Assembly (NCBI GenBank): GCA_905233385.1
Contig: CAJOEH010000018.1
Coordinates: 1 to 64,000, forward strand
Origin: an uncultured Oscillospiraceae bacterium
Lineage (GTDB): Bacteria > Bacillota > Clostridia > Oscillospirales > Oscillospiraceae
Direction of reading: 5' to 3'
DNA length: 64,000 nucleotides
Both the position numbers and the translations under genes were made by a program. How positions within the stretch are numbered: position 1 is the stretch's first letter; every line of letters starts with the position of its first letter. Shown in pieces: positions 1 through 64,000 of this stretch. The notes beneath the pieces are model-generated. The model was not told the DNA's origin, searched no databases, and saw only the letters and a list, made by a program, of their open reading frames with translations.

Positions 1-1262
1 CGGGTGAATTCCTCCGGCACGGCGGAGAAGAGCGCGGCGGCGGATCGCAGGAGCGCCGCGTCCAGCGGCGCGTTTTCCTTCGCGCTGCGCGGCAGGATCC
101 CCTGCGCCTTGCACCACGCCATCGCGCCGCTGTACCGCGAGCGGTAGGCGCGGTTTCCGGCCTGCAGCTGCTTTAGCCTCTCGTCCACCGCCGCTTCGCG
201 CGGCGCGGCGAGCATGGCAAATTCGCCGCAGGTCATGGGGTTATCCGGCCGGAGCGTGTTGTCGGAGTAGGCGATCGCGCGCGTCTGCGCCAGCGCGCGG
301 AAGGTCTCGAAATCGGGGTCGTCCGCGCCGACGTCGGCGAATGGCGAGCGTTCCAGAAGCTCCTGCACCGTGACCACGCGGTAGCCGGCGTTCGTCAGCA
401 TTTCAAGCTGCCGGCGCAGGCCGATCGTGACCGGGGTGCGCAGCGCCATATTGCAGCCGTCCTTCTGGAAAATGATCTGTCCGCAGAAGAAGTCGGGGTC
501 TTCCTCCAGCTTCTTCTGCATCGGCAGGACCATCTCGTCGACCTCGGCCTCCAACGGGCTTTCGGATTTAGAGGGCAGCCAGCCCGCGCCGTCGAAGGAC
601 GCGGCGAGGTAGAGATAGCCCAGTTTCTCATAGGCGTCGTAGGAGGTGAACGTGCCGTCGATGCGGTCGACGTAGTGCGGCGGGCGGCTCATGCGCATGG
701 AATAGCCGTACTGCCCGCGCAGGAGCTGATCCAGCGAGGACAGATCGTTCACCACGCTGTCCAGACTGCCGAAGATATGGCGCTTGCCGTAGACGAAGGA
801 CTTTTTGCCGAACAGGACGTGGCGGTAGCCGTGATTCGTGATCTGGTGTCCCTCGCGGATGATGCGCTCGACGAGCTGCGGACAGCGCAGCGCGCCGCCG
901 TGCTCGTCCTGCCCGAAGGCGGGATAGTGGTCGTAGGCGACGCCGCCCCAGGCGGGCGTACCGATCGCGCCGGCGACGTCGGGGTAGTTCTCCGCCGTCG
1001 TGCCGACGACGTCGAAGGTGCCCTTGGCGTTGTATTCGTCGAGGACGTCCAGCAGGACGTCGGTCAGGGCTTTGCCGCCGTAGAGGTCGGGCGCGGCGGG
1101 CAGGTCCATCGGGCCGTCGTCAAAGGTCATGGCGCAGACGCGCTCGGCCGTTTTGACGCGCTCGATCCTGCGGCAGTAGCCGACGTAGACCTTCGGCTCC
1201 GGGAGAAGGACGGACTTTGCGAACTTTTTCACTTTCTTGCCGATTCTTACAAAGGTACTCAT
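1..1262 (-). CDS. Polysaccharide deacetylase family protein (3' end outside the window)
   Basis: Minus-strand translation from ATG at 1262: MSTFVRIGKKVKKFAKSVLLPEPKVYVGYCRRIERVKTAERVCAMTFDDGPMDLPAAPD...; TFDDGP is the NodB/CE4 motif; no stop before the window edge. Confidence 0.8.
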   Translation of the reverse strand, partial: MSTFVRIGKKVKKFAKSVLLPEPKVYVGYCRRIERVKTAERVCAMTFDDGPMDLPAAPDLYGGKALTDVLLDVLDEYNAKGTFDVVGTTAENYPDVAGAIGTPAWGGVAYDHYPAFGQDEHGGALRCPQLVERIIREGHQITNHGYRHVLFGKKSFVYGKRHIFGSLDSVVNDLSSLDQLLRGQYGYSMRMSRPPHYVDRIDGTFTSYDAYEKLGYLYLAASFDGAGWLPSKSESPLEAEVDEMVLPMQKKLEEDPDFFCGQIIFQKDGCNMALRTPVTIGLRRQLEMLTNAGYRVVTVQELLERSPFADVGADDPDFETFRALAQTRAIAYSDNTLRPDNPMTCGEFAMLAAPREAAVDERLKQLQAGNRAYRSRYSGAMAWCKAQGILPRSAKENAPLDAALLRSAAALFSAVPEEFT

Positions 1263-2029
1263 TGAAACCACCCTTTCACCGCGCGCAGCAAGCAAAGGCC
1301 CGCGTAGACGCACCATTTCAGATAGGATCGCGGCCCGGCGTTCGCCGTCCGCAGACGGGTCAGCCGGCTCTGCGCCAGCGCCGTATGGCAGCACTTTCCG
1401 CAGTGATGCGACAGGGGAGAAGCCAACGCGGCGCGCAGCGCGTCCGCGGTCAGGCGCTCCGCTTCCACTTCGACGTAAGCGCCGCCGATCTCGCGCTTCG
1501 TGTGCGCGTCGCTGCCCGCCGTCGTCAGTACGGGACGGGAGAACCGCTCCGCCGCGGCGCGGGCGAGGTCGTTCGCGTTCCTGCGCTTTTTCGTCGCGCG
1601 GCTGTTGCAGATCTCGACGCCGTCCAGCAGAAATTCGTTCTCCGCGATCCGCGCGGAGATCTCCTCCACGCTGCGCTGGGTCAATTCATACGGATGGGCG
1701 AGGACGGCGATCCCGCCGGCGGCGCGGATCGCGGCGGAGGCGTCGGCCAGCCGGACGCGACCGGTCTCCTCGCCGGGGACGGCGACCCGCTCGCGCAGGA
1801 AGAGCCCCAGCAGATGCCCGGCCTCCGTGGAGTATTCCACGCCGGGAAGGAGCAGAACGCCGCCGCGCAGCGGCCGGTCGAAGACCTCCTGCGGCGCGCA
1901 GCGGTTGTGATCGCAGACGGCGATCGCGTCGATATGTTTCTCTTTCGCTTTTCGGACGGCCTGCGCGAGCGTGACGCGGCTGTCCGGCGAGGCCTCGGTA
2001 TGCAGATGCAGATCCAGCCGGTAGGTCAT
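1259..2029 (-). CDS. PHP domain metal-dependent phosphoesterase
   Basis: MTYRLDLHLHTEASPDSRVTL...DAIAVCDHN...VLAHPYE...GSDAH motifs; overlaps neighbours by 4 nt on both sides. Confidence 0.85.
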   Translation of the reverse strand: MTYRLDLHLHTEASPDSRVTLAQAVRKAKEKHIDAIAVCDHNRCAPQEVFDRPLRGGVLLLPGVEYSTEAGHLLGLFLRERVAVPGEETGRVRLADASAAIRAAGGIAVLAHPYELTQRSVEEISARIAENEFLLDGVEICNSRATKKRRNANDLARAAAERFSRPVLTTAGSDAHTKREIGGAYVEVEAERLTADALRAALASPLSHHCGKCCHTALAQSRLTRLRTANAGPRSYLKWCVYAGLCLLRAVKGWFQ

Positions 2030-3165
2030 ACGCCGCCTCCTTTCCCGCGGACGGTCAGATAGAGATAGCGCCAGAACGGCTTCTGATCCGTGAAGCGGAA
2101 CAGCGCCTCCTTGGCGCGGAACACGTCCGCAAATCCGCTCCCGACGTCCTTCCAGCGGCCTTTCTTCAGGCAGGACAGGCAGGCAAGCGTGTCGTTCAGG
2201 ACGAAACGCATCCGTTTGCCGCGCCGGAAGTCCTTGTCGGGCGCAGAGAAGACCTCTCCCGCTGCGGCGCGGACATAATCCTCCGCGAAGCGGCTGCCGC
2301 AGACCTCGGTCAGCGGGAAGCTGCCCCAGATGCGCGGGTTGATCTCCAGCACGCGGTCGCCCTTGAATTCGACCATTGCGATGCCGGTGAAGTCGAGCGC
2401 GCGAAGCAGGCGGACGGCGCGCTCCGCGAGCGTTTCGTCGAACCAGCTGATACAGCAGGCGGACGGGCCGCCGGTGATCGGGTATTCGCGGATGCGCCGG
2501 TGCCCCATCAGGCAGACGGGAGCGTGGGCCTTGTCCATCACCACGCAGATCCCGCAGCCGTCGCCGGAAACGCGCTCCTGCACCACGGGGCAGGGGTCGT
2601 AGGCGGACATTTTTTTGTACGCTTCGGCAAATTCCGCGTCGTTTTCCGCGGAAGCGTAGCGCTGTTCGGCGTGCAGGCCGAGCTTTTCGCCGCAGCGCGG
2701 TTTGAGGAAGACCGGGTAGCGCGGCGGCAGTCTGCCGTCCGCGCAGTCGAACTCCTCCGGCACGGGCACGCCGATCTTTCGCGCGGTCTGCGCGACCGTG
2801 CGCTTGTCGTTGGCGGCGTCGAGCACGTCCGGCGGGGAAACGAGAAAGTCGCAGACTTCGTCGAATCTCGCCGCATTGCGCGACAGCGCGGCGAGGGTGT
2901 CCGCGCCGATCGGGAAGAGCACGGGCCGCTCGTATTCCCTGCACAGGGCGAGCAGGCGGTCCGCGTAGGCTTCGTCCTTCACCGAGCCCTCCAGCGTCAC
3001 ACAGCGGCTGACATAGCGCGTGGAAAACGCGGCGGGTTTCTTCGGCGATTCGCGCGCCGTCTGGACGGCGACGACCTCGAAACCGGCCTTCCGTAACGGA
3101 CGAATGACCGCTAACGCCGTGCGGTATCGAACGTCAGTTACGATTACTACAGGCATAGCGGTCAC
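2026..3165 (-). CDS. ATP-grasp domain protein (carbamoyl-phosphate synthase-like)
   Basis: ORF 379 aa; ATP-grasp features YPVFLKPRCGEKLGLHAE...VQERVSGDG...MVEFKGDRVLEINPRIWGS. Confidence 0.8.
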   Translation of the reverse strand: MTAMPVVIVTDVRYRTALAVIRPLRKAGFEVVAVQTARESPKKPAAFSTRYVSRCVTLEGSVKDEAYADRLLALCREYERPVLFPIGADTLAALSRNAARFDEVCDFLVSPPDVLDAANDKRTVAQTARKIGVPVPEEFDCADGRLPPRYPVFLKPRCGEKLGLHAEQRYASAENDAEFAEAYKKMSAYDPCPVVQERVSGDGCGICVVMDKAHAPVCLMGHRRIREYPITGGPSACCISWFDETLAERAVRLLRALDFTGIAMVEFKGDRVLEINPRIWGSFPLTEVCGSRFAEDYVRAAAGEVFSAPDKDFRRGKRMRFVLNDTLACLSCLKKGRWKDVGSGFADVFRAKEALFRFTDQKPFWRYLYLTVRGKGGGV

Positions 3166-3195
3166 TCCTTTAGTTAAATATGGGATATGTTTGCG

Positions 3196-4881
3196 TTACT
3201 GCGCTTCGGCGGAGATCAGATAGTAATATACCGGCTGGCCGCCGTTGACGACGGAGACCTCGGCGTGCGGGCAGCGCTCGGTGAAGATCGCTGCGGCGGC
3301 GTTCGCCTGTTTTTCGGTGATGTCCGCGCCGTAGTAGATCGTGATGAACTCGCTGTCCTCGTCCTTGAGCTTGTCCGCCAGGGCGCACAGCAGCTTGTTC
3401 ACGTCGGGATCGTTGCCGAAGAGGCTGCTGCCGTAGAGGGCGAGGTACTCGCCCGCGTGGATGTCGTGGCCGTCGAAGTCGGAGTCACGCGCGGCGTAGG
3501 TGATCTGCATCGTGGTGACGTTCTGCATCGCCATCTTCATCGTGGAGACGATGTCCTGCTCTTCCGCGTTGGGATCGAACATCAGCAGGGCGGAAATGCC
3601 CTGCGGCACGGTCTTGGAGGGGATGACGACGACCTTCTTTTCGGTCAGACGCACGGTCTGCTCAGCCGCCATGATGATGTTCTTGTTGTTCGGGAAGACG
3701 AAGACGATCTCGGACGGGGTGGCGTTGATCGCCTCCAAAATGTCCTGCGTGGAGGGGTTCATGGTCTGACCGCCCTCGATGATGTTGTCCGCGCCGAGCT
3801 CGCGGAACACGTCCGCGAGACCCGCGCCCGCGCATACGGCGACGACGCCGTACTTCTTCTCCGGCGCGGCGACGCCCTTCGGGGCTTCTTCCTCTTCTTC
3901 GTCCTCTTCCAGATCGTCCGTGCTGCGCGCCTTTCTGCCTGCGGCGAGATCGTCGTGCTGCATCTGCATGTTCTCGATCTTCGCGAGCTCTAATGTGCCG
4001 AACTTCTGCGCGCGGGTCAGGGCGGCCCATGGGATGTTCGTATGGACGTGCACCTTGAACGCTTCGTCGTCCTCGCCGATCACGATGCTGTCGCCGATCG
4101 TGTCCAGATAGCGGCGCAGCGGGGTGAGGTCGATATCCTCCTTTGCCTTGCGGACAATGAAGACCGTGTCGTAGGCGAAGGTGATATCCTCGGTGTCAAA
4201 GTCGGTGAAATCGGCCTGCTCCTTGGCGGAAGCGGCGGCGGGCGCGGCTTCGATCTTTTCGCCGCGGCAGACCGCCAGCATGGCCTCGAGCATATAGACC
4301 CAGCCCTTGCCGCCGGCGTCGACGACGCTGGCCTTCTCGAGCACGGGATTCTGATGAATGGTCTGCGCCAGCGCCTCTTCTGCGGAGGCGAAGGCGGCCG
4401 CGAGGACGGCTTCAAAGGAGCCGTCCTGCTCTGCGGAGGCGAACGCGTCCTCCGCGGAGACGCGCGCAACGGTCAGGATCGTGCCCTCCGTGGGCTTCAT
4501 GACCGCCTTGTAGGCGGCTTCCACGCCGCCCTGCAGCGCGATCGCCAGCTGCACGCCGTCGCATTCCTCCATGCCCTTGAGGCTCTTGGAGATGCCGCGC
4601 AGCAGCAGCGACAGGATGACGCCCGAGTTGCCTCTCGCGCCGCGCAGCATCGCCGAAGCGGCGACGTCCGCGACCTTCGTCAGCGGCGCGTCCTTGAGCT
4701 TGCGCAGCTCCGTGGAGGCGGTGTTGAGCGTCATGCTCATATTGGTGCCCGTGTCGCCGTCGGGGACGGGGAACACGTTGAGCTCGTTGATCTGCTGTTT
4801 ATGTTTCTCTACAACGGCGGCGGCGCCGATCAGCATCTCCAGCAGCGCCTGGCCGTCGATTTTGGTTCTCAATCCGGACAC
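3196..4881 (-). CDS. DAK2 domain protein (YloV/FakA-like fatty acid kinase subunit)
   Basis: ORF 561 aa; N-terminal NELNVFPVPDGDTGTNMSMT is the DAK2 signature; directly follows an Asp23 gene as in many Firmicutes. Confidence 0.85.
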   Translation of the reverse strand: MSGLRTKIDGQALLEMLIGAAAVVEKHKQQINELNVFPVPDGDTGTNMSMTLNTASTELRKLKDAPLTKVADVAASAMLRGARGNSGVILSLLLRGISKSLKGMEECDGVQLAIALQGGVEAAYKAVMKPTEGTILTVARVSAEDAFASAEQDGSFEAVLAAAFASAEEALAQTIHQNPVLEKASVVDAGGKGWVYMLEAMLAVCRGEKIEAAPAAASAKEQADFTDFDTEDITFAYDTVFIVRKAKEDIDLTPLRRYLDTIGDSIVIGEDDEAFKVHVHTNIPWAALTRAQKFGTLELAKIENMQMQHDDLAAGRKARSTDDLEEDEEEEEAPKGVAAPEKKYGVVAVCAGAGLADVFRELGADNIIEGGQTMNPSTQDILEAINATPSEIVFVFPNNKNIIMAAEQTVRLTEKKVVVIPSKTVPQGISALLMFDPNAEEQDIVSTMKMAMQNVTTMQITYAARDSDFDGHDIHAGEYLALYGSSLFGNDPDVNKLLCALADKLKDEDSEFITIYYGADITEKQANAAAAIFTERCPHAEVSVVNGGQPVYYYLISAEAQ

Positions 4882-4888
4882 CCGCCTT

Positions 4889-5242
4889 TCAATCGACCAT
4901 CATGGAGTCGATGATGACGTTGACGTCGCGCACCTCGGTATCGGTCTGCTGGGAGACCATATAGCGCACCTCGGAGACAATGGAGTTGCCCAGAGCGGGA
5001 ATGTTGACGCCCTGATCGATCATGATATGCAGGTCGATGGAGATCGTATCGTCGTCGTTCACGGTCACGAGCACGCCCTTCGCCATGGATTCGCGGCGAA
5101 GCAGATGCACGAGGCCGTCCGCGACGGAGCGGATCGCCATGCCCTTGACGCCGAAGCAGTTGGTCGCGGCGTTGCCCGCGATCTTGGTGTAGACGGAATT
5201 GCTGACAGCAATGCTGCCCAGTTCGTTTTCACGGCGGATCAT
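4889..5242 (-). CDS. Asp23/Gls24 family envelope stress response protein
   Basis: ORF 117 aa; GSIAVSNSVYTKIAGNAATNCFGVKGMA...VSEVRYMVSQQTDTEVRDVNVIIDSM typical of Asp23. Confidence 0.85.
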   Translation of the reverse strand: MIRRENELGSIAVSNSVYTKIAGNAATNCFGVKGMAIRSVADGLVHLLRRESMAKGVLVTVNDDDTISIDLHIMIDQGVNIPALGNSIVSEVRYMVSQQTDTEVRDVNVIIDSMMVD

Positions 5243-5254
5243 AAGAGTACCTCC

Positions 5255-6820
5255 TTAAATCATGCTGGCTTCCCAGCAGTCGGGCGCTTGCAGGCCCAGC
5301 AGGGTCGCGACCGTCGGCGCGACGTTCGCGAGGCCGAAATGACCTTCCTTTAACGTGTATCTCGTGTCCTTGTCGTAGACGATGAAGGGGACGGGATTGA
5401 GACTGTGGGCGGTGCGGATCGAGGTCTTGCCCTTCTTGGTCTCCGTCATCTGGTCGGCGTTGCCGTGGTCGGCGGTGACCAGGACGGTGTATCCGAGGCG
5501 GTCGGCCGCTTCCAGAATGCGGCGCACGCTCTCGTCCACGCATTCCATCGCGGTGACGACGGCCTCCATCACGCCGGTGTGGCCGACCATGTCGCCGTTC
5601 GGGAAGTTGCAGCGCAGGAAGTCGTATTTCTTAGACTCCATCGCCGCGATCATGTGATCGGTGATCTCCTTGGACTTCATCGCGGGCGCGAGCTCGAAGG
5701 GGATGACGTCCGAGGGGATCTCCTCGTAGGTCTCCAGACTTTCGTCGACCTTGCCGGAGCGGTTGCCGTTCCAGAAGTAGGTCACGTGGCCGTATTTCTG
5801 CGTCTCGGACAGGGCGTATTCGCGGATGCCGTGGGCGCAGAGGAGCTCGGTCAGCGTGTTCTTGATGACGGGCGGCTGCACGAGATAGTGCGAGGGAATG
5901 TGCAGGTCGCCGTCGTATTCGAGCATACCCGCGAAATGCACGCCGGTGTAGTCGCCGCGGTCGAACTTGTCGAAGTCCTTGCGGTCGAAGGCGAGGGAGA
6001 TCTCCTGCGCGCGGTCGCCGCGGAAGTTATAGAGCACGACGCTGTCGCCGTTCGCGATCTTCGCAACGGGCTCGCCGTTCTCCGCAATCACGAAGCCGGG
6101 CAGATCCTGGTCGATGCAGCCGAGCTCCGCGCGGTAGGTCTCGATCGCCGCTTTCGCGGAGGGGAACCGGCGGCCGACGCCCTGCACGTGGATCTTCCAG
6201 CCGGCCTCGACCATCGCCCAGTTGGCCTCGTAGCGGTCCATCGTGATCTGCATTCTGCCGCCGCCGGAGGCGATGCGGTAGTCGCAGCCGTCCGTACGGA
6301 GCTCCGCGAGCACGTCCTCTAACTGCTGCACGTATTCCAGCGCCGAGGTGGCGGGCACGTCGCGGCCGTCCAGCAGGATGTGGCAGTAGACCTTCTTCAC
6401 GCCCTCTTTCTTCGCCTGGCGGAGCAGGGCGATCAGGTGGCTGATGTTGGAATGCACGTTGCCGTCCGAGAGCAGACCGAGGAAGTGGAACGCCCTGCCG
6501 CCGTCCACGCAGTTGGAGACGAGCTCCTTCCACGTTTCAGATGCGAACAGCGCGCCGTTCTCGATCGACTCGCCGACGAGCTTCGCGCCCTGGGAATAGA
6601 CCTGTCCGCAGCCGAGCGCGTTGTGGCCGACTTCGGAGTTGCCCATGTCGTCATCGCTGGGCAGACCGACCGCCGTGCCGTGCGCCTTCAGCCAGGTGTA
6701 GGGGCAGGTATCGAAAAGACGGTCAAGCGTGGGAGTCTTCGCGACCGCAACGGCGTCGCCGCTGCCGCCGTCGCCCTTGCCGACGCCGTCCATGATCACA
6801 AGTACAACGGGTTTCTTCAC
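5255..6820 (-). CDS. gpmI: 2,3-bisphosphoglycerate-independent phosphoglycerate mutase
   Basis: ORF 521 aa; VLVIMDGVG...NSEVGHNALGCGQVY...VTADHGNADQM...AHSLNPVPFI. Confidence 0.93.
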   Translation of the reverse strand: MKKPVVLVIMDGVGKGDGGSGDAVAVAKTPTLDRLFDTCPYTWLKAHGTAVGLPSDDDMGNSEVGHNALGCGQVYSQGAKLVGESIENGALFASETWKELVSNCVDGGRAFHFLGLLSDGNVHSNISHLIALLRQAKKEGVKKVYCHILLDGRDVPATSALEYVQQLEDVLAELRTDGCDYRIASGGGRMQITMDRYEANWAMVEAGWKIHVQGVGRRFPSAKAAIETYRAELGCIDQDLPGFVIAENGEPVAKIANGDSVVLYNFRGDRAQEISLAFDRKDFDKFDRGDYTGVHFAGMLEYDGDLHIPSHYLVQPPVIKNTLTELLCAHGIREYALSETQKYGHVTYFWNGNRSGKVDESLETYEEIPSDVIPFELAPAMKSKEITDHMIAAMESKKYDFLRCNFPNGDMVGHTGVMEAVVTAMECVDESVRRILEAADRLGYTVLVTADHGNADQMTETKKGKTSIRTAHSLNPVPFIVYDKDTRYTLKEGHFGLANVAPTVATLLGLQAPDCWEASMI

Positions 6821-6896
6821 GTCCGATATACCTCCATTTTAATTTCTGTGCTATATTTTACTACATTTTACAGAATAGTACAATATCTAATTTATA

Positions 6897-6928
6897 AAAA
6901 AAGCCCTGCAGGAGGACCTGCAGGGCAA
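6897..6928. terminator. Intrinsic terminator hairpin
   Basis: GCCCTGCAGG AGGA CCTGCAGGGC perfect 10-bp stem flanked by A/T tracts, 3' of the 6937-7866 minus-strand gene. Confidence 0.7.
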
Positions 6929-6936
6929 AATTGCGG

Positions 6937-7866
6937 TTATTTCAGCACTTTGATGTTGGCGCCGGAGGTCTCCCGCTTCGTCCTGGCGAGCAGACCGATA
7001 ACGCTCAGCGCGGCGAACAGCAGACCGAGGAGGAAATCCTTGAGGACCGCCGCGCGGACCTCGGAGTATTCTTTGATCAGCGAGACGAACGTCTTGAATG
7101 GTAAGCCCGGGATCTCCTTGAGGCAGGAGACGTACTCGCCGAGCAGGGTGCCGATGATCACGCAGAGCAGGATCACGACGATCAGAATGGCCAGCTTTCC
7201 CTTGCCCTCTTTGCCCTTGAAGAGCGCGTAGCCCTTGTTGGCAAAGAAGCCGATCAGGAAGCCGACGATGCCGGCGATGAACCCGACGTACATCACGCCC
7301 GCCCAGATCAGCGAGCCGAGCAGTCCGCCGAGCAGCGCCCCGATAAAGCCTGTCAGATAGCTGCCGGTCAGATTTTCTCTGACGGTTTCCTCGTTGCTGC
7401 GGATGATCTGCGTCTTGGAGTTCAGGCAGCTTTCGTGCATGTAGTACGGCAGACCGTCGATGACGACCCACGTTCCGCTGCCGGCGGTCATGCCGCCGCA
7501 GTGCGTGCAGACGTCCGCCGCCGCGCCGTACTGCGGAAGCTGCGGCAGCAGCCAGTCCAGGAATTCTCCGATCAGCGTCATCGTTCCGGCCTTGTCGGTG
7601 AAAACGAGGATCAACTGATTGTCGCGGTACTCTCTGGCCTGGATGCGGAAATGGGTCACGACGTCGCCGCTGCCCAGCAGGGCCTCAAACGCCGCTTTCC
7701 GCTCGTCGTCGGTGAAGCGGGAGACCAGGAACAGCCGTTTGATATTCTGCCCGTCGTCCAGCGCGATCCTGTAACCGTACAGCGCGCCGTAGGCGAAGCC
7801 GCCGTTCACGGCCAGTCCGTGCGATTTCGCGTATTTCTTCAGTGCGGGTCCGACCAATCGAAACAC
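6937..7866 (-). CDS. Uncharacterised multi-pass membrane protein with cysteine pair
   Basis: ORF 309 aa; soluble N-terminus with CTHCGG, C-terminal hydrophobic segments. Confidence 0.65.
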   Translation of the reverse strand: MFRLVGPALKKYAKSHGLAVNGGFAYGALYGYRIALDDGQNIKRLFLVSRFTDDERKAAFEALLGSGDVVTHFRIQAREYRDNQLILVFTDKAGTMTLIGEFLDWLLPQLPQYGAAADVCTHCGGMTAGSGTWVVIDGLPYYMHESCLNSKTQIIRSNEETVRENLTGSYLTGFIGALLGGLLGSLIWAGVMYVGFIAGIVGFLIGFFANKGYALFKGKEGKGKLAILIVVILLCVIIGTLLGEYVSCLKEIPGLPFKTFVSLIKEYSEVRAAVLKDFLLGLLFAALSVIGLLARTKRETSGANIKVLK

Positions 7867-8002
7867 CTCCGATAGTTTTTTATTCTTTGCTCATTGTATC
7901 ATTGCCGGACGGAAAAGTCAAACGCGCAATAAAGCAAAAGCCTGACGGAAAACCGTCAGGCGGAATAATTCCAAATTTTGCTTGAGCTTGATGCTCCTCG
8001 GC

Positions 8003-8272
8003 TTACATCGCGTTCTTCTTCAGGGTCATGCTGCTCTTCTTGCGGGCGGCATTGTTCTTGTGAAGGATCCCCTTGGTCACGGCCTTGTCGACGGCGACGA
8101 CTGCTGCGGTATACGCGGTAGCGGCCTCGGCCTTGTCACCGGAAGCGACAGCGGCGTCGAACTTCTTGATGGAGGTCTTGAGCGCGGACTTTTCCATCTT
8201 GTTCTTCTCGTTGGCGATGCGGGACAGAGAAACTCTCTTCTTCGCGGATTTGATGTTGGGCATGAATTGCAC
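8003..8272 (-). CDS. rpsT: 30S ribosomal protein S20
   Basis: MQFMPNIKSAKKRVSLSRIANEKNKMEKSALKTSIKKFD...; upstream RBS GAGGAGG. Confidence 0.93.
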   Translation of the reverse strand: MQFMPNIKSAKKRVSLSRIANEKNKMEKSALKTSIKKFDAAVASGDKAEAATAYTAAVVAVDKAVTKGILHKNNAARKKSSMTLKKNAM

Positions 8273-8929
8273 CTCCTCGTACGGTGATATCTATGAAATC
8301 CGTTCTTTTTTTCACGCAGTTATTGATTATAGCGGGGAAAGTCAATAAAATCAATAGTTTTTTTGCAAAAAGGCGAAAAAATTTTTCCCGCCGCGCGGCA
8401 AAGCGAAAACGCCCGAAAACGGTCAAATTGGAATCATCGTCAATCTGCGAAAAACGGGTGGGGAAGTTGCACAATCGCGCTTTTTCTGCGAAAAAGCATT
8501 ATGTAAACTGGACATTCAGACCATGCAGTCAGATTTGCACAGGCGGGGTTGTGCAGAAACCTGTGCAGAATGTGCAGAACTCTTGCAATTCAAAGGCATT
8601 TTTGCCATCCGACCGCATACGGACCGGTTGAATGCGGTGAATATTTGCGCCGTTATCGGACATGCACAGGTTGCGATAATTGCGTTATTTTTGGCATAAG
8701 AAATCATTATGTAAACCGCCGTCTGACGTTATGCGTCGAAAAAGTTGGGATTTTCCGTCTTCCGATCGAGGTTTTGCGGCAATCTAAAGAGACATTCCTT
8801 TCACGTTCCGCGAAGCGTCCGTCGAAGTGACGAATTTTTACAAATTCCGCGATCCGCCGCAAAAAACGGCGGGAATGAAAACCGATTCTTGGGAAATACT
8901 GTGAGTGATACAACACTCGGAGGACGGTT

Positions 8930-9709
8930 ATGCAGGGAAAGGTAGAGATCTGCGGCGTCAACACGGCGCGGCTGAAAACGCTGAAAAACGAGGAGATGGT
9001 GCGGCTGCTCCGCCTGTCGCAGCAGGGGGACGAAAACGCCAGGCAGCAGCTCATCGAGGGAAATCTGCGGCTGGTGCTGTCGGTCATCCAGAAATTTCTG
9101 GGCAGGGGCGAGAACCCGGACGACCTGTTCCAGGTCGGCTGCGTGGGCCTGCTCAAGGCGATCGCAAATTTCAACACGGAGCTGGACGTGCGCTTCAGCA
9201 CCTACGGCGTGCCGATGATCGAGGGCGAGGTCAAGCGCTATCTGCGCGACTACAGCCCTCTGCGCGTGTCGCGCAGCGTGCGCGACACGGCGTACCGCAT
9301 TTTGCAGTGCAAGGAAGCGATGCTCGCCGAGGGCACCCGCGAGCCGACGCTCGAGGAGATCGCGAACCGGCTGGAGCTCAGCACGGAGACGGTCTCGAAC
9401 GCGATGGACGCGATCGCCGCGCCGGTCTCGCTCTACGAGCCGGTCTATTCCGACGGCGGCGATCCGCTGACGGTGATGGATCAGGTGCGCGACACCAAAA
9501 ACACCGACGAGAAGTGGCTCGAGCGCATCGCCCTGCGCGAGGCGATCTCCGGCCTCAACCCGCGCGAGAAGCGCATTTTAGCCCTGCGCTTCTTCGACGG
9601 CAAGACGCAGATGGAGGTCGCGGGTCTGGTCGGCATCTCGCAGGCACAGGTCTCGCGCCTGGAAAAGAACGCCATCACCACGCTTCGCAAAGCCATCTGC
9701 GTATCATAA
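8930..9709 (+). CDS. sigG: RNA polymerase sporulation-specific sigma factor SigG
   Basis: KVEICGVNTARLKTLKNEEMVRLL...NPDDLFQVGCVGLLKAIANF...STYGVPMIEGEVKRYLRD; diagnostic N-terminus of SigG. Confidence 0.92.
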   Translation: MQGKVEICGVNTARLKTLKNEEMVRLLRLSQQGDENARQQLIEGNLRLVLSVIQKFLGRGENPDDLFQVGCVGLLKAIANFNTELDVRFSTYGVPMIEGEVKRYLRDYSPLRVSRSVRDTAYRILQCKEAMLAEGTREPTLEEIANRLELSTETVSNAMDAIAAPVSLYEPVYSDGGDPLTVMDQVRDTKNTDEKWLERIALREAISGLNPREKRILALRFFDGKTQMEVAGLVGISQAQVSRLEKNAITTLRKAICVS

Positions 9710-9715
9710 CCGGAG

Positions 9716-9868
9716 AATGAAGACGCCCTGTCAGGGCGAATGAAGACGCTTCGCTAATGAAGAAATGAGGCGTCTTCGCTTCATTCGGCAGCGCAGCTGC
9801 CGTCTTCATTCACGAGATTCACGAGCGCAGCGAGTTCTTCATTCGTCGGCAAAGCCGACATCTTCATT
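9716..9868. repeat. Array of variable palindromes separated by AATGAAGA / TCTTCATT linkers
   Basis: AATGAAGA at 9716, 9739, 9756 and its reverse complement TCTTCATT at 9803, 9836, 9861; intervening palindromes such as CGCCCTGtCAGGGCG and CGGCAGCgcaGCTGCCG. Confidence 0.85.
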
Positions 9869-9888
9869 ATGATAAGATAAAAAGCAGA

Positions 9889-9915
9889 CTGAATTTGCAT
9901 TCAGCCTGCTTTTCA
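9889..9915 (+). terminator. Hairpin downstream of sigG and the palindrome array
   Basis: AAAAGCAGactGAATttgcATTCagcCTGCTTTT imperfect hairpin with T run. Confidence 0.6.
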
Positions 9916-10077
9916 TTTCGTACGCGGTTCCTCGCTGCACGAACGCTCGATGAACACTTCCTAATGACTGCCCGCGGAAAGAAATGGCTTGACTTGCCGC
10001 CGCATAATCTTTATAATGTTAAATGGGGATATACGGAACATATCTCTCGCTTAGTCATACGAAACGGAGTATAACAT

Positions 10078-11826
10078 ATGAAAGTGGTATTAGCCGCGCT
10101 GCAGCTGATCGGCGGTCTTGCGTTCTTCCTCTACGGCATGCACGTCATGTCCGGCGGACTGGGCAAGATGGCGGGCGGCTCGCTGGAGCGGTCCTTGAGA
10201 AAAGCGACGTCCAATCCGCTGCTCGGCATGGGCCTCGGCGCGGGCATTACCGTCGCGATCCAGTCGTCGTCGGCGATGACGGTCATGCTGGTCGGCCTCG
10301 TCAACTCGGGTTTGATGCTGTTCCCGCAGACGATCAACGTCCTCATGGGCTCCAACATCGGCACGACCGTGACGAGCTGGATCCTGACGCTGACGGGCGT
10401 CGAGGGCAGCGGCATGATGGAGCTGCTGAAGCCGAAGAACTTCTCGCCGGTCATCGCGATCATCGGCGCGATCCTCATTATGATGTCCAAGAAGACCAAA
10501 CGGCAGGACCTCGGCAAGATCATGGTCGGCTTCGCCGTCCTGATGTACGGCATGACCGCGATGAGCGATGCGATGAGCGGCCTGCAGGACAATCCCGCGT
10601 TCCGTTCGATGCTCGTCGCGTTCGACAATCCGCTGATCGCGCTGCTGTTCTCCACGCTCTTTACCGGTATTATCCAATCCTCCGCCGCGACCATCGGTAT
10701 CGTCCAGGCGCTGACGGTGACCGGACTGATCACCTACGGCAACGCGATCCCGCTCGTGCTAGGCGCGAACATCGGCACCTGCGCGACGGCTCTGCTGTCC
10801 TCCGTGGGCGTTACCAAGGAGGCCAAGAAAGTCTCCGTGGTGCATATCCTCATCAAGCTGATCGGCACGGCGATTTTCATGGCGGGCTACTTCGCCGCCA
10901 AAGCCGCGTTCGGCCTGCACTTCCTCACGGATAATCCCGGCAGACCCGGTATCGCGCTGATCCACACCGTCTTCAACGTGACCAGCACCATCCTGCTGTT
11001 CCCGTTCCAGAAGCAGCTCGTGAAGATCACGAACGCGCTGATCAAGCCGTCGAAGAAGATGGGCGAAGGCGCCTTCCTTGACGAACGTCTGATCAACACG
11101 CCGTCCATCGCCGTCAACGAGGCGATGGTGCAGACGAAGCGCATGGCGGTGTTAGCGCATAAGACGTTGGAGCAGTCGCTTGCGCTGTTCCACAACTACG
11201 ACGAAAAAGCTGCGGATCAGATTGTCGTGTACGAGGACGAACTGGACAACTACGAGGATAAGCTCGGCTCCTTCCTGGTCAAGCTGTCGAGCCGCGCCGT
11301 GTCCGACGTCGACTCCCGCCGGGTGTCGCTCATGCTGCACACGATCGGCGACTTCGAGCGTCTGGGCGACCACGCGGTCAATCTGCTCAAGGGCGCGCGG
11401 GAGATCAAAGACAAGGAGATCACCTTCTCCGAGGACGCGCAGACGGAGATCCGCAACCTGACGGACGCGGTCAACGAGATCCTGGCGATGACGATCCGCG
11501 CCTTCCGCGAGTCCGACAGCTCGCTGGCGATCCACGTCGAGCCGCTGGAGCAGGTCATCGACGTCCTGATCGCGCAGGCAAAGAGCGGACATATCGAACG
11601 CCTGCAGCTCGGCAAATGCACGATCCAGACGGGCTTCGTCCTGTCCGATCTGCTGACGAACTACGAGCGTATCTCCGACCACTGCTCGAACATCGCCGTT
11701 GCGCTGATCGAGACGGGCGTCGGCAGTTTCGATACGCACGCCTATCTGAACGACATCAAGACCGGCGGCAGCCGCACCTTCGTCGAGGACTACAAGCGCT
11801 ACGCCGAGAAATACGGCATCGGTTAA
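10078..11826 (+). CDS. Na/Pi cotransporter family protein with C-terminal PhoU-like domain
   Basis: ORF 582 aa; duplicated QSSSA motifs (AIQSSSAMTVM, IIQSSAATIGI), GANIGTC; C-terminal PhoU helices. Confidence 0.88.
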   Translation: MKVVLAALQLIGGLAFFLYGMHVMSGGLGKMAGGSLERSLRKATSNPLLGMGLGAGITVAIQSSSAMTVMLVGLVNSGLMLFPQTINVLMGSNIGTTVTSWILTLTGVEGSGMMELLKPKNFSPVIAIIGAILIMMSKKTKRQDLGKIMVGFAVLMYGMTAMSDAMSGLQDNPAFRSMLVAFDNPLIALLFSTLFTGIIQSSAATIGIVQALTVTGLITYGNAIPLVLGANIGTCATALLSSVGVTKEAKKVSVVHILIKLIGTAIFMAGYFAAKAAFGLHFLTDNPGRPGIALIHTVFNVTSTILLFPFQKQLVKITNALIKPSKKMGEGAFLDERLINTPSIAVNEAMVQTKRMAVLAHKTLEQSLALFHNYDEKAADQIVVYEDELDNYEDKLGSFLVKLSSRAVSDVDSRRVSLMLHTIGDFERLGDHAVNLLKGAREIKDKEITFSEDAQTEIRNLTDAVNEILAMTIRAFRESDSSLAIHVEPLEQVIDVLIAQAKSGHIERLQLGKCTIQTGFVLSDLLTNYERISDHCSNIAVALIETGVGSFDTHAYLNDIKTGGSRTFVEDYKRYAEKYGIG

Positions 11827-11923
11827 GAAACGACACCGTTGTATCAGTCTTACAGACAGCCGCGCTGCGGGGAAACGCAGCGCGGCTGCTTGGTTATGGT
11901 ATAGTTTGACCGTCCGGACGACG

Positions 11924-12279
11924 AAAGGCTTCCCCTTGCGGGCAGCGAAGCGTCCGCGCGGGAGTGAATGACAGTCCTGTGGGGACGTTTGCGACCGCCG
12001 CCTGTGGCGGAGGCAAGGGAGCAAAAAGGAGTGGCAGCCGCAGACAGAGCCGCTGTTGCAACAGGACTGTCAGAGCCGCGCGGTGACCGAGCCGCAGCGA
12101 GACAGCTGTCAGCCGAAAGGCTGACTGATGAGGTGTCTTATATACGATAGACTTGCTGCGCGAGGATAGAAGCGCCGCCGAAGGCGGCGACCACCTCATC
12201 CGGCGGCTTCGCCGCCACCTTCCCCTCGAGGGGAAGGCTCAAGGCGCGGACGCTTTGCTCCCCTCAAGGGGAAGGCTTT
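11924..12279. repeat. MITE-like non-coding repeat unit with imperfect terminal inverted repeats and internal palindromes
   Basis: Ends AAAGGCTTCCCCTTG (11924-11938) and CAAGGGGAAGGCTTT (12265-12279), 14/15 inverted match; internal GACAGTCCTGT (11970) / ACAGGACTGTC (12061) and GC-rich palindromes. Confidence 0.6.
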
Positions 12280-12432
12280 GACGGGCGCCTTTTCTATGTT
12301 TTTTGATAATATTTGCAAATTGGAATAGATATTTGCTGCCGACTGTGCTATAATGTATTTGGTGAACATTGGGATTTCACCGAACGATTTCAATTAGCCG
12401 CGCATGCGGCTGTATATTCAGGAGGAAACACT

Positions 12433-14022
12433 ATGGAAACCTACGGCATCGAAAAGATGGGCATCCTTGCCCCGAAAGCGGTCTACCGCAACCTCGGCCC
12501 CGCCCAGCTCACCGAAGCGGCCCTCCGCCGCGGCGAAGGCAAGCTGAGCAATACCGGCGCGCTGGTCGTCACGACCGGCAAGTACACCGGCCGTTCGCCT
12601 AACGATAAATTCATCGTCGACACCCCCGCCGTCCATGACGACATCGCGTGGGGCAAGGTCAACCGCCCGATCTCCAAGGAGCGCTTCGAGGCGATCAAGG
12701 GCAAGATGGCGGCTTACATGCAGGGCCGCGAAGTCTTCGTCTTCGACGGCTACGCCGGCGCGGACAAGAAGCACACCAAGAAGTTCCGCATCATCAACGA
12801 GCTGGCCTCCCAGAACCTGTTCATCCACCAGCTGCTGATCCGCCCGACCGCGGAGGAGCTGGCAAGCTACGGCGAGCCCGACTACACCGTCTTCTGCGCG
12901 CCCGGCTTCAAGTGCGACCCGAAGGTCGAGGGCATCAACAGCGAAGCGGCGATCATCATCGACTACGAGGCGCATGAAATCATCATCTGCGGCTCGGCCT
13001 ACGCCGGCGAGATCAAGAAGAGCGTCTTCTCCACGATGAACTTCGTGCTGACCAAGGAGAACATCCTGCCGATGCACTGCTCGGCGAACATGGACCCCGA
13101 GACCCATGAGACGGCCGTCTTTTTCGGCCTTTCCGGCACCGGCAAGACCACCCTCTCCGCCGACCCGAACCGCAAGCTCATCGGCGACGACGAGCACGGC
13201 TGGGCGGACGACGGCATCTTCAACCTCGAGGGCGGCTGCTACGCGAAGTGCATCAACCTCAAGGAAGAGAACGAGCCTGAGATCTACCATGCGATCCGCT
13301 TCGGCTCCCTGGTCGAGAACGTCATCATGGACGAGGACACCCGCGAATTCGACTTCGATGACGGCAGACTGACCGAGAACACCCGCGTCGGCTACCCCGT
13401 CAACTATATCTCCAACGCGGCGATCCCCGGCGTCGGCGGCATCCCGAAGGTCGTCATCTTCCTGACGGCGGACGCGTTCGGCGTCCTGCCTCCGATCTCC
13501 CGCCTGGATGAGAACGCGGCGATGTACCACTTCGTCACCGGCTTCACCTCGAAGCTGGCCGGCACCGAGCGCGGCGTCACCGAGCCGCAGCCGACCTTCT
13601 CCACCCTGTTCGGCGAGCCGTTCATGCCGATGGATCCGTCCGTCTACGCAGAGATGCTCGGCAAGCGCATCCGCGAGAGCGGCGCGAAGGTCTACCTGGT
13701 CAACACCGGCTGGGCAGGCGGCTCCGCGGCCTCCGGCGCGAAGCGCATGAAGCTGGCCTACACCCGCGCGATGGTCACCGCCGCCCTGAACGGCAGCTTT
13801 GACGGCGTGGAGTTCAAGCACCACGACGTGTTCAACGTCGATTACCCGACCTCCTGCCCGAACGTGCCCGACGAGATGCTCGACGCGCGCGGCCTCTGGG
13901 CGGATAAGGCCGCCTACGACGCGCAGGCGAACAAGCTCGCGACCATGTTCTCCGACAACTTCGCGAAGAAGTACCCGAACATGCCCGCGCACATCGCCGC
14001 CGCCGGCCCGAAGGCGAAGTAA
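12433..14022 (+). CDS. pckA: Phosphoenolpyruvate carboxykinase (ATP)
   Basis: METYGIEKMGIL...; GLSGTGKTTLSADPNRKLIGDDEHGW; RBS AGGAGG upstream of ATG 12433. Confidence 0.95.
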   Translation: METYGIEKMGILAPKAVYRNLGPAQLTEAALRRGEGKLSNTGALVVTTGKYTGRSPNDKFIVDTPAVHDDIAWGKVNRPISKERFEAIKGKMAAYMQGREVFVFDGYAGADKKHTKKFRIINELASQNLFIHQLLIRPTAEELASYGEPDYTVFCAPGFKCDPKVEGINSEAAIIIDYEAHEIIICGSAYAGEIKKSVFSTMNFVLTKENILPMHCSANMDPETHETAVFFGLSGTGKTTLSADPNRKLIGDDEHGWADDGIFNLEGGCYAKCINLKEENEPEIYHAIRFGSLVENVIMDEDTREFDFDDGRLTENTRVGYPVNYISNAAIPGVGGIPKVVIFLTADAFGVLPPISRLDENAAMYHFVTGFTSKLAGTERGVTEPQPTFSTLFGEPFMPMDPSVYAEMLGKRIRESGAKVYLVNTGWAGGSAASGAKRMKLAYTRAMVTAALNGSFDGVEFKHHDVFNVDYPTSCPNVPDEMLDARGLWADKAAYDAQANKLATMFSDNFAKKYPNMPAHIAAAGPKAK

Positions 14023-14033
14023 TTCTGATTCCC

Positions 14034-14067
14034 AAACAGCAGCCATCCCGCGGGATGGCTGCTGTTT
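14034..14067 (+). terminator. Intrinsic terminator of pckA
   Basis: AACAGCAGCCATCCC gcg GGATGGCTGCTGTTTT. Confidence 0.8.
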
Positions 14068-14161
14068 TAGTGAATAGTGAAGAATGAATAGTGAATAGTG
14101 AATAATTGTGGTGTTTTCCAATTCTGCGAATTGGCAGATGATATGAAGAATCTTCCAGGAT

Positions 14162-14341
14162 TGTCATTGCGAGACCGATGAAATCGGTCGTGGCAATCTG
14201 TCCGTCGAAGGCTTGGGAATTGTACCGAATGATGCGGGCGGCCAATGGCCGCCCACCGTAGGGAGGCGTCCCCTGACGCCTCCGTATTGAGTTGCGGCGC
14301 GTTCGGTAATCGCGGAGGCATGTGGGCATGCCTCCCTACGG
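14162..14341. repeat. Composite dispersed repeat (TGTCATTGC/GGCAATCTGT unit joined to a CCGTAGGGAGGC terminal-inverted-repeat unit)
   Basis: TGTCATTGC 14162-14170 ... GGCAATCTGTCCGTCGAAGGCTTGGGAATTGTACCGAATGATGCGGGCGG shared with 16975-17089; CCGTAGGGAGGC 14256-14267 and GCCTCCCTACGG 14330-14341. Confidence 0.75.
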
Positions 14342-14501
14342 ACTTTCGGATTACGGAAAAGACTTCCGCATCGCGGGAGGGCGGTTTCTTCGCCGGAGGC
14401 TGCGAAAAAAGCAAAGTTTGCTGTTGCAAAACCGGCGCGGCATGTGTCATATAGAGTAGAGCGATAAGACGGCTCAATCCATACAAACGGAGTGATTGAC
14501 A

Positions 14502-16664
14502 ATGAAGAAACTCATAGTTTTCCTGCTTTTGACCGCGTTTGTGTTCAGCCTTGTGCCGGCGGTATCCGCCGCGGAGGAGCCCATGACCGGCGTCTGCGGC
14601 GACAACATGACCTACACGCTGGATCTGAACACCAAAACGCTGACCATCACCGGCACCGGAGAGATGGACGACTTCGGACAGAGCGGCGAGTTTATGATCC
14701 ACCCTGCCGGCGCAAGCGAATGGCACCTCTATCACGATCGGATCGAAACGATCCGCATCGGCGAAGGCGTCACCACCGTCGGCAATCAGGCCTTCTATAA
14801 CTTCTCCGCGCTGACCCGTGTTGAACTGCCGGAAACCCTGACGGAGATCGGGTCCTCGGCCTTTGCCGGCTGCGTCAAGCTTCCGGAAATCCGACTTCCT
14901 TCCAATCTGCAGGATTTGGCCGAACACGCCTTCTACAAGTGCGAGTGCCTCACGGCCCTGACGATCCCCGCAGCGCTGACCTCTTTCAACCCGAAGGCCG
15001 TGGCGCTCTGCGAAGGCCTTGCCGCCTTCGACGTGACGGAGGGAAATCCTGCCTTTGCCGTCCGGGACGGCATTCTGTTCAGCAAAGACGGCAGCATTCT
15101 GGTATGCTATCCGCAGGGCAAGGAAGGCGACAGCTACGTCGTGCCGGATGAAATCAAGGAGATCGGCGACGCCGCGTTCCAAGCCGCAAAGATCAAGACG
15201 ATTTCCCTGCCGGACGGGCTGACCAAGTTGGGCGACGGCGCGTTCGCCCGCAGCGGTCTGACGGAGTTCATCCTTCCGACGACCGTTTCCGCCGTGCCGG
15301 AAGACCTGCTCGGCAGCTGTGCCGCGCTCGGGAAGGTCACGCTGCATGAGGGCGTAACGGCGATCGGCGACGGAGCGTTCTTCGAATGCGCCGCTCTGGA
15401 GAAGATCGACCTGCCCGCAGGTTTGCAGCGCATCGGCAACTACGCATTCTGTTTCTGCACCGCGCTGCGGGAGGCGACGCTCCCGGAGGGCCTGACGGAA
15501 TTGGGCTACAACGCCTTTCCCCACACCGCCATTTCCTCGGTCACCATTCCCGCGAAAATCACCGTGTTGGACAACGGGCTGTTCGCCTACTGCGAGAATC
15601 TGTCGGAGGTCAAGCTGCACGACGGGATCACCTCGCTCGGCAGCGACCTCTTCGAGGGCTGTACGGCGCTGGAGAGCATTGCTCTCCCGGAGAGCGTGAC
15701 GGAGATCAAGTCGTCCTGCTTCGCCGGAACGGGGCTCAGGGAATTCGCGTTCCCGAAGGGCGTGACGCAGGCGGAAATGGATCTGTTTGAAAACTGCGCC
15801 GCCCTGAAAACCGTAGACTGCCCCGGCGTCGAGCAAGTCGGATCGTACGCCTTCCGCAACTGCACGGCTCTGGAGACGGTCACGTTCGGCAGCTCTCTGA
15901 ATCGGATCGGAAGCGGCGCCTTTGACGGCTGTGAAGCGCTTCATGATTTGTATTACGGCGACGATACGGCACATTGGAATGCCGTTTCCGTCAGCACGTA
16001 CAACTATAACGATCCGCTCTATCGGGTGGTGATCCATACGACGGACGGCACGCTCCAAATCCCGGACGACAGGTCTCCGTTCGCCGACGTCGCGGCGGAC
16101 GCCTGGTATATCGACGCGGTCAGATACGTATATGATGAAAAGTTGATGGTCGGCGTCGGTGAGCGCCGTTTCGCGCCGGAGGACGCCGTGACCAGAGCGA
16201 TGGTCGTCACGCCGCTGTGGCGCAGAGAGGGCAGCGAGGTCGTTGATGAGAACTATGGGCAGCCCTTCTCGGATATCGGCGGCGCGTGGTACACCGAGCC
16301 GGTCACGTGGGCGATCAGCAAAGAGATCGTCAAGGGCTATCCGCTCCCGTTCACGGGCATGCCGACCGGCGTGTTCTACTACTTCGCGCCGGAGCAGAAC
16401 GTGACGCGCGAAGAGCTCGCCGCTTTCCTCTATCGCTACGCGGCGGAGATCGGGATGGACACGTCCGCCCGCGCCGAATTGAGCGGCTTCGCCGATCAGT
16501 CCAAGGTTTCCGACTGGGCGAAAGAGGCGATCGAATGGTGCGTCGCCGTCAAGATCATCAACGGTATGACGGAAAACGGAGCACAGGTTTTGCAGCCGCA
16601 GGGCACGGCGACCCGCGCGCAGTTCGCGGCGATGCTGATGCGGCTTATGGAAAATATCGCATAA
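14502..16664 (+). CDS. Secreted leucine-rich repeat (BspA/LRR_5-like) protein with C-terminal SLH domains
   Basis: Signal peptide MKKLIVFLLLTAFVFSLVPAVSA; repeats of L..IG..AF..C..L..I.LP; C-terminal FADVAADAWYIDAV... SLH repeats. Confidence 0.85.
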   Translation: MKKLIVFLLLTAFVFSLVPAVSAAEEPMTGVCGDNMTYTLDLNTKTLTITGTGEMDDFGQSGEFMIHPAGASEWHLYHDRIETIRIGEGVTTVGNQAFYNFSALTRVELPETLTEIGSSAFAGCVKLPEIRLPSNLQDLAEHAFYKCECLTALTIPAALTSFNPKAVALCEGLAAFDVTEGNPAFAVRDGILFSKDGSILVCYPQGKEGDSYVVPDEIKEIGDAAFQAAKIKTISLPDGLTKLGDGAFARSGLTEFILPTTVSAVPEDLLGSCAALGKVTLHEGVTAIGDGAFFECAALEKIDLPAGLQRIGNYAFCFCTALREATLPEGLTELGYNAFPHTAISSVTIPAKITVLDNGLFAYCENLSEVKLHDGITSLGSDLFEGCTALESIALPESVTEIKSSCFAGTGLREFAFPKGVTQAEMDLFENCAALKTVDCPGVEQVGSYAFRNCTALETVTFGSSLNRIGSGAFDGCEALHDLYYGDDTAHWNAVSVSTYNYNDPLYRVVIHTTDGTLQIPDDRSPFADVAADAWYIDAVRYVYDEKLMVGVGERRFAPEDAVTRAMVVTPLWRREGSEVVDENYGQPFSDIGGAWYTEPVTWAISKEIVKGYPLPFTGMPTGVFYYFAPEQNVTREELAAFLYRYAAEIGMDTSARAELSGFADQSKVSDWAKEAIEWCVAVKIINGMTENGAQVLQPQGTATRAQFAAMLMRLMENIA

Positions 16665-16678
16665 ATGCAAAGACGCGC

Positions 16679-16713
16679 AACACGCCGCAGGGTCAACGAC
16701 CCTGCGGCGTGTT
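16679..16713 (+). terminator. Intrinsic terminator
   Basis: AACACGCCGCAGGGTC aac GACCCTGCGGCGTGTT 16-bp perfect stem. Confidence 0.8.
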
Positions 16714-16974
16714 GTATTTAGTATTATGGTTCGTACTCGATGATAAACCCGTGGCTGTTCGGGTCGGCGGGATGTCTTTCTTTTTCCGCATGAAGCTATG
16801 TCCTTCCAGAGATTCTTTCTTCCTTCATTATCGCCAAAATGCCGCCGTTTTTCCACAAGTTTATTTTTCCGAAAAGTGTTTCAAAACCCGCGGAATTTTT
16901 GTCATTATAAGGATAAAAACAACGCAGCAGCGGGGTGTTCCGCTGCTGCGAATTCCGGTCACGCAGTCCTCGCC

Positions 16975-17089
16975 TGTCATTGCCCGCTTTATGCGGGCAA
17001 TCTGCCCGTCGAAGGCTTGGGAATTGTACCGAATGATGCGGGCGGCCAATGGCCGCCCGCCGTAGGGAGGCGTCCCCTGACGACTCCGT
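16975..17089. repeat. Dispersed repeat, second copy of the 14162 family
   Basis: TGTCATTGCCCGCtttatGCGGGCAATCTGCCCGTCGAAGGCTTGGGAATTGTACCGAATGATGCGGGCGGCCAATGGCCGCCCGCCGTAGGGAGGCGTCCCCTGACG. Confidence 0.75.
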
Positions 17090-17103
17090 TTTTTGTTTTC
17101 TTT

Positions 17104-17190
17104 GATGAATCGACGGCTCTGCCGTCATGAATTGCCGCTTCGCGGCATAATTTGAAGCCTGCGGCTTCATGATCCGGCGGACGCCGGATC
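17104..17190. repeat. Short palindrome array with ATGAAT linkers
   Basis: GACGGCtctGCCGTC, TGCCGCttcGCGGCA, GAAGCCtgcGGCTTC, GATCCGGCGgaCGCCGGATC in tandem. Confidence 0.7.
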
Positions 17191-19129
17191 AGTACACCAC
17201 GACGGTCGTGCCGAGGGGGAGGGTCTCCATGAAGGCACTGGCGTCGAACGGCATGCGGATGCAGCCGTGAGAAGCCGGATAGCCGAGCGTGCCGTCGAAG
17301 ATCGAGCCGTCGTAATTGTAGAGAATCGAGTGGAAGCCGATGTCGCCGTTGAACAGCGTGACGTTGGTGACGTAGTAGCTGTCGAAATTCCAATGGTCGC
17401 CGGACAGGTAGATCTCGTAGATGCCCTCCGGGGTGGGGCTGTTGTTGGAGCCGCTGGAGCAGGGGAAGGTCCTGTAGACTTTCCAGTTCTCCTTTTCGCC
17501 GGTGAAGACGATGACCTTCTGCGTGTAGCGGCTGACCCAGACTAAGTAGTTCGTCTTGCTGGAATAGCCCTTCAGGTCGACGAAGCCCTCCTTCGTGGCG
17601 TCGGAGTAGTCCAGATTGCCGTTCGTCGCGCCGGGAGGATCGTCCGGGATGTAGCAGTCCCAGCGCGGCACCCAGCCGCGGGTGCCGTCCGTGCACTGCA
17701 CGAAGAACCAGGTGCCGGCGGGGTGGAAGATGTTATAGACGATCGTACCCTTGGGCAGATCGCGGATATAACCGCCGCCGCCCTGATAGGAGTAGAGGGC
17801 GGTGTCCTTTTCCACCGTGCAGGGGACCATCTGCGTCTTGACGGTCTGCAGCGCGCTGTCGTGCTCCTTGACGTAGCTCTGATACCAGCTGTCGTCAAGC
17901 ACGTCGTAGGAGAGGGTGACGTCGAAGTTGCCGGCGTTGATCGTGATGAGCGCAGCCGAGCCGGTGCCGTCGATCGTGACGTATCTGCCGTTGATATCGA
18001 TGGATTCCGCCTTGCCGCCGTTGAGCGTCAGATGGGTCTTCGCGGAGCAGGTGACCTTGCCCGGGTTGCCGCTGATGGTGAGGTGACCGGCGCGCAGATC
18101 GGTCGCGCCGTAGTCGCCGATCGCGTTCTGCTCGCCGTCCACGCTGACGAGGGTGTCGGCGCTGCCCTTGAAGGTGCAGCCCGCGCCCCAGAGATAGACC
18201 TCCGAGGCCTTGCCGTTGACGCTGCCGCTCAGGGGCGCGCAGACCAGACGGTTTGTTTTCAGGCCGCTGAAATCGGCGTTGGTATCCTTGCCGGTGCGGA
18301 CCATGACGGTGCCGGTGACGTTCCAGTCGAAGGCGACGATCTTGGGATCGGCAGCCTGGCCGATGATCAGCGTGCCGTCGAGCCGCAAAGAGCCGGGGAG
18401 CTTCGCGCTGCCGCGATAGAGCACCCAGCCGGAGGCGGGAATGTCGTCGGGCGTGTCGGCGATGCAGTCGAAGAGATTGTACAGAAGCTGCGCGACTTCG
18501 GCGCGGGTGATGGAGCTCTGCGGATGGAAGGAGCCGTCGGAGTAGCCGTTGGCGAGCCCCTGCTTCTTCATCGCACTGAGCGCGTCGCGGGCCCAGGAGG
18601 AGACTCTGTCGCCGTCGGTAAAGCTTTTGTATGCCGTGCGGTCGAGGTCCGTGATGCCGAAGGCGCGGGACAGGACGACGATCGCCTGCTCGCGGGTGAT
18701 CGGACTGTTGGGCTGCATCGAGGTCGCGGAGACGCCGCCGAAAATGCCGGCGTTGGCCGCGACGGACAGCTCCCGGCAGTACCACGCGTTCGGATCGACG
18801 TCGGTGTACGCGCTCAGGTCGCAGGTCTCCGTCGCGCCGAGCAGACGGACCAGAACGGCCGCCATCTCCGCGCGGGTGATGTTCGCCTTCGGATTGAGGT
18901 TGTGGTTTTCGTCGCCCGCGAGGACGCCGTTCTCCACGGCGAACATCAGCGCCGGACGGCTCCAGTCGTCGGGGTACTCATACTGGAACTCCGTCGGCTC
19001 GGTCGGCGCTTCGGTCGCCTCCGTCTCGGGAGGCACGATGGGCAGTTCGTTATCCGCGGAAACCGCGAAGCTCAGCAGCACGCACAGCGCGAGCAGCGCG
19101 GAGAATATGATCAGGAATCTTTTTTTCAT
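17189..19129 (-). CDS. SLH-domain L,D-transpeptidase (YkuD family)
   Basis: Signal peptide, three SLH repeats, C-terminal YkuD signature GYPASHGCIRMPFDA. Confidence 0.85.
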   Translation of the reverse strand: MKKRFLIIFSALLALCVLLSFAVSADNELPIVPPETEATEAPTEPTEFQYEYPDDWSRPALMFAVENGVLAGDENHNLNPKANITRAEMAAVLVRLLGATETCDLSAYTDVDPNAWYCRELSVAANAGIFGGVSATSMQPNSPITREQAIVVLSRAFGITDLDRTAYKSFTDGDRVSSWARDALSAMKKQGLANGYSDGSFHPQSSITRAEVAQLLYNLFDCIADTPDDIPASGWVLYRGSAKLPGSLRLDGTLIIGQAADPKIVAFDWNVTGTVMVRTGKDTNADFSGLKTNRLVCAPLSGSVNGKASEVYLWGAGCTFKGSADTLVSVDGEQNAIGDYGATDLRAGHLTISGNPGKVTCSAKTHLTLNGGKAESIDINGRYVTIDGTGSAALITINAGNFDVTLSYDVLDDSWYQSYVKEHDSALQTVKTQMVPCTVEKDTALYSYQGGGGYIRDLPKGTIVYNIFHPAGTWFFVQCTDGTRGWVPRWDCYIPDDPPGATNGNLDYSDATKEGFVDLKGYSSKTNYLVWVSRYTQKVIVFTGEKENWKVYRTFPCSSGSNNSPTPEGIYEIYLSGDHWNFDSYYVTNVTLFNGDIGFHSILYNYDGSIFDGTLGYPASHGCIRMPFDASAFMETLPLGTTVVVY

Positions 19130-19140
19130 AACGGGTCCTC

Positions 19141-20468
19141 TCAGTCGTCAAAGAATGCTTCGCAGAGGCGGCACAGCGCCTCCTGATCCTGCGCGCCCAT
19201 CGTCTCGCGGGCGGAGTGCATGGCAAGGATCGGAACGCCGACATCCGCGGCGGGCATCGCCAGCAGCGCCGACGCCATGGAACCGACGGTGCTGCCGCCG
19301 GGCAGGTCTGCGCGGTTCATATAGGTTTGCAGGGGGATGTCGTTCCGCTCGCACAGGGCGCGGATCACCGCGCAGGTCTCCGCTTCGGAGGAATAGCGCG
19401 GGCTGCGCTTGAGCGCGACGCCGCCGTTCATCACGGGAGCGTGGGCGGGATCGGCATATTCCATGTGGTTCGGATGGGCGGCGTGCGCCACGTCGCACGA
19501 GAGCAGGAAGCCCTTCGCGCAGGCGTCGAAAAACGCGGCGCGGTCCATGCCGAGCGACAGCGCGATCTTCTCCAGCACGACGGGCAGAGTCGCGCTGTCC
19601 GCGCCGTGCCGCGTGTTGCTGCCGATCTCCTCGCTGTCGTAGAGTACGGCGACGTTGACGCCCTTGCCGCTGGCTTCGCAAAGCCCGTACAGGCAGGCGT
19701 GGACGCTCGTCAAATTGTCCAGCCGCGGCGAGGACAGGAAGTCGCCCTCGAAGCCGACCCGCTGCGGCGTTTCGTCGCAGTAGACGTACAGCTCGAAGGA
19801 GAGCACGTCCTGCCTGGCGACGCCCAGCTTCTTCGCGAGTCTGCCGAGCAGCGCGCCGTCCTTGCTCCAGCCTTCCTTCACGGTGCGGCAGAGCGGGAGC
19901 ATATCGACGTTGGGCTTGGTCGCGACGCCCTTGTTGACCTCGCGGTTCATGTGGATGGCGACGTTCGGGATGACGAGCAGATCGCGGTCGACGTTCACGA
20001 GGCGGACGGTCAGGCCCTCCGGCGTCTTTGCCTTGGCGGTGAGGCGCAGCATGACCTCTCCCTCCTTGGCGTAGGGGGCCAGGGTGGGATTGTTGAGCTC
20101 CAGCATCAAGGGCCGGAGGCGGGCTTGACGCGCATGCACGGCCAGTCCGTGTGCGCCGCGGCGATTCGGAAATAGTCCGCCTGCTGACCGACCGCGAAGG
20201 CGATCAGCGCGGTGCCGTGCGGGATATAGTATTTCCCGCCGCGTTCGAGCGGGAATTTTTCCTCAAGCCGCAGCGCAGTAAAGCCCTGCTCGCGCAGGAA
20301 TCCTTCCGCTGCGGCGACGGTATGATAAGGGGAGACGCCGCGCTCCAACCAGCGGCAAAGCTCCGTGGTAAAATCGGACATAAGACATTCTCCTGCTCCG
20401 AAACATGATTGCAAATAGTATAGCATATATTCTTTCCGGACGCAACGCGAAAAACCGATTTTTCGCAA
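19141..20468 (-). pseudogene. M18 family aminopeptidase, interrupted (frameshift/deletion around 20100-20140)
   Basis: N-terminal part in 20106-20468 (FRIAAAHTDWPCMRVKP), C-terminal part in another frame 19141-20139 (RLVNVDRDLLVIPNVAIHMNREVNKG...LYDSEEIGSNTRHGADS...); the segment usually linking them is missing or out of frame. Confidence 0.7.
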
Positions 20469-20579
20469 ATTCCGACAGTTTTTTCCGCGCCTGCGGTTTT
20501 TGCAAAAAATGCTGTGGAAAATTGCCGAAAGATATGTTATAATAGCGCAGGTAAACTAACACCGAAAGGAGAAAAATCT

Positions 20580-21896
20580 ATGGGACTTATCAAAGCAGGA
20601 CTCGGCGCATTGGGCGGCGTACTGGCTGACCAGTGGAAGGAATTTTTCTATTGCGAGGCACTGGACAAGGACGTGCTTGTGGTCAAGGGCCAGAAGCGCA
20701 TCGGCAACCGTTCCTCCAACACGAAGGGCAGCGACAATATCATCTCCAACGGCTCCGGCATCGCGGTCGCCGACGGACAGTGCATGATCATTGTCGAGCA
20801 GGGCAAGATCGTTGAGGTCTGCGCGGAGCCCGGCGAATTTACATACGACACCTCCACCGAGCCGAGCATCTTCACCGGTAAGCTGAGCACCAGCATCAAG
20901 GAGACGTTCAAGCTCATCGGCAGACGTTTCACCTACGGCGGCGACACCGGCAAGGATCAGCGTGTTTACTACTTCAACACCAAGGAGATCCTGGACAACA
21001 AGTACGGCACCGCCACCCCGATCCCGTTCCGCGTCGTCGTGGACGAGCAGCTGAACTACAAGCTCTCCGTCGACCTGCGCTGCAACGGCGTCTATTCCTA
21101 CCATATCTGCGACCCGCTGCTGTTCTATACGAACGTCTGCGGCAACGTCACCGCGGAGTACCGCCGCGACCAAATCGACGGCCAGCTCAAGGGCGAGCTC
21201 CTGAGCGCGCTCCAGCCCGCGCTGGCGAAGATCTCCGCGAAGAAGATCATGTACTACGAGATCCCGGCGCACACCGACGAGATCTCTCAGGCGCTGAACG
21301 AGGTTCTGTCCGAGCAGTGGCGTGAACGCCGCGGCATCGAGGTCGTCTCCTTCACCGTCAACTCCGTCTCCGTCCCCGACGATCAGCGCAAGAAGATCAC
21401 CGAGTGGGAAGAAAACGCGATGACCACCAACGTCAACACGGCCGCCGCCCGTATGGTCGGCGCGTCGAGCGACGCGATGCGTCAGGCGGCGTCCAATCCC
21501 AACGGCGCGATGATGGGCTTCATGGGCATGGGCATGGCGCAGGGCATGGGCGGCGGCGCCGCTGCGAACCTGTACGCCATGGCCGGTCAGCAGCAGGCTG
21601 CCGCGCCCGCCGCGCCGGCTGCTCCCGCAGCGGGCGGCTGGATCTGCGCCTGCGGCGCGGTCAATACCGGCAAGTTCTGCGCCGAGTGCGGCTCTCCGAA
21701 GCCGGTCGACGGCTGGACCTGCAAGTGCGGCGCGGTCAACAAGGGCAAGTTCTGCTCGGAATGCGGCTCTCCGAAGCCCGCCGGCGCTCCGCTGTACAAG
21801 TGCGACAAGTGCGGCTGGGAGCCCGAGGACCCGCAGCATCCGCCGAAGTTCTGCCCGGAATGCGGCGACCCCTTTGACGACAAGGACATTAAGTAA
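20580..21896 (+). CDS. SPFH domain protein with C-terminal triple zinc ribbon (YdjI-like)
   Basis: MGLIKAGLGALGGVLADQWKEFFYCEALDKDVLVVKGQKR...; C-terminus WICACGAVNTGKFCAECGSPKP...WTCKCGAVNKGKFCSECG...KFCPECGDPFDD. Confidence 0.85.
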   Translation: MGLIKAGLGALGGVLADQWKEFFYCEALDKDVLVVKGQKRIGNRSSNTKGSDNIISNGSGIAVADGQCMIIVEQGKIVEVCAEPGEFTYDTSTEPSIFTGKLSTSIKETFKLIGRRFTYGGDTGKDQRVYYFNTKEILDNKYGTATPIPFRVVVDEQLNYKLSVDLRCNGVYSYHICDPLLFYTNVCGNVTAEYRRDQIDGQLKGELLSALQPALAKISAKKIMYYEIPAHTDEISQALNEVLSEQWRERRGIEVVSFTVNSVSVPDDQRKKITEWEENAMTTNVNTAAARMVGASSDAMRQAASNPNGAMMGFMGMGMAQGMGGGAAANLYAMAGQQQAAAPAAPAAPAAGGWICACGAVNTGKFCAECGSPKPVDGWTCKCGAVNKGKFCSECGSPKPAGAPLYKCDKCGWEPEDPQHPPKFCPECGDPFDDKDIK

Positions 21897-21957
21897 GTAA
21901 TTCAGATGGTCTGGCATCCTTCGCAGATGCCAGACCATAGTCTAATGGAGTAATCTC

Positions 21958-23055
21958 ATGGCAAAGATTCTGGAATACAAATGTCCCTGCTGCGACGGCA
22001 AGATCGAATTTGACAGCGGTCTGCAGCAGATGAAATGCCCCTTCTGCGAGACGACCTTCGACGTCAGCACCCTGCAGGATTACGACGACATCCTCAACCA
22101 GCAGACGCCGCAGGAAGAGATGCAGTGGGACACGGACGCGGGCTCCGAATGGGGGCAGGACGAGGCGGCCTCGATGGGCGTTTTCGCCTGCACCTCCTGC
22201 GGCGGCGAGCTTGTGACGAACGCCACGACGGCGGCGACGAGCTGTCCGTTCTGCGGCAATCCCGTCGTGCTGACCGGCAGACTCTCCGGCGACCTGAAAC
22301 CGGACTACGTCATCCCGTTCAAGCTGGACAAGGAAGCGGCGAAGGCGGCGCTCAAGGCGCATATCAGCTCCAAGAAGCTGGTGCCGAAGCTCTTCCGCAG
22401 CGACAACCATCTCGACGAGATCAAGGGCGTCTACGTCCCCTTCTGGCTCTTTGACGCCGACGCGGACGCGAACATCGAATACCGCGCGACCCGCACCCGC
22501 GTCTGGTCTGACTCCAAGTACAACTATACCGAGACGAGCCATTTCGCGCTTCTGCGCGCAGGCACGATCGGCTTCGACCGCGTTCCCGTGGACGGCTCGA
22601 GCAAGATGGCGGACGAGCTGATGGAGTCCATCGAGCCGTTCGACTTCTCGCAGGCGGTGGATTTTCAGACGGCGTATCTGTCCGGCTATCTCGCGGACCG
22701 CTACGACGTCACCGCGGAGGATAGTGTAGAGCGCGCCAACGAGCGCGTGAAGCGCAGCACGGAGGAGGCGTTCGCGCGGACCGCGACCGGCTATGCGACC
22801 GTGACGACGAAGAGCAGCAATATCGCCCTGTCCAACGGCAAGGCGAAGTACGCCCTGTACCCGGTCTGGCTGCTCCAGACGAGCTGGGAAGGGCAGAGCT
22901 ACCTCTTCGCGATGAACGGCCAGACGGGCAAGATGGTCGGCGACCTGCCGATGGACAAGGGCGCGTACTGGCGCTGGTGGGCGCTGTGGACGGCGATCCT
23001 CGGCGCGGCGGCCTTCGGCGTGCTCTTCCTGCTGCGCGCGATGGAACTCATATAG
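21958..23055 (+). CDS. Zinc-ribbon membrane-anchored protein (YdjG-like)
   Basis: CPCCDGKIEFDSGLQQMKCPFCETTFDV...FACTSCGGELVTNATTAATSCPFCGNP; C-terminal TM segment. Confidence 0.8.
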   Translation: MAKILEYKCPCCDGKIEFDSGLQQMKCPFCETTFDVSTLQDYDDILNQQTPQEEMQWDTDAGSEWGQDEAASMGVFACTSCGGELVTNATTAATSCPFCGNPVVLTGRLSGDLKPDYVIPFKLDKEAAKAALKAHISSKKLVPKLFRSDNHLDEIKGVYVPFWLFDADADANIEYRATRTRVWSDSKYNYTETSHFALLRAGTIGFDRVPVDGSSKMADELMESIEPFDFSQAVDFQTAYLSGYLADRYDVTAEDSVERANERVKRSTEEAFARTATGYATVTTKSSNIALSNGKAKYALYPVWLLQTSWEGQSYLFAMNGQTGKMVGDLPMDKGAYWRWWALWTAILGAAAFGVLFLLRAMELI

Positions 23056-23067
23056 GAGGGGAGCGGT

Positions 23068-24417
23068 ATGAAAAAACGACTGATTGCTCTCCTGTTCGTC
23101 CTTGCGCTTTGCCTGTGCGCCGCGCTGCCCGTCCACGCTTCGGACAGCGGCTTCGTGTTTGACCTCGAAGGCGTCGTCAGCGACCCCGCCGCGCTAGACA
23201 GCGAGGCGCGGGCGATCTATGACGAGACCGGCGTCGCCCTGTACTTTATCTACACGGAAGACCTGAACGGTCTGGAATCGGAAGACTTCGCGGCGCAGTT
23301 CGCGCGGGCGCACGGTTTCTATGAGGACCGCGTGATCCTGATGGAGGGTCCGACCTCCTACTATGTCTGCGCCGAAGGCGCGGCGCAGGACCGCGTGACG
23401 CAGGACGACCTCGCCGCGATGCGCGACGCCTACGTGGAAGACGATACTTACACGGGCGGCATCCGCGCATATTTCCGCGCCGCGCAGACCGCGATCGGAC
23501 CGGGCGGCCGCACGATCGCCCTGATCACCGAAGCGTCCGACGATTCCGGCAGCACGGAGACCGCCGCGCATCCGCCCCGTCTGATCGACGACGGCGGCCT
23601 GCTCACGGCGGACCAGGCGGCGGCGATCACCCGGCGGCTCGACGAGGTCAGCGAAAAGCATCAGATGGATCTCGTCATCGTCACGCAGACGACGCTGAAC
23701 GGCAAGGACGATATCGCGTTCTCCGAGGACTACTATGACTACAACGGCTACGGCTACGGCAGCGAGCACGACGGCCTTCTGCTGCTCTACTGCCCAAACG
23801 AGAACATGCGCAACATCATCACCACCGGCGAGGCGAAATACCTGTTTTACGGCGACCGCTTCTCCGAGCTGACCGGCGAGATCATTCCGTATCTGGACGA
23901 GGGCGACGCCAACGGCGCGTTCCTGACCTTTGCGGACGCCTGCGACAAGATCATCACGTCCGCGCGGGAGGAATATTCGGACGGCTACTACGGCTATTAT
24001 GACGAGGACTATGAAACGGAAAGCCGGCCCGCCTTCTCGTGGTGGCTGGTGGTCTTCGGACTGCTGCTCGGCGCCGTGATGTCCTTCCTGATCCCGATGA
24101 GCTCGATGAAGAGCAAGCTGAAATCTGTCCGCGCCAAGGCGGCGGCTTCGGACTACGTCCGTCCCGGCAGCATGACGCTGACGCAGAACCGCGACGTGTT
24201 CCTCTTCGCCAACGTCACGAAAACCCCGATCCCGCGGGATAATTCCAGCCGCAGCGGCGGCGGAGGCGGTAGCTTCCATACCGGCTCCTCTGGAACTGAC
24301 GTTTCGTTTTTCCGCGATCCCCGAAAACGCCGCGCAGCTTCGCGCGTTTCCCGAGGCGGCGCTGACTTCGCCGTTTCAGACCGCGGCGCTGACCGCGCTC
24401 GCGCTTTGCCGCTATGA
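23068..24417 (+). CDS. TPM domain (phosphatase-type) membrane protein; C-terminus apparently chimeric/frameshifted
   Basis: Signal peptide; TPM-like DDGGLLTADQAAAITRRLDEVSEKHQMDLVIVT...; normal-looking Gly-rich tail GGGGGSFHTGSSG then an aberrant out-of-frame tail from about 24292. Confidence 0.7.
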   Translation: MKKRLIALLFVLALCLCAALPVHASDSGFVFDLEGVVSDPAALDSEARAIYDETGVALYFIYTEDLNGLESEDFAAQFARAHGFYEDRVILMEGPTSYYVCAEGAAQDRVTQDDLAAMRDAYVEDDTYTGGIRAYFRAAQTAIGPGGRTIALITEASDDSGSTETAAHPPRLIDDGGLLTADQAAAITRRLDEVSEKHQMDLVIVTQTTLNGKDDIAFSEDYYDYNGYGYGSEHDGLLLLYCPNENMRNIITTGEAKYLFYGDRFSELTGEIIPYLDEGDANGAFLTFADACDKIITSAREEYSDGYYGYYDEDYETESRPAFSWWLVVFGLLLGAVMSFLIPMSSMKSKLKSVRAKAAASDYVRPGSMTLTQNRDVFLFANVTKTPIPRDNSSRSGGGGGSFHTGSSGTDVSFFRDPRKRRAASRVSRGGADFAVSDRGADRARALPL

Positions 24418-24778
24418 GACGGACCCCGCGGCGACGGTCGACCTGCTGAATTTCCTCAAGGGGCCGCAGCCCCTGTCGCCCTTCCAGATCCAGTTCCTGC
24501 GCGACCGTCTGGCGGGCAAGGGCTACGTTGCGCGCTCCTATTTCGCCGGGACTTCGCCCGCGAACAACTATACGCCGACCCTGCCGTACACCGTGACGGT
24601 GTTCGACGGCCCGTATTCCTATCAGCAGGAAGGCTACGCCAAGCTGATGCTCCGCTCCTCCGGCGCGGATTCTCCGCGCGAGGTGATGCTGCGCCGCAAG
24701 GGCGAGCAGTGGTTCCTCTGGGAGAACTACCTCCTGCCCGACATCCGCGTGCCTGCCGCGCTCGACCCGTGGGCATGA
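24285..24778 (+). pseudogene. DUF6935-like coding fragment lacking its own start
   Basis: Open frame LELTFRFSAIPENAAQLRAFPEAALTSPFQTAALTALALCRYETDPAATVDLLNFLKGPQPLSPFQIQFL...YTPTLPYTVTVFDGPYSYQQEGYAKLMLRSSGADSPREVMLRRKGEQWFLWENYLLPDIRVPAALDPWA; no plausible upstream start in frame. Confidence 0.6.
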
Positions 24779-25116
24779 GCACGGCGAGACGGATCGCCGC
24801 GCTGCTGCTCGTGATCGCCCTTTCGGCGGGACTGGCGGCTTGCGTGCAGTCGCCCTCCGGCACCTATTACGCCGTCCGTCTGGTCAAGGACGGCGTCGAG
24901 GCGAGCGCGGAGGAGCTCGCGCAGAGCGGCGCGGTTATCAGCGTTACCTTCGATTCGGACGGCACCGGGACGCTCCGCTTCAACGCGGCGAACGAGCCGT
25001 TCACGTGGATCGGCACCACGATGACCCCGCAGCGCGGCGGCAGCTCGATCGAGTTCCGCTTCGACGGCGAGACCCTCGTCCTCGAGCGTGACGACACGCT
25101 GATTGAATTTCAATGA
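24775..25116 (+). CDS. Small putative lipoprotein
   Basis: ATGA overlap with upstream frame; MSTARRIAALLLVIALSAGLAACVQSPSGTYY lipobox. Confidence 0.65.
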   Translation: MSTARRIAALLLVIALSAGLAACVQSPSGTYYAVRLVKDGVEASAEELAQSGAVISVTFDSDGTGTLRFNAANEPFTWIGTTMTPQRGGSSIEFRFDGETLVLERDDTLIEFQ

Positions 25117-25174
25117 TCCGCCGATCTTCTGACGAAACAACGACCGCCGCTTCGATAGAAGCGGCGGTCATCCA

Positions 25175-25438
25175 TTATTTCTCCTGCGAAAGCCTTTTCA
25201 TCCGTTCTCCGGCGGCGCGGTGGCTGTCGGATTCCTCGTAGAACTCCCGCATCATGGCGCAGGGGAAGTCTTTGCACTGCCCACAGCAGTCGATATCCCG
25301 CGTCTGACAGCAGGCGACCGGCGGGCAGGGGTCGCCGTCCGGCCATTCGCTCCGGCGGCAGCCGGGGCATTTCTCCTCCGCATAGTCCGCGCACGCGGCG
25401 CAGTCCACGCCGCAGTAGGCGATCAGCGATGCTTCCAT
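25175..25438 (-). CDS. DUF3795-like cysteine-rich protein
   Basis: MEASLIAYCGVDCAACADYAEEKCPGCR...CCGQCKDFPCAMM. Confidence 0.75.
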   Translation of the reverse strand: MEASLIAYCGVDCAACADYAEEKCPGCRRSEWPDGDPCPPVACCQTRDIDCCGQCKDFPCAMMREFYEESDSHRAAGERMKRLSQEK

Positions 25439-25574
25439 TTTGTGTTCCTCCTGCCTTATCTTTTTCTATGATAGCACAGGAAAACCGATCTGTCCACAGC
25501 GACCTGCTATAGACAGACGCGGGCGGGTGTGGTATGATAGGAGCAGAGAAACGCGGGCGGCGGAGGCGAGGAAG

Positions 25575-26300
25575 ATGAAAACGGAAGAATACGGGAAGGA
25601 GAACGGCAGGATCATCGTGATGCTGCACGGCGCGAACTTCGTGCACTGCTTCGGACGGCAGTATCCCCTCGCGGAGAAGTATCATTTGATCGTTCCCCAT
25701 ATCATGGGCTTCGGCGACGAGGCGGACCGGGTCTTCGACGCGGAGACCTGCGTGAAAGAGCTCGCCGCATATATTGAAGGGCTCGGCAGGAAAGTCCTGC
25801 TGGTCGGCTTCTCCCTCGGCGCGCAGCTCGCTTTCAAACTGATCTCCGAGCACCCCGCGCTGTTTGACGCCGCGATCCTCGTGAGCCCGTGGCTGAACAA
25901 GACGGAGCAGGTCCTGCCGGAAGTGCTGGCGCAGAATCAGAAGCAGCTCGCTTCCCTGAAGAAAAAATGGCTGTGCAATCTGATCGGGCTGATGAACGGC
26001 CTGCCGTCCGCGCAGCGGAAAGAATTCGTCGCGCAGATGCAGAAGGTACGCCCGGAGACGATCCGCGCCTGCGTGGATAACGGCATTACGTTCGACAGCG
26101 TTCCGGCGTTTCGGGACGTGCCCTTCCCCGTGATCGCGCTGGCCGGCGCGAAGGAGCAGCCGGACGTCATCGCGAGCGTCGAGCGGCTGCGGGAGCTCAA
26201 CCCGAACTGCCGCTGCGAGATCTGGGAGAAGGCGGCGCACAATATCCCGCCGGTGTTCGCCAAACGCTTCAACGCGCTGATCACGGAGACGGCGCAGTAA
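25575..26300 (+). CDS. Alpha/beta hydrolase
   Basis: MLHGANFVHCFGRQYPLAEKYHLIVPHIMGFG...VLLVGFSLGAQLAFKL nucleophile elbow GFSLG. Confidence 0.8.
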   Translation: MKTEEYGKENGRIIVMLHGANFVHCFGRQYPLAEKYHLIVPHIMGFGDEADRVFDAETCVKELAAYIEGLGRKVLLVGFSLGAQLAFKLISEHPALFDAAILVSPWLNKTEQVLPEVLAQNQKQLASLKKKWLCNLIGLMNGLPSAQRKEFVAQMQKVRPETIRACVDNGITFDSVPAFRDVPFPVIALAGAKEQPDVIASVERLRELNPNCRCEIWEKAAHNIPPVFAKRFNALITETAQ

Positions 26301-26312
26301 GGAGGAACGGCC

Positions 26313-26714
26313 ATGCTGACGACGGAGGAATACCGCGCGATCGTCTCGGAGCTCATGGACGAGCTGCCTGAGGCGTTCTATCAGAAGCTCACCGGCGGCG
26401 TGATCGTGTCGGAGGCGCTGGTGATCCCGGATTACGCGAAGAAGCACGACGACCTTTGCACGTTAGGGCAGTATCAGGTCTATTCCGGCGTGCGGCAGAT
26501 CGTGATGTTCAAGGGCTCGTTCGACCGCGTCTACCCGCAGGCGACCGCCGCGGAGGCAAAGGACATCCTGCGCGGCATCCTGCGCCACGAGTTCCGCCAC
26601 CACGTCGAAGCCCTGGGCGGGATCCACGACGCGACCTCCCTCGAAGCGGAGGACTGGCGGCAGAAACGGGCGTATCTCGCCCGCCATACAGAAGAAAAAG
26701 AATCATCCCGATAA
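26313..26714 (+). CDS. Small putative zincin-type metallopeptidase
   Basis: HExxH motif in LRHEFRHHVEALGGIHD. Confidence 0.65.
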   Translation: MLTTEEYRAIVSELMDELPEAFYQKLTGGVIVSEALVIPDYAKKHDDLCTLGQYQVYSGVRQIVMFKGSFDRVYPQATAAEAKDILRGILRHEFRHHVEALGGIHDATSLEAEDWRQKRAYLARHTEEKESSR

Positions 26715-26733
26715 CAGAAAAGAGGTGTTAGAT

Positions 26734-27069
26734 ATGAGCAAACTCGGAAAGTTCATCGGCGGCGCCGCCCTCGGCGCGCTGGCGGCGAGCCTGATCCCGT
26801 ACCGCTTCCAAAGGGACAAGGAGACCGGCGCATTCGAGCTGGGAGCCCTGCTGTGGGGGCTGAAAAAGACCCCGGGCGAGGAGCAGGACACCTATACGGT
26901 AGAGCTTCTGCCCTTCCTCAAGAGCGAAGAGCCCGACGAGGCGGAGGATGAGGACGTGTTCGACTTCCCCTCTGCGGAGAAGGTCGCGGACAAGGTCGCC
27001 GAGGCGGTGGAAGAAGCAGCTGAGACAGCCGAAGAGGCGGTCGAAGAAGCTGCGGAAGAACTCGGCTGA
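26734..27069 (+). CDS. Small membrane-proximal protein with Glu/Ala-rich tail
   Basis: MSKLGKFIGGAALGALAASLIPYRF... C-terminal AVEEAAETAEEAVEEAAEE. Confidence 0.5.
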   Translation: MSKLGKFIGGAALGALAASLIPYRFQRDKETGAFELGALLWGLKKTPGEEQDTYTVELLPFLKSEEPDEAEDEDVFDFPSAEKVADKVAEAVEEAAETAEEAVEEAAEELG

Positions 27070-27186
27070 TCGCTGACCCGAAAAAGATACCGGAAAGCGC
27101 AAAGCGCTTTCCGGTATCTTTTTCGGATTGCTTTTTTCGACGGAAACGGTATAATAGAAGCAGAAAACACTACGGAGGAGCGCGGC

Positions 27187-28320
27187 ATGGACTATCAGGT
27201 AAATACCGTCGTCATCGGCGGAGGGCCCGCCGGGGCGGCGTGCGCCATCATCCTGCAAAAAGCGGAGAGTTCCAACCTCATTTTAGAGCAGCGGTCTTTC
27301 CCGCGCAGCAAGACCTGCGGCGGGCTGATGACGGAGAAGACGTATCGCCTGCTGTCGTCGCTGCTGGACGAAGCGGCGATCCCCGCCGTCTTCTGCGACG
27401 AGAGCCAAACCGTCGAACTGCACGGCAGGGACGGCCGCCTGACCCGTTCGCAGGTGGAGCGGCCCCTGCGCTCCGTGCGCCGCATCACGTTCGACAACGC
27501 CCTGATCGAGCGCTACCACGCCCTCGGCGGGACGGTGCTGGAACACCAGCGCAGGTACAAGATCGACGCAGACAAAAAGCGAATCGTTCTGGAAAATGGT
27601 GACGTGATCGCGTACGAGCACCTCGTCGCGGCGGACGGCGCCCTCAGCAGGACCAGAGCCGCGCTGGGCTGCAAGCCGCCGCAGCTCGGCTTCTGTCTGG
27701 AAGTCTACGTGCCGAAGCGGGAGCTGCCCGAGATCGACGCGGTGCAGATCCATTTCGGCGTCGTGCCGCGCGGCTATCTGTGGGTCTTCCCCTCGGGCGA
27801 AGACCTGTGCGTCGGCCTCGGCGGCGTCTATCAGAAGGGCACGGACTACCGCGCGATCCTGCGGCGCTTCCTGAGCGCCCGCGGGCTGGACCCTGCCGCG
27901 TATCAGGTCCGCGGCGCGTTCGTGCCGATCGGCAAGCCCGTTTCGCAGAAAAACGCGCCCGAAAGCGCCATGCTGATCGGCGACGCGGGCGGCTTCGTCG
28001 ATCCGATGTACGGCGAGGGCCTGTATTTCGCGCTTTTCTCCGGGCTCGCCGCCGCGGAGACGATCCTGGGCGGCGGCGGAAAGACGGCGTTTTTAGAGAA
28101 CGCCGCGCCGATGGACAAGATGATCCGCGAGGGCGTGCGGGTGCAGAAGTACTTCTTCCTCGACCCGGTGCTCCGGCTGTTCGAGCGCAAGATCAAAAAC
28201 AAAAACGGCTTCGTCCGCAAATACTGCGACGATCAGCTTTCCACCTACCGCTATTCCTACGGCGAGCTGATCTCCCTGTACCGCGACTACGAGCGGAAGA
28301 AGAACGGAGGCAAACCGTGA
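27187..28320 (+). CDS. FAD-dependent oxidoreductase, geranylgeranyl reductase family
   Basis: VVIGGGPAGAACAIIL...LIGDAGGFVDPMYGEGLYFAL. Confidence 0.85.
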   Translation: MDYQVNTVVIGGGPAGAACAIILQKAESSNLILEQRSFPRSKTCGGLMTEKTYRLLSSLLDEAAIPAVFCDESQTVELHGRDGRLTRSQVERPLRSVRRITFDNALIERYHALGGTVLEHQRRYKIDADKKRIVLENGDVIAYEHLVAADGALSRTRAALGCKPPQLGFCLEVYVPKRELPEIDAVQIHFGVVPRGYLWVFPSGEDLCVGLGGVYQKGTDYRAILRRFLSARGLDPAAYQVRGAFVPIGKPVSQKNAPESAMLIGDAGGFVDPMYGEGLYFALFSGLAAAETILGGGGKTAFLENAAPMDKMIREGVRVQKYFFLDPVLRLFERKIKNKNGFVRKYCDDQLSTYRYSYGELISLYRDYERKKNGGKP

Positions 28321-28583
28321 ACAGACAAATGATCACGCTCACCGACGGGCGCAACACGATGGAGATCCCCTTTCGGGAGGGCGAGATGTCGCTGGCGGCG
28401 ATCAAGCGCGCGGTGAAGATCTTTTCGCCCTGTCAGGGCAACGGCACCTGCGGGCGGTGCATCATCGAGGTCCTCCAGCCGGACGGGAGCTGCAAGCGCG
28501 AACTGGCCTGCCGGTATCCCGCGAGAGAAATGACCGTCCGCCTGCCCGCCCTGCGCCCGGTCGCGCCGCCGCAGGGGCCCTGA
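28317..28583 (+). CDS. 2Fe-2S ferredoxin-like protein (GTG start)
   Basis: GTGA overlap with upstream stop; ...FSPCQGNGTCGRCIIEVLQPDGSCKRELACRYPA cysteine pattern. Confidence 0.65.
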   Translation: MNRQMITLTDGRNTMEIPFREGEMSLAAIKRAVKIFSPCQGNGTCGRCIIEVLQPDGSCKRELACRYPAREMTVRLPALRPVAPPQGP

Positions 28584-28596
28584 CGACGCCTCACCG

Positions 28597-28708
28597 TGTC
28601 ATTGCGAGCCTGCAATCTGTCCGTTGCAGGTATGGCATGCGTTCCGTATCACGGTAAAGCGTCCCTCGTCGATACGCACAGATTACCCGAACAAGTCGGG
28701 CAATGACA
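28597..28708. repeat. TGTCATTGC-bounded dispersed repeat
   Basis: TGTCATTGC (28597-28605) and inverted GCAATGACA (28700-28708). Confidence 0.6.
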
Positions 28709-28787
28709 GCCTATAGAAGCTTGTCTCGTATGAAAAATTTGCCCCGCGCTTGCCATGCGGCAAGCGCGGGGCGTTGGTTCTTTGCGG

Positions 28788-30248
28788 TTACTTTTCTTTC
28801 TTGGGAGCGGTTTCGACGACGACCGGCTGCGAAGCCAGCTTGCCGCCCAGCGCGCCGACCAGCAGGGTCTTGATGTCCAGCCCCATGCCGGAGGCAAAGC
28901 CCTCGGTGATCTGCGTGGTGGAGCCGACGATGTCGGAGATCAGCTTCGCGGAGTTGCCCTCGCCGTACATGGTGATCTTGTCCACCTTGGACAGCGGCTC
29001 GGCCACGTTCTTGGCGATCTCCGGCAGGGCGTTCATGACCATTTCGATCACAGCGGCCTCGCCGTACTTGCGCATGGCCTCCGCCTTCTTGTCGATGCCT
29101 TCGGCCTCGGCGACCGCCTTGGCGCGGATCGCGGACGCTTCCGCTTCGCCGACGGCGCGGATGCCCTCGGCCTCCTGTTCCTTCGCGAAGCGCACCGCCT
29201 CCGCGGCAATCTTCTGCGCCTGCGCGTTCTGCTCGCGCTCGTAACGCTGCGCCTCCGCTTCCTTCTGGCGGCGGAAGAGGTCCGCCTCCGCCGCTTGCTT
29301 CTGGCGGTAAAGCTCGGCGTCCGCCTTGGCGCGGATCTCCGCGTCAAGATACTGCTTGGTGACTTCGACGTTCTGCTTATTCAGCTCCGCGTCGCGCTCG
29401 GCGCGGGCGATGGCGGCGTTGACCGTCGCGGTCTGAATGGACTTCTGCTGTTCCTGCTTCTGGATCTCGTAGGCGGCGTCCGCCTCGGCCATCTTGGTGT
29501 CCGCGGCGACTTTCAGCTCCGCCTGGCGGATCGCCAGCTCGTTCTGGCGCTGCGCGATCACGGTGTCCGCTTCCACGCGGGCGTCGTTGGCGGCCTTGTC
29601 TGCCTGCGCCTTGGCGATCGCGACGTCGCGGTCGGCCTGCGCCTTGGCGATGGCGGCGTTCTTCTTGATCAGAGAGGTGTTGTCCGCGCCGAGATCGCGG
29701 ATCAGGCCGTTTTCGTCGGTCACGTTCTGGATGTTGCACGAGAGGATCTCAATGCCAAGCTTGTCCATGTCCTTCGCCGCCTTCATCATCACCTGATCGG
29801 AGAAGGAGTCGCGGTCGGTGTTGATGTCCTTCAGGGAAAGCGTGCCGATGATCTCGCGCATGTTGCCCTGCAGCGAATCCTGCAGTTCCGCGGCGATCTT
29901 GTCGGGGCGCATGTTCAGGAAGTTCTTGGCGGCGAGCTTGATGCCCTCGGGCGTTGCCGAGATGCGCACCTTCGCGACGGCGTCCACATTTACATTGATA
30001 AAATCGTTGGTCGGGACGGACTGCTCCGTTTTGATGTCTACGGTCATTTGCCCGAGGTAGAGCTTGTCGAGTCTCTCAAAGAAGGGAACCTTGATGCCGG
30101 CTCTGCCGATCAGGATGCGGCCGTTCTTTTTGATGCCGGAGATGATGTAGGCCTGATCGGGCGGGGACTTGACGTAGCCGGTGAGAATGATGATCAGCAG
30201 GGCAAGCGCGCCGATGACGATGGGAAGATAGGGGATAAAGTCTTTCAT
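28788..30248 (-). CDS. Flotillin family protein
   Basis: MKDFIPYLPIVIGALALLIIILTGYVKSPPDQAYIISG...; long Ala/Glu-rich coiled coil AEADAAYEIQKQEQQKSIQ.... Confidence 0.85.
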   Translation of the reverse strand: MKDFIPYLPIVIGALALLIIILTGYVKSPPDQAYIISGIKKNGRILIGRAGIKVPFFERLDKLYLGQMTVDIKTEQSVPTNDFINVNVDAVAKVRISATPEGIKLAAKNFLNMRPDKIAAELQDSLQGNMREIIGTLSLKDINTDRDSFSDQVMMKAAKDMDKLGIEILSCNIQNVTDENGLIRDLGADNTSLIKKNAAIAKAQADRDVAIAKAQADKAANDARVEADTVIAQRQNELAIRQAELKVAADTKMAEADAAYEIQKQEQQKSIQTATVNAAIARAERDAELNKQNVEVTKQYLDAEIRAKADAELYRQKQAAEADLFRRQKEAEAQRYEREQNAQAQKIAAEAVRFAKEQEAEGIRAVGEAEASAIRAKAVAEAEGIDKKAEAMRKYGEAAVIEMVMNALPEIAKNVAEPLSKVDKITMYGEGNSAKLISDIVGSTTQITEGFASGMGLDIKTLLVGALGGKLASQPVVVETAPKKEK

Positions 30249-30668
30249 AATGTACCTCCTTACTTGTCTGTGAACCTCTTTCCTTACTGATCCGTGCGGG
30301 GCGGATTGAGCCGCCTGCCTTCGCCTCCTTGTCCGCACAGGGCGATACAGCCTTGAGAAAAACAAAAAACCCATGCCGAACCGATTTGGTTCGTCATGAG
30401 TCTCGTACTTACAGGCGCGCCGACCGCAAAGCGGCGTGATGACGGCGGCGCCTCCCCGAAAGGGGAACTACTCCCTCAAGAGCAGTATCAATTTGTGTCA
30501 TTATTATACCACACCCCCGGCCCCTGTCAAGAGATTTCGCAAAAATTTTTTTGCCGGGGAAAAGCGACGATTCCCTGCGGAAAACCGTTGCAATTCTACG
30601 AAGCATTTGCTATGATTGTACTGCAATTTTACGGTGCCGCGCCGCGGCATAAGGAGATAAACAGACGA

Positions 30669-31826
30669 ATGACCAAAAGAAACGGATTGTCGAAAGACCT
30701 GAAGGCCCTGCTGTTCCTGATCGCGTTCATCGCGCTGTTCTGCGTCTTCGCGATCCCGATGGGGCTCGGCAACGCGCTCAACACGCTGATGAACACCGCT
30801 TACGAGCTGCTGATCGGGACGGTCTTCAAGATCATGGCGATCGCCGTGATCGCCGGCGCGCTCTCGAATCTGCTGACTGATTTCGGCGTGGTGGGCCTGC
30901 TGAACAAGCTCCTTTCCCCGCTGATGAAACCGCTGTTCGGTATGCCGGGCGCGTCCGCGCTGGGCATCGTTTCGACCTACCTCTCGGACAATCCGGCGAT
31001 CCTGACGCTCGTGGATAACAAGCAGTTCCGCCGCTATTTCAAGGCCTATCAGGTGCCGGCGCTGACAAATCTCGGCACGGCGTTCGGCATGGGCCTGATC
31101 GTGACGAGCTTCACCCTCAGCCTCGGCAGCAAGCTCGGCGGCCGGGTCTGGCTGGCAGCGGTGTGCGGCAATCTCGGCGCGGTCGTCGGCGCGATCATTT
31201 CGACGCGGATGATGCTCCTGTTCATGCGCCGCCACTTCGACCGCGAGGCGCCCGCCCTGCCGGACGAGGAGATCGAGGCGGACGAGCAGAAGAAGGCGGA
31301 GAAGCCGAAGGGCTTCCTGCACGTCCTGACCGCGCTGCTTGAGGGCGGCGAAAACGGCGTGAAAATGGGCCTCGGCATCATCCCGGGCGTGCTGATCATC
31401 TGCACCCTGGTGCTGATGCTGACGAACGGCCCTGCCGCGAGCGGAACGTACACCGGCGCGGCGTTCGAGGGGATCGGCCTGCTGCCGTGGCTCGCGGGGA
31501 AGCTCAGCGCGGTGCTCAAGCCGCTGTTCGGCTTCAGCAGCGGCGAAGCGCTGGCGGTTCCGGCGACGGCGCTCGGCTCGGCCGGCGCGGCGCTCGGCAT
31601 CATCGACCGCTACGCGGAGGCCGGCCTGATCAGCGTGGGCGACCTGTCAGTCTTCACCGCGATCTGCATGTGCTGGAGCGGTTACCTCAGCACCCACGTT
31701 TCGATGATGGACGTGCTGGGCTGCCGCCGGCATACCGGCAAGGCCATCATCAGCCACACCGTCGGCGGTCTGTTCGCCGGCATCGCGGCGCACTGGCTGT
31801 TCGAGCTGATGCAGCTTCTGCTGTGA
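30669..31826 (+). CDS. Nucleoside recognition (Gate) domain membrane protein
   Basis: MTKRNGLSKDLKALLFLIAFIALFCVF...GLLNKLLSPLMKPLFGMPGASALGIVSTYLSDNPAIL. Confidence 0.75.
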   Translation: MTKRNGLSKDLKALLFLIAFIALFCVFAIPMGLGNALNTLMNTAYELLIGTVFKIMAIAVIAGALSNLLTDFGVVGLLNKLLSPLMKPLFGMPGASALGIVSTYLSDNPAILTLVDNKQFRRYFKAYQVPALTNLGTAFGMGLIVTSFTLSLGSKLGGRVWLAAVCGNLGAVVGAIISTRMMLLFMRRHFDREAPALPDEEIEADEQKKAEKPKGFLHVLTALLEGGENGVKMGLGIIPGVLIICTLVLMLTNGPAASGTYTGAAFEGIGLLPWLAGKLSAVLKPLFGFSSGEALAVPATALGSAGAALGIIDRYAEAGLISVGDLSVFTAICMCWSGYLSTHVSMMDVLGCRRHTGKAIISHTVGGLFAGIAAHWLFELMQLLL

Positions 31827-31930
31827 CGCGCCGCCTGCGGATTCTTTGGCCGAATCCCCGTTGACAAGACGGGAAAACGGTGGTATTTTAGTAGAAGAAA
31901 CCGAATAAACGCACAGAAAGGAAGAATACT

Positions 31931-32569
31931 ATGGTTTTATGTCCGAATTGCAGTGCGCAGCTGCAGGATGGCACGGCTGTCTGCCCGTACTGCGGCGCAC
32001 AGATCCCGTCTGCTTTCCAGCAGAATCCTCAGCCTGACTATCAGCAGCCCAATTACCAGCAGCCGAACTATCAGCAGCCCAACTATCAGGGCGGCTACCA
32101 GCAGCCCAACTACCAGGGCGGCTACCAGCAGCCCGGCTATCAGCAGCCCAACTATCAGGGCGGCTATCAGCAGCCCGGCTACCAGCCCACCCGCGGCCCC
32201 ATGGGCGGCTATCGCGCCAACATCAAGAAGCGCGATATCGCGATCACGATCATCCTCAGCATCGTGACCTGCGGAATCTACGGCCTGATCTGGTTCTTCT
32301 ACCTTGTCAACGATCTCAACGTCGCCGCGCAGACCCCCACGGATAAGACGCCGGGCATGGTCCTGCTGCTCAGCATCGTGACCTGCGGCATCTACGGCAT
32401 TATCTGGGTCTATCAGGCCGGCGAAAAGGTCGACAAGATCCGCCAGATGAACGGCGAGGCTCCCTCGAATTCCGGACTGATCTATCTTCTGCTCTCGATC
32501 TTCGGCCTGGGCATCGTCGCCTACTGCATGATCCAGATGGAGCTGAATAAAGTCGCTGCCCTCGAGTGA
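31931..32569 (+). CDS. DUF4234-like membrane protein with zinc ribbon and QQPNYQGGY low-complexity repeat
   Basis: CPNCSAQLQDGTAVCPYCG; tandem QQPNYQ/GGYQQPGY; two SIVTCGIYGLIW segments. Confidence 0.8.
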   Translation: MVLCPNCSAQLQDGTAVCPYCGAQIPSAFQQNPQPDYQQPNYQQPNYQQPNYQGGYQQPNYQGGYQQPGYQQPNYQGGYQQPGYQPTRGPMGGYRANIKKRDIAITIILSIVTCGIYGLIWFFYLVNDLNVAAQTPTDKTPGMVLLLSIVTCGIYGIIWVYQAGEKVDKIRQMNGEAPSNSGLIYLLLSIFGLGIVAYCMIQMELNKVAALE

Positions 32570-32946
32570 TGCGCCGGCGGCTGAAAAAAACCTGTCTTCT
32601 CGGCGCAGCCGTCCTTGCGGTCGGCTGCGCCTATGCCTTCTTCTGGATGAAAACGGGGCTCAGCATCCCGTGCCCGATCCACCTGGCGACGGGCCTCAAC
32701 TGCCCGGGCTGCGGCGTTTCGCGCATGGCGCTGAGCCTGCTGCGGCTGGACTTCGCGGCGGCGTTTCGCTATAACGCGGTGCTGTTCTGCCTGCTGCCCG
32801 TGCTGCTGGGGCTCGGCGCGCTGCACGCGGTCCGCTACGTCCGCCTCGGCACGAAGCGCGCAGGAAAGATCGGCGAGGCGATCGAATGGACGCTGGTCGT
32901 CGCTCTGCTGATCTGGGGCGTCGTCCGGAATATCATCGGCATGTAA
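32566..32946 (+). CDS. DUF2752-like small membrane protein
   Basis: CPIHLATGLNCPGCGVSRMALSLLRLDFAAAFRYN. Confidence 0.8.
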   Translation: MMRRRLKKTCLLGAAVLAVGCAYAFFWMKTGLSIPCPIHLATGLNCPGCGVSRMALSLLRLDFAAAFRYNAVLFCLLPVLLGLGALHAVRYVRLGTKRAGKIGEAIEWTLVVALLIWGVVRNIIGM

Positions 32947-33011
32947 ACGAACCGCCCTTTCTACGCTTTGGAGAAAGGACGGCTTTTCAAAATGAAAAGG
33001 AGGATGAAGCA

Positions 33012-33191
33012 ATGAAATACCGTACAATGGGCAAGCAACATGCGAAGACGGTTCAGGACAACCTCGGACACGCGACGGCGGCTTTCACTTTGAAGGTCTA
33101 CGCGCACGTGAAGGACGGAATGAAGCGGCAAAGCGCAGCCAGAATGGACCAGTTTATCCACAATCTTGACAGCGCAGAAGAAAGTATTTAA
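33012..33191 (+). pseudogene. Tyrosine recombinase (integrase) C-terminal remnant
   Basis: AKTVQDNLGHATAAFTLKVYAHVKDGMKRQSAARMDQFI: LGH...Y tail of phage-type integrases; N-terminal and most catalytic residues absent. Confidence 0.75.
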
Positions 33192-33263
33192 GGCAAAATT
33201 AAGGCAATAAAATTTCCTGCCGAAAAACGCCGAACTTTTTGGCATCAAAAACGGCCGGAAAAA

Positions 33264-33282
33264 GGTGGACGATATAGGACTC
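33264..33282. repeat. 19-bp att-like duplication of the tRNA-Val 3' end
   Basis: GGTGGACGATATAGGACTC, identical to 33633-33651 inside the tRNA gene. Confidence 0.8.
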
Positions 33283-33361
33283 TTCCGCGGGCTAAAAAAT
33301 GTGCCACCGGCACATTTTTTGCGCTCTGCGGAACGCCGCCCTGTTCGAGTCCTGCCTCCAC
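33265..33361. repeat. Nested multi-block inverted repeat
   Basis: GTGGA...AGGACTC-TTCCGC...AAAAAATGTGCC acc GGCACATTTTTT...GCGGAA...GAGTCCT...TCCAC pair in nested order. Confidence 0.75.
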
Positions 33362-33410
33362 GAAAAAAATCAGCCGTGCCACACGGTGTGACTGATGATC
33401 GAAAGCGTTT

Positions 33411-33592
33411 GAGTGAAGTATCTCGCTGGCGCGAGATGTGAAGTATTTGCCTTTCGGCAAATGTGAAGTTTTGCGGCGAAGCCGCAAAGTGAAGTGAAAT
33501 AAATCCACACACGCCCGCAGGCATTTCACATGGCGAAGCCATATTTCACGCGCGAAGCGCATTTCACAAATCCACGCATGTGGATTTATTTC
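33411..33592. repeat. Array of variable palindromes with TGTGAAGT / ATTTCACA linkers
   Basis: TCTCGCtggcGCGAGA, TTTGCCtttcGGCAAA, TTTGCGGCgaaGCCGCAAA, TGGCgaaGCCA, GCGCgaaGCGC; bounded internally by GAAATAAATCCACA (33496) / TGTGGATTTATTTC (33579). Confidence 0.8.
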
Positions 33593-33596
33593 GTTG

Positions 33597-33629
33597 CAAA
33601 AAGGCACTTGCTTTCGCAAGTGCCTTTTG
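33597..33629 (-). terminator. Terminator downstream of tRNA-Val
   Basis: AAAAGGCACTTGCgaaaGCAAGTGCCTTTTT on the minus strand. Confidence 0.75.
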
Positions 33630-33631
33630 CC

Positions 33632-33708
33632 TGGTGGACGATATAGGACTCGAACCTATGACCTTCCGCACGTCAAGCGGATGCTCTAGCCAGCTGAGCT
33701 AATCGTCC
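33632..33708 (-). tRNA. tRNA-Val (anticodon GAC), CCA encoded
   Basis: Minus strand GGACGATTAGCTCAGCTGGCTAGAGCATCCGCTTGACGTGCGGAAGGTCATAGGTTCGAGTCCTATATCGTCCACCA; full cloverleaf, loop TTGACGT. Confidence 0.95.
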
Positions 33709-33871
33709 GTAGCAAGGGTCATTATATCGAATGATATTTCGTTTGTCAAGTAGAATTTTTGCTTTTTTTGGACGTTTAGACAAGGATTGCTCCCTCAGTC
33801 AGCTTCGCTGACGGCGCCCTCGTCGGAGAGAGCCGTCAGCGAAGCGGCGTGCCCGGTGGTCTGCCGGAGGT

Positions 33872-34024
33872 TTACTGCATCATGTTCGTGACAGACTGCT
33901 CCACGCTGTCGACCGCCTTCTGCATGGTGCTGCGGACGGGGGACTGCGGCGGGAGCATGAGGGCGATCGCGCCGCCGGCGACCATACCGGCGCCGAGCGT
34001 CAGAAGAAACGTCTTGACCTGCAA
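33872..34024 (-). CDS. 50-aa single-TM small protein (TTG start)
   Basis: RBS AAAGGAGG then TTG: MQVKTFLLTLGAGMVAGGAIALMLPPQSPVRSTMQKAVDSVEQSVTNMMQ; absent from the supplied ORF track. Confidence 0.5.
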   Translation of the reverse strand: MQVKTFLLTLGAGMVAGGAIALMLPPQSPVRSTMQKAVDSVEQSVTNMMQ

Positions 34025-34167
34025 GCCTTTGCGCCTCCTTTCCGGATTCTTTTTCAGTTTTATTCTGCCCGTTCGGGAGAAAAATATCGGATTTCGGCAA
34101 ATCGTTCTTTGCTGCGATCGGAAGTTGTGATATAATAGAAAAAAGAGTTCGAACGGAGGCGTTTTTT

Positions 34168-35091
34168 ATGGCGATCGACACATTACAGGAACAGATCCGA
34201 AAAATGAAGAATCCGGTCATGGTCGGCCTCGACCCCTATCTTCCGATCCTGCCGCAGCACATCCTGCGCGACGCGTTCGAGGAGCACGGCCAGACCCTGC
34301 GCGGCGCGGCGGAGGCGTATTACCGCTTCTGCACGGAGCTCCTGGACCGGCTGTGCGGCATCGTGCCGGCGGTCAAGATCCAGAGCGCGTGCTTTGAGGC
34401 GCTCGGCGCGGACGGCATCACACAGATGCAGAAGATCTCGCGCTACGCGAAGGAGAAGGGCTACTACGTCCTGATCGACTCCATGCGCGGCGACGTCGGC
34501 AACGTCGCGGAGATCTACGCGCAGGCGATGTTCGGCTCGATCTCGGTCGGCGAGACGGCGCATAAGCTCTACGACTGCGACGGTCTGACCGTCAACGCCT
34601 ACCTCGGCAGCGACGGCGTCAAGCCCTTCCTGCCGTACTGCAAGCACGACGGCAAAAACGTGTTTATCCTGCTCAAGACCTCGAATAAATCCTCGCGGGA
34701 GGTGCAGGACCTGCTGTCGGGCGACCGCGTGATCTACACCGCGATGGCGGATCTTGCGATGCGCTGGAGCGTCGACCTGTTCGGCAAGTACGGCTATTCC
34801 GAGATCGGCGCGGTCGTCGGCGCGACCTATCCGCAGACGATGCGCCTGCTGCGCGAGAAGTACGACCGCTTGTTCTTCCTCGTGCCCGGCTACGGCGCGC
34901 AGGGCGGCACGGCGAAGAACGTGCAGTTCGCGTTCGACCGCTTCGGACACGGCGCGATCATCGCCGCCTCGCGGAGCATCATCTGCGCGTGGCAGAAAGC
35001 GGACAGCGACGGCACGGACTATCTTGACTATGCCGAGGCGGCCGCGCTCAAGATGAAGTCCGACATCGGCAAAAACGTGGTGATCCTGTGA
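34168..35091 (+). CDS. pyrF: Orotidine 5'-phosphate decarboxylase
   Basis: VMVGLDPYLPILPQ...VKIQSACFEALG...VLIDSMRGDVGNVAEIYAQ...VPGYGAQGG. Confidence 0.9.
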   Translation: MAIDTLQEQIRKMKNPVMVGLDPYLPILPQHILRDAFEEHGQTLRGAAEAYYRFCTELLDRLCGIVPAVKIQSACFEALGADGITQMQKISRYAKEKGYYVLIDSMRGDVGNVAEIYAQAMFGSISVGETAHKLYDCDGLTVNAYLGSDGVKPFLPYCKHDGKNVFILLKTSNKSSREVQDLLSGDRVIYTAMADLAMRWSVDLFGKYGYSEIGAVVGATYPQTMRLLREKYDRLFFLVPGYGAQGGTAKNVQFAFDRFGHGAIIAASRSIICAWQKADSDGTDYLDYAEAAALKMKSDIGKNVVIL

Positions 35092-36122
35092 CGACCCTCT
35101 ATCTCATCCGCCACGCGGAGGCGGAGGGCAACGTCTTTCGCCGCCTGCAGGGGCATTATAACGCCATGATCACGCCCAACGGCAGGAAGCAGATCGCCGC
35201 GCTGGCGAAGCGCTTCGAGGACGTTCGGATTGACGCGGTCTACGCGAGCGACCTGAGCCGCACCTGCTGCACGGCAGGCGCGATCTACCTCCCGAAACGC
35301 CTGCCGCTGCACAAAGACCCGCGCTTCCGCGAGCTGTACTGCGGCGACTGGGAGAATCTTCCCTTCGGCTGGCTGGAGCACGTCGATCCGACGCGCTACC
35401 GCGCCTTTACGGGCAGCCCGCGCGACTGGCACGTGGAGAACAGCGAGCGCTTCGGCGACTACACGGGGCGGTTTTTGGAGGCGATGGGCGAAGTCGCGGA
35501 GCGGCACGACGGAAAAACCGTCGCGATCTTCTCGCACGGCATGGTCATGCGCGGGGTCATGCAATGCCTGTTCTTCCCGGACAGGGACAACCTCGGCCAC
35601 AGCGAGAACACCGCCGTGACGAAGCTGATTTACGAAAACGGCCAATATACCCTCGAATACTTCAACGACGATTCGCATATACCCTATGAGATCTCCACCC
35701 TCGGCAGACAGATGTGGTGGCGCGGCGGCGACCATCGGGATTTCAATATGTGGTACCGCGATCCGACGCCCGACGACGCGGCGCTCCTGCGCGAGCTGGG
35801 CGTAGCAGGGGAGACGGAGCGCATTTCCATGATCGTGGATCATCCGACCGGCGCGGTCGCGCTGAAGCTCCTGCCGGACGACAAGGCGCTTTTGCAGGGG
35901 CTCGCCCTCCTGCCGGAGCACCGCGGCAAGGGCCTGTCCGAACAGCTGCTCGGCGAGGCGATCAGCATCGCGCGGGCGGCGGGCAAACGCCTTCTGACCG
36001 CAGAGCGAATGCCGGAAGCGCCTGCCGCGGCGCACCTGCTCGGCTGCTACGGCGTGACCGGCTGCGGGATGGAGCTCGTCTCCGCGGCGGACCTCAAAGA
36101 ATTCGACCGGCGGGCGGAATGA
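35088..36122 (+). CDS. Histidine phosphatase domain fused to C-terminal GNAT-like domain
   Basis: TLYLIRHAEAEGN (RHG motif) ... C-terminal LALLPEHRGKGLSEQLLGEAISIARAAG (acetyl-CoA-binding-like). Confidence 0.8.
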   Translation: MTTLYLIRHAEAEGNVFRRLQGHYNAMITPNGRKQIAALAKRFEDVRIDAVYASDLSRTCCTAGAIYLPKRLPLHKDPRFRELYCGDWENLPFGWLEHVDPTRYRAFTGSPRDWHVENSERFGDYTGRFLEAMGEVAERHDGKTVAIFSHGMVMRGVMQCLFFPDRDNLGHSENTAVTKLIYENGQYTLEYFNDDSHIPYEISTLGRQMWWRGGDHRDFNMWYRDPTPDDAALLRELGVAGETERISMIVDHPTGAVALKLLPDDKALLQGLALLPEHRGKGLSEQLLGEAISIARAAGKRLLTAERMPEAPAAAHLLGCYGVTGCGMELVSAADLKEFDRRAE

Positions 36123-36140
36123 TCTCGTCCGAATCCGATA

Positions 36141-36169
36141 GCATAGCCTCCCCCGAACGTGCATACGAT
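36141..36169 (+). promoter_or_regulatory. Candidate sigma-E-type promoter of spoIVA
   Basis: GCATA at 36141-36145 and CATACGAT at 36162-36169, spacing compatible with the recalled B. subtilis SigE consensus; not tested. Confidence 0.4.
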
Positions 36170-36200
36170 GTAGCACGAGACTTTGGGGGAGGCTATTGCT

Positions 36201-37673
36201 ATGAGGAATCTCTACGCCGACATCGCCGAGCGGACGGGCGGAGACATCTATATCGGGGTCGTCGGACCCGTGCGCACGGGCAAATCGACCTTCATCAAGC
36301 GGCTGATGGAGGAGCTGGTCATCCCGCACATCGATGACCTGTACCAGCGCGAACGCGCGAAGGATGAACTGCCGCAGAGCGGCTCGGGCAAGACCATTAT
36401 GACCGCCGAGCCGAAGTTCGTGCCGGAGGAAGCCGTGGATATCACGCCCGACGGCACGGCGACCCTGTCCGTGCGGCTGATCGACTCGGTCGGCTACATG
36501 GTCGACGGCGCGATCGGCGCGACGGAGAACGGCGCGCCGCGCATGGTGACGACGCCGTGGTTCGACGAGGAAATTCCGATGACCGAGGCGGCGGAGCTCG
36601 GCACGAAGAAGGTCATGGAGGAGCACTGCACCGTCGGGATCGTCGTTACGACGGACGGCACGGTGACGGACATTCCCCGCGCGGACTACATCGCCGCGGA
36701 GGAACGCGCCATCCGCGACATGCAGGCGACGGGGAAGCCCTTCCTCGTGCTGATCAACTCCGCGCAGCCGAACGGCGCGGAGGCGACCGCCCTGCGGGAC
36801 TATATCGCGCAGACCTACAACGTCAGCGCGATGACGGCGGACTGCCAGGCCATGCGCGAGACGGAGCTGAACGCCCTGCTGCGCGAGCTGCTCTACGCCT
36901 TCCCGATGCGGGAAATGCAGGTGTTCCTGCCTGCGTGGGTGCAGGCGCTGGAGCTGGATCATCCGCTCAAGGCGGCGCTCTATCAGGCGCTCCGCACGAA
37001 CGCCGAGGCGATCTCCCGCCTTGCCGAGGCGGAGCCGGCAATCGCCCGCGTCGCGCAGCTCGAGGACGTCTGCGGCTACCGCATTTTGTCCATCGACCTC
37101 GGCAGCGGGACCGTCGCGTGCGAGCTGGACATGGAGGAGGGACTGTTCTATCAGATCCTCGGCCAGCGCACGGGCTTCGAGATCGAAAACGACGGACAGC
37201 TCCTGTCGCTGTTGACCGCGCTCGCGGAGATGAAGAAGCAGTACGACAAGATCTCCGCCGCGCTGGAAGAGGTTCGCGCCACCGGCTACGGCATCGTCAT
37301 GCCGACCGCCGAGGAACTGCGCATGGAAGTGCCGGAGATCGTCCGAAAGGGCAATTCCTACGGCGTCAAGCTGAAGGCGAGCGCGCCGTCCATCCACCTG
37401 CTCCGCGCCGACATCCAGACCGAGATCAGCCCGATGGTCGGCGACGAGCAGCAGTCGGAGGAGCTGGTCAAGTACCTGCTGGGCGAGTACGAGGGCAACA
37501 CGGAGAAACTCTGGGACAGCAACATCTTCGGCAAGTCCGTTTTCGATCTGGTCAACGAGGGGCTGACGACGAAACTGCGCCGGATGCCGGACGACGCGCG
37601 CTACAAGATCAAGGACGCGCTGACGAAGATCATCAACGAGGGCGCGAACGGCCTGATCTGCCTGCTGTTCTGA
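36201..37673 (+). CDS. spoIVA: Stage IV sporulation protein A
   Basis: MRNLYADIAERTGGDIYIGVVGPVRTGKSTFIKRLMEELVIPHI...; RBS GGGGGAGG. Confidence 0.95.
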   Translation: MRNLYADIAERTGGDIYIGVVGPVRTGKSTFIKRLMEELVIPHIDDLYQRERAKDELPQSGSGKTIMTAEPKFVPEEAVDITPDGTATLSVRLIDSVGYMVDGAIGATENGAPRMVTTPWFDEEIPMTEAAELGTKKVMEEHCTVGIVVTTDGTVTDIPRADYIAAEERAIRDMQATGKPFLVLINSAQPNGAEATALRDYIAQTYNVSAMTADCQAMRETELNALLRELLYAFPMREMQVFLPAWVQALELDHPLKAALYQALRTNAEAISRLAEAEPAIARVAQLEDVCGYRILSIDLGSGTVACELDMEEGLFYQILGQRTGFEIENDGQLLSLLTALAEMKKQYDKISAALEEVRATGYGIVMPTAEELRMEVPEIVRKGNSYGVKLKASAPSIHLLRADIQTEISPMVGDEQQSEELVKYLLGEYEGNTEKLWDSNIFGKSVFDLVNEGLTTKLRRMPDDARYKIKDALTKIINEGANGLICLLF

Positions 37674-37708
37674 TTATTTCAGGGACTGCCTTTCTGAGGC
37701 AGTCCCTT

Positions 37709-37957
37709 GTTCCTGTCATTGCCCGGCTTGTCCGGGCAATCTGTGCGTATCGATGGAGGACACTTTTTCAAAATACGAAACCACGTAGGGAGGCATGCCT
37801 ACATGCCTCCGCGATTACCGAAGCGCGTCCGAACCCTGCATAGGGAGGCGTCAGGGAACGCCTCCCTACGGCGTTTTTCGATTGTACGATACAGCTCCTA
37901 AACCTGCGACGGACGGATTGCCACGACTGTCTGCGGCAGTCTCGCAATGACAGGAAC
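37709..37957. repeat. MITE-like composite repeat with 14-bp perfect terminal inverted repeats
   Basis: GTTCCTGTCATTGC (37709-37722) / GCAATGACAGGAAC (37944-37957); contains an inverted-orientation copy of the CGTAGGGAGGC unit (37784-37872). Confidence 0.75.
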
Positions 37958-38071
37958 GAGAGGCTGAAGCGATGACCTTGCGTTCGTTTTTTGTCGAAAC
38001 GGCGGATTTGCCGTTGCATTGGATGTGAGAATTCGGTATAATAGAATCAGAAAATGATCGAGGTGCGTATG

Positions 38072-39181
38072 GATAAACTGACGATGGCGGTCCCCTGCCT
38101 GTTCGGGCTGGAGGGGCTGGTGGGCGACGAGCTGCGCCGCATGGATATGGAGAACGTCCGCGTGGAGGATCGCCGCGTGTTTTTTGACGGCGATTTTGAG
38201 GCAATGGCGCGGGCGAACGTCCGTCTGCGCATGGGCGAGCGCGTGATGATCCTGCTCGCCCGCTTCCCGGCGAAGAGCTTTGAAGAGCTCTACCAGGGCG
38301 TGAAGGCGATCGAACTGGAACGCTTCATCCCGCGAGACGGCGCGTTCCCCGTCAAGGGCTACAGCTTAGACTCTCAGCTCCACAGCGTGCCCGACTGCCA
38401 GTCTATCGCGAAGAAAGCGGCGGTCGACCGCCTCGGCGCGGTCTACGGCGTGAGCTGGCTGCCTGAGACCGGCGCGACCTATCAGCTCCGCTTCTCTATC
38501 ATGAAAGATCTCTGCGAGGTCTTCCTGGACACCTCCGGCGTCAGCCTGCACAAGCGCGGCTACCGCGCCGTCGGCAACGAGGCTCCCCTGCACGAGACGA
38601 TGGCGGCGGCGATGGTCAACCTCGCGCGCTACCGCGGCAGGGACTTCTTCTGGGACCCGTTCTGCGGCTCCGGCACGATCGTCATCGAGGCCGCGCTCGC
38701 CGCGCTCAACCGCGCCCCGGGGCTGAACCGCGCGTTCGGCGCGCAGAGCTGGCTCTGTGTGTCGGAAGACGTCTGGGAGAAGGTCAGGACCGAGGCGAAG
38801 GACCTCGAGTACCGCGGCGACTACCGCATCCTCGGCACGGACATCGACCCCGCGAGCCTGTCCATCGCGATCGCCAACGCGAAGAAGGCGGGCGTGTCGA
38901 AATACATCGACTTCCGCGAGGCGGACGCGACGAAGCAGAGCCTGCCGTGCGACAGCGGCGTGATCGTCTGCAACCCGCCCTACGGCGAGCGGATGTTAGA
39001 GCAGCGGTCGGCGCAGCAATTGATCCGCGCCTTCGGCAGGCACCTGAAATTCGCGGACGGCTGGAAGAAATACATCATCTCGTCCGATCCGGAATTCGAG
39101 CACTTCTTCGGCAAACAGGCGGCCAAAAAGAGAAAACTGTACAACGGCAGATTGCAGTGCAACGTCTATATGTACTACTGA
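38072..39181 (+). CDS. THUMP-domain class I SAM-dependent RNA methyltransferase (RlmL/YpsC-like)
   Basis: FWDPFCGSGTIVIEAALAA...VIVCNPPYGERM. Confidence 0.87.
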   Translation, partial: DKLTMAVPCLFGLEGLVGDELRRMDMENVRVEDRRVFFDGDFEAMARANVRLRMGERVMILLARFPAKSFEELYQGVKAIELERFIPRDGAFPVKGYSLDSQLHSVPDCQSIAKKAAVDRLGAVYGVSWLPETGATYQLRFSIMKDLCEVFLDTSGVSLHKRGYRAVGNEAPLHETMAAAMVNLARYRGRDFFWDPFCGSGTIVIEAALAALNRAPGLNRAFGAQSWLCVSEDVWEKVRTEAKDLEYRGDYRILGTDIDPASLSIAIANAKKAGVSKYIDFREADATKQSLPCDSGVIVCNPPYGERMLEQRSAQQLIRAFGRHLKFADGWKKYIISSDPEFEHFFGKQAAKKRKLYNGRLQCNVYMYY

Positions 39182-39198
39182 CAGAAGGGAGGCAAACG

Positions 39199-40110
39199 AT
39201 GAAACACCTGTTTATCATCAACCCGGCGGCCGGCAAATACGACAAGACCGGCGAATTCACCCAGAAGATCCGCGAGACCTGCGAAAAGAACTGCCTCGCG
39301 AGCGAGATCTTAGTCTCCCGCGCACCGGGCGACTGCACCAAGATCGCGCAGGCGGCCGCGGCGACGGGCGATCCCGTCCATATCTACGCCTGCGGCGGCG
39401 ACGGCACGCTCAACGAGGTCGTCAACGGCGTGGTTGGCTGTCCGAACGCCGCGATCACGCATTTCCCCGGCGGCACCGGCAACGATTTCATCAAGATCTT
39501 CTCCGACCCCGACGCGTTCAGGAGCCTTGACCGCCTGCTCGACTGCGAGGAGGCGACCTTCGACCTCATCCGCTGTCAGGAGGATCACTATTCGCTCAAT
39601 ATCTGCTCGGTCGGCCTGGACGCGCGGATCGGCACCTCGGTCGGCAAGTATAAGCGTCTGCCGCTGGTGAGCGGCTCCGGCGCGTACGCCCTCTCCGCCG
39701 GCGTCAACATCGTCAAGGGCATCTCGCGTCACTATGAGATCGACATCGACGGCGAGGTCTTCAACGACCGCCAGACGATGATCTGCGTCGCCAACGGCCG
39801 CTGGTACGGCGGCGGCTTCAACCCGACCCCGAAGGCGGAGCCGGACGACGGGGTGCTGGATATCCTGCTGGTCAAGGGCGTTTCCCGCTTCGCCGTGGCG
39901 AAGATCATCGGCAAGTACAAGGCGGGCAAGTACGAGGAGATGCCGGACATCATCCGTCACTTCCACGGGAAAAAGGTCGTCGTCCGCTGCGACGAGGAGA
40001 GCGAGATCAACGTCGACGGCGAGCTGCTGCTGGGCAAGGACATCACCTTCGAGATCGTTCCGCAGGCCGTGCGCTTCTTCTATCCGAAGGGGCTGACATA
40101 TCACGCATAA
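39199..40110 (+). CDS. Diacylglycerol/lipid kinase family protein
   Basis: MKHLFIINPAAGK...ACGGDGTLNEVVNGVVG...FPGGTGNDFIK. Confidence 0.9.
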   Translation: MKHLFIINPAAGKYDKTGEFTQKIRETCEKNCLASEILVSRAPGDCTKIAQAAAATGDPVHIYACGGDGTLNEVVNGVVGCPNAAITHFPGGTGNDFIKIFSDPDAFRSLDRLLDCEEATFDLIRCQEDHYSLNICSVGLDARIGTSVGKYKRLPLVSGSGAYALSAGVNIVKGISRHYEIDIDGEVFNDRQTMICVANGRWYGGGFNPTPKAEPDDGVLDILLVKGVSRFAVAKIIGKYKAGKYEEMPDIIRHFHGKKVVVRCDEESEINVDGELLLGKDITFEIVPQAVRFFYPKGLTYHA

Positions 40111-40264
40111 TACGACTGACGGCAGGCGGCTTGCAAGCCGCCTGCCGTCAGTCGTTAGGGAACAGGGAATAGGGAACAGGGAAGAAGTGAGGTATTTGCC
40201 AATTCGGGGAATTGGCAAATGGCAAATAAATGCGGGCGGCCGGCGGCCGCCCGCTTGGTTTTGA

Positions 40265-40846
40265 TTATTTGCCCTCGGCGATATCGAAGGCGAGCTGGAC
40301 GGTGTCGTCGTTCAGCACGACCAGACGGACGCGGTTGGCGGTGTGGCCGTCGTTCCAGCTGTAAGAATCGCCGGAGCCGGACGGCTCGCCGAACGCGGCG
40401 GTCATCGCGTCGCGGATCTGCTCCAAGACGGAGGTCGGGTCGTTTTCATATTTGCAGGTGCAGGAGATGTGGTTCCCCGTCTCGGTGAAGGAGTACTGCA
40501 CCTGTCCGAAGGTCAGGTCGCCCAGCGCGACGTCGTTGTAGGCGTAGTAAGTCGTTTCGCCGACTTCAAAGCAGAAATCGGGATCACGGCCTTCCGCGGC
40601 GATCACGTCGTCGAGGGTGAAATCCGCGGTTTCAAGCCCCTTGTAGTTGATGTGCTCGTGATCGTGCGCCTCGGACGCTTCGGTCGGCATATCCGAAGCG
40701 GGCGCCTCGGTCGCGTCGGACGCTTCGGTCTCGACGTCGGACGGCGTGGCGACGGAAACTTCGGGCTCAATATCGTCGTAGATGCAGGCGGTCAGCAGGC
40801 CGGCCAGCAGCGCGCAGCAGAGCAGCAAAGCAAACAGTTTTTTCAT
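40265..40846 (-). CDS. Putative lipoprotein
   Basis: MKKLFALLLCCALLAGLLTAC lipobox; Thr/Glu/Ala/Ser-rich linker. Confidence 0.7.
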   Translation of the reverse strand: MKKLFALLLCCALLAGLLTACIYDDIEPEVSVATPSDVETEASDATEAPASDMPTEASEAHDHEHINYKGLETADFTLDDVIAAEGRDPDFCFEVGETTYYAYNDVALGDLTFGQVQYSFTETGNHISCTCKYENDPTSVLEQIRDAMTAAFGEPSGSGDSYSWNDGHTANRVRLVVLNDDTVQLAFDIAEGK

Positions 40847-41349
40847 GAGAAGAACCTCCTAAGTTTTGGTATCAGCAACTGCGCGCACAGGCCGGTCAAC
40901 GCGCCGGTCAGAATGCCGCACAGTATCAGGACGGGGAAATAGGCGAGCAGGGCGGGCGTCTGCGTCACGAATACCGCGACCGCCATCTGCCCGATGTTAT
41001 GGGTGATGCCGCCGATCACGCCCGCGACCCAGAGCTGTTCCTTCTTCAGGATCCGCAGGATCAGCGCCATGCAGGCGAAGCTGAGCAGGCCGCCCGCGAG
41101 GGAATAAAACAGGGACATCATCTGCCCGGTGACGAGGTTGCCGAGGAAGATCCGCACGAGCAGGATCGCCAGGGCCTCCTTCCACCCGAACACAGAAAGG
41201 GCGAACAGGGTGACGATATTGGAAAGCCCGAGCTTCATGCCCGGCACGGGAACAGGCAGGGGAAACTGCGCCTCCACGACAAAGATCGTCAGCGCGATCG
41301 CGGTCAGAAGCGCAAGCAGCGCAAGCTTGCGAACGTAAGTACGCTTCAT
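40843..41349 (-). CDS. Gx transporter / heptaprenyl diphosphate synthase component I family
   Basis: FPLPVPVPGMKLGLSNIVTLFALSVFGWKEALAILLVRIFLGNLVTG. Confidence 0.8.
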   Translation of the reverse strand: MKRTYVRKLALLALLTAIALTIFVVEAQFPLPVPVPGMKLGLSNIVTLFALSVFGWKEALAILLVRIFLGNLVTGQMMSLFYSLAGGLLSFACMALILRILKKEQLWVAGVIGGITHNIGQMAVAVFVTQTPALLAYFPVLILCGILTGALTGLCAQLLIPKLRRFFS

Positions 41350-41849
41350 TTTCTGAAAAGATGGCGCTTATTGCGCTCCAGGACGAAGTACAGCGCGGTG
41401 CCGAGCACGAAAACCACAGCGGCCTCGCCGACGGCAACGTATAGCATGTTGAGATGCAGAGCGTTAAAGCCGTAGTACGTCAGTTCCCAGCCGACGATGA
41501 CGGCGTTGAAGACGACGGGCATCAGCATGGAGAGCCAGGGGTAACGCCGGATCTTCACGTTCCGCAGGAAATACATCGCCAGGGCGGCGAGCAAGGTCGC
41601 GGCGGTGCCAATGAGAAAATCCAGCGGCAGGGCCTGCGCATAGGTCAGATTATACAGCAGACAGCCGATGCTGAGGCCGGGGATCGCGGCGGTGGTAAAC
41701 AGGGCGAGCACGCACAGCGCCTCGGCGACACGGAACTGGATGACCATGGACGTGGTGCCGGGCAGCAGAGCGTTCTGCAGCAGGTTGATCACGATATACA
41801 GCGCAGCAATCGCGGCCGCCTGCGCGATAAACAGGGAGGGTCTTTTCAT
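41346..41849 (-). CDS. QueT-type transporter family membrane protein
   Basis: AAIAALYIVINLL...QFRVAEALCVLALFTTAAIPGLSIGCLLYNL...LDFLIGTAATLLAALAMY. Confidence 0.75.
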   Translation of the reverse strand: MKRPSLFIAQAAAIAALYIVINLLQNALLPGTTSMVIQFRVAEALCVLALFTTAAIPGLSIGCLLYNLTYAQALPLDFLIGTAATLLAALAMYFLRNVKIRRYPWLSMLMPVVFNAVIVGWELTYYGFNALHLNMLYVAVGEAAVVFVLGTALYFVLERNKRHLFRK

Positions 41850-41918
41850 TGCGGTTCTCCTTGCAGAATAAAACGGGGAACGATCTATAGTTTACACGAT
41901 GAAGCGGCGTTCGTCAAG

Positions 41919-42680
41919 TCACCGGAGAAGCTGCTTCAGGCCGTAAAGCGCGAGGATGTGCAAAGGGTAGAACAGGTAAAAGCCGAGCTGCACCGCCTTC
42001 GCGCCGCCGCGGGAGGCGGGAAGCCTGCCCTTCTTTCCGTTGTAGAAGAATATCGGCACGAGCGCCAACAGACTGAACAGCTGCGTCAGCTCCCAGGCGG
42101 ACGGCGGCTGGATCGCGTAAGGCCGTCCCAGCAGACGGTACAGGCAGAAGAAGCCGAACGAGACGATATACTGATGATAGATCGAGACGAGCATCCCGAG
42201 GCCCTGCAGGAGGATGTTCCCGTCGAAGAGGTAGAAGGTCATCGCCAGCAGGACGCCCTTCGCGCCGTAATCCGAGCGGAGCAGGCCGAAGTAATAGACC
42301 AGATAGACCGTCAGCGCCGGCAGGAAGCTGAGATATTTCGTGAAGCGGTTCCGCCGCATTCTGTCCGTCATCCACACGGTCAGCAGGGCGAGCAGGAGGG
42401 TGACGAAGACGTTGAGCGTGCCGAGCATGGTGCCCGGGTGGGTCATCAGCGCGAACGGCACCTGCGAGATCACGGCGAACAGCGCCAGACGGAGCGCGTA
42501 GCGCAGGCGGTCGGAGGTGTGCCGGAACCCGTTGACGATCAGAAAGACGTACAGCGGGAACGCGAGCCGCCCGATCCAGCGAAGCGGTTCGAGGAAGGAC
42601 CACCTGCCCGCGAAGCAAAAGCCGATATGATCCAGCAGCATACAGACGCACGCGAGGATACGAAGCGCAAGCGCAGACAT
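41919..42680 (-). CDS. TraX family membrane protein
   Basis: MSALALRILACVCMLLDHIGFCFAG...RWIGRLAFPLYVFLIVNGFRHTSDR. Confidence 0.8.
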   Translation of the reverse strand: MSALALRILACVCMLLDHIGFCFAGRWSFLEPLRWIGRLAFPLYVFLIVNGFRHTSDRLRYALRLALFAVISQVPFALMTHPGTMLGTLNVFVTLLLALLTVWMTDRMRRNRFTKYLSFLPALTVYLVYYFGLLRSDYGAKGVLLAMTFYLFDGNILLQGLGMLVSIYHQYIVSFGFFCLYRLLGRPYAIQPPSAWELTQLFSLLALVPIFFYNGKKGRLPASRGGAKAVQLGFYLFYPLHILALYGLKQLLR

Positions 42681-42769
42681 GTGCGCACCTCCTTTTTGCG
42701 TATTATAGCAGAATACGGCGTGGATTGCAATCATATACTCTGGCAGGATCAGATTGCGAGGTGGAGCGT

Positions 42770-43048
42770 ATGAACAGCCGTTTTACCGGACTGAAATGCA
42801 AGGAGGTCGTCAACATCTGCGACGGATGCCGCCTGGGGTACGTTTGCGACGTGGAGGTGGACTGCAAATGCGGGCAGATCCTGTCCATCATCGTTCCCTG
42901 CCAGGGCAGGTGCTTCGGCCTGCTCGGACGGCATGAGGAATACGTCATTCCGTGGCGCGATATCCGAAGGATCGGCGACGATATCATCCTGGTCGACGGC
43001 GATCTGGACAGATGCCGCCTTCCGCGGGCAAAAAGGGACCTGTTTTGA
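42770..43048 (+). CDS. YlmC/YmxH family sporulation protein (PRC-barrel)
   Basis: LKCKEVVNICDGCRLGYVCDVEVDCKCGQILSIIVP...IPWRDIRRIGDDIILVD. Confidence 0.85.
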   Translation: MNSRFTGLKCKEVVNICDGCRLGYVCDVEVDCKCGQILSIIVPCQGRCFGLLGRHEEYVIPWRDIRRIGDDIILVDGDLDRCRLPRAKRDLF

Positions 43049-43084
43049 CGAAAAAACCTTGAATTTTTGTAAAATAATGCTTGC

Positions 43085-43233
43085 AATACGAAGACCTGTT
43101 GGGTATAATAATACGGCACGCGAATCGCGTGACACACCAAACCACACATTTCGGGATTCTCCGTCCCAGTGCCGCAACGCGGTGGACGGGGGAGATGAGC
43201 GGAATGGCGGTCAAACGAAAAGGAGAAAAACTA
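43085..43233 (+). promoter_or_regulatory. Candidate structured rpsB leader
   Basis: Approximately 150-nt leader; hairpins GGCACGCGaatCGCGTGAC and CCGTCC...GCCGCaaCGCGGtGGACGG. Confidence 0.35.
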
Positions 43234-43983
43234 ATGGCAGTCGTATCCATGAAAGCCCTGCTCGAGGCAGGCGTCCACTTCGGTCACCAGACCAGAAGAT
43301 GGAACCCCAAAATGGCTCCCTACATCTACACGGAGCGCAACGGTATCTACATCATTGACCTGCAGAAAACCGTGAAGAAGATCGAAGAGGCTTACAGCTT
43401 CATCCGCGAGCTCGCCGCCAACGGCGAGAACGTCCTGTTCGTCGGCACCAAGAAGCAGGCGCAGGACGCCATCAAGGAAGAGGCCGAGCGCGTCGATCAG
43501 TACTTCGTCAATGCCCGCTGGCTCGGCGGCATGATGACCAACTTCAAGACCATGCGTACCCGTATCGACCGTCTGGCGCAGCTGCGCAAGATGCAGGAGG
43601 ACGGCACCTTCGCGATGCTTCCCAAGAAGGAAGTCATCAAGCTCGAAGGCGAGATCGAGAAGCTCGAGAAGTATCTCGGCGGCGTGAAGTCCATGAAGAA
43701 GCTCCCCGGCGCTCTGTTCATCGTCGACCCGCGCAAGGAACGCAACGCGATCGCCGAAGCGCGCAAGCTGAACATCCCCATCGTCGCGATCGTTGACACC
43801 AACTGCGATCCGGACGAGATCGACTACGTCATCCCCGGCAACGACGACGCGATCCGCGCGATCCGCCTGATCGTCGCCACCATGGCGAACGCCGTGCAGG
43901 AAGGCCGTCAGGGCGAGTCCCTCGCGGAGGCCCCTGTCGAGGCGGCGGAAGCCACCGCTGAGGAAGCTTCGGTCGAGGAGTAA
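43234..43983 (+). CDS. rpsB: 30S ribosomal protein S2
   Basis: [46 protein letters not shown]. Confidence 0.96.
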
Positions 43984-44056
43984 TCCACCCGAACATAAAT
44001 GCCCGCCGGAACGACGGGCATTTTCCAAAGATAAAATTTTAGGAGGAAATACTACT

Positions 44057-44977
44057 ATGGCATTTACTGCTGCTGATGTAAAGACCCTGCGCGAAATGAC
44101 CAACGTCGGCATGATGGACTGCAAGAAGGCCCTCGTGGAGACCGACGGCGATATGGACAAGGCGGTCGAGTGGCTCCGTGAGAAGGGCCTCGCTAAGGCT
44201 GCCAAGAAGGCCGGCCGCATCGCGGCCGAAGGCATGGCTTACGCCGCCGTCGTCGACGGCATCGGCGTGATGGTCGAAGTCAACTGCGAGACCGACTTCT
44301 GCGCGAAGAGCGCGCCGTTCGTCGCCCTCGTCAAGGACGTCGCCGAGATGGTCGCGAAGAACGACCCGAAGGACGTCGACGCCCTGATGAACTGCAAGTA
44401 CCCCGGCAGAGACCTGACTTTGGCCGAGATCATGCCCGAGAAGGTCATGGCGATCGGCGAGAACCTGCAGATCCGCCGCTTCGTCCGCTTCCCCGAGAAC
44501 ACCAGCGTCGCCTACGTGCACGGCGGCGGCGTGCGTTCCGTCCTGGTCAACCTGATCGTCGAGGGCGGCATCGACGCCACCCAGATCGGCAAGGATATCG
44601 CGATGCAGATCGCGGCTCTGTCCCCGCGTTTCTGGGACAAGAGCGACGTGACCGAGGAAGTCCTTGAAGAAGAGAAGAAGATCCTCGTCGCCCAGATGGA
44701 CAACGACGAGAAGATGGCGAACAAGCCCCTCCAGGTCAAGGAGAAGATCGCCGCCGGCAAGCTCAACAAGTTCTACGAAGAGAACTGCCTGCTCCAGCAG
44801 GCGTTCGTCAAGGACGGCTCCGTCTCCGTCGAGCAGTATATGAACGCTGCCGCGAAGGCGCTCGGCGGTTCCGTGAAGTTCGTCGATGCAGTCCGCTATG
44901 AGAAGGGCGAAGGCATCGAGAAGAAGCAGGAAGACTTCGCCGCGGAAGTCGCGAAGCAGATGAACATGGGCAAGTAA
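44057..44977 (+). CDS. tsf: Translation elongation factor Ts
   Basis: MAFTAADVKTLREMTNVGMMDCKKALVETDGDMDKAVEWLREKG. Confidence 0.96.
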   Translation: MAFTAADVKTLREMTNVGMMDCKKALVETDGDMDKAVEWLREKGLAKAAKKAGRIAAEGMAYAAVVDGIGVMVEVNCETDFCAKSAPFVALVKDVAEMVAKNDPKDVDALMNCKYPGRDLTLAEIMPEKVMAIGENLQIRRFVRFPENTSVAYVHGGGVRSVLVNLIVEGGIDATQIGKDIAMQIAALSPRFWDKSDVTEEVLEEEKKILVAQMDNDEKMANKPLQVKEKIAAGKLNKFYEENCLLQQAFVKDGSVSVEQYMNAAAKALGGSVKFVDAVRYEKGEGIEKKQEDFAAEVAKQMNMGK

Positions 44978-44993
44978 TTTTGCTGATTAAAAC

Positions 44994-45025
44994 GGCAAGT
45001 GAGCGAACGCTCACTTGCCGTTTTT
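44994..45025 (+). terminator. Intrinsic terminator of rpsB-tsf
   Basis: AAAACGGCAAGTGAGCG aac GCTCACTTGCCGTTTTTT. Confidence 0.8.
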
Positions 45026-45062
45026 TGCTTTCTTTCATTGCGCAACAGAAAACCATCAGGTT

Positions 45063-45100
45063 TGTCATTGCGAGGTCGCGGAGCGACCGTGGCAATCTGT
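45063..45100. repeat. TGTCATTGC/GGCAATCTGT dispersed repeat unit
   Basis: TGTCATTGCGAGGTCGCggaGCGACCGTGGCAATCTGT. Confidence 0.65.
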
Positions 45101-45189
45101 CCCTCACAGATTTAGGAAACTGCATTATCCATAATGTTTTTCCATTAGCACGTAAGGAACGGCCTGTGTGCCGTTCCGGAAATCGGAAA

Positions 45190-45412
45190 CTATTTTGCTT
45201 CTTCCGGCTCCACGAGCTCCCATTGGAACATTTCCCTGAAATCCTCGAAGCATTCGGGGCAGATCCACGTGTACTTGTCGTCTGCGGTCACGTAGCCTTC
45301 GTGCAGATCGCCCTCGTATTCGCTGAACGTCGCCCAGCAAAAGGCGCAGTGGTCGTGATCCCACGTCTCAGACCAGCGAAAATTTTAATCTCCAGTCGTT
45401 CGGTTCAATCAT
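45190..45412 (-). pseudogene. Putative zinc-knuckle immunity-like gene, frameshifted copy 1
   Basis: MIEPNDWRL... then frame shift; downstream WSETWDHDHCAFCWATFSEYEGDLHEGYVTADDKYTWICPECFEDFREMFQWELVEPEEAK; length 223 nt (not a multiple of 3). Confidence 0.65.
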
Positions 45413-45455
45413 TTTTGTGCGTCTCCTTCGTTGCCAAAGCTCAGCGGGCTGAAGA

Positions 45456-45698
45456 TCAATAGACCGTAACGTCTTCTATGTTACCAAGAATATCCTGCAA
45501 ATACTCGCCGCCGATTTTTGCGGAAGCAATCAATTGCTCTATGGAATCAAAGGCAACGCTTGTTTGATAGAACTGACAGAGGTGGATTGTTTGCTTGTCG
45601 CCCTCGAAAGAATATGTAATGGAGTATTCTGTGCCGCGGTAGGAGAATTCAATCTCCCGCCCGGTTTGTATGGAATACTTCAACGTATCAAGCGTCAT
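45456..45698 (-). CDS. 80-aa putative immunity protein
   Basis: RBS AAGGAG; MTLDTLKYSIQTGREIEFSYRGTEYSITYSFEGDKQTIHLCQFYQTSVAFDSIEQLIASAKIGGEYLQDILGNIEDVTVY; lies in the toxin operon. Confidence 0.6.
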   Translation of the reverse strand: MTLDTLKYSIQTGREIEFSYRGTEYSITYSFEGDKQTIHLCQFYQTSVAFDSIEQLIASAKIGGEYLQDILGNIEDVTVY

Positions 45699-45750
45699 AA
45701 TTATCTCCTTTATGGGCATCTCGAGTTTAGCCAATCCCCATTTTCCCGGT

Positions 45751-45777
45751 CGTAGGGAGGCGTCCCCTGACGCCTCC
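45751..45777. repeat. Partial copy of the CGTAGGGAGGC dispersed repeat
   Basis: CGTAGGGAGGCGTCCCCTGACGCCTCC. Confidence 0.7.
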
Positions 45778-45825
45778 GCTGCCGTGCCCATCGGACGCCC
45801 GTGGCAAGGCAACGCAGGCCGCTCC

Positions 45826-46067
45826 TTATTTGCTTTTTTGGTTTTCTTCCGGCTCCACGAGCTCCCATTGGAACATTTCCTTGAAATCCTCGAAGCATTC
45901 GGGGCAGATCCACGTGTACTTATCGTCAGCGGTCACGTAGCCTTCGTGCAGATCGCCCTCGTATTCGCTGAACGTCGCCCAGCAAAAGGCGCAGTGGTCG
46001 TGATCCCACGTCTCAGACCAGCGAAAATTTCTTGTCCTTGCAGACGCCAGTCGTTTTTTTCAATCAT
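45826..46067 (-). pseudogene. Putative zinc-knuckle immunity-like gene, copy 2, with apparent 1-nt deletion
   Basis: MIEKNDWRLQGQE | frameshift | WSETWDHDHCAFCWATFSEYEGDLHEGYVTADDKYTWICPECFEDFKEMFQWELVEPEENQKSK; ATG overlaps the toxin stop (ATGA); 242 nt. Confidence 0.65.
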
Positions 46068-47035
46068 TTCAAAATAGCTCCTTCTTGATTAAACGCTTTT
46101 GGTTCATAGCTTCCATCAGGAAAAATTCGATATGAAGGGGTTTCTCCTCTGATTCCATAATCCCAATGAGGTCCTACAGACGGCGGATGATTGAGATCCG
46201 GTCTCAACCACTCTCTAGTTTCTGGATTAAACCAATTGCCGGCGTTTGATCCGATTTCACCTCTTCCGCGCCATTCATATCCATCTCCCGGGCATTTTGT
46301 CGGATCCCAGCCCGGGAAATCCGGGAACCCTCGCTGACCGCCTCCACCGTTTCCCGCAGAGCCGCCGCCTTTCATTACGAAGCCCTGAAAGTATTTTACA
46401 GTGGGGTTGCCGTAACTTTTTTCCTGCGTAAGGTTGTTCGTCTTTGCATAGTCGATCACGATCAGCTTGCCATCCATTTCGTCAAAAGGATCGCCATAGC
46501 AAATGACTGCTTCCGGCTTAATTCGGCGCAGCAGCTCCTTGTAGCCGGCAAGAAAGAGCTGCTTTTCCGTTCGCATGCCGACGGTGGATACGGCAACGAC
46601 GCTGCCTTCGTCAATTCCGTCGAAGCTGAACCAGAACGTGTCAGGCTCTCCCCACACCAGCGAGGGAATGACGCGCAGCCCTTTGGACTGGAAATAGGCG
46701 CCGCACCATCGGCTTTTGAACACCTGATGAATCTGCACGGCGACGGGCATTTCCGTATACATGCTGAATTGCGGCGACAGAACCGCGCGGTATTCCTTCA
46801 GCTTTTCAATACGCGGCTCCGGGTCCTTCCAGAGGACTTCGAATTTGTAATCGTCCAAAAAGAAATGGACGACTTTTTCCGTCTCTTCCTCGCTCAGCCT
46901 ATCATAACCGATTAGTTCCAAATTATCAAGGGAGAGCTTCGTTTTTCTGATGATGGGCATTTCAAACGTGCCGTCGCAACACTTTTCAAACAAATACCTC
47001 CAATTGAATTGTGACGCTGTTTGTATTGTACACAT
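46064..47035 (-). CDS. DUF4417-like N-terminal domain fused to a C-terminal polymorphic-toxin-like domain (Ntox37-like)
   Basis: N-part ...VVHFFLDDYKFEVLWKDPEPRIEKLKEYRAVLSPQFSMYTEMPVAVQIHQVFKSRWCGAYFQSKGLRVIPSLVWGEPDTFWFSFDGI...; Gly-rich linker; C-part GYEWRGRGEIGSNAGNWFNPETREWLRPDLNHPPSVGPHWDYGIRGETPSYRIFPDGSYEPK. Start codon uncertain. Confidence 0.7.
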   Translation of the reverse strand: MCTIQTASQFNWRYLFEKCCDGTFEMPIIRKTKLSLDNLELIGYDRLSEEETEKVVHFFLDDYKFEVLWKDPEPRIEKLKEYRAVLSPQFSMYTEMPVAVQIHQVFKSRWCGAYFQSKGLRVIPSLVWGEPDTFWFSFDGIDEGSVVAVSTVGMRTEKQLFLAGYKELLRRIKPEAVICYGDPFDEMDGKLIVIDYAKTNNLTQEKSYGNPTVKYFQGFVMKGGGSAGNGGGGQRGFPDFPGWDPTKCPGDGYEWRGRGEIGSNAGNWFNPETREWLRPDLNHPPSVGPHWDYGIRGETPSYRIFPDGSYEPKAFNQEGAILK

Positions 47036-47136
47036 TCCGTGTAGAGGATTCTGTCGAAAAGTGCCGGCTCCGCATTTTTTTCAAAAATGCTTCCTTCTCA
47101 AGAAAAAACCGGAAGGGCAGTCCTTCCGGTTTGCGT

Positions 47137-47460
47137 CTATTGCAATATGAGAAAGATCGCCAGGGTCATGACGGTCGAGACGGCGTCTTCCGTGCCCTCG
47201 GATAAGAGAAGCAGCATAATGAGCAAAAGCAGCAGATCGCCGCTGTCCATGCCGGGCAGAAGCTTCTCCAGAAACGGGATCGGCAGAGGCGGCCTCGGCG
47301 GCGGGGGCGGCGCGGGGATCGGCGGCGGCATCGGAGGAGGCGGAGGAATCGGCGGCTCCGGCGCGGGCATCGTCGGCGGAACGGGCGGCGCGGGCTTCCG
47401 ATCGGGTATATCCTGCCGACGGTACTGCCCGTTGCCGGTCGGCATGTAGCGGTGATACAC
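47137..47460 (-). CDS. Proline-rich protein with C-terminal hydrophobic segments
   Basis: PPVPPTMPAPEPPIPPPPPMPPPIPAPPPPPRPP followed by LLLLLIMLLLLSEGTEDAVSTVMTLAIFLIL. Confidence 0.6.
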   Translation of the reverse strand: MYHRYMPTGNGQYRRQDIPDRKPAPPVPPTMPAPEPPIPPPPPMPPPIPAPPPPPRPPLPIPFLEKLLPGMDSGDLLLLLIMLLLLSEGTEDAVSTVMTLAIFLILQ

Positions 47461-47462
47461 GG

Positions 47463-47813
47463 TCAGCCGCCTCCTTTCCCCGGAAGTTTTCCGTAATTGC
47501 GCAGGGCGAAGCCCGCCATATGGGAAACCTTCGCGATCTGCAGGGCGCGGTCGATTTTGCTGCGCCGTTCCGGCCGCAGATAGGGCTTGATCGCCAGCAG
47601 GAGCGCCTCCTGCTTTCCGTCGGACTGCCGCGCCTGCTGCATCATCCCGAAGATCGCCTTCGCCATGCCGTCGTCCGGCGGCGGCGGGGCGGGCGGCGCG
47701 GCGGACGCTTCTTCCGGCGGCTGGAGGCCGAAAGACTGCGCGAGGGACAGAATCTGCGCCATGCTGTCCGGGTCGTTCAGAATCTTTTGCAGCTGTTCCT
47801 CCAGACCGTCCAT
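47463..47813 (-). CDS. Uncharacterised small soluble protein
   Basis: MDGLEEQLQKILNDPDSMAQILSLAQSFGLQPPEEASAAPPAPP...; tightly spaced with flanking minus-strand genes. Confidence 0.6.
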   Translation of the reverse strand: MDGLEEQLQKILNDPDSMAQILSLAQSFGLQPPEEASAAPPAPPPPDDGMAKAIFGMMQQARQSDGKQEALLLAIKPYLRPERRSKIDRALQIAKVSHMAGFALRNYGKLPGKGGG

Positions 47814-47821
47814 CGCAGCGC

Positions 47822-48046
47822 CTACCTCCCGCCGAACTTTCTGCGCAGGTCGTCCGCCTCCCGCGACTGCATGACGGTGCGCAAAAGCGCCTGCGCCGTC
47901 GCGGTATCGCCGTTTTGATAGGCTTCAGCGGCGCGGCGGGCGTTCTCGCCGCCGTCTCGCTGCATCAGGGCGATCAGCCGCTGCCCCTCCGGAGAAGCGG
48001 CGAGGTCTTTCAGCTGCTGCGCGGAAATTTGAGAATTCTTCTCCAC
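47822..48046 (-). CDS. Uncharacterised small helical protein
   Basis: MEKNSQISAQQLKDLAASPEGQRLIALMQRDGGENARRAAEAYQNGDTATAQALLRTVMQSREADDLRRKFGGR. Confidence 0.6.
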   Translation of the reverse strand: MEKNSQISAQQLKDLAASPEGQRLIALMQRDGGENARRAAEAYQNGDTATAQALLRTVMQSREADDLRRKFGGR

Positions 48047-48114
48047 GGAGATTGCCTCCCTTTTCGGAATCTGCTATAATATATATATGTTTCCGAACGC
48101 GAAAGGGTGACACG

Positions 48115-48585
48115 ATGAAAATTCTCGTTCTTTCCGACTCCCATCGGGAGGAAGCCAACCTGCTGCGCGCGGCAGAACTGGAAAAGCCGGACGCGGTCAT
48201 CCATCTGGGCGACCATGCCTCGGACGCGGAGGTCCTGCTGCGGGCGTATCCGCGCCTGCCGGTGTGCAGGGTGCGCGGCAACTGCGACCGCTTTGAGACC
48301 GACGTGCAGGACGAAGCCGTGATCGAATGGGAGGGCGTGAAGATCCTCGTGACGCACGGGCACCGCTACCACGTCAAGTCGGGCTTGCTGACCCTGTGCT
48401 ACGCCGCCATTCAGGCGGGCGCGCAGATCGCTCTGTTCGGACATACGCATATGCCGTACTGCGAGGAATCGGACGGCCTTTGGCTGCTCAATCCCGGCGC
48501 GTGCGGCAGACTCTTCCCGAGCTACGGGATCATAGAAATCAAAAACGGCGCCGTACAGTGCCGCGTGATGGAGGAAGCGTTATGA
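48115..48585 (+). CDS. YfcE/MJ0936 family metallophosphodiesterase
   Basis: MKILVLSDSHREEANLL...HLGDHASDAEV...RGNCDR...LVTHGHRY...FGHTHMP. Confidence 0.88.
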   Translation: MKILVLSDSHREEANLLRAAELEKPDAVIHLGDHASDAEVLLRAYPRLPVCRVRGNCDRFETDVQDEAVIEWEGVKILVTHGHRYHVKSGLLTLCYAAIQAGAQIALFGHTHMPYCEESDGLWLLNPGACGRLFPSYGIIEIKNGAVQCRVMEEAL

Positions 48586-49349
48586 TTTTAGCTGTGGATA
48601 TCGGCAACACCAACGTGGTGCTCGGCTGTATCGAGGACGGAAAGATCCTCTTTGAAGCCCGCATGGCGACCGACCGCCTGAAAACCTCGGATCAGTACTG
48701 CGTGGAGCTGAAGAATATGCTCTCGCTCTACGACGTCTCTCCGAAGGACGTCAGCGGCAGCATCGTCGCCTCGGTCGTGCCGCCGGTGCTCAATTCCGTC
48801 AAGACCGCGATCCGCAAGCTGACCGGCGGCAGCTGCCTCGTGGTCGGCCCGGGGATCAAAACGGGCATGAATATCCGCATGGACAACCCGCTCGAGGTCG
48901 GCAGCGATCTGATCGTCGCCTCCGTCGCCGCGATCGCGGAATACGGCGCGCCCCTGCTCTTAGTGGACATGGGCACGGCGACGACCGTGACCGCCGTGGA
49001 CGCGGACGGCGCCTTCATCGGCGGCTGCATCTGCCCCGGCGTGAAGATCTCGATGGAGGCGCTGACCGAGCGAACGGCGCAGCTTCCCGGCATCAGCCTG
49101 GACGAGCCGGAGCGCGCCATCGGCAAGAACACGCGCGACAGCATGCGCAGCGGCATCATGTTCGGCGCGGCGGCCATGCTGGACGGCCTGCTCGACCGCA
49201 TGGAGGCGGAGATGGGCGGCGAGGTCAAGGCGATCGCCACCGGCGGCCTGTCCAAATTCGTGATCCCGCTGTGCCGCCGCAAGCTGATCTACGACCGCAG
49301 CCTGATGCTCAAGGGACTGTGGCTCATCTACCAACGGAACGTCAAATAG
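48582..49349 (+). CDS. coaX: Type III pantothenate kinase
   Basis: MILAVDIGNTNVVLGCIEDGK...LLVDMGTATTVTAVD...GGCICPGVKIS. Confidence 0.93.
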   Translation: MILAVDIGNTNVVLGCIEDGKILFEARMATDRLKTSDQYCVELKNMLSLYDVSPKDVSGSIVASVVPPVLNSVKTAIRKLTGGSCLVVGPGIKTGMNIRMDNPLEVGSDLIVASVAAIAEYGAPLLLVDMGTATTVTAVDADGAFIGGCICPGVKISMEALTERTAQLPGISLDEPERAIGKNTRDSMRSGIMFGAAAMLDGLLDRMEAEMGGEVKAIATGGLSKFVIPLCRRKLIYDRSLMLKGLWLIYQRNVK

Positions 49350-49515
49350 CGGCCAGCAGCGCCGCCAGCATGACGAAGAAGCCCGCGCCGATGCCGAGGG
49401 TCACGACGCTCTCGACGGCGGCGGTGACGGCCTGATAACGGTTCTCCTTTCGGTCGGATTCCGCCTGCGCGGCGGCTGCGGGAAGATAGGGGACCAGATC
49501 GATCATATTGCGCAT
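49342..49515 (-). CDS. 57-aa small membrane protein
   Basis: MRNMIDLVPYLPAAAAQAESDRKENRYQAVTAAVESVVTLGIGAGFFVMLAALLAAI; RBS AAGGAG. Confidence 0.45.
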   Translation of the reverse strand: MRNMIDLVPYLPAAAAQAESDRKENRYQAVTAAVESVVTLGIGAGFFVMLAALLAAI

Positions 49516-49594
49516 TTTGTATCGCTCCTTTGTTGCTTGATACCCGGAGTATACTGCTATTACAGACCAATAAATCGGACTGGAGGAAGAAAAA

Positions 49595-50506
49595 ATGAAA
49601 GAATTTGAATTTGAGTCCAAAGGCGCGGGCATGATCCACGCCTACCGCTGGGAGCCGGAAGGGGAGCCGGTCGCCATCGTGCAGCTCGTGCACGGCATCG
49701 CCGAGTACATGCCCCGCTATGACGATTTCGCGCAGTTCCTTGCGTCTAAGGGCGCACTGGTCGTCGCGGAGGATCATATGGGACACGGCAAGTCGCACGG
49801 CAGCGGCGCGGACCTCTACTTCGCCGGCGGCTGGGAGGCCGCGGTGGAGGACACCTACACCCTCCAGCGCATGACGCGCGAAGAATATCCCGACCTGCCG
49901 TTCTTCCTGTTCGGCCACAGCATGGGCTCCTTCATGGCGCGGACGATGCTCTACCGCTATCCCGACGCGGGCTTGCGCGGCGCGATCATCTGCGGCACGG
50001 CGTGGCAGCCGGGCGCGGTGCTGTCGGCGGGCAGAGCCGTGTGCGCGATGGAGTGCAAACGGCTCGGCGAAAAGAACGTCAGCAAGCTGGTCACCAACCT
50101 GATGTTCGGCGCGTACAATAAGAAATTCGGCAAAACGCCGCGCACGCCGAACGACTGGATCTGCAGCAACCAGGAGGTCGTCGACCGCTACACCGCCGAT
50201 CCCCTGTGCGGCGGCGCGCCGACCCTCGGCCTGTCGCGCGACATGCTCGCGGGCATCGCGATGAACCAGAAAAAGAAGAACCTCGACGCGATGCCGAAGG
50301 ACCTGCCCGTCCTGCTGATCGCCGGCAAGAGCGACCCCGTCGGCGCGATGGGCAAGGGCGTGGAAAAGACGTACAAGAAGTTCAAGGACGCCGGAATGCG
50401 CGACGTGACCCTGAAGCTCTACGACGGCCGGCATGAGATCCACAACGAGGACAATCACGCCGAGGTCTATGCCGACGTTTGGAATTTTATCGAGAAACGG
50501 CTCTAA
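49595..50506 (+). CDS. Alpha/beta hydrolase (monoacylglycerol lipase-like)
   Basis: QLVHGIAEYMPRYDDFAQFL...EDHMGHGKS...LFGHSMGSFMAR. Confidence 0.87.
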   Translation: MKEFEFESKGAGMIHAYRWEPEGEPVAIVQLVHGIAEYMPRYDDFAQFLASKGALVVAEDHMGHGKSHGSGADLYFAGGWEAAVEDTYTLQRMTREEYPDLPFFLFGHSMGSFMARTMLYRYPDAGLRGAIICGTAWQPGAVLSAGRAVCAMECKRLGEKNVSKLVTNLMFGAYNKKFGKTPRTPNDWICSNQEVVDRYTADPLCGGAPTLGLSRDMLAGIAMNQKKKNLDAMPKDLPVLLIAGKSDPVGAMGKGVEKTYKKFKDAGMRDVTLKLYDGRHEIHNEDNHAEVYADVWNFIEKRL

Positions 50507-50625
50507 ATTGTTACTTTTTTGTAATTATTTTTGCAGATTTGATATGTAACGAGACGCCAAAGACTTGACGGATGCGGATTCGTTTGCTACAATGTGATTG
50601 ACATAATTCCGACAGGAGTGAAATC

Positions 50626-52887
50626 ATGAAACGGATCCTCCTCAGTCTTCTGCTGATCGTGTGCCTTTCGGCAGGGCTGATGATACCGGCCGCCGCCGCG
50701 CCGACCATGTCGACGAGCGAAGCGGGCAAGGCCTTTATCCGCGACGTGTCCGGCGGCGATCAGTACCTCGCCGGCGCGGAGAGCGCGGTCAACAACTTCA
50801 TGGCACGTTACGGCGTGACCCTCACGCAGCAGCAGTTCGACGCGCTGGTGGATTTCGTCGTCAGCTACGACACCTCCATCCTGAGCTGCGGCTACAAGGT
50901 GGAGACGGTGATCGGCAGCGGGAACTACACCGATCTGCAGATCGCGAACGCCTTCTGCTCGTGGGTCAAGGACGGCGACAATTTCTCGCAGGCAAGGCTC
51001 AACCGCCGTCTGCGCGAGATCAAGCTCTTCCTCTACAACAGCTACGACGGGAACACCGACAAGGTGACCTTCCGCTACGTGGTCTACAAGGGCAACGGCG
51101 GCAAGATCTCCGACAACACCGTTCTGTGCTATCCCCTGAACGGTACATATTCCAACCTTCCCACGGCGAGCCGCAGCGGCTATTATTACGCCGGTTGGTA
51201 CACCGACCCGGACGGCGGCACGCATTTGTGCAACGGCGACGCCGTCACGCAGAATCATACGGTCTACGCGCACTGGTCCACGACCGCGGTGAGCAACCCG
51301 AACGAGAAAAACGCGAGCGATCCGACCCCGGCCAACCCCGGCTCGAACGACTGGCCGCCCCTGCCGCCGCTGAAGATCAGCGAGGCGGGCATCCAGTTCA
51401 TTAAGAATCAGGAAGGCTTCGTAGCGGTGCCGATCTGGGACTACGGCCAGTACAGCGTCGGCTACGGCTCGCGCTACGACCCGAACAACAGCCCGATCAA
51501 GATCTCCACGCCCATCACGGAAGCGGAAGCGGACTATTTGCTGCGCTACATGCTCAAGGACTTTGAGGACATGGTGGACCGCGAGCTCGCCAAGGGTACG
51601 GTGCAGCACACGCAGGCGCAGTACGACGCGCTGATCAGCTTCGCCTACAACCTCGGCCAGCAGTGGATCAGCAGCAAGTACGAGACCTACCGCTACATCC
51701 TCTATGGCGGCTATACGGAGATGGAACTCGTCAACAGCTTCGGCAGCTGGTGCAGCGCGGGCGGCTCGGTGCTGAGCGGGCTTTGCAGGCGCCGCATGGA
51801 TGAGGCGAATCTCTATCTCAACGGCGACTACACCCGCTGGAGCGAGGCCTACAGCTGCCTGATCTTCAACGCCAACGGCGGCACGCCGGACGACAAGGTG
51901 CAGTACTATCATCCGAACACGACGGTCGGGCCGCTGCCCGGCGCGACGCGTTCCGGCTATCATCTGACCGACTGGTACACGAGCGCGAGCGGCGGTACGC
52001 CGTTCACGGCGGCGTCGAAGTCGCCGGCCTCCGGCACGATGACGATCTACGCCCACTGGGCGGCGGGCGATCCGCCTCCCACGGAACCCACCGAACCGCC
52101 GACGGAGCCCACGGAGCCGACCCAGCCTTCCACGCAGCCGACGACGGCGCCGACTGAACCGACGGAGCCCACGGAAGCGCCGACCGAACCGACGGAAGCG
52201 CCGACGGAACCCACCGAAGTGCCGACGGATCCCACGGAGCCGCCGACGGATCCCACGGAGCCGCCGACAGAGCCGACCGAGCCGACGACGGATCCCACAG
52301 AACCGACCGCGCCGACTCTGACCGTCGAGCCGACGGAACGGTTTACGGACGTGACCCCGGATCAATGGTACTATGAGCCCGTCATGGAGGCGGTCGAGGC
52401 CGGCTTGTTCGGCGGCGTCAGCGAGACGGAATTCGCGCCGGACGCGCCAATGACCCGCGCCATGCTCGTCACCGTCCTGTACCGTATGGACGGCGAGCCG
52501 GCGGTGACCGATGAAGCGCCGTTTACGGACGTTGCCCGCGGCGAATGGTATGCGGCGGCGGTCGACTGGGCGTACGCGAACGGCATCGTCAACGGCATGA
52601 GCGAGACCCGCTTCGGCGTGAACGAAAACGTGACGAGGCAGCAGCTCACCGCCATGCTTTTCCGCTACGCGGATTATAAGAAATTCGATACGACGGGCAG
52701 GGCGGAGCTGGACGCCTTCGCGGACGCAGACGAGGTCGCCGACTATGCGCGCGATCCGATGCGCTGGGCGGTCAAGCTGGTCATTGTCGGCGGCGATAAC
52801 GGACGGCTCCTGCCGGACGGCAACGCCACCCGCGCGCAATGCGCGAAGATGATGACGGTGTTCCGCATCATATACGGTATAGAATAA
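50626..52887 (+). CDS. Secreted two-module GH24 lysozyme-like protein with InlB-type repeats, TEP linker and C-terminal SLH domains
   Basis: Signal peptide; two lysozyme-like modules (TSEAGKAFIRDVSGGDQ..., ISEAGIQFIKNQEGFVAVPIWDYGQYSVGYGSR...) each followed by YxAGWYTDPDGG / LTDWYTSASGGT; (TEPTEPPTEP)n; SLH FTDVTPDQWYYEPVMEAVEAG. Confidence 0.85.
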   Translation: MKRILLSLLLIVCLSAGLMIPAAAAPTMSTSEAGKAFIRDVSGGDQYLAGAESAVNNFMARYGVTLTQQQFDALVDFVVSYDTSILSCGYKVETVIGSGNYTDLQIANAFCSWVKDGDNFSQARLNRRLREIKLFLYNSYDGNTDKVTFRYVVYKGNGGKISDNTVLCYPLNGTYSNLPTASRSGYYYAGWYTDPDGGTHLCNGDAVTQNHTVYAHWSTTAVSNPNEKNASDPTPANPGSNDWPPLPPLKISEAGIQFIKNQEGFVAVPIWDYGQYSVGYGSRYDPNNSPIKISTPITEAEADYLLRYMLKDFEDMVDRELAKGTVQHTQAQYDALISFAYNLGQQWISSKYETYRYILYGGYTEMELVNSFGSWCSAGGSVLSGLCRRRMDEANLYLNGDYTRWSEAYSCLIFNANGGTPDDKVQYYHPNTTVGPLPGATRSGYHLTDWYTSASGGTPFTAASKSPASGTMTIYAHWAAGDPPPTEPTEPPTEPTEPTQPSTQPTTAPTEPTEPTEAPTEPTEAPTEPTEVPTDPTEPPTDPTEPPTEPTEPTTDPTEPTAPTLTVEPTERFTDVTPDQWYYEPVMEAVEAGLFGGVSETEFAPDAPMTRAMLVTVLYRMDGEPAVTDEAPFTDVARGEWYAAAVDWAYANGIVNGMSETRFGVNENVTRQQLTAMLFRYADYKKFDTTGRAELDAFADADEVADYARDPMRWAVKLVIVGGDNGRLLPDGNATRAQCAKMMTVFRIIYGIE

Positions 52888-52893
52888 AAACAA

Positions 52894-52926
52894 AACGCCT
52901 TGGCGAAAATTCCGTCAAGGCGTTTT
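52894..52926 (+). terminator. Intrinsic terminator
   Basis: AAAACGCCTTG...CAAGGCGTTTT. Confidence 0.7.
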
Positions 52927-52996
52927 CGTCAGTCCGCTTTATAGGACTGTAGAAATGATAGAATCAGTACAGAAAGTGACGAAAGGAAGGATCACG

Positions 52997-53131
52997 ATGT
53001 ACTGCAATATCATTTCTGTCAGAGGACACTACGAAGTTTTTGCCGCGGACGGGCGGTTCCTGTTTTCCGCGGACACCAGGGCGGAGGCCATGGAGGAGCT
53101 TGCAGATTGGAAGGAAAGACGTATCGCCTGA
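52997..53131 (+). CDS. 44-aa small protein upstream of and overlapping truA
   Basis: RBS AAAGGAAGG; MYCNIISVRGHYEVFAADGRFLFSADTRAEAMEELADWKERRIA. Confidence 0.5.
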   Translation: MYCNIISVRGHYEVFAADGRFLFSADTRAEAMEELADWKERRIA

Positions 53132-53850
53132 CGCTGTGCTATGACGGCACGCGCTACCGCGGCTGGCAGCGGCTGCCGAACGGCGCGCTGACGGTGCAGG
53201 GGAAAGTGGAAGAAGCCCTGTCCGACGTGTTCGGTATGCCGATCGAGGTCAGCGGCAGCGGCAGAACGGACGCTGGCGTCCACGCAAAAGGGCAGGTCGC
53301 GTCGTTTCACGCACCGGAAAAGCCGATCGGGGAGATCCTGCCGAAGCTGCGGCACATCCTGCCGGAGGATATCGGCGTGATCGATCTGACCTACGCGCCG
53401 GACCGCTTCCACGCGCGGCTGTCCGCCGCGGAAAAGACCTATCAGTACCGCGTCTGGAACAGCGCGGCGCCGGACGTATTCGAGCGCCGCTTCCGCATGC
53501 AGATCCTGCAGCCGCTGGACCTCGCGAAGATGCGGGAAGCGGCGGCGCTTCTGGTCGGCACGCACGATTTTCTCGGCTTCTGCGCGAACAAGCATTTCAA
53601 AAAATCCTCCGTCCGCACGCTGTCCGCGCTGACGATCGAGCGAGACGGAGACGAGCTTCGCTTCACCCTGACCGCCGACGGCTTCCTCTACCACATGGCG
53701 CGGATCCTCGTCGGGACCCTGCTGGAGATCGGCAGCGGCAGGCGGGAGCCGGATTCGATCGCGGAAATCTTCGCGCGGAAAGACCGCGCCCTCGCCGGCG
53801 AGACCGCGCCCGCGAAGGGACTCTGCCTCATGGAGGTGCGCTACGAATGA
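53107..53850 (+). CDS. truA: tRNA pseudouridine(38-40) synthase (TTG start)
   Basis: YRLTLCYDGTRYRGWQRLPN...SGSGRTDAGVHAKGQVASF. Confidence 0.93.
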   Translation: MEGKTYRLTLCYDGTRYRGWQRLPNGALTVQGKVEEALSDVFGMPIEVSGSGRTDAGVHAKGQVASFHAPEKPIGEILPKLRHILPEDIGVIDLTYAPDRFHARLSAAEKTYQYRVWNSAAPDVFERRFRMQILQPLDLAKMREAAALLVGTHDFLGFCANKHFKKSSVRTLSALTIERDGDELRFTLTADGFLYHMARILVGTLLEIGSGRREPDSIAEIFARKDRALAGETAPAKGLCLMEVRYE

Positions 53851-54194
53851 ACATTCAGATCTTCGGCCGAAGCAAGTGCTTCGATACGAAAAAGGCGGAA
53901 CGGTATTTCAAGGAACGCCGCATCCGGGTGCAGAACATCGACCTGGACCGCTACGGCATGTCGAACGGGGAGTTCGAGAGCGTTCTGCGGGCGGTCGGCG
54001 GCGTGGACAAGCTGATCAACTGGGAGAAAAAATCGCCGGAGATCGACCTGATGCGCTACATGGACGACCCGAGGGCGAAGGAAGACAAGCTCTTCGAGCG
54101 CCCGGAGCTGATAAAAACGCCCGTCGTGCGCAACGGCAGACAGGCGACGGTGGGCTATTGCCCGGAGGTTTGGAAGCAATGGGAGCAGGCGTGA
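53847..54194 (+). CDS. ArsC/Spx-like arsenate reductase family protein
   Basis: MNIQIFGRSKCFDTKKAERYFKERRIRVQNIDL...LIKTPVVRNGRQATVGY. Confidence 0.83.
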   Translation: MNIQIFGRSKCFDTKKAERYFKERRIRVQNIDLDRYGMSNGEFESVLRAVGGVDKLINWEKKSPEIDLMRYMDDPRAKEDKLFERPELIKTPVVRNGRQATVGYCPEVWKQWEQA

Positions 54195-55537
54195 GCCGGA
54201 TCGTGATCCCCGCGCGGGTGCAGACGATCCTGCGGCGGCTGAACGCGGCGGGCTTTGCGGCCTACGCTGTCGGCGGCTGCGTGCGCGACAGCCTCCGCGG
54301 CGAACTGCCCGCGGATTGGGATATCTGCACGGACGCGGAGCCGGAACAGACCGCCGACTGCTTCTCCGACTGCCGCACGGTGCTGACCGGCGCGCGCTAC
54401 GGCACGGTCACGGTGCTCCTCGACGGCGCGCCCTATGAGATCACGACCTTCCGCGCCGAGCACGGCTACAGCGACAGCCGCCACCCGGACGGCGTGACGT
54501 TCCTGCGGTCTTTGCGGGACGATCTGGCGCGGCGTGATTTCACGGTCAACGCGATGGCCGCCGACGCAGACGGCAGCGTGATCGACTGCTTCGGCGGGTC
54601 GGAGGATCTGCGGCAGGGGATCATCCGCTGTGTCGGCGATCCCGAACGGCGGTTTACGGAGGATGCCCTGCGCATGCTCCGCGCTTTGCGTTTCGCCTCG
54701 CGCTTCGGCTTTATGGTCGCGCCGGAGACGGAAACGGCGATCCACGCCCTCTGCGGCAGGCTGCGGGCGGTCGCGCCGGAGCGCCTGCGCAAGGAACTGA
54801 GCGGTCTGCTCTGCGGGGACGCGGTGCAGGGCGTTTTGGAGCGGTTTTCCGACGTGATAACCGTTCTCATTCCGGAGCTTGCACCGTGCATCGGCTTCCG
54901 GCAGTGGAATTATCATCACAAATATGACGTCTGGGAGCACACCCTGCGCGCGGTCGGAGCGATCGCGCCGACGGAGGAGCTGCGGCTTGCCATGCTCCTG
55001 CACGATATCGGAAAGCCCGCGGCCTTCACGATGGACAAACAACTCATCGGGCACTTTTACGGCCACGCCGTGATCGGCGCGGCGATGACCGAGACCATCC
55101 TGCGCCGCCTGCGCTATGACCGCCGGACGGCGGAACTGGTGACGCTGCTCGTGCGCGAGCACGGCTTTTATCTGCTGGAAGACACGCAGAAGCGGATGCG
55201 CAGGCTCGTGTCGCAGTTCGGCGCGGAGACCGTGCGCCTGCTCCTGCAGGTGCGCCGCGCCGATGGGATCGCCACCGGGACCGCGGAAGGCGCGGAGGAG
55301 AAGACCGCAGTGGCGGAGCGGCTGTTGGAAAGCGTTTCTTCGCAGTGCGTCTCTCTGCCGCAGATGGCGCTGAACGGGCAAGACCTCCTGCGCCTCGGCG
55401 TTCCGGAAGGACCGCGCATCGGCGCGATCCTCCGCGCCCTGCTGGACGCGGTCTTGGACGGACGGCTGGAAAACGAGCGCGAAACGCTTCGTTCCGCGGC
55501 GCGTGAAATGATTGACAAATCGGACGAATCCATATAA
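54191..55537 (+). CDS. CCA tRNA nucleotidyltransferase (GTG start)
   Basis: AAYAVGGCVRDSLRGELPADWDICTDAEPEQ...RRDFTVNAMAAD...HDIGKPAAF. Confidence 0.92.
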   Translation: MSRIVIPARVQTILRRLNAAGFAAYAVGGCVRDSLRGELPADWDICTDAEPEQTADCFSDCRTVLTGARYGTVTVLLDGAPYEITTFRAEHGYSDSRHPDGVTFLRSLRDDLARRDFTVNAMAADADGSVIDCFGGSEDLRQGIIRCVGDPERRFTEDALRMLRALRFASRFGFMVAPETETAIHALCGRLRAVAPERLRKELSGLLCGDAVQGVLERFSDVITVLIPELAPCIGFRQWNYHHKYDVWEHTLRAVGAIAPTEELRLAMLLHDIGKPAAFTMDKQLIGHFYGHAVIGAAMTETILRRLRYDRRTAELVTLLVREHGFYLLEDTQKRMRRLVSQFGAETVRLLLQVRRADGIATGTAEGAEEKTAVAERLLESVSSQCVSLPQMALNGQDLLRLGVPEGPRIGAILRALLDAVLDGRLENERETLRSAAREMIDKSDESI

Positions 55538-55571
55538 AATGAGAAGTGGAATGACTCTGAGGAGTGAGAAC

Positions 55572-56843
55572 ATGAAGAACTTCGTCATCAAGGGCAATGC
55601 CTGCTGGAACGAGAACATCGAGCAGATCCATTGTGAGCCGAACGCCTATCTTGTCTGCGAGGACGGCGTCTGCGCCGGCGTGTTTCACGAACTGCCGGAG
55701 CGCTACGCCGATCTGCCGCTGACCGATTTCGGCGATAAGCTGATCCTTCCTGGCATGACCGATCTGCACGTCCATGCGCCGCAGTTTGCCTTCCGTGGGC
55801 TGGGCATGGACATGGAGCTGATGGACTGGCTCAAGACCTACGCCTTCCCCGAGGAAGCGAAATACAAAGACCTCGTCTACGCAGACCGCGCCTATGCGCA
55901 GTTTGCCGATCAACTGCGGCGCAGCGCGACGACCCGCGCCGCCGTCTTTGCCACCCTCCACGTTCCGGCGACGGAGCTTCTGATGGAGAAGATGGAAGCA
56001 AGCGGCCTGATCTCCTACGTCGGCAAGGTCAATATGGACCGCAACGGCCCGGACTATCTGTGCGAAAAGAGCGCGCAGGAATCACTGGAGGCGACGGAGC
56101 GCTGGATCTGCGACACGAAGTCGAAATTCGAGCGCACGCATCCGATCCTGACGCCGCGCTTCATTCCGTCGTGTACGGACGAGCTGATGCACGGCATCCG
56201 CCGGCTGGTTGAAAAGTACGATCTGCCGGTGCAGAGCCACCTGTCGGAGAATTTCTCGGAGATCGAGTTCGTGCAGAGCCTGTGCCGCGATTCCAAGTTC
56301 TACGGCGACGCCTACGACCGCTACGGCCTGTTCGGCGGCGACCACCGCTGCATTATGGCGCACTGCGTCCACAGCGGCGAAGCGGAGATCGAGCTGATGC
56401 GGAAAAACGGCGTGTTCGCCGCGCACTCTCCGCTGTCCAACGCCAATTTGTCTTCCGGTGCCGCGCCGGTCGGCAAGCTGTTCCGTGAATTCGTGAACGT
56501 CGGACTGGCGTCGGATATCGCGGCGGGAGAATCGGAGAATTTGTTCCGCTCCATCTCGGCGGCGATCCGCGCGTCTAAGCTCCGCTGGCGCATGCTGGAC
56601 CAGGAGATCTATCCGCTGACCGTCAGTCAGGCGTTCTATATCGCGACGGTCGGCGGCGGCAAGTTCTTCGGCAAGGTCGGCAGCTTCGATCCGGGCTACG
56701 AGTTCGACGCCATCGTCGTCGACGACGCGACGATCCCGCACCCGCAGGAGCTGGATCTGCAGCAGCGGCTGGAGCGCACGCTCTACCTCGCGGACGACCG
56801 CCATCTGTGCGCGAAATACGTCGCGGGCACCCGCTTGTTCTAA
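55572..56843 (+). CDS. Guanine deaminase / amidohydrolase family protein
   Basis: LILPGMTDLHVHAPQFAFRGLGMDMELMDWLKTYAFPEEAKY...QSHLSENFSEIEF...MAHCVHS. Confidence 0.85.
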   Translation: MKNFVIKGNACWNENIEQIHCEPNAYLVCEDGVCAGVFHELPERYADLPLTDFGDKLILPGMTDLHVHAPQFAFRGLGMDMELMDWLKTYAFPEEAKYKDLVYADRAYAQFADQLRRSATTRAAVFATLHVPATELLMEKMEASGLISYVGKVNMDRNGPDYLCEKSAQESLEATERWICDTKSKFERTHPILTPRFIPSCTDELMHGIRRLVEKYDLPVQSHLSENFSEIEFVQSLCRDSKFYGDAYDRYGLFGGDHRCIMAHCVHSGEAEIELMRKNGVFAAHSPLSNANLSSGAAPVGKLFREFVNVGLASDIAAGESENLFRSISAAIRASKLRWRMLDQEIYPLTVSQAFYIATVGGGKFFGKVGSFDPGYEFDAIVVDDATIPHPQELDLQQRLERTLYLADDRHLCAKYVAGTRLF

Positions 56844-56998
56844 AGAAAACAACACCCCCGAGGGCGTCGCCCTCGGGGGTGTTGTTTTCCAATTCTCCGA
56901 ATTGGAAAACACCTCAATTCTTCATTATTCACTATTCATTCTTCACTAAAAAGGCTGCGCCTCGGTTATCCGGAGGCGCTGTCCTTTTGTTATTCTTA

Positions 56999-59900
56999 TC
57001 AGTCAAACGGGTTGGGGTCCTTGTCGAGGATCTCCTGCGCGGCTTTCGCGCCTTCCGGGTCGAGGAAGCGGAACATCATCGTCGCGATCTGGGCGCGCGT
57101 CGCGTATTCCTGCGGCGCCAGACGTCCGTCTATGCCCGTGATGATGCCTTCGCCGATCGCCCACTTCATCGCGTCCAGCGCGTACTCGCTCACCCTGCGC
57201 GCGTCCACGTAGCCCGCCAGGTTGCCCTTCGCTTCCGGCTCGCCCGCGTAGCGGTACAGGATCGCCGCGAGCTGCTCGCGCGTGATGTAGCGGTACGGCG
57301 CGAATTCTTCCTCGGAGACGCCCTTGACAATCTCCTGATCCGCCGCCCACGCGACCGCGCTCGTGTACCATACGCCGCTCTCGACGTCCTCAAACGGGAT
57401 CTTCAGGCCCTTCGCGTTCGGTTCGCCCGCCGCGCGGTATACGATCGTGACCAGCATCGCGCGCGTCACCTTGCCGTTCGGCTCGAAGTGATCCGCGACC
57501 GTCTGGCCGGGTCTGCCGACGCCGTTCATCAGGCCGTGCTGCAGGCAGTAGTCGATACCGAAGCGGTACCAGCCTTCCTTGTCCAGATCCACGAAGCTCG
57601 CGTACAGCGGAGCGTCCGGGTTGACCGGCTCGTCGCCGCCCTGGTTGTAGTTCGGGTCGGCTGCGCCGCAGTTCGAGCAGACGCCGTTCACATAGTTGTG
57701 GCTCGCCAGCTCGGTGAAGTCCGTGCGGTAGCTGTCGCCGCACTTGCTGCACTTATGCAGGATGTAGCCCGGCTCCGTGCAGGTCGCCGCGACCTTCGTT
57801 TCCACGTAGGTGTGCTGGCAGCCGCCCGTCGGGGTGAAGGGCTCGGTCGGTTCGGTCGGAGCGGTCGGATCGGTCGGATTCGTCGGGGTCGTCGGGGTGA
57901 CGGAGCCGCCGCCGTTCTTCACGAAGAACTGCCAGCCGAAGTCCTTGGCCTTCGCCGTGGGATCGCTGGAGGAGTAGCCGGAGACGTTGGTCTTATCCTT
58001 GCTGGAATTGTAGTAGCACTCGATATAGGCAGGACCGTAGCTGTTGGAGAAGGTGGCGTGCTGGATGTAGGCCAGGCCGTCCGTCCAGGTGACCTTCCAC
58101 TTGCCGTCCGCGCCTTCATAATTCGCGTCGTTCGTCAGCTCGAAGTAGTTTCCGGAGACCCAGCAGACGATCTTGTCCGCGCCGTTTGTGAAGCTGAACG
58201 TGCCGTCGCCGTTGTCCACAACCGTCCATACCAGCGCGGAAGACGGCTCGTAGATCTTGTTGCCGGTCGGCTGAACGGCTTCGGGAACGAGATACCAGTT
58301 GTTGTCGTTCTCGTCCTTGATCGCCATACCGTGGCCAGGGCTGTAGATAACGACCTCGTCGCCGCCCTTGATGGACGAGGAGAGGACGAAGCTGCCGTCC
58401 GGCGCCTCAGTCGGCTCGGTGGGAGCAGTGGTCGGCTCCGTCGGCGCCGTCGTCGGCTCCGTCGGCGTCACAGAGCCGCCGCCCAGACGGAAGATCATGT
58501 ACTCGTACGCGCCGCCGCCGTTGCCGATGCCGTAGGTGGTGAAGTTGCCGCCGTAGAATTCGAGATACTGGTTGTAGTTGCCGTTATAGGCGGCGTTGAC
58601 GCAGTGGACGTGGACGACGCCGTTGCTCGGCGTATTGACCGCCTCGAACTCCCACTGGGCGTAATCGGTCTCCGTGCCGCTCATGGTCAGGCTGTTGCCG
58701 GTCTGTCCGTAGGTCATGAACTTGCCGTCCGCGTCGAGGAAGCGGAACTTGCCGTCGCTGCCCTTCTTGACGCGGAAGATCGCGGTCGCGTCGTTCGTGC
58801 CGATCTGCTTGCCGCCGCTGTTGACGTCGGCGGAAGGCGCGAGCTTCGTGCCTTCGATGTTCGCGGTGACGAGCTGGCTGCCTGCGATGTGGAAGATCAG
58901 GATCTGATCGCCGTCGGAGAGGGTTGACGGATCGTCGACGAGCGTGCCGATATAGGCGCCCGTCGCGGTACCGCCGCCGCCGATCTCGCCGGTGTAGATG
59001 AGCGACCAGCTCGAAGGCGCGGGGCTGACGCCGCCCTTGCTCGCAGTCTCCGCGGTGATGAATTCGGCGATCAGGTCGGGCACGGAGCCGACGCTGTCGT
59101 CCACCTGCGACCAGATGGCGTCCTCGGTGGAGTAGGCGGCGAACGGGCCGTTGCCGAGGTGGTAGTTGTTGATCGCCATGATGTAGGTCTTGTTCAGATC
59201 GAAGGCTCTGCCGTCGGCGAACTTGCTGATGACGACGCGGCTGCCGACTTCCTTGGACATGTCGTAGACAAAGTCCAGACCGTAGAAGATCGGGTTCGTG
59301 AAGTCGTCGCCCTTCGTGCCGTAGGTCGGCGTTCCGCTCATGGTGTTGACGCTCAGCCGCTCGGAAGCGACGAACTCCATGATGTCCTTGATCTGCTGAC
59401 CGGTCAGCGGGACCAGATAGAGGGTGTTGTCGTATTTATAGAGCTTGTAGATATCCTTCATGGACATCTCGCCCGCGGCGACCTTGTAGTTGCCGCTGAT
59501 GACCATGGAGGTCGCGGAGAAATCGACCGTTATGTGATCCAGGCCGGTCTTCGCTTTCAGCGCGGCGATCTCGTCCGCCGTGCGGTACTTCTGCGCGAGA
59601 TAGTAGGTGCCGCGGTCGATCTGCGCGCGGTTGATGAGATCCATCGCGTCGCTCTGCGCGAGATAGTAGTTGGAGACGGTGTTCCACGTGCCGACGAGCT
59701 TGCCGACGCTGCGGTTGACGTAGACCTCCGCCGCCTCGGCGTAGGGACGGATCTTCTCTTTCAGCGCGGCGTCCGCGGAGGCACTGCTCAGGGCGATGTC
59801 CTTGTGCTCCTTGACATATACGCCGCTGTCGGTGATGCCGAAGGTGGTGCAGGTCAGGTTGCCGCCGCCGCCGTTGACCACGAGGACGTCCTTGCCGGCC

Positions 59901-60799
59901 TTGTCCTTGTAGGTGTTGCCGGAGTAACTCGAGGAGTGGTCGTGACCGGCGATCACGAGGTCGATGTCCGTGTTGTTGGCGATCATGGACAGGACCTGGT
60001 TCTCGGAGTTCGAGCCGAAGACGATGTCGTCCGGCGCGACGGCAGCGCCGAGACCGGAATGGTAGGAGATGATGATCGCGTCGGCGCCCTTCGCCTTGAC
60101 TTCTTTGATGTACTTATCGGCCTCCCAGGCGATCGAGCCGTGGGCGTTGTCCGGGTGGCTGAAGACGATGCCGGGGTAGTTGTCGGACACGTCCCAGCGC
60201 GGGCAGTCGGTGTTCTCAAAGCCGATGATCGCGACCTTGACCGTCTTGCCGCCGGCGGTGATCTCCTTGATCAGATAGGGCGTGAAGACGTTGGTGCCCG
60301 CGGCGTGGACGCCGTCGGTGCCGTCATAGTACAGGTTGGCGCAGAGCGTGGAAACGCCCTTCGAGGTCAGATAGGAGCGGGTCTGCTCCATGACGTCCCA
60401 GCTGTAGTTGAACTCGTGGTTGCCGATGACGGAGATGTCATATTTGATCTCCGCCAGACACAGCGCCATCGGGTTGGGATCGGTCGTCTCGCCGGCCTTG
60501 AGCTGGGTCAGGTGGTAGCCGGAGATCGGCGTGCCCTGATAGAGATCGCCGTTGTCGATCAGGATGACGTTGGATTTGGAATTGCGGACGGAAGCGACCG
60601 CGGAGGAAACGTTCAGCATGGAGTTGCTGACGCTGCCGCCGGTCAGGAGGTTGACGTCCCAGCAGCGGCCGTGCATGTCGGTGGTGGAGAGGATGGTGAA
60701 CTCTCCGAGGTCCGCTGCAGACGCGGCGGCCGGGATCATGCACAGAAGCAGCGCGAGCATACAGAGAAGGGCAAGGCCCCGCTTCAGAAGATGGTTCAT
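56999..60799 (-). CDS. Secreted bifunctional UshA/5'-nucleotidase-type metallophosphoesterase with beta-rich modules and SLH domains
   Basis: STTDMHGRCWDVN...VILIDNGDLYQGTP...VIGNHEFNYSWDVM...LVIAGHDHSSS; (TEPTTAP)n; C-terminal SLH. Confidence 0.88.
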   Translation of the reverse strand: MNHLLKRGLALLCMLALLLCMIPAAASAADLGEFTILSTTDMHGRCWDVNLLTGGSVSNSMLNVSSAVASVRNSKSNVILIDNGDLYQGTPISGYHLTQLKAGETTDPNPMALCLAEIKYDISVIGNHEFNYSWDVMEQTRSYLTSKGVSTLCANLYYDGTDGVHAAGTNVFTPYLIKEITAGGKTVKVAIIGFENTDCPRWDVSDNYPGIVFSHPDNAHGSIAWEADKYIKEVKAKGADAIIISYHSGLGAAVAPDDIVFGSNSENQVLSMIANNTDIDLVIAGHDHSSSYSGNTYKDKAGKDVLVVNGGGGNLTCTTFGITDSGVYVKEHKDIALSSASADAALKEKIRPYAEAAEVYVNRSVGKLVGTWNTVSNYYLAQSDAMDLINRAQIDRGTYYLAQKYRTADEIAALKAKTGLDHITVDFSATSMVISGNYKVAAGEMSMKDIYKLYKYDNTLYLVPLTGQQIKDIMEFVASERLSVNTMSGTPTYGTKGDDFTNPIFYGLDFVYDMSKEVGSRVVISKFADGRAFDLNKTYIMAINNYHLGNGPFAAYSTEDAIWSQVDDSVGSVPDLIAEFITAETASKGGVSPAPSSWSLIYTGEIGGGGTATGAYIGTLVDDPSTLSDGDQILIFHIAGSQLVTANIEGTKLAPSADVNSGGKQIGTNDATAIFRVKKGSDGKFRFLDADGKFMTYGQTGNSLTMSGTETDYAQWEFEAVNTPSNGVVHVHCVNAAYNGNYNQYLEFYGGNFTTYGIGNGGGAYEYMIFRLGGGSVTPTEPTTAPTEPTTAPTEPTEAPDGSFVLSSSIKGGDEVVIYSPGHGMAIKDENDNNWYLVPEAVQPTGNKIYEPSSALVWTVVDNGDGTFSFTNGADKIVCWVSGNYFELTNDANYEGADGKWKVTWTDGLAYIQHATFSNSYGPAYIECYYNSSKDKTNVSGYSSSDPTAKAKDFGWQFFVKNGGGSVTPTTPTNPTDPTAPTEPTEPFTPTGGCQHTYVETKVAATCTEPGYILHKCSKCGDSYRTDFTELASHNYVNGVCSNCGAADPNYNQGGDEPVNPDAPLYASFVDLDKEGWYRFGIDYCLQHGLMNGVGRPGQTVADHFEPNGKVTRAMLVTIVYRAAGEPNAKGLKIPFEDVESGVWYTSAVAWAADQEIVKGVSEEEFAPYRYITREQLAAILYRYAGEPEAKGNLAGYVDARRVSEYALDAMKWAIGEGIITGIDGRLAPQEYATRAQIATMMFRFLDPEGAKAAQEILDKDPNPFD

Positions 60800-61050
60800 A
60801 AAAAAGTGCCTCCTTCAGCTATCATAATTCTACAATTATATTTTAACGTATTTGCCCGCACCATGCAAGGAAGGAAGCGTACGATTTCCGAAATTAGGCA
60901 AAGTAGACAATTTCCCGCCCGCGCGGCAGGCAAAACGCCCCTTGAAACAGGAATAATTTGTCGCTTTGCACAAAAACGCTTTGGAGGGATACCAACTCTC
61001 TGTCATTTATGATATAATAATTTGGATTTCTTGAAAGTGAGGCGAAAAGC

Positions 61051-61968
61051 ATGACGACTGATCAACTGACCGCCCTTCTGACGGCAGACCCTGCCGCGGT
61101 GATCGAGAGCGACCGGCGGTTTTACTATAAGCAGATCATGCAGGCGGTGGACATCATCTCCGCCAACGCGAGCAAGCGTCCGGTCATCCTGCTGTCCGGC
61201 CCCTCCGGCTCGGGCAAGACGACGACGGCTCTGCTGATCGAGCGCGAGCTCGACCGGCGCGGAATGGAGACGCACACCCTGTCGATGGACGAATACTTCT
61301 CTCCGCTGACGACGGAGGAAAAGGAGCTCCTGCGGCAGAACAAGCTGGATCTGGAGAAGCCGACCCGCGTGGATATTCCGTTCTTTCAGCAGCAGCTCGG
61401 GCAGATCCTGAACGGCGAGGAGATCCTTCTGCCGCGCTATGACTTCCACGAAAGCAAGCGCTACTTCGACGGCAGAACGCTCCGCCGCCATCCCGGCGAG
61501 CTGGTCATCATGGAGGGCATCCACGCCCTCAACCCCGACGTCACGGGCTATGCGAATCAGACGACGAGAGTCTACGTCAGCGTCCGCACCCGCATCACCA
61601 CGAAGGACGGCACGACCCTGCACCCGTCGAAGATCCGCCTGGCGCGCCGTCTGCTCCGCGACCGCACCGGCAGAGGCCGCGCCCTGACGGAGACCATCGG
61701 GATGCGCGAGCGGGTCGACATCGGCGAGCGGAAGTACATCATGCCCTTCAAGCAGAACGCGCATTGCAGCATCGACTCGTTCTTCTCGAGCGAGATGAGC
61801 GTCTACCGCGACTATCTGCTGAACGATCTGGAGGAGCTGCTGCCGGACTACCCCGATCTTGCCGACCTCGTGCAGGTGCTGCGCGAGATCCCGTCGGTAC
61901 CGGAGGAGCTGATCCCGCGCGATTCGCTCCTGCGCGAGTTCATCGGCGGCAGCGAACTGAACTATTGA
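61051..61968 (+). CDS. Uridine kinase-like nucleoside kinase
   Basis: [27 protein letters not shown]...[36 protein letters not shown]. Confidence 0.88.
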
Positions 61969-61984
61969 CAGAGAGGGACAAAAG

Positions 61985-63475
61985 ATGAAAAAATACATCG
62001 TCGCATTGGACCAGGGCACGACTTCCAGCCGCGCCATCATCTTTGACCGTTCGCAGAACATCATCGACAGCGCGCAGCGGGAGTTCGCCCAGATCTATCC
62101 GCGCGCGGGCTGGGTGGAGCACGATCCGATGGAGATCTACTCCGCGCAGTACGGCGTGATGATGGAGGCGATCACGCACAGCGGCATCGACCTCGAGGAG
62201 ATCGCCGCGATCGGCATCACGAATCAGCGCGAGACGACGATCGTCTGGGAGAAGGCGACCGGCAGACCGATCTACAACGCGATCGTCTGGCAGTGCCGCC
62301 GCACGGCGGAGATCTGCGACAGCCTGCGCGCGCAGGGGCTGGAGCCCTATATCCGCGAGACGACCGGCCTGGTGCCGGACGCGTACTTCTCCGCGACGAA
62401 GATCAAATGGATCCTGGACCACGTGGAGGGCGCGAAAGAACGCGCCAAGCGCGGCGAGCTGCTGTTCGGCACGGTCGATACCTGGCTTCTGTGGAAGCTG
62501 ACCGGCGGCAAGGTGCACGCGACGGACTATACGAACGCCTCGCGGACGATGCTCTTCGACATCCACAAGCTGCGCTGGGACGAGAAGATCGCCGCCGCGC
62601 TGGACATCCCGCTGTGCATGCTGCCGGAGGTGCGCGACAGCAGCGGCGTCTTCGGCGTCTGCAACGTGCAGGGCTGCGAGATCCCGATCGCGGGCATCGC
62701 GGGCGACCAGCAGGCCGCCCTGTTCGGCCAGTGCTGCTTCGACCGCGGCGACGCGAAGAACACCTACGGCACGGGCTGCTTCCTGCTGATGAACACCGGC
62801 GAGGAGGCCTGCGCGAGCCGCCACGGCCTCGTCACGACGATCGCCGCCGGCCTGAACGGAAAGATCACCTACGCCCTCGAGGGCAGCGTCTTCGTCGGCG
62901 GCGCGGTCATCCAGTGGCTGCGCGACGAGATGCGCTTCCTGCGCGAGGCGTGCGACGCGGAGTACTTCTCGAAGAAGGTCTCCTCGACCGAGGGCGTCTA
63001 CTTCGTGCCCGCCTTCGCGGGACTCGGCGCGCCGCACTGGGACATGTACGCGCGCGGCGCGATCGTCGGCATCACCCGCGGCACGCGGCCGGAGCACATC
63101 ATCCGCGCCGCGCAGGAGTCCATCGCCTATCAGAGCATGGAACTGGTGGAGGCGATGGAGAAGGACATCGGCGAAGAGCTGCACGAACTGAAGGTGGACG
63201 GCGGCGCGAGCCGCGACGCCTTCCTGATGCAGTTCCAGGCGGACGTGCTGAACAAGACGGTCCTGCGGCCCGTGGTAAGGGAGACGACCGCCCTCGGCGC
63301 GGCGTATCTCGCGGGGCTCGCGACCGGCGTGTGGAGCAGTCAGGAGGAGATCCGCAGCCTGTGGAAATGCGACGTGCAGTTCAACCCGAAGATGAGCGAG
63401 GCGAAACGGCAGGCCGGCAAGCGCGGCTGGGCGAAGGCGGTCGGCCGCAGTCTTGACTGGGAGGAACACGGCTGA
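61985..63475 (+). CDS. glpK: Glycerol kinase
   Basis: [20 protein letters not shown]...[11 protein letters not shown]...GITNQRETT...[19 protein letters not shown]. Confidence 0.96.
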
Positions 63476-63609
63476 TCCCTTGAAAATACAGCCTTTTCAG
63501 GCAGTCAACCGGCGGTTGGATCCCGTTTTTTCGGAATTTAACCGCCGGATGCTTGCTTTTTTCGCCGTTGTGTGACATAGTAAAGTTACCACCAAGGAGG
63601 GGGATACAT

Positions 63610-64000
63610 ATGAATTACGGAACTTTAGGCGACCGCATCAAATTTCACCGCAAGCGCCTCGGCATGACGCAGGAACAGCTTGCCGTACGCATGGGCGTGA
63701 GCGCGCAGGCGGTCAGTAAATGGGAAAACAATCTGAGCTGTCCGGACATCTCGGTCCTGCCGGACCTCGCCCAGGTCTTCGGCATCTCCGTGGACGAGCT
63801 GCTCGGCAAGGGCGGCGCGGCCCGCGAGGCGGAGATCGTCGACGCGGAGGAGGAAAAGGAAGAAAGCGGCTATACCTGGAGCTGGAAATACGAGAGCAAA
63901 AAGGGCGGCATCCTGTTCGCGATCTATATTCTGATCGTCGGCGTGCTGCTCCTGCTGCGGACCATCGTCCCGGCGATGGATATCTCCGTCTGGACGATCC
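63610..64000 (+). CDS. XRE-family HTH regulator with C-terminal membrane segment (truncated by window)
   Basis: RBS AAGGAGGGGG; MNYGTLGDRIKFHRKRLGMTQEQLAVRMGVSAQAVSKWENNLSCPDISVLPDLAQVFGISVDELLG. Confidence 0.85.
   Translation, partial: MNYGTLGDRIKFHRKRLGMTQEQLAVRMGVSAQAVSKWENNLSCPDISVLPDLAQVFGISVDELLGKGGAAREAEIVDAEEEKEESGYTWSWKYESKKGGILFAIYILIVGVLLLLRTIVPAMDISVWTI

Follow-up and report, generated by a model that had tools for sequence, protein, structure and literature searches.

The locus studied in the window (the whole stretch of 64,000 nucleotides that was analysed, from a gut-type Oscillospiraceae genome) probably belongs, in degenerate form, to a class of polymorphic toxin-immunity systems that has not been described before and in which DUF4417 is the constant N-terminal module. 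Sequence comparison shows that the class combines a DUF4417 carrier with a glycine-rich hinge and a C-terminal end that can be exchanged; there are at least eight types of end, and several correspond to named toxin families and come with matched immunity genes. The copy in the window has lost its native reading frame, and both copies of its cognate immunity gene are broken. Toxicity of the members is predicted, and Ntox37, the family to which the window's end is closest, is itself only a predicted toxin. The features of the locus are collected in the table below.

Table. Features of the DUF4417-toxin locus in the window (positions of the forward strand)
Feature	Position	Strand	Remark
Open frame: DUF4417, glycine-rich hinge, Ntox37-like end	46064..47035	-	323 codons counted from the upstream ATG
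Native Shine-Dalgarno GGAGG (47001-46997) and TTG start (46989-46987)	46987..47001	-	now out of frame
DUF4417 domain, aa 21-196	46448..46975	-	Pfam PF14386, E=7.2e-59; model pLDDT ~95
Glycine-rich hinge GGGSAGNGGGGQRG	46328..46369	-	counterpart of the relatives' KGGGSA/KGMGSA
Ntox37-like toxin domain, aa 242-308	46112..46312	-	Pfam PF15535, E=4.8e-5, 24.3 bits
Cognate WDHDHC-type immunity gene, broken	45826..46067	-	start and body in different frames
Intact 80-aa gene, orphan immunity-like	45456..45698	-	family fused to or following HxNPHDH toxins
Second broken WDHDHC-type copy	45190..45412	-	body repeats that of the first copy; break in the same region
Whole cassette, 2.1 kb	45029..47136		present in the window, absent from the near relative G198

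The coordinates 46064-47035 proved exact: the minus strand is open there for 323 codons. The genome has the DUF4417-Ntox37 gene in a single copy. The Pfam scan of its product gave DUF4417 a score of 198.8 bits against a curated cut-off of 28.9, covering profile positions 4-182 of 183; the preliminary description, which had read the N-terminal domain as DUF4417 and had noted a glycine-rich hinge between the domains, was correct on both points. Its assignment of the C-terminal domain to polymorphic toxin type 37 held as far as the match to the PF15535 profile is concerned, and the score was borderline to the curated cut-off (24.3 bits by hmmscan, under the cut-off of 27.8, versus 28.5 bits in a six-frame genome search). 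Five relatives, which represent two kinds of carrier, all share residues E53, R34 and H68-W-D70 of the C-terminal end. In the AlphaFold2 model of the window protein, DUF4417 was predicted with confidence, the hinge (aa 205-239) was disordered, and the C-terminal domain was mostly beta and of moderate confidence. No WXG100, LXG, RHS or MuF domain was detected in the window protein by the Pfam scan, in agreement with the earlier observation on the first three, and MuF was also absent in the PHROGs scan.

The C-terminal ends were exchanged among relatives. A match was found in 27 of 201 genomes of the same family, several of which had a DUF4417 about 50% identical to that of the window, with longer frames and other C-terminal ends. 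The scan of named genomes yielded 77 loci among the best 80 matches, nearly all from Clostridia and mostly from Oscillospiraceae, and in these DUF4417 was followed by a KGGGSA or KGMGSA hinge and then by one of at least eight end types; the HxNPHDH end accounted for 52 of the 77, which, as the best 80 matches of one scan, are a biased sample. Four of the end types had a Pfam name: a barnase-like Ribonuclease (E=1.1e-9), Ntox50 (E=3.3e-26), an AHH nuclease (E=6e-17) and Ntox37 (E=4.2e-5). The closest carrier, L065, was 84% identical to the window copy over DUF4417 and bore a different toxin, of the LKHMF type, with which the window's end gave no match; this LKHMF end was 54% identical to that of L067 (E=3e-36), and the genes following the two were related as well (E=2e-22). 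Conversely, an Ntox37 end 56% identical to that of the window sat on an unrelated 598-aa carrier (L016), accompanied by the same antidote family. The survey of DUF4417 proteins for variable ends, proposed in the preliminary description, thus returned at least eight types on a conserved DUF4417, and the ends were exchanged rather than kept in all homologues as part of the same fold. The proposal of a DUF4417 protein with a polymorphic-toxin end is well supported by the swapped ends, the matched immunity genes and the occurrence of Ntox37 on L016, and the C-terminal end of the window protein lies outside DUF4417. Grouping of the Ntox37 and HxNPHDH ends into one superfamily was rejected, as their profiles aligned over the glycine hinge only, and so was an Ntox24-like nature of the HxNPHDH end (weak match, probability 42%). 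In Pseudoflavonifractor sp. MSJ-37 (G064), tandem DUF4417 genes were near-identical except for diverged HxNPHDH ends, and a reverse-transcriptase-like gene (L031:13465-14394) adjoined this tandem DUF4417-toxin array.

In several types, the gene behind the exchanged end matched it in kind. Barstar (E=1.8e-8) followed the barnase end in L066, Imm11 (E=1.4e-22) followed an AHH end, the type that L083 represents, and a small, zinc-ribbon-like WDHDHC...CxxC protein, which belongs to no Pfam family, was encoded behind Ntox37 in L075 and L016. Barnase and barstar are a proven toxin-inhibitor pair, so the toxin reading of the class does not rest on Ntox37 alone. In the commonest type (L084-L139, e.g., the L110 junction), an antidote-like domain was fused in frame behind the HxNPHDH toxin, and a stand-alone version of the same antidote-like gene was found behind the end in L080. 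A Shine-Dalgarno match of 4 nt or more preceded an in-frame ATG at the junction in 43 of 47 loci, and one of 5 nt or more did so in 32 of 47, counts that use the best ATG per locus and somewhat favour the junction, whereas the other in-frame ATGs of the same genes had such matches in 84 and 20 cases out of 539, respectively. We infer from these counts that the antidote may also be made alone from the internal junction ATG of the HxNPHDH genes.

In the window, the start of the WDHDHC-type gene overlapped the toxin stop codon (ATGA), and the start and the body lay in different frames. When the intact L075 protein was aligned to this first copy by tblastn, residues 1-15 fell in frame -2 and residues 30-85 in frame -1 (67%, E=9e-31). 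The bodies of the two broken copies (45199-45385 and 45844-46030) were 98% identical over 187 nt and differed at their 5' ends. Between them lay the intact 80-aa gene, which matched the antidote-like domain of the HxNPHDH toxins (hhalign probability 98%, E=1.6e-14), had 37% pairwise identity with the gene behind the L080 toxin, and is read here as a putative orphan immunity gene. A blastn comparison to G198 (L234) aligned window positions 43273-45028 at 94% and 47137-50000 at 84%, with these flanks only 92 nt apart in the relative; the whole cassette has therefore been gained or lost recently. The cassette was placed between tsf and chromosomal genes, and no phage genes were recognised among the neighbouring frames that were read.

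The toxin gene of the window was also altered at its start. In the relatives, ATG, TTG or GTG came shortly after a Shine-Dalgarno sequence and was followed by (T)SEEFRxxPMFLRNQF. With L065 as the reference, 43 nt were absent from the window just downstream of the native TTG (~46979), a loss that puts this TTG out of frame with DUF4417. The open frame could be reached only from the ATG at 47035, which precedes the native ribosome site, or from an in-frame TTG (46993-46991) located only 3 nt past GGAGG, and the conserved N-terminus SEEFRxxPMFLRNQF was lost from the window copy. The earlier statement of an intact 323-codon gene therefore stands for the frame, which is open from 46064 to 47035, but not for the native start, and the gene is probably a decayed copy rather than an intact one. 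The joint loss of the toxin start and the antidote fits decay, with assembly errors of the metagenome-assembled genome (MAG) as the alternative. As a separate observation, the window contained three frame-shifting deletions of about 37-47 nt, in the toxin start and in the two antidote copies, each just behind a start codon; they could stem from decay, recombination or an assembly error of the MAG.

Upstream of most chromosomal DUF4417-toxin genes, a hairpin such as AAGGACTTGTTCCTT was observed about 30-50 nt before the start (e.g., L104:7863-7937). Its arms varied by locus, it often adjoined the Shine-Dalgarno sequence, and covariation was slight. Control by SOS (LexA) was considered and rejected, as GAACN4GTTC stood upstream in 5 of 74 loci, mostly at the site of the variable-arm hairpin, and reads as a hairpin instead of an operator. 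Masking of the Shine-Dalgarno sequence by a 5' hairpin was also set aside: pairing of this sequence was 0.68 versus 0.53 in other genes of the same loci (p=3e-5), but shuffled upstream sequences gave nearly the same value (0.65). A co-oriented tRNA gene, of several kinds, was located about 0.5 kb or less upstream of the DUF4417 gene in 17 of 39 scanned loci (L088, L089, L094-L096, L100, L105, L106, L118, L120, L123, L124, L129, L131, L133, L137 and L139). In a few loci the end of the tRNA recurred behind the DUF4417 gene, over 36 nt in L123. An explanation by integration at the 3' ends of tRNA genes was not retained, as no more than about 5 of the 18 loci had end-repeats that exceeded chance.

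In phages, DUF4417 was found in 479 records (one tblastn search), largely in a different arrangement. Among 80 IMG/VR loci, DUF4417 was rarely long-tailed and often had an N-terminal extension, and a gene starting with MGGRG(A/S)SSG often directly followed or overlapped it. The next gene was GG-headed for 40 of 72 tail-less viral DUF4417 genes versus none of the 114 tailed ones in all sets, counts that are not independent since some loci occur twice in the sets; only 68 of 2226 frames overall began in this way in the same loci. Within the sample, the fused form and the split form thus excluded each other. The GG-headed phage neighbours had variable ends, which included a papain-fold glutamine deamidase (E=5e-18), an ADP-ribosyltransferase (E=2e-16), a CdiA_C-like end (E=2e-4, below the cut-off) and an HExxH-bearing, metallopeptidase-like end. 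In mycobacteriophage Blue7 the pair corresponds to genes 1 and 2, with gene 2 annotated as a peptidase. In Lactococcus proPhi6 and Streptococcus Javan394, DUF4417 lay immediately ahead of the terminase/portal block, at its upstream edge, and the portal gene adjoined DUF4417 in L010 and L012. On a Ligilactobacillus plasmid, the gene next in order, overlapping DUF4417, was annotated as polymorphic toxin type 24; the DUF4417 frame itself (L051, about 6001-6399 of NZ_LT604075.1), which overlaps the start of that toxin, was omitted from the gene table.

The fused form would be the split pair joined into one gene, with the MGGRG head becoming the hinge, and GGGSAGNGGGGQRG of the window would correspond to the MGGRGxSSG head with which the separate genes of the phages begin. 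By sequence, DUF4417-GGxG looks like a phage-derived effector module that was fused and domesticated on Clostridia chromosomes, and the survey makes DUF4417 a putative phage-derived partner of GGRG-headed effectors; the carrier or trafficking role suggested in the preliminary description is a hypothesis. The 'nuclease' label of phrog_940 presumably concerns its ParB half and was given no weight for DUF4417. ParB-CTPase-DUF4417 fusions have been described as enriched in phages and prophages (PMC12704722).

The model of DUF4417 alone (pLDDT 94.7) showed a compact TIM-barrel-like fold. A PDB fold search with this model returned no match below E 0.001; the weak matches were mostly TIM-barrel enzymes, including tRNA-guanine transglycosylase (TM 0.43-0.49). 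The first BFVD match outside the family was a mycobacteriophage queuine tRNA-ribosyltransferase (E=3.2e-3, probability 1.00, TM 0.53). These model comparisons weakly place the fold nearest to the queuine/DpdA-type transglycosylases of phages, which we treat as a lead. Of 11 fusion-bearing genomes, one had EssC above the cut-off, and in the window's genome EssC scored below it. Type VII secretion (T7SS) was discarded as the delivery route, given that EssC was mostly absent; the window protein has no WXG or LXG N-terminal domain. PADLOC gave no match for the window protein, a full HxNPHDH fusion or the immunity protein. The toxins may be packaged by phages or use a different exporter, or they may act only inside the cell. 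In the proposed mechanism, a working member would be an antibacterial toxin, and the downstream immunity protein would keep the producer safe. DUF4417 would serve as a phage-derived adaptor that places the toxin, by bringing it into phage particles or into a different exporter, or by binding nucleic acid, and the Ntox37-type end would be a predicted enzyme acting in the recipient or infected cell. In the window strain, the decay probably affected toxin and antidote jointly, and an immunity gene without a partner remained.

Other explanations were weighed for the window gene and for the class as a whole. It is very improbable that the C-terminal 90 residues are a non-toxin accessory part of a DUF4417 protein. 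The hmmscan score for Ntox37 just below the Pfam cut-off would agree with such a role, but the E, R and HxD signature is invariant in five relatives on two carrier kinds, the closest carrier has a different end, and immunity-type remnants lie directly behind the window's end. A live toxin, translated from ATG 47035 or TTG 46993 and neutralised by the product of the intact 80-aa gene, appears unlikely as well. All 323 codons are open, the DUF4417 and Ntox37 signatures are intact, and the TTG in the right frame sits 3 nt behind GGAGG; against this, the SEEFRxxPMFLRNQF segment is missing with the native start out of frame, two of two cognate antidote copies are broken, and the family of the 80-aa gene goes with a different toxin type.

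For the class, one tentative and more specific mechanism is that the effectors are packaged by phages: DUF4417 would be a DNA- or head-associated loader, the GGRG protein would enter the phage particle and leave it together with the DNA, in line with a proposal made for MuF toxins, and the chromosomal fusions would be domesticated copies riding induced prophages. The position of DUF4417 right ahead of the terminase/portal genes in proPhi6 and Javan394 and beside the portal gene in L010 and L012, the pair forming genes 1 and 2 of Blue7, the phage-enriched fusions to ParB-CTPase (PMC12704722), the ADP-ribosyltransferase and glutamine deamidase ends, and EssC above the cut-off in just 1 of 11 fusion-bearing genomes all point in this direction, but the chromosomal fusions lie outside recognisable prophages and no phage is known to have the fused form. 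We consider it improbable that the fusion acts as an intracellular guard, i.e., an abortive-infection or addiction device in which DUF4417 senses a phage component and frees an antidote-restrained toxin in the producer. Such a role would accord with the absence of a secretion signal or known exporter, with DUF4417 being widespread among phages, which encode it themselves, and with cassettes that stand alone with their antidote and have a nested antidote start in the commonest type. It is opposed by the lack of a PADLOC match, by inspected neighbours that are metabolic rather than defence genes, and by C-terminal swapping and an orphan immunity gene, which are typical of toxins exchanged between cells. 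Returning to the polymorphic toxin-immunity class, it is conceivable, though we would not yet favour it, that DUF4417 with its GGRG effector is an unrecognised, widespread effector-delivery module in which DUF4417 is the loader, shared by mycobacteriophages and phages of Firmicutes. Clostridia would have fused and domesticated this module into polymorphic toxins, and the commonest fused type would make its antidote from an in-frame start nested within the toxin gene.

As far as we have seen, the parts are of known kinds, and the carrier class and the two-gene phage form are undescribed in the open literature; no description of DUF4417 toxin carriers was found in the range of the search, 5.39 million open-access papers, of which three name DUF4417 and one of these also PF14386. 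The analysis gives a context to a phage domain present in 479 phage records (one search) and extends the polymorphic toxins by a class of carriers, found in gut Clostridia, that belongs to neither the T7SS nor the MuF type. It offers barnase-barstar, AHH-Imm11 and Ntox37-WDHDHC as candidate toxin-antidote pairs, and the split phage form raises the testable question of whether DUF4417 and its GGRG partner are packaged and injected.

The class shares with polymorphic toxin systems the conserved N-terminal part, the swapped C-terminal ends, the cognate immunity gene downstream and the occurrence of an end on other carriers. It differs from T7SS toxins in that the window protein has no WXG or LXG N-terminal domain and that EssC is absent from most of the fusion-bearing genomes. 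Zhang et al. (2012, PMC3482391) described Ntox37 as a predicted toxin whose E, [KR] and Hx[DH] residues are conserved, on carriers of the T2SS/T7SS type and with Imm32 as its antidote; DUF4417 is unmentioned there. The window locus resembles those systems in the E, [KR] and Hx[DH] residues and in the immunity gene behind the toxin, whereas the carrier here is DUF4417 and the antidote a WDHDHC protein outside the Pfam families. The ParB-CTPase fusions (PMC12704722) contain the same DUF4417 domain, but ParB is fused N-terminally, there is no toxin end, and toxins are unmentioned in that paper. The phage queuine tRNA-ribosyltransferase, DpdA-like and TGT proteins are the nearest non-self fold matches of the DUF4417 model, a likeness derived from models; the DUF4417 fold is shorter, with identity of about 10-13% and no PDB match below E 0.001. 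The MuF toxins of temperate phages (Jamet et al. 2017, PMC5576092) are alike in having a phage-derived constant N-terminal part near packaging genes, a variable toxin end and a small downstream immunity gene in Firmicutes. In contrast to them, the DUF4417 class has no MuF domain, DUF4417 lies before the terminase whereas MuF lies behind the portal, and the class includes a split DUF4417 and GGRG form next to a fused form that is chromosomal and outside prophages.
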